DNA from: a virus
Reading direction: 5' to 3' (one strand)
Length of the DNA: 22,517 bases
Virus record (IMG/VR): IMGVR_UViG_3300031576_000279
Location: 1-22,517 of that record
The translations under genes were made by a program, and so were the position numbers. The notes under the pieces were generated by a model. That model was not told the origin of the DNA. It did not search any database and saw nothing but the letters and a program-made list of their open reading frames with translations. Of the stretch, positions 1-22,517 are shown in pieces (within the stretch, counting starts at the first letter, position 1; each line of letters starts with the position of its first letter).

Positions 1-127
1 AAGAAAAAAGTATTGAGTACCGAGAAGCCTCAAGATGGAAATGATCATGCGATTGAAGCGCTTCGGAAATGGTTGTGGGTGCGGACCAACAGAGGGGTTG
101 GAATAAGTTTTCCAGAGAGAGAGAGAG
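1..127. repeat. Terminal direct repeat, left copy (circular overlap)
   Basis: Identical to 22391-22517. The repeat lies inside the terminase gene, whose frame continues across it. The simplest reading is that the sequence is circular and was cut open with a 127-base overlap. That length equals a k-mer size often used by short-read assemblers, so it need not be a biological terminal repeat. Confidence 0.95.
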
Positions 128-231
128 TGATGGTGAGGTCGAGTGGTTTTCAACGAGACCGAACCCGAACGAACGGTTTGCATGTGGACAAAAATGATTT
201 GCGTTCCGTTCATAAATTGGTTATCTTTTGA
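1..231 (+). CDS. terL: Terminase large subunit, C-terminal end (continues from 22390)
   Basis: This is the 3' end of the gene that starts at 21215. Position 1 is the first base of codon 393, and the frame runs to the TGA at 229-231, giving a 468-residue protein. This part carries the last conserved nuclease element of TerL proteins, DGNDHAIEALR (residues 404-414), where a late Asp helps bind metal in the RNase H-like headful or cos nuclease. The tail after it is basic. An apparent start at 13 (TTG) is internal and not a real start. Confidence 0.93.
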   Translation, partial: KKKVLSTEKPQDGNDHAIEALRKWLWVRTNRGVGISFPERERVMVRSSGFQRDRTRTNGLHVDKNDLRSVHKLVIF

Positions 232-342
232 AAAGTTTTCCTGCCGGAAATAAACTACCGGCCGAATTAGTTACTCGTATGCTCACGTGACCATCTGGAC
301 TTGCTCATTCGTTTGGTAGACGGTGAGCGAGTTTTTTACATC

Positions 343-1605
343 ATGAAATTCCTTCAACGTTGGGAAGATCGGCTGATAGAGCGTGTGCTTCGACGTCGGA
401 GCACGGAACGCAAGGCGATGCCTTTTTCCATGCCCACGTGGAATAGGGGCCAGCCGATATTGCCGTTGGTGGATTATCGTTCGTATGCTGAAGAGGGCTA
501 CGCGAAAAATTCAGTTGTTTACGCTTGCATTCGAAAAATCGCTACGACTGCGCCGGCTGCGGCATTGCGTGTTGAAAGAAATGTTGACTGCCAGCGTGAG
601 CAAGTTGATTCCCGCCTAGTAGATCTGTTTCAGAATCCCAATCCCTATCTTTCCGGTTTTGTTTTTCAAGAAACGATTCACACGTTTTTGAATTTGATTG
701 GAGAATGTTTTCTCATCAAGGTCGGTTTGGGTGGAAGGGTGTGGCGTCCTTTGAACAAATTAGAGCTTTGGATTGTTCGTCCGGACCGGATGAATCCGGT
801 TCCTGTTGAAAAAGAATTGTTGGGATACGTTTATATTGCTGCTGATGGAAAGCGGACGCCGTTCCTGTCTGATGAAGTAATTCACATAAAATATCCGAAT
901 CCGCTTGACGAATGGGAAGGCTTGGGCCGTGGACTTTCGCCGTTGTCGGCCGCTGCGATTGAGGCCGACATCGACAATTTTTCCACAGCGTTTATGAAAG
1001 ATTTTTTCAATAACGCTTGCGTTCCGTTCGGAGTCCTGACTTCCGAGCACATTCTTGACGATCCGGAAGTTTTGCGCATTCGTGCGCGAATGAAAGAACA
1101 ATACTCGAATCAAGACAAGCGGGCGTGGAACGAGCTGATGATTATCGATGCCTCTATGAAATATCAACGCATGGGGCTTGGCATTGATGAAATGGCTTTC
1201 CCCGAAATTCGTGGTCTGACGGAATCACGGATTTGCGCGGTGTTTGATGTGCCGCCATCTCTCGTTGGCGTTCAAGTTGGTTTGAAAACTCAATCGGCGT
1301 TGGGCGAGTCGATCACGAAAGAAGCGCGGCGGCAACTTTGGTTTGATAAGATCATGCCGGATAATCAGAGGATTGCTGAGATTTTTACTCAGGCGTTTCA
1401 AGATCAGCTTGGTGAAGGTGAAATTATCGGTCATGATTATTCACAGGTCGCGATCTTGCAGGAAGATCGAACCGCGCGATTTACACGCGGCAATCAAGGT
1501 TATCTTGGCGGCTGGCTCACGCAGAATGAGGCTCGTCGTGAGGCGGGATTTCGTGAAGTTGATGGCGGTGATACTTTTAAAATTGAAACTTCAAAGGTGC
1601 AATGA
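343..1605 (+). CDS. Portal protein, HK97/phage portal family
   Basis: The portal forms the dodecameric ring at one capsid vertex through which the terminase pumps DNA. The 420-residue product matches the family in length and layout. It has an N-terminal region with the conserved NSVVYACIRKIA stretch, a central segment EVIHIKYPNPLDEWEGLG, and a C-terminal wing and stem with FDVPPSLVGV, all typical of HK97-type portals. It sits directly after terL and before the protease, the standard order. I prefer the ATG at 343. The frame is also open from a TTG at 301, but that extension reads unlike portal N-termini. Its TGA at 1603-1605 ends one base before the ATG of the protease, so translation is probably coupled. 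Confidence 0.93.
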   Translation: MKFLQRWEDRLIERVLRRRSTERKAMPFSMPTWNRGQPILPLVDYRSYAEEGYAKNSVVYACIRKIATTAPAAALRVERNVDCQREQVDSRLVDLFQNPNPYLSGFVFQETIHTFLNLIGECFLIKVGLGGRVWRPLNKLELWIVRPDRMNPVPVEKELLGYVYIAADGKRTPFLSDEVIHIKYPNPLDEWEGLGRGLSPLSAAAIEADIDNFSTAFMKDFFNNACVPFGVLTSEHILDDPEVLRIRARMKEQYSNQDKRAWNELMIIDASMKYQRMGLGIDEMAFPEIRGLTESRICAVFDVPPSLVGVQVGLKTQSALGESITKEARRQLWFDKIMPDNQRIAEIFTQAFQDQLGEGEIIGHDYSQVAILQEDRTARFTRGNQGYLGGWLTQNEARREAGFREVDGGDTFKIETSKVQ

Positions 1606-1606
1606 G

Positions 1607-2374
1607 ATGAGACAACGTGAAGAGAAGATTTGCACGGGTTATACTGTGAAGGCGGACACTGAGACCGGTGTGATTGAAAGTTACGTCAACATCTTTGGAA
1701 TCGAAGATGATTCTTGGATGAATGATGTCGTTCATCCGGGAGCATTTAAGAAAACTATCCGTGAGCGCGGCCCGTTTGGCACAAATAAAATTCGTGTTTT
1801 ATGGATGCACACGGTTCGCGAAGTTATCGGGAAACCGATGTTGCTCGAGGAACATTCGCGCGATTTGTTGCCTGAAATTATTCGTGAACGCTATCCGCTT
1901 GCGTCCGGTGGACTTTTTACCAAGACACAACTTGTTATGGAGGTTCAACGCGGGCGCGAAGCGTTTGCGCTCTACAAGAGTGGAGCGATGGATGAATGGT
2001 CCATCGGTTTCGAACCGATCGAAGAAAAATTTGAGGAAGTTGATAAGCGGACAATTCGGCATTTGAAAGAAATAAAGTTGTGGGAATATTCTCCTGTGAC
2101 GTGGGGTGCAAATGCTGCAACGACGACAGTGAGTGTAAAAAATAACTTGCAAGTTTTGTTAGAAGAAACTAAATTAGCGCATCCTGAGTTCAACGACTCA
2201 GAATTACTTCGCGCAGCTGAAGAGCGCCTTTCTCCCCGAATAACCGCCGAGCCGGTTCCCCAACCACTCACGGATACTCAAGGGCATTGGGTCGCATCCC
2301 GTCGCGTCAAGATCAAAGAAATTGAACTTGCACTTCAAAGGGAACGATATGCCTTCAAATCCAAAAGTAGATAA
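1607..2374 (+). CDS. Prohead (capsid maturation) protease, HK97 U35-like
   Basis: This serine protease trims capsid subunits during head maturation. The product has 255 residues. The likely catalytic His is H68 in VLWMHTVREVIGKP and the catalytic Ser is S132 in EWSIGFEP, both in the contexts expected for the HK97 gp4 family. An early strand, GYTVKADTETGVIESYVNIFG, is also typical. The frame is open upstream of 1607 inside the portal gene, but the ATG at 1607 gives the usual family N-terminus. The end overlaps the start of the capsid gene by 26 bases. The C-terminal 80 residues are charged and could act as a scaffold-like extension, which is inference. Confidence 0.9.
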   Translation: MRQREEKICTGYTVKADTETGVIESYVNIFGIEDDSWMNDVVHPGAFKKTIRERGPFGTNKIRVLWMHTVREVIGKPMLLEEHSRDLLPEIIRERYPLASGGLFTKTQLVMEVQRGREAFALYKSGAMDEWSIGFEPIEEKFEEVDKRTIRHLKEIKLWEYSPVTWGANAATTTVSVKNNLQVLLEETKLAHPEFNDSELLRAAEERLSPRITAEPVPQPLTDTQGHWVASRRVKIKEIELALQRERYAFKSKSR

Positions 2375-3608
2375 GCTTTACGACGATTCAGCGCGTGCTG
2401 TAAAAGATGCGGCCGTATTGCTTGAAAAAGGCGATGGAATGACTCTCGCCGAAAGAGAACAGTGCGATAAGTTTATTGCATTGTCGGATGAATGCAAAGC
2501 GCAAGCGAAGCGTCTCCAAGCCGTGCTCGATGCAGATGTTGACGAGCAGAAACGTCTTGCCGCTATCGCGGCGCAAGACGATCCCACAAAAAAGCTTGCT
2601 ACGGAGTTTAAGTCTGGTGCCGAGTTCGCGATAGCGGTCTATAACTATCGTGAAAAAGGCGTTGGAGATCAGCGACTCAAATATCTTCAACACAAAGACC
2701 TTGCTGGCGAGATTGGTATTTCAGGAGGCTTCCTTATTCCAACAGCACAGCAAACTCAACTACTCACCGTTATGGGTGAAATGAGTTTGGTTAGAAAATT
2801 CGCGACGGTAGTACCCATGGCCAGCCGAGTGGTGCAATATCCTGCGATAGATTATTCACAGGGTGCGGCCGGAGTGGACGCTTTTGCTGGTGGTATTATT
2901 GTTTATCGAGTGGAAGAAAATGCGGCAATTACAGAAAGCCAGCCGAAATTTAAACAAATCAATCTTCATGTGCATGAGTACGCAGCGTATTCGGAAGTTC
3001 CGAATGGATTGTTACGCGATAGTGCCATCTCACTTGAAGGTTATTTTGGTGGCAATCGTGGCTTTGGCGGCGCGATCGCAAGCTACACGGACTATGATGC
3101 GATAAATGGCGACGGCACCGGAAAGCTCATGGGCGTTTTGAACGTTCCTGCAAAACTTACCGTAACACGCAATGCGGCAACGAACTTTAAGTTTGTTGAC
3201 GCTGTCACGATGTTGAGCAAAATGCTACTGTCCGGCAAACCGCGCTGGCTGATTAACCAAAGTGTCATGCCGAAACTGTTGCAGTTTTCTGACGCTGCAA
3301 ATTTCAACATTTTTATCCAGAACGCGGCTCTCGCAGTCTCACCGACGCTGCTTGGGATCCCGATTGACTGGACCGGAAAGAATCCGGCGCTGGGTATCGC
3401 TGGCGACGTGATGTTGGTCGATTGGTCATTGTATCTTCTTGGTGATCGGCAGCAACTCACATTTGATGTTGATCGATCATTCAAATTTCAGAACAACCAA
3501 ACGGCCTTTCGCGCGGTAATCGCGCAAGACGGCCAGCCATGGCTCGGCAGCTCAATCACGCTAATGGATGGTGCGACAACGGTTTCCCCGTATGTTGTGT
3601 TGAGTTAA
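2349..3608 (+). CDS. Major capsid protein, HK97 fold
   Basis: The main shell protein, 419 residues. Residues 1 to about 80 are helical and charged and look like the delta (scaffold) domain that the neighbouring protease removes. After it come the P- and A-domain segments of HK97-type major capsid proteins, for example the GEIGISGGFLIPTAQQ region and the C-terminal FRAVIAQDGQPWLGSSIT. A longer frame opens at a TTG at 2322, but the ATG at 2349 follows an AAAGGGA Shine-Dalgarno site and is preferred. The start lies within the protease gene, so expression is probably coupled. Confidence 0.93.
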   Translation: MPSNPKVDKLYDDSARAVKDAAVLLEKGDGMTLAEREQCDKFIALSDECKAQAKRLQAVLDADVDEQKRLAAIAAQDDPTKKLATEFKSGAEFAIAVYNYREKGVGDQRLKYLQHKDLAGEIGISGGFLIPTAQQTQLLTVMGEMSLVRKFATVVPMASRVVQYPAIDYSQGAAGVDAFAGGIIVYRVEENAAITESQPKFKQINLHVHEYAAYSEVPNGLLRDSAISLEGYFGGNRGFGGAIASYTDYDAINGDGTGKLMGVLNVPAKLTVTRNAATNFKFVDAVTMLSKMLLSGKPRWLINQSVMPKLLQFSDAANFNIFIQNAALAVSPTLLGIPIDWTGKNPALGIAGDVMLVDWSLYLLGDRQQLTFDVDRSFKFQNNQTAFRAVIAQDGQPWLGSSITLMDGATTVSPYVVLS

Positions 3609-3639
3609 TTCACAATCCAAAACCAAATGAGGAAAATTT

Positions 3640-4077
3640 ATGTCAAGCTTAGCAAGTGAACGTTGCGCGGTTTTGTCGGTGGTAAATCCGCAATCAGCTT
3701 CATCCGCACAAAGCAGCGCGTATGTTTCTGTTTCGAAATTTCAAATTATCGGAGCATTGATTCTTGAAGGTGATATTGCAGCAACAGGCACGTTTAATGC
3801 CAAGTTGCAGCAAGCAACCGATGCGAGCGGCACTGGCGTAAAAGATATCACCGGCAAGGCAATTACCGCCTTAACGGCAACCGATGACAATAAACAGCAA
3901 TGGATTAATCTTGATCCGATGGAACTTGATCTTGCGAACGCATTTACTTTTGTTCGCATTACGTTGACGGCGGCGACAGCGGCGACGATTCAATGCGCAA
4001 TTTTGTTTGGTTTTGAGCCTCGATTCGGTCCAGCCAATGACAATGATGCAGCTACGGTTTCAGAAATTATAACCTAA
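3640..4077 (+). CDS. Small structural protein candidate (possible capsid decoration)
   Basis: 145 residues, start at ATG 3640 after a TGAGGAAA Shine-Dalgarno site. The composition is rich in Ala, Thr and short hydrophobic runs, consistent with beta strands (KFQIIGALILEGDIAATGTF, then FTFVRITLTAATAATIQCAI). There is no signal peptide or catalytic motif. Its place immediately after the major capsid gene suggests a decoration or head-associated protein. I do not recognise the family, and the role is inferred from position and composition only. Confidence 0.75.
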   Translation: MSSLASERCAVLSVVNPQSASSAQSSAYVSVSKFQIIGALILEGDIAATGTFNAKLQQATDASGTGVKDITGKAITALTATDDNKQQWINLDPMELDLANAFTFVRITLTAATAATIQCAILFGFEPRFGPANDNDAATVSEIIT

Positions 4078-4086
4078 GAGGATTTT

Positions 4087-4299
4087 ATGGTGAAAAAAGA
4101 AGATCGCGCGCCGTGGATTCCTGATCCCGTAGCAAAAGAAATCATCATGGCGCGAATTCCATTTACGGATGCGCTTACCGGCAAAAGTTTTCGTGCCGGT
4201 GACGCCGTGATTGAATGGGATAAAGAGCGTGTTGCGGAATATTTAAAACGCGGCTTGCTTTTGCGGCGAATTGAAATGATTCCGTCTGAGGTAAAATAA
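4087..4299 (+). CDS. Small hypothetical protein in head operon
   Basis: 70 residues, ATG at 4087 preceded by AGAGGA at a good distance. It is rich in charged residues, with a central DALTGKSFRAGDAVIEWD segment and a basic end. Its stop codon TAA (4297-4299) shares one base with the ATG of the next gene, so it is surely part of the operon. It has no membrane segment and no motif I recognise. It could be a head-completion or connector accessory, but nothing in the sequence proves this. Confidence 0.75.
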   Translation: MVKKEDRAPWIPDPVAKEIIMARIPFTDALTGKSFRAGDAVIEWDKERVAEYLKRGLLLRRIEMIPSEVK

Positions 4300-5006
4300 T
4301 GGCGGTTCGCGTGGCAGTTCAATACCTAATGCATCACGTTATTCGTGAGCTCGGCCTCGGCTGCTACGTTCCCGCCAGCGTAGCGGCGGCGGCTACTTCG
4401 ATTCGGGTTATGGACTCTTCACTATTTGACCCCGCAGGGGGGCAGGTTTTTGTTGAGGACAATGATAACCTCATCACGTACACGGGGATCGATGGCTATC
4501 AGCTTACGGGTATTCCTGCCAGTTCCACCGGTTCTATTTCAGCCACGATCAATCCGTATACTTCTTCATCGCGTGACATGATTTATCGCGCTGAGTTGAT
4601 GTCAGCGTATGAATGGGAACAGTTGTTTGATCGTTATCGCCGTTGGATTGAAGGTGAAAAAATAGTTCGTGACGTAAATCGCAAGAAGCATTTTTCGATT
4701 CGTGGTTGGTATGATACCGGTTTGGAATTACGGAATGATAATGACGATACTTATACGGTAGTTGTTCCTGATACTTTGAGTTATGAAAACGGGATTTTTG
4801 AGTTCAATACTGCTCGGAGTGAGACCGAGCAACTGTATTTTTACGGGTATGGGTATAATCCGTATTTTGCAATTGCTGAATTTATCGAATCGTTTGCTCA
4901 TGACCAGCGCTGGTACACTTATTCGCAGGTAGGGCAGATATCGCATAGTGCAAAATCAGCTCATGATTACGCTGAACAATGGCGTTCTCGCGGGCGAAAC
5001 CTTTAA
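4299..5006 (+). CDS. Hypothetical virion protein, possible head-completion or connector protein
   Basis: 235 residues. The N-terminal third contains a short beta repeat (SIRVMDSSLFDPAGGQVFVE followed by LITYTGIDGYQLTGI), a pattern seen in several virion proteins. The C-terminal two thirds is richer in aromatic and charged residues (YEWEQLFDRYRRWIEG; FIESFAHDQRWYTYSQ). It starts one base inside the upstream gene and is followed by a small membrane protein gene. In the expected place for a head-tail adaptor, it is the best candidate here, but I find no clear family signature. Confidence in the gene is high and in the role low. Confidence 0.8.
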   Translation: MAVRVAVQYLMHHVIRELGLGCYVPASVAAAATSIRVMDSSLFDPAGGQVFVEDNDNLITYTGIDGYQLTGIPASSTGSISATINPYTSSSRDMIYRAELMSAYEWEQLFDRYRRWIEGEKIVRDVNRKKHFSIRGWYDTGLELRNDNDDTYTVVVPDTLSYENGIFEFNTARSETEQLYFYGYGYNPYFAIAEFIESFAHDQRWYTYSQVGQISHSAKSAHDYAEQWRSRGRNL

Positions 5007-5017
5007 GGAGTTCCAAA

Positions 5018-5227
5018 ATGATTCCTCCCTTGGGTAATTTATTGTTGGCGCTGTTGGCTGTGCTCGGCGCTTTTCTTTATCCTAAAATTCCGTCTGCACC
5101 TTTCACGGGCGACGTTTTTGTTGCAACGCTGCAATGGCTGTTAACTTTGATCGCCGGTTGGAATGTTAAAGCGGCGGCGCAAAAGTCTTCGTTACCAACG
5201 GTGTCAAAATTTTTTAAGGTGAAATAA
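5018..5227 (+). CDS. Small membrane protein with two hydrophobic segments (holin-like size)
   Basis: 69 residues. The ATG at 5018 is set by an AAGGAG site at 5005-5010; the frame is open upstream to 4979, but no start there has such a site. Two hydrophobic stretches, about residues 5-24 (LGNLLLALLAVLGAFLYPKI) and 34-50 (FVATLQWLLTLIAGWNV), are separated by a short polar turn, and the C-terminus is basic. This layout fits a class II-like holin but equally a small virion or membrane protein. The position among structural genes is unusual for a holin. The last base of its stop is the first base of the next ATG. Confidence 0.8.
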   Translation: MIPPLGNLLLALLAVLGAFLYPKIPSAPFTGDVFVATLQWLLTLIAGWNVKAAAQKSSLPTVSKFFKVK

Positions 5228-5667
5228 TGGCATCAGCAGTTGTAAAAACCGTTCAGGAAATTCTCCAGAACGTTGAAGACGACGCGAATGATGCGATTCG
5301 CGTCAATGCTGTTGCTGGAGGCCTTGAATCAAATACTATTTTAGTTGGCGGCGTATCAACTACGGTAAAGTTTGCTGTTATCGACAATGCCACAGCAGGC
5401 GATAATACTATCGTGGCTGCAGTTGCATCAAAAAAAATACGTGTTTTAAATGTGATGCTTATTTCAGCAGGAACTGTTGCGGTTCGGTTTGAATCTGGAG
5501 CAAGTGGTACGGCCCTAACGGGCCAGATGCAGCTTACGGCACAAATCGGATTTGCACCGGGTTTCGATCCCACGGGACATTTTGAAACGGCTGTAGGTGC
5601 ACTTCTAAATCTCGAACTCAGTGGCGCAATTTCCGTGGATGGATGGATTAAATACGTCGAGGTTTAA
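5227..5667 (+). CDS. Beta-rich structural protein candidate
   Basis: 146 residues, overlapping the preceding stop by one base. After a charged N-terminus (KTVQEILQNVEDDANDAIRV), the rest reads as a compact beta domain with strands such as KKIRVLNVMLISAGTVAVRF and a closing GWIKYVEV. This pattern is common in small virion proteins that decorate capsids or fibres, often annotated only as hypothetical. No enzyme motif is present. The next gene starts immediately after its TAA, indicating tight co-expression with the LamG-type protein. Confidence 0.78.
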   Translation: MASAVVKTVQEILQNVEDDANDAIRVNAVAGGLESNTILVGGVSTTVKFAVIDNATAGDNTIVAAVASKKIRVLNVMLISAGTVAVRFESGASGTALTGQMQLTAQIGFAPGFDPTGHFETAVGALLNLELSGAISVDGWIKYVEV

Positions 5668-6633
5668 ATGTCCTTGCCAAATTTTGGTCGTATTTTTTTT
5701 AAAACATCGGCAGGGACGGTAATTACTTCTTCTATGGCCAACTGGGGACCGTTAATTTCGAGTTATGCGGGAACTGAGGTTGATGCTGCAGATGTAAAAA
5801 ATACATCGTTTTTCAAGGCTGCTTTTTCTCAAAGATATCTTGGTAGCAAGATTGTAAAGCAATCTCATTATATCTGGGTGGATGCGAATACTTCATATTT
5901 GATCACCGGTTTGAAGGATTGGGGCAGCCATACTGAAATTATTGGATTACGCCAGTCGGTGCTGATGGCGTTTCAGATTTCAACGGCTGGGGGAATCGTT
6001 TCTGAGTGGGGCTTTAGATCGTCTGCGGAAATATTAACTGATGAGAAAGGACTGAATACCTTAACAAATTTTGGTACGGTAACGCAAAATTCAGCTATTC
6101 CTAGCCAGCTTTCGTCTGAGCTTGGATCGGCGGTTTTTAACGGCGCCAATGATTTGGAAAAGTCAGATGCGTCACAGGTGCAGCTTGATATTACAGGTAG
6201 CATTTCAATATGTTGTCGAGTGAAATTTAGTTCAATGACCGGTACTAAGGGCATTATTTGTAAGGGCAATGGCAGTTTGCAGCGCGGTTTTTATTTGTAT
6301 GTTAATTCTTCAGGAGTTTTAAATTTTGAATTATCAAATGACGGAAGTGCAACGACGACGGCAATTGGGTCTACGACAATGGTGGTAAATCAATGGTACT
6401 CTGTAGCTGGAGTTTATGATGGCAGCAAGATTTATGTTTATGTGAACGGGACTGCTGATGGTAACGTGAGTTACGCATCTGGAATATTTAACAACACCAC
6501 GAAGTTTACGCTTGGGGTGCGCGGTGACGATACGCAATTTCTTACTGGAAATTTGGCTCATATTTTGATTTGCAATCAAGGGAAAACCGCCGCGCAAATC
6601 GCCACATGGCATTCAACCGATATTTTAACCTAG
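5668..6633 (+). CDS. LamG/concanavalin-like domain protein, candidate receptor-binding or fibre protein
   Basis: 321 residues. Roughly residues 160-315 have the sequence pattern of a LamG-type jelly roll: an early strand SISICCRVKFSS, a central WYSVAGVYDGSKIYVYVNGT, and a late LTGNLAHILICNQ. These domains bind carbohydrates or other ligands, and in phages they often occur in tail spikes, fibres or capsid-bound adhesins. The N-terminal half contains beta-rich stretches of unknown fold and could anchor it to the particle. It is the last gene of the compact structural block, and the likely host-recognition protein if the element makes its own infectious particle. Receptor binding is inference. 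Confidence 0.75.
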   Translation: MSLPNFGRIFFKTSAGTVITSSMANWGPLISSYAGTEVDAADVKNTSFFKAAFSQRYLGSKIVKQSHYIWVDANTSYLITGLKDWGSHTEIIGLRQSVLMAFQISTAGGIVSEWGFRSSAEILTDEKGLNTLTNFGTVTQNSAIPSQLSSELGSAVFNGANDLEKSDASQVQLDITGSISICCRVKFSSMTGTKGIICKGNGSLQRGFYLYVNSSGVLNFELSNDGSATTTAIGSTTMVVNQWYSVAGVYDGSKIYVYVNGTADGNVSYASGIFNNTTKFTLGVRGDDTQFLTGNLAHILICNQGKTAAQIATWHSTDILT

Positions 6634-6663
6634 TTGAAAATTTTTAGTTTTTCATGAACATTG

Positions 6664-6700
6664 TAGCCGCGAGAAAGTTGCATAGTTTTCTTCGCGGCTA
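6664..6700 (+). terminator. Hairpin after the LamG gene, weak terminator candidate
   Basis: TAGCCGCG (6664-6671) pairs with CGCGGCTA (6693-6700), and the adjacent GAAA and TTTTC segments extend the stem with a bulge. It lies 30 bases after the stop of the structural block. No T-run follows, so it may be an RNA stability or processing hairpin and not an intrinsic terminator. Confidence 0.4.
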
Positions 6701-6744
6701 GTGACTATAGATGCCAAGCCGGATTAATTGCTAAAGGCAACGTA

Positions 6745-6918
6745 ATGTTAGAAATATTTTTCTTGGTGGTTGGAATTTTGCTGGTTATTTCCGTAGGAAT
6801 TGTGTTGGCCATGGCATATTTTTGTCGTGATGAAGATGAAAAAAAAGAGGAGAATAAACAGTTTGGCAAGTCGACTCAGGCACTTGACATGGAGCCTGAT
6901 GATGATTCTCACTTTTGA
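6745..6918 (+). CDS. 57-residue single-pass membrane protein
   Basis: ATG at 6745 follows AAAGG at a normal distance. Residues 2 to about 26 form one strong hydrophobic helix (LEIFFLVVGILLVISVGIVL and onward), followed by a highly charged tail with acidic and lysine residues and ending DDDSHF. It is too short for many gene finders. The reading frame continues after its TGA (6916-6918) directly into the next gene, so the two may be one interrupted gene, a readthrough pair, or a coupled pair. The family is not recognised. Confidence 0.65.
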   Translation: MLEIFFLVVGILLVISVGIVLAMAYFCRDEDEKKEENKQFGKSTQALDMEPDDDSHF

Positions 6919-6921
6919 ATC

Positions 6922-7395
6922 TTGTTTTTTCAAAAAAAAATTGAGTCGTCTAGCGATGATGTCGATTTTTCCAAGAGTGAATTTATCGGCGCGCCCGAAT
7001 TAGATTCGAAGTCGGTTCAGTCGATTATACTCTGGCCGTCTTCGCGTGAGATACGCCTTTTGCTAGATACCGAATGGCTTGATAGCGGGGGCCACACTTT
7101 TTATCCATCTGTGCACGTGGCTTGGTGTGCATGGAATGATGATACTACATTCACTTGGCAATACTTTTCAATAGATGAATTTATTATTCGCGGCGACACG
7201 ATAGTCATTCATACTCAAGAGCTTGCCGTGCTTGATTATCAGATGAATGGCGTCAACTTTTCTTTTCGTGCGCGGCTGTCGTCGGCAGGAGTGCAGACTG
7301 ATTGGGTGAGATTGCCGGAATCGATACGGCTTTATGATGACAAGAGACGTGGTGTACCGCAGATGCCGCGCTCACTCCGATTGATCAGGCCATGA
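6922..7395 (+). CDS. Hypothetical beta-rich protein, uncertain start
   Basis: 157 residues if it starts at the TTG at 6922, four bases after the stop of the upstream gene and in the same frame. No good Shine-Dalgarno site precedes this TTG, and there is no earlier in-frame ATG except through the TGA at 6916. The body alternates hydrophobic and polar residues with many aromatics (HTFYPSVHVAWCAWNDD, FTWQYFSIDEFII), as in a beta-sandwich. Its TGA overlaps the next ATG (ATGA at 7392-7395). Function is unknown. The start, or a fusion with the upstream membrane anchor, needs experimental proof. Confidence 0.65.
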   Translation: MFFQKKIESSSDDVDFSKSEFIGAPELDSKSVQSIILWPSSREIRLLLDTEWLDSGGHTFYPSVHVAWCAWNDDTTFTWQYFSIDEFIIRGDTIVIHTQELAVLDYQMNGVNFSFRARLSSAGVQTDWVRLPESIRLYDDKRRGVPQMPRSLRLIRP

Positions 7396-7715
7396 TTAAT
7401 TTGATTATTGTTGTTTTAATTCTCTTGGGTGGCGCTTTTCGAGATGGAATATCTGAACGTGCTGAAAAGGTTGGTTGGCTGTCATGGCACGTCGCTGGAT
7501 GGATTGCACGTGACCTCGTCGCATTGCTGATTGCAATTCAATTTGCGTTGCAGCATCGCTTTTATGAAGTGTTGATTGTTGCTTTTATTGCAACTGGGCA
7601 TGAACAATTTTATCTGCTTGGCGTTGAAGTTCGCTCTAAGCTTACCGGTCCCATCGATCCGCCGCGCTGGTTTTTAAAGTTACGTAAATTATGGACTTGG
7701 CTTCCATGGGCATAA
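7392..7715 (+). CDS. Integral membrane protein, holin candidate
   Basis: 107 residues, starting in an ATGA overlap with the previous gene. Hydrophobic segments lie at about residues 2-14 (INLIIVVLILLGG), 35-52 (AGWIARDLVALLIAIQFA) and 59-74 (EVLIVAFIATGHEQFY). The C-terminus is basic and rich in tryptophan (PPRWFLKLRKLWTWLPWA). Size and topology would suit a holin or another inner-membrane protein. No endolysin is recognisable nearby, so a lysis role is only possible. Confidence 0.7.
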   Translation: MINLIIVVLILLGGAFRDGISERAEKVGWLSWHVAGWIARDLVALLIAIQFALQHRFYEVLIVAFIATGHEQFYLLGVEVRSKLTGPIDPPRWFLKLRKLWTWLPWA

Positions 7716-7951
7716 GAACACAAAAATCCAATAGACTGCTGCGTGAAATCGTTGATCGGTTTCTGCAGTCACCATTACGGACGTGCAAAAATCGTCTGCA
7801 TCCATGTTATTTTTGCGATGTGAGAATTTTGAAAGGGGAAACCTATTACCGTTGGAGCGATTGGTTTGCCCATGATGTTTGCGTGAGGCGAGCAGATGGA
7901 AATCGAGTTGTGGAAAATGTTCGTTTTGAATCCGAGCCGGAGGCGCCTTGA
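7691..7951 (+). CDS. Small zinc-finger-like protein
   Basis: 86 residues, ATG at 7691 inside the end of the upstream gene. A second ATG at 7706 is possible. The centre carries a likely zinc site: C39-x2-C42 in HPCYFCDVRILKGE and H61-x2-C64 in FAHDVCV, with a Gly-Glu-x-Tyr turn between them. This CxxC...HxxC layout recurs in small phage proteins of unknown function. The C-terminus is acidic. It probably binds a nucleic acid or protein partner, which is inference from the motif alone. Confidence 0.68.
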   Translation: MDLASMGIRTQKSNRLLREIVDRFLQSPLRTCKNRLHPCYFCDVRILKGETYYRWSDWFAHDVCVRRADGNRVVENVRFESEPEAP

Positions 7952-8093
7952 AGATCTTGTAAAAAAATATGGGCGGGAACGGTTGTTGAAAGAATTTGAA
8001 ATCAATCTGTCACACCATGAACTGGGAAGCTACCTACTGAAGTATCTGCGTAACGAAATTACTTTGGTTTTTTCTGATTATGATAGCGTTTAA
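7896..8093 (+). CDS. Small basic helical hypothetical protein
   Basis: 65 residues from ATG 7896, which follows a GAGGCGAG site. Another ATG at 7917 is possible. It overlaps the preceding gene by 56 bases. The sequence is helical and charged (RRRLEDLVKKYGRERLLKEF and KYLRNEIT). No known motif is present. The C-terminal half lies outside the upstream gene and keeps protein-like composition, which supports it as real. Confidence 0.55.
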   Translation: MEIELWKMFVLNPSRRRLEDLVKKYGRERLLKEFEINLSHHELGSYLLKYLRNEITLVFSDYDSV

Positions 8094-8157
8094 CAGCACG
8101 CTTTAGCGCGCTTGTAGCGGCTTTAGCGAGTTCGGCTGTTGATTTTTAAAATACTTC

Positions 8158-8187
8158 TTGATTTTATCATAAGGCTTTTCGTATATT
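8158..8187 (+). promoter_or_regulatory. Sigma-70-like promoter candidate for the 8456-9201 unit
   Basis: TTGATT (8158-8163), 18-base spacer, TATATT (8182-8187). Transcription would start near 8194 and produce a leader of about 260 bases that includes the structured RNA at 8238-8295. Confidence 0.45.
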
Positions 8188-8219
8188 TGCTCCGGACATC
8201 AAAGCGCTGGAGCATTTTT
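8188..8219 (+). terminator. Intrinsic terminator candidate
   Basis: TGCTCC (8188-8193) pairs with GGAGCA (8209-8214), followed by five T (8215-8219) and further T-rich sequence. The stem is only six base pairs with a 15-base loop, so strength is uncertain. It would end the unit that finishes at 8093 and abuts the next promoter. Confidence 0.5.
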
Positions 8220-8237
8220 ATTTGTACGCCTTCCGGT

Positions 8238-8295
8238 GACTCGTTACGTGCAACTCCATGCTTCGGCTTGTGTGTCCAACCGTGCGTGACGAGTC
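8238..8295 (+). ncRNA. Structured RNA candidate with C(UUCG)G tetraloop
   Basis: GACTCGTTACG (8238-8248) pairs with CGTGACGAGTC (8285-8295) over 11 positions with a single G-U wobble. Inside, CATGC-TTCG-GCTTG (8257-8270) forms a small hairpin closed by the very stable C(UUCG)G loop. It lies in the likely 5' leader of the next two genes. It could be a leader regulator or an independent small RNA. Confidence 0.45.
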
Positions 8296-8455
8296 TCTCG
8301 ATGGCGTAATTTTTATGATTACGACAGCTTCACAATGCGCTTTACGACTTTGAAGATATTGGTTTGATAAAACTGCGATGGATGCAATGCAAAAGAACGT
8401 CGGCACCCATCGATGAGTTTATTTTCGGATTGGCAATCTATTAAGGAATTGGACT

Positions 8456-8698
8456 ATGACGAAATGCGGCAAGAAAGTGACGCACATGGTGCGTGTGGTA
8501 GGAAAAAAGAAAGTAGGTTTCGTGTGCAAAGATCACATGGAGAAAGCAAAGGAAATTTGCGTGTTGGAAAACGCGGGGTTGAACGTGGAAGAGTATGATG
8601 GAGATAAAATGTTTTGCATGATACCCGCTGGGGTGACGGGGAGCGAAGAGCAAAAGCCCTTTTCTATTAACTTAAGTTATTCTGTAGCAGAGAGATGA
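8456..8698 (+). CDS. Small zinc-binding-like protein
   Basis: 80 residues, ATG 8456 after AAGGA (8443-8447). C4 near the start and C24-x2-H27 (GFVCKDHMEKAKE) form a likely metal site, with H10 between them. The basic segment VRVVGKKKVGFVC between the ligands is typical of compact phage zinc-ribbon proteins. The C-terminal half is more acidic and hydrophobic. The stop overlaps the next start (ATGA at 8695-8698). An overlapping frame at 8413-8598 was not accepted because it lacks a ribosome site and a protein-like pattern. Function is not known. Confidence 0.7.
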   Translation: MTKCGKKVTHMVRVVGKKKVGFVCKDHMEKAKEICVLENAGLNVEEYDGDKMFCMIPAGVTGSEEQKPFSINLSYSVAER

Positions 8699-9201
8699 TT
8701 GAATCTATTTCAATTTCTTTGATAGGCGGCGTTGCCGCCTTTTTTATTTGCGTTATCGTTTATGGCTTTCGCGGCCGTCGTCGTTGGTTTCCTCGGTGCC
8801 TGCTCTGGCCGGATTTCATCTTTGATTATCTGCGCTTCCGGCGTTGGCCTGTTTCTGGCCATGGGTGGCGTAAGGTTGCATTCTTGATTTTTTTGCAGCT
8901 TGCGATCTATGATGCGAGATCATCGGCGAATATGGAGTTGATCCGTCCCTTTACTTATTTGCTCAAAACGAACGCTGGCTTTACTATTGAGCGTGTTGTC
9001 AAAGAGATGGACGCACTTCAACGTAGCGCTGGCGTGATGATTTTCGGCTGCGGTAACGCGCCACCTTCGGGGACCGTGACTATCGCGAGTCGTGTGTGGC
9101 TGCCGGCGAAATCGCTAAAGTTTTCTGATCTTCACGGCGCTGAGAGCAACGCTAATCGTTACGTCATCGGCATGAATTCGATCCGGTTACAGAAGCTCTG
9201 A
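8695..9201 (+). CDS. Hypothetical membrane-anchored protein
   Basis: 168 residues, translationally coupled to the previous gene by ATGA. A hydrophobic segment covers about residues 5-23 (ISISLIGGVAAFFICVIVYG), followed by a strongly basic region (GFRGRRRWFPR). A second weak hydrophobic stretch lies near residues 61-71 (KVAFLIFLQLA). The C-terminal 80 residues are mixed alpha/beta and soluble-looking. I see no muramidase, amidase or peptidase motif, so it is not a recognisable endolysin or spanin. It ends the plus-strand unit. Confidence 0.65.
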   Translation: MIESISISLIGGVAAFFICVIVYGFRGRRRWFPRCLLWPDFIFDYLRFRRWPVSGHGWRKVAFLIFLQLAIYDARSSANMELIRPFTYLLKTNAGFTIERVVKEMDALQRSAGVMIFGCGNAPPSGTVTIASRVWLPAKSLKFSDLHGAESNANRYVIGMNSIRLQKL

Positions 9202-9280
9202 GTGCTATAAGCCAAAAGATTTTGCTTTTTTTGATCTAGTTTTATGACATGGAAGCAGCTTTACCCCGAAAGGGGAGTGC

Positions 9281-9322
9281 TTTTGATCTTGTTTTTGATC
9301 TTGCTTTTGATCTGATATAAAT
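9281..9322 (+). repeat. Three 12-base tandem TTTTGATCT units plus TATAAAT box
   Basis: TTTTGATCT occurs at 9281, 9293 and 9305, exactly 12 bases apart, with another copy at 9229. A TATAAAT at 9316-9322 and a GCACCT follow. The last unit with its box resembles 17590-17620 closely. It could be a promoter with operator repeats or a protein-binding array. Confidence 0.6.
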
Positions 9323-9683
9323 AACCGTAGGCACCTGCGCAGCTTAGGACGGCTGCAGGTTTTCGCGACGTAGGAGCAACCCACAGGACGGGGCTCTTGT
9401 TTTTGTTCCTTGGCGCTCTGTCAAACTTGAAGTCCAGTGCGGTGCCGCGTTCGAATTTAGTACAGATCCATTGAATGAAACTTGATATCTACCCGAATCG
9501 TCGGCGTAGCCTTCCAGCGCAGATTCATGTTGGGTTAATTTTGCATTTGGCACTTTATCAATTTGTGCATTCCTTGCTCTGATATAACCAAGCGTAGCAT
9601 CCTTATCGCGATGCCGGCCGCGCCGAACGGGGAAACCGGCTGAAAACGTGTGATCGACACCGGACAGTTTGATGTTGCTGGAA

Positions 9684-9699
9684 CGTTTCACGTGGAACA
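9684..9699. other. parS-like centromere site (ParB binding)
   Basis: CGTTTCACGTGGAACA matches the reverse form of the chromosomal parS consensus (TGTTTCACGTGNAACA) at every position except the first. ParB proteins of many bacteria nucleate at this 16-base site and spread. No ParA or ParB gene is recognisable in this genome, so a host ParB is the likely partner. Confidence 0.7.
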
Positions 9700-9730
9700 A
9701 AGGTTTTTCGATGGAGAGATAAAGAAATTT

Positions 9731-9958
9731 ATGGCTGGAGATCGCTGGGGAAAACTAAAAAAGATGATACTCGATGAATCTGTGCAGCACGATGCTTCGT
9801 ACCGAGTGTGACGGCGCTGCGGGGTCACTCAAAAATGCCCGTAATCGGCTAAATCTACCCTTGCTTATTTTTAAGATTCTCAAATTTCTGATAAAAAGTA
9901 CGTTGAAAAATATCGTCGTCCTACGGGCATCGTAGAGCGTTTAAATGGCAGAATAAAC
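9731..9958 (+). pseudogene. Possible decayed small gene
   Basis: One frame starting at ATG 9731 reads MAGDRWGKLKKMILDES, then meets TGA near 9811 and TAA codons further on. Protein-like stretches resume after each stop (RRCGVTQKCP; KYVEKYRRPTGIVERLNGR). The two nearby Cys residues suggest the remnant of a small zinc-binding or HNH-type protein. This is only a pattern impression and chance remains likely. Confidence 0.18.
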
Positions 9959-9991
9959 CGCCCTCGGCAACCACGTCGAGGGCGTTTTTTT
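9959..9991. terminator. Intrinsic terminator at the point of convergence
   Basis: CGCCCTCG (9959-9966) and CGAGGGCG (9977-9984) form a perfect 8-base-pair GC-rich stem with a 10-base loop, followed by seven T on the plus strand (9985-9991). It stops plus-strand transcription before it enters the opposing operon. On the minus strand it follows the last gene and GGTTTATT comes after the stem, so it may work weakly in both directions. Confidence 0.85.
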
Positions 9992-10130
9992 ACCGAATCG
10001 GCGCTTCGTCCACCGGCGACGTTGGATTGTCGCGCTCGAACTCATCCTTTTGTATTTCATCAACGATCGGCTTTGGCAGATCGTTGAGTTCATTGCGTTT
10101 GATTGTTTCCGGATCATTTGGTTTTTTCAT
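9990..10130 (-). CDS. Small acidic protein, 46 residues
   Basis: Start ATG at 10130-10128, preceded on its strand by AAGGCGAACC; stop at 9992-9990. The product begins MKKPNDPETIKRNELNDLPK and is rich in Asp, Glu, Pro and Asn, with no Cys or hydrophobic segment. It is likely flexible. It is the last gene of the minus-strand operon and ends at the terminator. Small acidic phage proteins in such positions are sometimes inhibitors of host DNA-binding proteins, but nothing here proves this. Confidence 0.55.
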   Translation of the reverse strand: MKKPNDPETIKRNELNDLPKPIVDEIQKDEFERDNPTSPVDEAPIR

Positions 10131-10254
10131 GGTTCGCCTTTTTTTTCGCACGTTAATTAAGCCTCTCGGGTGTGCGAAATTCGAGAGACTATTGACGATA
10201 GAACTCCAGCGAGCGCACGATGCCCGCGGGAGTTATGGGGTAGGAGTATGGAGC

Positions 10255-11091
10255 CTATTTAAAATAAAGCGTTTCTTGATTTGTCCCTTTTCGCCAATGT
10301 TCCATGCGTTTTCTGCATGACGCGGTGGCGAGAAATTGTTTCAAAGAAGCGATCGGTCGCCCGCAGTCACAAGCGCATATTTTTGTAGCGGGCTGCTTTC
10401 CTTCCATCAGATCGCGAATTGTGGTCGCTACCACCATCCCCATCTGGAGAGGAACCCCGTTCCGGATGGCAAGATTCTTTCCGCGCCGACTTAGTCCGGA
10501 AAGCTCAAAGCTTTCCGGCAAATCGAACATGGTGCACAATCGCGCCCACGGTGTTTTCAACGCCTGCTCGCCGGTGGGCGTCGGTGTAAATTGGCCATTG
10601 TGATTCACCCGGTGGATCACAAGCTTTGAGCCATTTTGATTCCACCATGCCAATTCGTTTTCTTTCGGCACGGTGTTTTTTGTCACTCCGAATTGAAAAT
10701 GCCTTCGTCGCAGCATCTCACCGCCGCATTCACGATGAGTGAGATCGAAGCGCTGATGCGTGTAGCCTTCGATGCGGATTGAAGGGACTGAAGGAACATT
10801 TTCCCAAAGCCACCAACTCGGCTTGGCTTCTAAAATGACGCGCGCGCCTTCGGCGATCAGTGAACGAGCTGAAGATTTTTCCGCTTCAGTGACTTGGCCA
10901 CGCCGGACGCATGACCATGCTTGGCACGGACTGCCGAGAATCACTCCGTCGAATTTTCCAGATGGTGCGTGAAAGTCTCGGATGTCATGGCCGAAGGCTA
11001 TGTCGCCGGCAGAGACGACGCAAAAGCCGGTGCGCTTGAACGCCATGCCCAACAAGTCGATTCCGCTGAAAAGACTGAGAACAAGTTTCAT
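10255..11091 (-). CDS. DNA (cytosine-5) methyltransferase
   Basis: 278 residues. It transfers a methyl group from S-adenosylmethionine to C5 of cytosine. Motif I is VLSLFSGIDLLGMAF (residues 4-18), motif IV is GSPCQAWS with catalytic C56, motif VI is ENVP (97-100), an RRRHFQFG block (128-135) represents motif VIII, and a late QMGMVVATTI resembles motif X. The protein is shorter than typical enzymes, implying a small target-recognition region. The C-terminus adds a cysteine cluster (KICACDCGRPIASL then SCRKRMEHW) that may bind zinc. An AGGA site precedes ATG 11091. In a phage early operon it most likely protects viral DNA from restriction. No partner restriction enzyme is certain. Confidence 0.9.
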   Translation of the reverse strand: MKLVLSLFSGIDLLGMAFKRTGFCVVSAGDIAFGHDIRDFHAPSGKFDGVILGSPCQAWSCVRRGQVTEAEKSSARSLIAEGARVILEAKPSWWLWENVPSVPSIRIEGYTHQRFDLTHRECGGEMLRRRHFQFGVTKNTVPKENELAWWNQNGSKLVIHRVNHNGQFTPTPTGEQALKTPWARLCTMFDLPESFELSGLSRRGKNLAIRNGVPLQMGMVVATTIRDLMEGKQPATKICACDCGRPIASLKQFLATASCRKRMEHWRKGTNQETLYFK

Positions 11092-11124
11092 TTTCCTGCC
11101 TGCAACATTTTAAACTTTGAAGCT

Positions 11125-11202
11125 TCAAGCATTTGAAAAAAGGTTTGATCGGTATGCCGAGCGGTTTGGCGACATTTTGCTTTTATAGTTTTTAATTTTC
11201 AT
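11125..11202 (-). CDS. Tiny ORF, 25 residues, coupled to the nuclease gene
   Basis: The ATG (11202-11200) overlaps the stop of the upstream nuclease gene in an ATGA junction, the coupling used throughout this operon. It encodes a short basic peptide starting MKIKNYKSKMSPNRS. Support is only the junction and composition. Confidence 0.3.
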   Translation of the reverse strand: MKIKNYKSKMSPNRSAYRSNLFSNA

Positions 11203-11513
11203 GATTGCTCCAGAATGAATTTTATTGCATGCCCCTTCGTTACCATTGCAGGGGTGAAACGATAGACTTTCCACCCCATGCTTTGGGCCGTATTGATTTT
11301 TTCGTAGTCGGCAGGCGACATATGTTTTCCGCCGCCGAATTTATAACCGCCGCCGTCAATTTCGATGGCCACTTTTTCCGCTGGCCACGCGAAGTCGAAA
11401 CGCCATTTCCGCGTTGGATGAAACCTAAATTCAGCGACGGGCGCCGGCAAGCCATTGCTCTGGAGCTGGAGCAAGAGCAACTGGCTTGGTTCAAGTTTTA
11501 GTCCGTGTGTCAT
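11199..11513 (-). CDS. PD-(D/E)XK endonuclease, VSR/DUF559-like
   Basis: 104 residues. The core shows R35-K-W-R-F-D40-F followed by E51-I-D53-G-G, the metal-binding layout of the VSR/DUF559-type restriction-endonuclease-like fold, then an H-M-S loop and a late GWKVYRFTP strand. Such proteins nick or cut DNA at mismatches, junctions or specific sites. The gene lies between an adenine and a cytosine methyltransferase, so a link with DNA modification or branched-DNA resolution during replication is plausible. The ATG at 11513 overlaps the upstream stop by four bases. It is not a complete restriction system by itself, and the substrate cannot be told from the sequence. Confidence 0.75.
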   Translation of the reverse strand: MTHGLKLEPSQLLLLQLQSNGLPAPVAEFRFHPTRKWRFDFAWPAEKVAIEIDGGGYKFGGGKHMSPADYEKINTAQSMGWKVYRFTPAMVTKGHAIKFILEQS

Positions 11514-12061
11514 GGACTTTTTTTACGGTTCGTCGGATGCGGCTTTGATTCTTCAACTATTTCATCAGCGACGGCGACGACGTTGAGCTTGCTTTTTTTC
11601 TTTGGCTCGTCCAGCGCAAGCGTTTGCTGCGCACGGACGCCGTTCATGAAGTCGCTGGCGAGTTGCTTCAATTCATTGAGTAGATCGACGGCCTTTCCAG
11701 ATAAACAGAATTCGCTTTTTTCGGCCCCCTCTATCAACGAATACTTTACCTGAGTGCTCAGGGTTAAGGGGCGATTGGAGTTTTCAAATTCGATGGTGCA
11801 GTGCAGGTAGCAGCCCAACGCCCCTGCTTCCGACTTCTTGAATCCAACTTTGTTGACGCGGTATTTTTTTACAGCGTCGGATTTAAACCAGCCGTTCGTA
11901 ATTTCATTCCCAAGCGGTTTTAAACGCATGAACGCGTTTACGAACTCCGGCGCCGGCGTCATAGCGTCAACGAGCACACTGCTGACTGTCTGCGTTTCGT
12001 GAACTTCAACGAAAGAAATTTCAGTGATTTCTTTCGTCATTTTGATTGACGTGATTTCCAT
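11510..12061 (-). CDS. Conserved-type phage hypothetical protein in the recombination/modification operon
   Basis: 183 residues, ATG 12061 preceded by GGAGAGCAATT, overlapping the methyltransferase gene by 41 bases. The N-terminal 140 residues alternate strands and helices (SVLVDAMTPAPEFVNAFMRL; GALGCYLHCTIEFENSNRPL). The C-terminal tail, from about residue 150, is charged and probably disordered (DEPKKKSKLNVVAV). The overall type resembles proteins that accompany Sak4 and exonuclease genes in phages, but I cannot name a family. A single-strand DNA binding or annealing accessory role is possible. There is no catalytic motif. Confidence 0.65.
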   Translation of the reverse strand: MEITSIKMTKEITEISFVEVHETQTVSSVLVDAMTPAPEFVNAFMRLKPLGNEITNGWFKSDAVKKYRVNKVGFKKSEAGALGCYLHCTIEFENSNRPLTLSTQVKYSLIEGAEKSEFCLSGKAVDLLNELKQLASDFMNGVRAQQTLALDEPKKKSKLNVVAVADEIVEESKPHPTNRKKSP

Positions 12062-12755
12062 AATTGCTCTCCGTTAAAACTTTCAACATAGCGTTGCGCT
12101 CGATGGGCGCCATCGCAGTGAATTTTTTTAGCCATCGGTTTTGCATCTTCCGTATGCGTTCGCGTTCGCGGAAGGTGTCGCCGATGAATCTGTAATCATG
12201 GCGTTCCGGCGATGCGTCCGGATTGAAGTTCATCCATATGCATTCCTCGCGCCTGCCGGCTCGTGTTTGCGCCATGAACGTTTTTTTCGTCCATATTGGT
12301 GCACGGAGAACACGATTGTACATTGTGCTGTCGTAGCCTGAAATCATCACGTAGCATTTAAGTTTAGTGATGACCGATAAAAGTTTTTCGTGGCATTCTA
12401 CGGAAAACTTGTGTTTGTATCGCTGTCGGCCTCGGCCGTTTTGTTGGTACAGCTTGCTCGGCAGATACGGCGGGTCGAGATAGATCAGCAAGTTTTTGTA
12501 CCAGCCGATGCGTTGTTCAAGCCATTCGAATGCACATACGCACTCGATACAAAATTCTTCTGGCCCAGCCGGTGTAATAATCTTGCTTACGACGTCGGCA
12601 TCGATGTCGCCGGCGAAGTTGTAACTCGCTGGGCGTTTGGTTCCGAAGATTGTTGCCGCGCCTGCGAACAATTCTGCATACGCGGAATGTGGCGGCATCC
12701 ACGAAATTATCTTTTGTGCCGTTCCAGATGCACCTTTTCCACCTGGGTAGCTCAT
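12021..12755 (-). CDS. DNA adenine-N6 methyltransferase, Dam/D12 class
   Basis: 244 residues. The N-terminus has the YPGGKG element (3-8) and AYAELFAGAATIF (25-37), the S-adenosylmethionine-binding motif of D12-class enzymes, and the catalytic motif is DPPY at 94-97. The order of motifs fits the alpha group (Dam type). Its ATG overlaps the stop of the Fis-like gene (ATGA). The product is a little shorter than E. coli Dam. Likely roles are protection from host restriction or marking of replicated DNA. The recognition sequence cannot be read from the protein, though GATC is common for this class. Confidence 0.9.
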   Translation of the reverse strand: MSYPGGKGASGTAQKIISWMPPHSAYAELFAGAATIFGTKRPASYNFAGDIDADVVSKIITPAGPEEFCIECVCAFEWLEQRIGWYKNLLIYLDPPYLPSKLYQQNGRGRQRYKHKFSVECHEKLLSVITKLKCYVMISGYDSTMYNRVLRAPIWTKKTFMAQTRAGRREECIWMNFNPDASPERHDYRFIGDTFRERERIRKMQNRWLKKFTAMAPIERNAMLKVLTESNYGNHVNQNDERNH

Positions 12756-12916
12756 TTGATTTTCAGTTTAACGATTTTACGGTGCAAATTTGCGCGGTCT
12801 GTCTTCAAGACTCTCGCTGTTTCGGCAACGTTTTTTTTGCATTCGTTATAGGTTCGATTTATCAATTCGCGCTCGAACATGCGCAATTGCTTTTTAAGTG
12901 AAAATTGTTTTTTCAT
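12752..12916 (-). CDS. Fis-family helix-turn-helix DNA-binding protein, 54 residues
   Basis: Start ATG 12916-12914, stop 12754-12752, joined to both neighbours by ATGA overlaps. The product contains FERELINRTYNECKKNVAET followed by ARVLKTDRANLHRKIVKLKI, matching the Fis/NtrC C-terminal helix-turn-helix (ExxxI...N...AA..L...R..L.RK). The whole protein is essentially this one domain with a short basic start, so it resembles a free Fis domain. It probably binds DNA as a dimer, and may regulate early genes or shape DNA. It is too short for many ORF callers. Confidence 0.75.
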   Translation of the reverse strand: MKKQFSLKKQLRMFERELINRTYNECKKNVAETARVLKTDRANLHRKIVKLKIK

Positions 12917-13158
12917 AGTACTTTGTCTGTTGGGAAATCTACAACAGCGTTGTTTGGCAGTTCTATGCTGCGTGCAATGTAAAAAAACGGCATAGCGTCC
13001 ATTATTTTGTCTAGACTTTCCCGTGAGGTTACGATTGCGACTTTTTTCACAAAGTCGCTTTTGACATTTGGTTTTTTTTGTAGCAGTAGCAATGCGGGAA
13101 ATCTAATCATCAAGGGAAATGTCACCAGCGTCGCTACAGCATTTCTTTCTGGATTCAT
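12913..13158 (-). CDS. Small hypothetical protein upstream of the Fis-like gene
   Basis: 81 residues from ATG 13158; an internal ATG at 13110 is also possible because neither has a strong ribosome site. The N-terminal part is hydrophobic (LMIRFPALLLLQKKP) and the rest alternates (KKVAIVTSRESLDKIMDAMP). Its stop overlaps the next ATG. The coupling supports a real gene. I do not recognise a family, and the hydrophobic stretch is too short for a confident membrane call. Confidence 0.5.
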   Translation of the reverse strand: MNPERNAVATLVTFPLMIRFPALLLLQKKPNVKSDFVKKVAIVTSRESLDKIMDAMPFFYIARSIELPNNAVVDFPTDKVL

Positions 13159-13218
13159 TTTTCAATTTAAAAAATCAAGCGCCGCTCGCTCCAGACCCGG
13201 AGCGTGGAGCGAGACGAT

Positions 13219-13305
13219 TCATCGTGTCAATTCACCGGCGCTATGTTCAATCTCACGCCGCGCGGCCGCGGTGGCAATTGCCAGATCCACGCGGAGCGTA
13301 AGCAT
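13219..13305 (-). CDS. Doubtful 28-residue ORF after tRNA-Leu
   Basis: Starts at ATG 13305, seven bases after the tRNA-Leu 3' end, and ends in an ATGA junction with another tiny frame. The product begins MLTLRVDLAIATAAARREIE and reads as one amphipathic helix. No Shine-Dalgarno site. Listed because position and junction fit the operon style. Confidence 0.22.
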   Translation of the reverse strand: MLTLRVDLAIATAAARREIEHSAGELTR

Positions 13306-13311
13306 ACTTTA

Positions 13312-13395
13312 TGCGAATCGGAGGATTCGAACCTCCATGCCCTTTCGGGCACCGGCTCCTAAGACCGGCGCGTCTACCAGTTCCGCCAGACTCGC
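13312..13395 (-). tRNA. tRNA-Leu (anticodon UAG)
   Basis: Acceptor helix GCGAGTC/GATTCGC closes with one G-U pair, with discriminator A at 13312. The anticodon loop CTTAGGA gives UAG, reading CUN leucine codons. The long variable arm TGCCCGAAAGGGCA and the D-arm are typical of class II tRNA-Leu, and the T-arm contains GGTTCGAATCC. No CCA is encoded. It lies in the minus-strand operon. Confidence 0.93.
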
Positions 13396-13398
13396 ATT

Positions 13399-13551
13399 GA
13401 AACCGTGTAGGCGTTGCATTGATGAGAAAGCATTGCTGTTTTGGACGCCTCGTTAGCCCGCTCAGACCTCGCGTTTTTAGCGGTTATCAAGCCGCATCGC
13501 GTACGCTTAGCGGTCTGTCTGACCCTTTGCAGCAGACAGGCTCACGGTTTC
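13399..13551 (-). ncRNA. Structured spacer RNA candidate between the two tRNAs
   Basis: GAAACCGTG (13399-13407) and CACGGTTTC (13543-13551) form a perfect 9-base-pair closing helix. Inside are three further helices: AGGCGT/ACGCCT (13409-13414 with 13445-13450), GCGG/CCGC (13480-13483 with 13492-13495) and CTGTCTG/CAGACAG (13515-13521 with 13533-13539). The closing helix begins one base from tRNA-Met and three bases from tRNA-Leu, so normal tRNA end processing could release it as a discrete RNA. Confidence 0.5.
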
Positions 13552-13552
13552 G

Positions 13553-13626
13553 TAGCGAAGGCAGGACTCGAACCTGCACGGTTCATGGTTATGAGCCATG
13601 TGAGATGCCTGTTTCTCCACTTCGCT
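13553..13626 (-). tRNA. tRNA with CAU anticodon (Met, or Ile2 if modified)
   Basis: The seven-pair acceptor AGCGAAG/CTTCGCT is perfect, with discriminator A at 13553. The anticodon loop CTCATAA gives CAU, and the T-arm has GGTTCGAGTCC. It could decode AUG, or AUA if the wobble C is lysidine-modified; the sequence alone does not decide. No CCA is encoded. Confidence 0.93.
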
Positions 13627-13778
13627 ATATCCGGCAGGCTTCGATTCATTACAGCCGTCCGTCAAACTTCCACTGACTGCCAGCCGGTTTTTCCGTCCAA
13701 CATCGCCGCCTGCTTCCGGTTCCGAGAGCAATGCTGACTCAAGGGTCTCTCTGCGGTGAGGCGGCGAAGCCGGACGGT

Positions 13779-14840
13779 TTATTTCTTTCTCTCTTCTTGC
13801 CACGTGCTGACAATTTTGCCAAGCTTGGCGACGACTTCTTTCTGCTGATCCGCACTCAGATTATCCATACTCTTGACGCGTTTTTCAGCGATGATCGCTT
13901 TGAAACGGGCATCGAAGAGTTTTCCTTTCCCCAAATCGTTGGCGATGATCTGCCAGTCGATTAAGCTCCCGTTTTTAAATCCTGCATTGTTTTCTGGTGC
14001 CGGAGAAGCTGAAGCATTTTCCTTTTTGGCGATGGGCGCGCCGTGAAGTTCTGTTTCCTTAGGAGTCGTCTGTGACTTTCCTGCCGCCCACAGCGCAAGC
14101 TCTTCGCCGTGTCGCTCATCAAGCTGACGCGAATTTATCATGATAGGTTTCAGCGCTTCAGGGCATTTCGGCACACCGTGTTCTCTTCCTTCTGCGCTCC
14201 AGTCGGGAACGCCTTCGCAACCGGCTGGAAGGAGGCAGCGTATGGTCTGCTCGAATACGAACGCGTCGCCGGCAATTGCTTGCCAGCCAAGCGTTACGAT
14301 GTCGTAGCCTAGACCGTTGGTTTTTTTCACCATCGCGCTTTTCTCCTTCGCGCGAAAACAAAAAATGAAGGCGGCAGGAATCTGCAAAATCGTATTGATG
14401 AGAAGTTGCCGGTTTGCAGCGGGCTTTGCCCATGCGCGCCACTGCGCAGCTTCTTCCTTTTTTGAATCACCGTGCCCGAGGCGTTTGCACTCTGCGTCGT
14501 GAAACATTAGATACCCACCCATGCCTTCGTGTTCGTGACTCATTGAGTCCACGATAACGACGCCTTCATTGCTTTCCTTCGATGCGGCCTTGATCACTTC
14601 GACATAATCAAGTGAGCCGAACGGTTCTTGAAACTGGCAGTGCGTGAATTTAAAATCGTCTGCGTAATGAAGCGCACGCCTCGCTTCGGTGTCCACGAAA
14701 ACGATATTGCCGCTGCGGACTTTCTGAATGCCGGTTGCGACACGTAAGGCCGAGAAAGTTTTTCCGCATCCGCTCGGGCCGACGAGGCCGATTAACAGGG
14801 GGCAGGCTTCACGGACGGCTGGTTTAAAAACGTAGCTCAT
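13779..14840 (-). CDS. Sak4-like AAA/RecA-type recombinase ATPase
   Basis: 353 residues. Walker A is GPSGCGKT (21-28), an acidic strand VFVDTEARRA follows, and Walker B is VVIVDS (94-99) before the SHEHEG loop. This order and spacing match the phage Sak4/AAA_24 group, RecA-core proteins that anneal or pair single strands, usually working with an SSB and an exonuclease. Here the gene lies directly downstream of a RecE-like exonuclease, the classic recombination pair. From about residue 250 a low-complexity linker leads to a second helical domain (DWQIIANDLGKGKLFDARFK) that may bind a partner. Most likely role: recombination-dependent replication and repair of viral DNA. Confidence 0.82.
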   Translation of the reverse strand: MSYVFKPAVREACPLLIGLVGPSGCGKTFSALRVATGIQKVRSGNIVFVDTEARRALHYADDFKFTHCQFQEPFGSLDYVEVIKAASKESNEGVVIVDSMSHEHEGMGGYLMFHDAECKRLGHGDSKKEEAAQWRAWAKPAANRQLLINTILQIPAAFIFCFRAKEKSAMVKKTNGLGYDIVTLGWQAIAGDAFVFEQTIRCLLPAGCEGVPDWSAEGREHGVPKCPEALKPIMINSRQLDERHGEELALWAAGKSQTTPKETELHGAPIAKKENASASPAPENNAGFKNGSLIDWQIIANDLGKGKLFDARFKAIIAEKRVKSMDNLSADQQKEVVAKLGKIVSTWQEERKK

Positions 14841-14885
14841 AGTTCTACCCTAACCCCTTCAATTTGGTATTCACCAAACTCCAAT

Positions 14886-15809
14886 TTATGATAATTGCTC
14901 CGAACTTGTGATGAATCCTTGCATTGCCTGCCACTCTTCCCATCTGTTGACCGCGTAGGAGGGAAGGTTTGCCCACGCGACTTTGTTGCCGTATGCGCTC
15001 CACTGCTTGCTTGTCAAGCAGCGCTTCCAAATCTCAATCGCGCGTGCAACTTTCTGCTCGGCGACCTCTGCCATTTGCTCGCCGTATCCCACGAAGGACA
15101 CGGCAAATGGCTCTTTGATTTCCTGCAAAATCCAAATATACCTCGCGTCAAAGATTGCGCTCATGTCGAGCGCCTTCAGGCCGCGCAGATAGAACGCGGC
15201 TTGCACGTCATACCCGTGCTGCACAATCGGTCCGCGAATGAATGCTTCCGACTCGGCTGAATCGACTGTCTTGTAATCGATGATCAGCGTGTGATCATCG
15301 GCGAGCCAGTCGGGGCGGGCGCGCATGTAGAAATTTTTGCGGCCTTCACATTCGCGCCAAATTAGCGTTTGCTCTGGTTTGCCCTTGCCCAAGATCATTG
15401 CGTTTAAATCGACGCAGAAATTTATATTCTGCCGAAAAGCTTTTACCATCTCGCCAAGCTTTTCGTAATCCGCTTCGAGCAAGGGAATCTTCCCGTCTTC
15501 CCGTGCAGCTTCGCGTGCGTCCTTCGCCGCGTTGGTGCGGAAAGAATCAAACGAAAGTTTCTCAACACGGCTCATATCGCCTTCGAGGCAGACCGCATGT
15601 GCGGCGCTGCCGATATCCATTCGTTCGTTTTCTCGCGGCTCGAAATTTTTGTTCAAGCGTGGATGTGCATGCCACGCGTGAAGCGGTGACCGTGTGAGAA
15701 GGATGTTTGCGACTGACGAACTTAACGATGGCGACTTGCAGGGATCCGCGTGGTATACCCTTGCATCAATCGTTTCGTGAATGCCGATGTCGAGACGATT
15801 TTTTTTCAT
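14886..15809 (-). CDS. RecE/exonuclease VIII-like PD-(D/E)XK nuclease
   Basis: 307 residues. The family pattern is clear: GSAAHAVCLEG (67-77, with the conserved His), a Glu in PEQTLIW near 146, RARPDWL with D167, and IIDYKT with D178 and K180, giving the metal site of lambda-exonuclease-like PD-(D/E)XK enzymes. It would chew one strand of duplex ends to expose single strands for the downstream Sak4-like ATPase. A strong AGGTGAAGTT precedes ATG 15809. The N-terminal 30 residues mention a short segment unlike the core and may guide substrate binding, which is inference. Confidence 0.82.
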   Translation of the reverse strand: MKKNRLDIGIHETIDARVYHADPCKSPSLSSSVANILLTRSPLHAWHAHPRLNKNFEPRENERMDIGSAAHAVCLEGDMSRVEKLSFDSFRTNAAKDAREAAREDGKIPLLEADYEKLGEMVKAFRQNINFCVDLNAMILGKGKPEQTLIWRECEGRKNFYMRARPDWLADDHTLIIDYKTVDSAESEAFIRGPIVQHGYDVQAAFYLRGLKALDMSAIFDARYIWILQEIKEPFAVSFVGYGEQMAEVAEQKVARAIEIWKRCLTSKQWSAYGNKVAWANLPSYAVNRWEEWQAMQGFITSSEQLS

Positions 15810-15869
15810 AACTTCACCTGACAGATTTTGATCTTGATCTTTGGAGCGGTAGCGACTTTAAAGACGACT

Positions 15870-16358
15870 TTAGCGGAGAAGCAATCTGCTACAATCCCTT
15901 TCTGCGTTGTGGTGTTGTAAAGTTATTTCCTGCGTTAGTGTTCTTATTTTTTGGTCTTCCTCGAACACAAATATTAACAATGCCGGTTTTATTCTTTCAA
16001 ATGAAAACGATCTCCCCATCGTTGTCAGACGGAATACTGCCGCTATTATTGCAGATTGATTTGAATCAATAAAATAAGTGTCGGCCCGTAAAGTCGAGAT
16101 CTCGTAGCCGACAATTTTTCCATAACTAACTATATCGCGCGGCCACGCGATATAGACGGCGTCAGCGGCTGACGCCATAGCTTTTACATCATCACTTTCT
16201 TTATTCTCCGTTAAAAAAGTGATAAATTTTTCTTTTCCCGTTTTATCCATCCTAAAAGGAACGGGAAAAAAAGTCAGCTCAGCGTCTGGTTTGACGCACA
16301 GCTTCGTACCGTACATATTTCCTCCGTAAAGCGAGATCTGCAATGGGTTTATATACAT
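15870..16358 (-). CDS. Hypothetical protein of the early operon
   Basis: 162 residues from ATG 16358, preceded by GGAG six bases upstream. A second start at 16316 follows GGAGG at a shorter distance and would remove 14 residues. The sequence is of mixed alpha/beta type (AMASAADAVYIAWPRDIVSYG; QSAIIAAVFRLTTMGRSF) with a charged, His-containing end. No motif I recognise. It lies between the SLOG and nuclease genes and is probably co-transcribed. Confidence 0.62.
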   Translation of the reverse strand: MYINPLQISLYGGNMYGTKLCVKPDAELTFFPVPFRMDKTGKEKFITFLTENKESDDVKAMASAADAVYIAWPRDIVSYGKIVGYEISTLRADTYFIDSNQSAIIAAVFRLTTMGRSFSFERIKPALLIFVFEEDQKIRTLTQEITLQHHNAERDCSRLLLR

Positions 16359-16406
16359 TTTTTTCTCCGGTTTGCCGACGTGGAATTGCGCCGGCCGTTC
16401 GATAGC

Positions 16407-16490
16407 TTATCTAAAAAATATTTCTTGGCGCGAAATGCCAAGCGAACTTAGGATCTCTTCGCCGGTTATTTTAAATTTCCCCCAATCCAA
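16407..16490 (-). other. Downstream -1 frame extension or tiny ORF after the SLOG gene
   Basis: In the -1 frame relative to the SLOG protein, an open stretch reads KITGEEILSSLGISRQEIFF to a stop at 16409-16407. It can be reached from a TTG at 16490 (27 residues) or by -1 slippage at A AAT TTA, which lies immediately before the zero-frame AAA TAA. A hairpin CTTGGC/GCCAAG lies about 30 bases further on. The peptide reads protein-like. Confidence 0.28.
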
Positions 16491-16960
16491 CCACCCCGGG
16501 TTGGCATTATAGAAAAGCCTATGCCTACTAAAGGAAACGCAAATGTTTCTATGCCATGCCCGATTGCGAGAGCTATCGTGCTCCAAGTCCCGGAGCCGTC
16601 GCTCTTCCAGCTTCGCGCCGGAACAATTTTAGTAGGGCAAGCGCGGTTTGGGAAGCCCACGCAGATTATTTTGTCTTGCGTGTGGAAATTTCCCCACGAG
16701 GCCGCGATCGCTTCTTTCACCATTCGCGTACTACGCTCCGCGAGGCCGGCGGGCGTCCGGCTAAGCTCCGGAAGTGGAGAAAATACGTTCACGTCCGATC
16801 CGATAATGATTGCATGTTTTCGCGCAACCAGATCGGTGCCTCGTGCATCTCCGACATAAAATTTGAAACCGCGTGAACCGATCACTCCGACAACTTGCTC
16901 GATAAGTTTTTCATCGCCCGCATTAAGAACGCGCGGGCCGGTAATTATGCAGATTTTCAT
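16466..16960 (-). CDS. SLOG-superfamily (YspA/DUF2493-like) nucleotide-binding protein
   Basis: 164 residues. The N-terminus is KICIITGPR, and GDARGTDLVARKHA (38-51) is the Gly-rich and Asp-containing ligand-binding signature of SLOG Rossmann-like domains. Members bind nucleotides or nucleotide-derived signals, and several have been linked to conflict systems and phages. The ATG at 16960 follows CTGGAGAAAATCA and overlaps the preceding gene by 38 bases. The end of the gene holds a slippery-type sequence. The ligand and exact role are unknown; a sensor or enzyme acting on nucleotides during infection is inference. Confidence 0.75.
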   Translation of the reverse strand: MKICIITGPRVLNAGDEKLIEQVVGVIGSRGFKFYVGDARGTDLVARKHAIIIGSDVNVFSPLPELSRTPAGLAERSTRMVKEAIAASWGNFHTQDKIICVGFPNRACPTKIVPARSWKSDGSGTWSTIALAIGHGIETFAFPLVGIGFSIMPTRGGWIGGNLK

Positions 16961-17141
16961 TGATTTTCTCCAGCGTTTGCTCGGTTTCTTCGTTTAGTGA
17001 ATCACTTTCGCGATGCTCTGCAATAAAGCGATCTAGAGCCACTTTCGCCTCTCGCATAGTCGCGAAAGGTGTCGTCTGTTCGTAATCGTTTACAAAAACG
17101 ACAAAGCCCTCGCCACGTTCTTCAATACGATTCATTTTCAT
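16923..17141 (-). CDS. Small acidic hypothetical protein, first gene of the minus-strand operon
   Basis: 72 residues from ATG 17141 (preceded by AAGTGA); an ATG at 17168 would add nine residues without any ribosome site. The first half is a short beta unit (EGFVVFVNDYEQTTPFATMR) followed by an amphipathic helix, like small DUF-type phage proteins; the second half is acidic and helical (RESDSLNEETEQTLEKINEN). It overlaps the SLOG gene. As the first gene it is probably among the earliest products. Confidence 0.6.
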   Translation of the reverse strand: MKMNRIEERGEGFVVFVNDYEQTTPFATMREAKVALDRFIAEHRESDSLNEETEQTLEKINENLHNYRPARS

Positions 17142-17259
17142 AGTTTCACTTGTGTTATTTTTGCACATGTTAATTTGTCACACTCCGCGCCAACCGGAGA
17201 GCGCAGGGTATGACGTTAATTAAAATTTATTCTCATTTAACTTTTTCACAACTATATCT

Positions 17260-17276
17260 TGCTAATTCTGTGCCAA
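17260..17276 (-). promoter_or_regulatory. Sigma-54-like promoter candidate for the early operon
   Basis: On the minus strand, TTGGCACAGAATTAGCA keeps the GG and GC pairs 12 bases apart and matches the -24 element TGGCAC exactly, with one change in the -12 element (TAGCA for TTGCA). It lies about 120 bases before ATG 17141. A TATAGT overlaps the downstream side, so a weak sigma-70 promoter cannot be excluded. Confidence 0.35.
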
Positions 17277-17325
17277 AAAAATAGCAACGTAGAATAACAA
17301 CTTAACTCAAATTCAACACACTTCT

Positions 17326-17342
17326 ATTGTATAAAATACAAT
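17326..17342. promoter_or_regulatory. Perfect dyad, operator candidate
   Basis: ATTGTAT-AAA-ATACAAT is an exact 7+3+7 inverted repeat in the divergent region, the size and shape of a dimeric repressor site. It overlaps a TATAAA-type sequence. No repressor gene is recognised apart from the Fis-like protein. Confidence 0.45.
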
Positions 17343-17517
17343 CGCTGTAGAAAAAAAACACGTGTAAATTTCGCACATGCCGAAATGAAACGCGCGATTA
17401 CGGCACGCCGTTTGTTCGCCCTCCCTCTCCCCTTCTGCTAACTAAGTACCTATCCGTTATAGGGGCATGTAGGGGCGATACACGTGGCAAAATGACACAC
17501 CCCCTTTTATTGCCAAG

Positions 17518-17623
17518 TTTTTAATATAAATAAACGAAGTCACCTTTAAAGTTTTAATATAAATAGAGCTTCATCCTCCTTTTCCTTGTTTTTGATCTTA
17601 TATAAATGACGCAAGCACCTTCG
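17518..17623 (+). repeat. Three TATAAAT boxes with related flanks
   Basis: TATAAAT occurs at 17525, 17558 and 17601, each preceded by TTTT-rich sequence (TTTTTAATA, TTTTAATA, TTTTGATCTTA) and followed after about ten bases by CACCT or CCTCCT. The third copy resembles 9305-9335 (TTTTGATCT, ATATAAAT, GCACCT). They may be serial promoters or binding sites. Confidence 0.5.
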
Positions 17624-17834
17624 ACGCGCTCTTGTTCTTTGCGGAGCCTCGTTCGACATGCAGCATAGGATGTTCATTTTGCATTTGATGCTCAGGGTTA
17701 GGTTCACAGCCATAACGGATGCAAAAAAGAACCGCTGAAGAATTTGAGAATAGACAGATTTAAGCACGGTGAGATTTTCCGCTCTACGCTCTTATAAAGC
17801 CGGAAGGGTACGAGGCGACGTCGAAACGACACTA

Positions 17835-17859
17835 TCGGGGAAGGAATCTCCTTCCCCGA
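17835..17859. repeat. Perfect 11-base-pair hairpin next to the T-less tract
   Basis: TCGGGGAAGGA and TCCTTCCCCGA are exact complements separated by only ATC. There is no T-run immediately after it on either strand, so it is not a clear terminator. It ends 27 bases before the T-less tract begins. Confidence 0.75.
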
Positions 17860-17886
17860 CTTGAGCAATTTTATTAATGGCCGCAT

Positions 17887-18592
17887 AAAAAAAACCGGCC
17901 CGCCAGCCAAACAACAGCCAGCGGACCGGAAAGCACTCAGCCCCGAACCAACACCCAGCCCGGACAGCGGAACCACAACCCACGCCAGACCGAGCACGGC
18001 CGGCCAAGAGGAACGAACCGCCCGAACCCACGCGACCAACGCCAGCCACAGCGCCCGCACCCGCACCGCGAACAAGCGAGAGGCCCACGCGCGCCCCCCA
18101 CGGCACAGCGCCCGCACCGGAAAGCACGGGCACCGCACCAAGCACAAACGAAGCGCACCAGCACAACGCGCTCAGCAGCCACGAGCCACCCCCGCCCCAG
18201 GCCAGCACGGAGCAAAAGGACCAAGCAAACGGCCGACCCGAAAGAACGAGGCCGGACCGCACCGGAAGGAAAGCCAGCCCCAGCGCAGAGACACGAACAC
18301 CAGCGCGCCACGGCCAGACCCGAGCGACCGCACACGCGCCACCGGACGGAACCAAACACCGGGCGCCAGAACACCCAAACGCGCGGCAACGGCAAAGGCA
18401 ACCGCCCGCCCGAACGAATCACAGCGCACAACGAGCAACGAACCGCGACGGGAGAGACCAACCGAACACGGCAGGCCAGCCAACCGCCACACGAGAGACA
18501 ACAGCCACGAAACGGACACAGCGCACCTCCGAAAGCAAAGACAGCCCGCAGAGCACCGCACCGGCACTCACCGGCACGCGGCCCCCGCAGGC
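17887..18592. other. Thymine-depleted tract of about 706 bp (adenine-depleted on the other strand)
   Basis: The plus strand here has only five T (17937, 18172, 18419, 18528, 18568), including uninterrupted T-free runs of 234 and 246 bases. By hand count 17941-18540 has A 187, C 252, G 158, T 3. Flanks on both sides have ordinary or T-rich composition and the borders are sharp. Since every stop codon contains T and A, all six frames are open; the 252-residue plus frame at 17861-18619 and long minus frames, including one at 17937-18887, follow automatically. The 17861 frame starts at a TTG without a ribosome site and would give a basic low-complexity protein with some preference for C at third positions, so coding is possible but unproven. 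Confidence 0.9.
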
Positions 18593-19113
18593 ATTTACAC
18601 GGACGCGCGCGGGTTTTAGCAAAATTTTGTTCTGTTCGCATATAAAGATGTCCTGTCGGCTGCGCGGCGATTATAATTATTTTTTTTCGCGTGTTTTTAA
18701 CCCCGTAAAAACCAATAGCTTTGTTTTTTTTCTTGAGCGTGAGAATCAAGTTTATTGCGCCTTTCGTGAGGGCGTTTCGCCCGCGCTGGAGCAATAACCC
18801 CAAGATGAAAAGCCATTGAGTTTTTTGTTTGCGGGGTAACGCGAAAAAAAACACCACAAAGTTAGCCGCGCAAGACGCAGGACACACCTTTAAAAAAGCG
18901 AACGGAATAAAATTTTGTCGCTCTACCGCGCGCGTTTAACGGGAAACTGCGGCGGCGGCGTCACGCTAAGGATTGGTTCATTCGTTTTTGGTTACTTATG
19001 ATTTGAGGTTTTGTTAATTTTGCATCACAGGGCTGATTGCTACCCGTATGTTTGGATTTGCGTGATATCTGTTTGGATCAACACTGGCTTGATGAAATTG
19101 TATCACATTCTTC
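18593..19113. other. Right part of the control region, no supported gene
   Basis: 521 bases rich in T-runs and small palindromes, for example CAAAATTTTG near 18620 and AAAATTTTG again near 18910. TTTGGAT occurs twice around 19050-19076. A minus-strand frame enters from the T-less tract, but it has no ribosome site and no protein-like pattern. I see no RNA gene apart from the hairpin listed separately. Confidence 0.5.
18752..18797. repeat. Two-level hairpin in the control region
   Basis: TTATTGC (18752-18758) pairs with GCAATAA (18791-18797), and inside it GGGCG-TTT-CGCCC (18770-18782) forms a second stem. No T-run follows. It could be an RNA processing site or a protein-binding cruciform. 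Confidence 0.45.
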
Positions 19114-19142
19114 TTGACTTCGAATCGCGAACGTGCTATATT
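19114..19142 (+). promoter_or_regulatory. Sigma-70-type promoter of the replication operon
   Basis: TTGACT (19114-19119), a 17-base spacer, and TATATT (19137-19142). It is the best -35/-10 match I saw in the window. It gives a leader of roughly 150 bases before the replication gene. Confidence 0.8.
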
Positions 19143-19188
19143 GAAAGCATCGTAAGCGCTTGCCAAGGCGTGAGCGATTGACGAAATA

Positions 19189-19289
19189 GGTGTGAATTTT
19201 ATCGAGATCCCTGATCGGGGCTTGTCTCCAAGTCGATTTTCACACCGTCGATGAAGAGTTGGCCTAGCCCCGATCAGGGATTTTTATTT
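19189..19289 (+). promoter_or_regulatory. Attenuator-like leader with mutually exclusive hairpins
   Basis: ATCCCTGATCGGGGCT (19207-19222) and AGCCCCGATCAGGGAT (19266-19281) are perfect 16-base complements followed by TTTTTATTT, which makes an intrinsic terminator just before the ribosome site at 19292. A second stem, GGTGTGAA (19189-19196) with TTCACACC (19239-19246), would trap the 5' arm of the terminator in its loop. The two folds therefore compete, as in transcription attenuators and riboswitches. The ligand or trigger is unknown. Confidence 0.6.
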
Positions 19290-19301
19290 CTGGAGATGGC
19301 G

Positions 19302-20228
19302 ATGGATATTCATGTTCTTAGAAATTTGGTTATGAGGTACGGAGCCGAGTTGAAACTTACGTCGGTTGAGAAGGAATGCTTGTGGCACCTTCTCGATCAT
19401 GATCATGACGGCAAGGGTTATTGTTACCCGAGTGCGTTGCGCATTTCAAAACGGATGGGGATATCGCATCGTTACGCGCAAGCCGTGATTGATCGACTTG
19501 CGAAAAAGTATAATCTGATTTCGATCAATCATCGGGTTGGAACGTCGAATCAATATCGTTATCACGGTGCGATGAAGGCTCTGACGCCGATGCTGCAGCG
19601 AGAGTTGGGTAAGGGAAAGAAACGTGTTGAGCGATCAGAAAAGCAGCTCGATTTGTTGAATTCGGCCAGCAAAACCTACGATCCACAGATCGTACCCCCA
19701 TACGATCCACAGATCGTACCCCCTACGATCCACAGTTCTACCCCCCTACGATCCACAGATCGTACTAACTCTGCAAGTGAACACTTCAAAGAGAACTCTT
19801 CTATCTTAACTCCCGTCGTAGAGAACTTTGATTGTCTTTTGGAATATTGGAATGACATGGCAATAATTGTTCATACGATTGCACCGCGGGACGAAAAGGC
19901 TGATTCCGGCCGCCGAAGTTTTTTTGAAGCTGTTAGCAAACGTCTTGCTGAAGGGCATACATGGGATGATTTACGACAGGCGATTCAGAATTATCATGAC
20001 GTTTTGGTTTCAGACGAACACCGGTTTAATTTTCGTTGGACGATAACGCAATTTATCAATCGCGGCTTCGATCAATTTCTTGATCGCAAAACCGCATGGG
20101 AAAATTACAAGAAATCGAATTTTGAGAAGAAAGGAAACTCGTATGCAGAGCAGCAAGCCCAATCCCTCAAACGATATCGCGAAGCTGTCGCCTTCTGCGA
20201 AAGAGAAGATCGTGAAGTATCTCAGTGA
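19302..20228 (+). CDS. Replication initiator with internal iterons (lambda O-like)
   Basis: 308 residues from ATG 19302, six bases after TGGAG; the longer frame from 19251 would run through the terminator stem and is unlikely. Residues about 18-75 form a winged helix-turn-helix (LTSVEKECLWHLLDHDHDGK; GISHRYAQAVIDRLAKKYNL) of the HTH_36 kind used by phage and plasmid replication proteins. Four iterons lie in the middle of the gene (codons 126-155), and a helical C-terminal domain (residues about 180-275) may load a helicase. Lambda O has the same plan: DNA-binding N-terminus, origin iterons inside the gene, and partner-binding C-terminus. It is controlled by the upstream attenuator-like leader and promoter. 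Confidence 0.8.
   Translation: MDIHVLRNLVMRYGAELKLTSVEKECLWHLLDHDHDGKGYCYPSALRISKRMGISHRYAQAVIDRLAKKYNLISINHRVGTSNQYRYHGAMKALTPMLQRELGKGKKRVERSEKQLDLLNSASKTYDPQIVPPYDPQIVPPTIHSSTPLRSTDRTNSASEHFKENSSILTPVVENFDCLLEYWNDMAIIVHTIAPRDEKADSGRRSFFEAVSKRLAEGHTWDDLRQAIQNYHDVLVSDEHRFNFRWTITQFINRGFDQFLDRKTAWENYKKSNFEKKGNSYAEQQAQSLKRYREAVAFCEREDREVSQ
19677..19764. repeat. Four iterons, probable replication origin
   Basis: TACGATCCACAGATCGTA occurs exactly at 19677-19694, 19701-19718 and 19747-19764, with a degenerate copy at 19724-19740. Each is a hyphenated palindrome (TACGAT and ATCGTA arms), and spacers are runs of C. Starts are 24, 23 and 23 bases apart. Because 23 is not a multiple of three, the encoded peptides differ, so the DNA itself is conserved. 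Confidence 0.85.
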
Positions 20229-20766
20229 AAATTTTTTTCGTGTTGGGAAGCCGTTGCCGTCGCAGGATTATTTTGATTCGGCGGCATTGACTTGGTTTCC
20301 TGTGATTTCGTTTATCCCTGTAGCGATGTGGGACAAATGCTATCAGGATGCCGTTGCGAATTTGCCGGAAGGAGAATTTGTTACGGCCCACAGGATTAAA
20401 GCGGCGTGGCCCCGTGTCAAGGCCGCGAATACCACAAATATGTTTGAGGCTGGGCGGCATTATGAAATTCGAACGTGTCCCCGCTGCGGCCGGCAGTTCG
20501 TCGGATTGACGCAGGCGTCGTCTGACATCATCGTTGATCGCCGTTGTGCTGTGAGTGATCAGCATTGTGTTCCGTGCCCGCGATATCTTTTAGAGTTGCA
20601 CGGTGTTCGCGGTGCGAGATTGACGATAGATCAGATGCATGAAGTTCAAGCATTTTTGCCTGAGCAGCCGACCGCGTCAAGCATGGAGTGGGTGAAACAA
20701 AATGTTCGTGTTGGTGGTGAAGTTCAGGCGTGGCAAAAACAATTGTTGCAAACCTATGAGAAATGA
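20143..20766 (+). CDS. Zinc-ribbon protein of the replication operon
   Basis: 207 residues from ATG 20143, preceded by AAGGA; it overlaps the initiator gene by 86 bases. The first 100 residues are helical and hydrophobic, like a replisome-loader type protein (DYFDSAALTWFPVISFIPVA). A zinc ribbon follows, with C112-x2-C115 (TCPRCGRQF) and C142-x2-C145 (HCVPCP), plus C135. The end is helical and acidic. By position it may be the partner of the initiator, such as a helicase loader, in analogy to lambda P, but there is no sequence proof. Confidence 0.7.
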   Translation: MQSSKPNPSNDIAKLSPSAKEKIVKYLSENFFRVGKPLPSQDYFDSAALTWFPVISFIPVAMWDKCYQDAVANLPEGEFVTAHRIKAAWPRVKAANTTNMFEAGRHYEIRTCPRCGRQFVGLTQASSDIIVDRRCAVSDQHCVPCPRYLLELHGVRGARLTIDQMHEVQAFLPEQPTASSMEWVKQNVRVGGEVQAWQKQLLQTYEK

Positions 20767-20950
20767 ATTACCTTTGTTCGTTAATCCGTCCGCGCCGTTC
20801 TTACGCATTGTCCGGCGCGACGGAACTTTTTTTGATGTGGAGTTGTCTTGTCAATATGCGAAAGAAACCAGTTGGCAAGTTTGTAACAAAGTTATTGCCC
20901 AAGAAGGCGCGCAAGAAGCGCAGTCGAGGGAGACCTTTCGAGCCGGGTAA
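20756..20950 (+). CDS. Small hypothetical protein overlapping the start of the terminase small subunit
   Basis: 64 residues, ATG 20756, overlapping the preceding stop. It reads as protein-like in its first 50 residues (LPLFVNPSAPFLRIVRRDGT, then ELSCQYAKETSW). In contrast, the competing frame from 20763 reads poorly until 20856, which supports this frame over a long upstream extension of the next gene. It overlaps that gene by 95 bases. Ribosome site is weak and function unknown. Confidence 0.5.
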   Translation: MRNELPLFVNPSAPFLRIVRRDGTFFDVELSCQYAKETSWQVCNKVIAQEGAQEAQSRETFRAG

Positions 20951-21218
20951 CCCGTGGCGATTTCCTGATGGGGTGTCAGGAAATCCGGGCGGCCGGAAGC
21001 GCCTGATTGATGCGCATACGGCTTCACTGGCTACCGTGGACACATTAACAGGAAAAACGGTTGCAGAATTGATTTCTGAAAAAATGTGTACCTATATTTT
21101 GACGTTGCCTTTGAATGAAATGGACCGCTCGGCTTCGATTGTTCGTGAATTGCGTCAAGGAACCGAAGGCGATACAGTTCACACACCGGATAGTTTGCAA
21201 GTAGTGATTGACCGATGA
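20856..21218 (+). CDS. Terminase small-subunit candidate, DUF5681-like
   Basis: 120 residues from ATG 20856. Residues 1-22 are strongly basic, followed by RGRPFEPGNPWRF then DGVSGNPGGRKR, the signature of DUF5681-type proteins found just upstream of large terminases. The rest is helical (TLTGKTVAELISEKMCTYIL; ASIVRELRQGTEG). TerS proteins recognise the packaging site and regulate TerL. The stop overlaps the TerL start (ATGA), indicating coupled expression. The frame is open to 20763, but those codons look non-coding. The basic start is likely to bind DNA. Confidence 0.72.
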   Translation: MRKKPVGKFVTKLLPKKARKKRSRGRPFEPGNPWRFPDGVSGNPGGRKRLIDAHTASLATVDTLTGKTVAELISEKMCTYILTLPLNEMDRSASIVRELRQGTEGDTVHTPDSLQVVIDR

Positions 21219-22517
21219 AGTTTTCCGAATTTTGTCGTTTTAAAAATTCGCAGTGGGAAGCTACTGAAAATGCGGATCGATATAAATATTTTCTCTACGG
21301 CGGGCGACGCGGAGTGCTTAAGTCGTATTGGCTTCGTTGGTACGGCCTTCGTCGCTTGTTAATGTTTGGAGCGCAAGGGTTCCGCAATGTTAAAGTAATG
21401 TTGGCTTGCGAAGATTTTCCTACCTTGACTGATCGTCAAATTTCCAAAATACAAACTGAATTTCCGCGCGAGCTTGGTGAAATCAAGACGACTCGTATTG
21501 ATGGATTTTGTTTTCATTTACGGCCGGAGTTTGGTGGAGGTAAGCTCGCCTTTCGTTCTCTCGATGATCCGCAAAAGTTTCGAGGCTCAGAGTGGGCAGG
21601 GATTTTAATTGATGAACTCACGCAGAATGAAGAGTTTATTGATCGAGAGCTTTCTCTTTTTGATGTGCTTCGAGGATCGCTGCGCTGGCCGGGCATTAAT
21701 CAAACTTTTTTTGCTGCGACGTCAAATCCTGATGGCCCCGGGCAACTTTGGGTTCGGAAACTTTTCGTGGAAAAAAATCCCCCTGATTATCTTTTACCAG
21801 AGAAGGAGAAGTTTTGTTATCAGCGCGGTGTCGTTGAGGATAAAATACTTTTGCCGGACAGCTATTGGCAAATGCTCGATACGCTTTCGCCGAAACTTCG
21901 AGAGGCTTGGGTGGATGCGAACTGGTATGTAACTTTTGAAGGGTTGGTTTTTCCTGAGTTTACCGAGTTGAATTTGACTGATGAAGAGCCGGAGAAAACT
22001 CTACCTGTTGAATGTTCGATTGACGACGGGTACGAGGACCCGCGCTCTATTCTTTTCATTCAGCGCAAGGGGATTTACTATTTTATTTTTGATGAGATTT
22101 ACGAAAATCATCGGCTTGCTGAATATCATATCACTGAAGCGAAGAAACGTCTTGCCACTCACGGTTTTAAGAATTTTCGTATGGCTGTGACGTCCAACGA
22201 AGATGCCGAGCTACGTGCTCAGCTTAGTCGCAACGGCATTGCTTCCGAAATTGGCTCGCATGATGTCATTGAAGGAATTAACCGAATGCGACGTCAAATC
22301 GTGGATTCTCAGGGCGTTCGACTCATTAAAGTGCATCGTCGGTGTCGCAATCTTATCAGTGAATTTACTGAGCGCTACAAATATCCATCGAAGAAAAAAG
22401 TATTGAGTACCGAGAAGCCTCAAGATGGAAATGATCATGCGATTGAAGCGCTTCGGAAATGGTTGTGGGTGCGGACCAACAGAGGGGTTGGAATAAGTTT
22501 TCCAGAGAGAGAGAGAG
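21215..22517 (+). CDS. terL: Terminase large subunit, N-terminal part (continues to 231 through the join)
   Basis: The ATG overlaps the TerS stop. The full protein has 468 residues. It is the ATP-driven DNA packaging motor. Walker A is YGGRRGVLKSYW (28-39, Lys at 36), Walker B is ILIDE (130-134), and motif III is AATSNPDGPG (168-177). The nuclease domain shows SIDDGYEDPRSI (269-279) and FIFDEIYENH (290-299), and the late DGNDHAIEALR lies across the join at 1-231. Codon 392 ends at 22390, and bases 22391-22517 repeat 1-127. All motor and nuclease elements are present, so it should be active. Confidence 0.95.
   Translation, partial: MKFSEFCRFKNSQWEATENADRYKYFLYGGRRGVLKSYWLRWYGLRRLLMFGAQGFRNVKVMLACEDFPTLTDRQISKIQTEFPRELGEIKTTRIDGFCFHLRPEFGGGKLAFRSLDDPQKFRGSEWAGILIDELTQNEEFIDRELSLFDVLRGSLRWPGINQTFFAATSNPDGPGQLWVRKLFVEKNPPDYLLPEKEKFCYQRGVVEDKILLPDSYWQMLDTLSPKLREAWVDANWYVTFEGLVFPEFTELNLTDEEPEKTLPVECSIDDGYEDPRSILFIQRKGIYYFIFDEIYENHRLAEYHITEAKKRLATHGFKNFRMAVTSNEDAELRAQLSRNGIASEIGSHDVIEGINRMRRQIVDSQGVRLIKVHRRCRNLISEFTERYKYPSKKKVLSTEKPQDGNDHAIEALRKWLWVRTNRGVGISFPERER
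22391..22517. repeat. Terminal direct repeat, right copy (circular overlap)
   Basis: Identical to bases 1-127; see the left copy. Removing one copy gives a circle of 22,390 bp in which terL is intact. Confidence 0.95.

Follow-up and report, generated by a model that had tools for sequence, protein, structure and literature searches.

A 707-nt tract almost devoid of adenine on one strand, most likely a leftward non-coding RNA gene ending in a terminator, from a small tailed-type phage

Results

The window, that is, the whole stretch of DNA that was analysed (a record of 22,517 bases), begins and ends with the same 127 bases (positions 1-127 and 22391-22517), which indicates that this phage genome, of about 22.39 kb, is complete and circularly closed. 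Genes for the terminase, the portal, a head protease and the major capsid protein were identified in it, together with those for a RecE-like exonuclease, an O-like replication protein and DNA methyltransferases. The methyltransferase genes, of the C5-cytosine and N6-adenine types, are located at 10255-12755 with a small DUF559-like endonuclease gene between them, and genes for tRNA-Leu and tRNA-Met are found at 13311-13626, within the leftward block of genes. No tail genes were recognised in addition to the head module in these ~22.39 kb, and the genome is possibly that of a very small tailed phage or of a capsid-coding satellite. Leftward genes run from 17168 downwards and rightward genes from 19251 upwards. 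A first reading made from the sequence alone (hereafter named the sequence-only reading) had placed the tract studied here between divergent promoters, and at the level of the genes this was correct. The ~2 kb separating the two divergent blocks contain no convincing coding frame, and the tract lies inside this gap, upstream of the O-like replication gene.

Other elements were observed around the tract. A second non-coding region (18594-19290) shows strong structure for either strand (z about -5) and contains a promoter matching 9-10 of 12 positions (19114-19142) as well as a long-range inverted repeat at ~19208-19290 (ATCCCTGATCGGGGC / GCCCCGATCAGGGAT), which is followed by T; this region is likely a leader RNA or attenuator ahead of the replication gene. 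Inside the replication gene itself, at ~19677-19766, palindromic repeats spaced by C runs (TACGATCCACAGATCGTA) are present. A related viral contig, L034, carries palindromic repeats of the CGGAACTACAGTTCCG type at ~60-130, in the same place as those of the window although the sequence differs, and by analogy these repeats resemble the origin located inside the lambda O-type gene. Just downstream of the A-free unit, at 17834-17860, there is a 12-bp hairpin of normal base content.

The base composition of the tract was then established by direct counting. On the plus strand, positions 17887-18592 (706 bases) comprise 219 A, 297 C, 185 G and only 5 T, in agreement with the number of T given by the sequence-only reading. 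These T are at 17937, 18172, 18419, 18528 and 18568, so that on the minus strand the only remaining A are those at 18568, 18528, 18419, 18172 and 17937. The two T-free runs of more than 230 bases that had been reported were confirmed, with lengths of 246 (18173-18418) and 234 bases (17938-18171), and another run reaches 108 bases. In full, the tract spans 17887-18593 (707 nt) and is flanked by a T at 17886 and by TTT at 18594-18596. The sequence on both sides of it is indeed ordinary, as had also been noted: T makes up 28.7% of the bases outside the tract, and elsewhere in the window the longest T-free run is 28 bases. Arithmetically, at this T content, the expected number of T-free runs of 246 bases in 22.5 kb is ~5e-33. 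The longest T-free or A-free run in related viral loci was 73 bases, and in 21 full records of related viruses, checked on both strands, there was no T-free run of 80 bases. Tandem and dispersed repeats within the tract were limited to short, weak ones.

The ends of the tract were analysed on the minus strand, where it is A-free. Its 3' edge is formed by an intrinsic terminator, which consists of a 15-bp stem-loop (17895-17929; five G-U pairs, loop UUGUU) and a run of eight U (17887-17894). The edge coincides exactly with this U8 run, and position 17886, directly after it, holds the first ordinary A of the minus strand. No other stem of at least 12 bp followed by at least seven T in eight positions was present on either strand of the window, the terminator therefore being unique. 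At the opposite edge, a weak minus-strand promoter candidate (TTGCTA-17-TGTAAA, 18594-18622, eight of 12 consensus positions) has a -10 box that immediately precedes the A-free tract, the TGTAAA hexamer ending at 18594; sites matching 8 of 12 positions arise by chance about once per 100 nt. An alternative candidate on the same strand (18670-18699, nine of 12 positions) combines a perfect -10 box, TATAAT, with a poor -35 box. This putative promoter is situated 76 nt upstream of the tract edge and would give rise to a 70-nt leader containing A. Because the promoter at the edge is weak and the better -10 box lies 76 nt upstream, the 5' edge is regarded as a candidate start site only. The 3' limit of the unit is strong and the 5' limit suggestive only; overall, it is quite probable that the tract constitutes a leftward transcription unit.

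RNA folding was strand-specific. The minus-strand RNA of the tract showed a minimum free energy (MFE) of -352.5 kcal/mol versus -326.7 (sd 6.5) for dinucleotide shuffles (z about -4, with none of 60 shuffles as good), whereas the plus-strand RNA folded no better than its shuffles (z +0.7). When G-U pairs were forbidden, the folding signal of the minus-strand RNA was lost (z +0.96). Every long stem of this RNA is rich in G-U pairs; stems of at least 15 bp that contain them were commoner than in shuffles (3 versus 0.57), and stems of at least 6 bp made up of Watson-Crick pairs only were rarer (2 versus 5.75). This indicates that G occupies the helix positions at which A would otherwise face U. 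Within the 3' half, which folds at z -4.1, lies an 18-bp hairpin (18101-18140, minus strand) with eight G-U pairs and the loop UUCC. For the 5' half alone folding was not significant (z -1.0); a hairpin domain that begins 1 nt inside the tract (18544-18592, minus strand) is predicted there in both the MFE and the centroid structure. The z value dropped to -2.4 after removal of the terminator and to -1.2 when the 18-bp hairpin was removed as well. Since the signal comes mainly from these two elements, no elaborate fold is claimed, and the large "ornate" fold that had been considered is weakened by these values. Most of the A-free RNA may be unstructured. A covariance-model search of the tract against Rfam gave no match; a PreQ1 hit of 21 bits was below the threshold and was taken as chance.

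One important question is how adenine was lost from this strand. One-strand adenine deamination (A to G) was among the options offered by the sequence-only reading, and such a model predicts that purine runs become G runs, with the pyrimidine pattern unchanged. Runs of four or more G appear in the tract at 0.51 of the shuffled expectation, versus ~1.0 in A-to-G-converted controls. This ratio was lower than that of each of 318 control windows subjected to A-to-G replacement (120 windows of this genome, four of flanking non-coding sequence, 30 of rRNA and 164 of relatives). Assuming an ancestor like this genome or rRNA, as these conversion tests do, nine dinucleotide ratios jointly rejected the A-to-G model (0 of 274 as far for this genome, 0 of 78 for rRNA), and replacement of A by a composition-matched base mix was compatible with the dinucleotides of the tract (0.135). 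Simple Markov likelihoods were mixed and their outcome varied with the training set. Wholesale A-to-G conversion of ordinary sequence is thus disfavoured by the G-run and dinucleotide statistics, and the deamination option is weakened in its simple form.

The contexts of the five remaining A provide a hint in its favour. On the plus strand all five T precede C, which means that on the minus strand each of the five A is preceded by G (chance 0.013); in addition, four of the five belong to TGA (chance 0.0016), and the fifth is within a GGAGG before GTG. As these contexts were looked at post hoc, both p-values are optimistic. The contexts could have arisen by chance, be what is left by a process sparing 5'-GA, or represent real translation signals. 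The sequence 5'-GA is a context that adenosine deaminases tend to disfavour.

A broader form of this explanation is A-directed mutation, in which a phage or host deaminase, or error-prone copying, targeting the non-template strand or the RNA of this transcription unit, would have turned nearly all A into G, and possibly into other bases, either recently or continually. The edges of the tract match the transcribed region, A-U pairs have apparently turned into G-U pairs in the long helices (the terminator and the 18-bp hairpin), all the remaining A are in 5'-GA, and genome-based models slightly favour A-to-G over a simple absence of A. However, A+G of this genome, its relatives or rRNA would, once converted, contain more G runs and GG dinucleotides than the tract does. 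The phage ORFs scanned included neither a deaminase nor a reverse transcriptase. Moreover, rRNA pieces mostly lose their folding signal on in silico A-to-G conversion, in contrast to the tract, which retains such a signal. Ordinary mutation creates new A, and an old, single event of loss would have decayed in this way; the A-free state is therefore probably maintained, either by selection or by a continuing process. An unconverted copy of the tract was searched for in the phage and its relatives after letter collapse, and nothing convincing was obtained above reversed controls, the best matches (43 bits) being short stretches in distant records. Taken together, we consider A-directed mutation rather unlikely.

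A constraint on the DNA or on the plus strand was also considered. It would require a T-free, C-rich strand, or a U-free and poorly structured rightward RNA, for replication, recombination, packaging or Rho-type loading. The position of the tract ahead of the O-like replication gene, with gene blocks diverging on either side, agrees with this possibility, as do the poor structure of the plus-strand RNA and its content of C, well above that of G. Against it, the edge of the tract coincides with a terminator of the minus strand, and the origin-like repeats are elsewhere, inside the replication gene (in the same place in L034). Moreover, Rho sites may contain U. Such a constraint seems improbable to us.

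In order to assess the coding potential, 3-base periodicity was tested and none was found in the tract (p 0.33). As control, 11 of 12 genes of the window remained periodic after T-to-C or A-to-G collapse. The absence of T on the plus strand deletes all of its stop codons and the minus strand keeps four TGA, the long open frames of the tract being a by-product of this composition; no Pfam or PHROG match was obtained for them. A low-complexity protein encoded by the plus strand was rejected, given the lack of periodicity and of a family match, and the "unusual repetitive protein" proposed earlier finds no support, since the tract shows neither repetitiveness nor codon periodicity.

On the minus strand, the GGAGG motif that holds one of the remaining A is placed 6 nt before GTG (18517-18530) and opens a 115-codon frame that is closed by the TGA at 18174-18172. 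This arrangement, together with the four A found in TGA, would fit a translated A-poor message in which A has persisted only at positions required for translation, namely in four TGA stops and in the GGAGG ahead of GTG, and a single-sequence AlphaFold model of the frame reached a pTM of 0.47. Nevertheless, the frame lacks codon periodicity (p 0.94), which is displayed by 68% of gene pieces of equal length, and has no Pfam or PHROG match. Its model showed a low pLDDT (52) and no match at E 0.001 or better in a PDB fold search, and the model of a second minus-strand frame was poor (pLDDT 44). A translated message is therefore very improbable.

Relatives of the phage were recovered with capsid and portal queries. 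Two contigs of the metagenome IMG 3300037479, L034 and L006, have a related head module (portals 74% and 70% identical, respectively; the L006 capsid is 54% identical to that of the window), and both stop short of the tract: L034 starts inside the replication gene, ~1 kb from it, and L006 inside the terminase gene. The remaining capsid relatives were at most 36% identical and carried no comparable tract. Replication, exonuclease, SLOG-like and ATPase queries yielded no relative reaching the tract, and genome contig scans were also empty. No DNA relatives of the tract were detected among phage and plasmid records. An artefact of assembly or sequencing, or the joining of foreign synthetic DNA to the contig, would be consistent with relatives that end before the tract, but has very little to recommend it, since the contig closes with its 127-bp terminal repeat, the edge of the tract falls on a natural terminator, relatives from any source lack a T-free tract, and there is no match to phages or plasmids.

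Discussion

Among the options put forward for this locus, selection for an A-free transcript is the one that fits best, because the tract has its edge exactly at a minus-strand terminator, folds better than shuffles on the minus strand only and shows no coding signal. We conclude that the tract is real and very unusual. Most probably, a small tailed-type phage carries here a non-coding RNA gene that is A-free, is read leftwards and ends in a terminator. Our main reading, to which we assign a probability of about 0.4, is that the tract makes up the body of a non-coding RNA of ~700 nt, transcribed leftwards, from which A is excluded by a constraint blind to pairing. That selection on the RNA maintains the A-free state we regard as an even chance. 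The transcript would end at the terminator (17929-17887), the constraint would act on every transcribed position, whether paired or unpaired, and A would be replaceable by any base, mostly by G and in some cases by U. Tentatively, the tract may be a natural, functional RNA gene of ~700 nt without adenine throughout, which either would be made without ATP or would have its adenines removed by a dedicated process linked to transcription.

The absence of A from helices and loops alike, with G-U pairs retained in places where A-U pairs would be more stable, bears on the nature of the constraint. RNases that cut unpaired A should spare paired A, so that a plain defence against them explains only part of the observation; a constraint acting at synthesis would be indifferent to pairing. 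The mechanism that we find most likely, though improbable in itself, is that the RNA must be made or must work when ATP is scarce or poisoned, for instance when the host defends itself by deaminating or destroying ATP. An RNA needing almost no ATP for its synthesis would escape a defence of this kind. The RADAR system converts ATP to ITP during infection (PMC9994260). RADAR and other ATP-attacking defences might account for an RNA whose synthesis requires no ATP, although ITP could also replace GTP.

If the tract encodes a working RNA, a natural RNA dispenses with the base that is used in most tertiary contacts, and this would point to an undescribed pressure on phage RNAs, either ATP supply or an A-directed attack. 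If it is a product of mutation, it would point to a previously unrecognised A-directed mutator in phages, limited to transcribed sequence. Hypermutation of the ADAR or TadA type (A to I) likewise replaces A on one strand and leaves A after G; the tract differs in having lost at least 97% of its A, in G-run statistics unlike those of pure A-to-G change, and in belonging to a phage in which no deaminase was found. Diversity-generating retroelements, which perform adenine-specific mutagenesis (PMC3240598), also deplete one strand of adenines in a defined stretch. In our case, however, the target is non-coding and 707 nt long, and the loss is near-total rather than a scattered substitution. No reverse transcriptase was present among the ORFs scanned, which were phage genes (a host-encoded enzyme is possible), and no adenine-bearing template repeat for the tract was found in the window after letter collapse.

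A literature search revealed no precedent, either among natural RNA genes or among phage tracts. That three-letter RNAs can fold and work is shown by laboratory ribozymes that lack one base, the R3C ligase being descended from a ribozyme without cytidine (PMC4192621). In contrast to the tract, they were selected in vitro, lack C instead of A and are about ten times shorter. The ROOL and GOLLD RNAs are, like the putative transcript of the tract, large non-coding RNAs of several hundred nt from tailed-phage genomes (PMC12286853), and the phage of the window also has tRNA genes. Their structure relies on many A-minor contacts (PMC12286853). An A-free RNA cannot form such contacts. The tract also differs from them in its lack of an Rfam match and in a folding that rests on two hairpins. 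A distant relative, L012, contains a stretch of 777 nt without ORFs (7095-7871), of normal base content, in which both strands fold better than shuffles.
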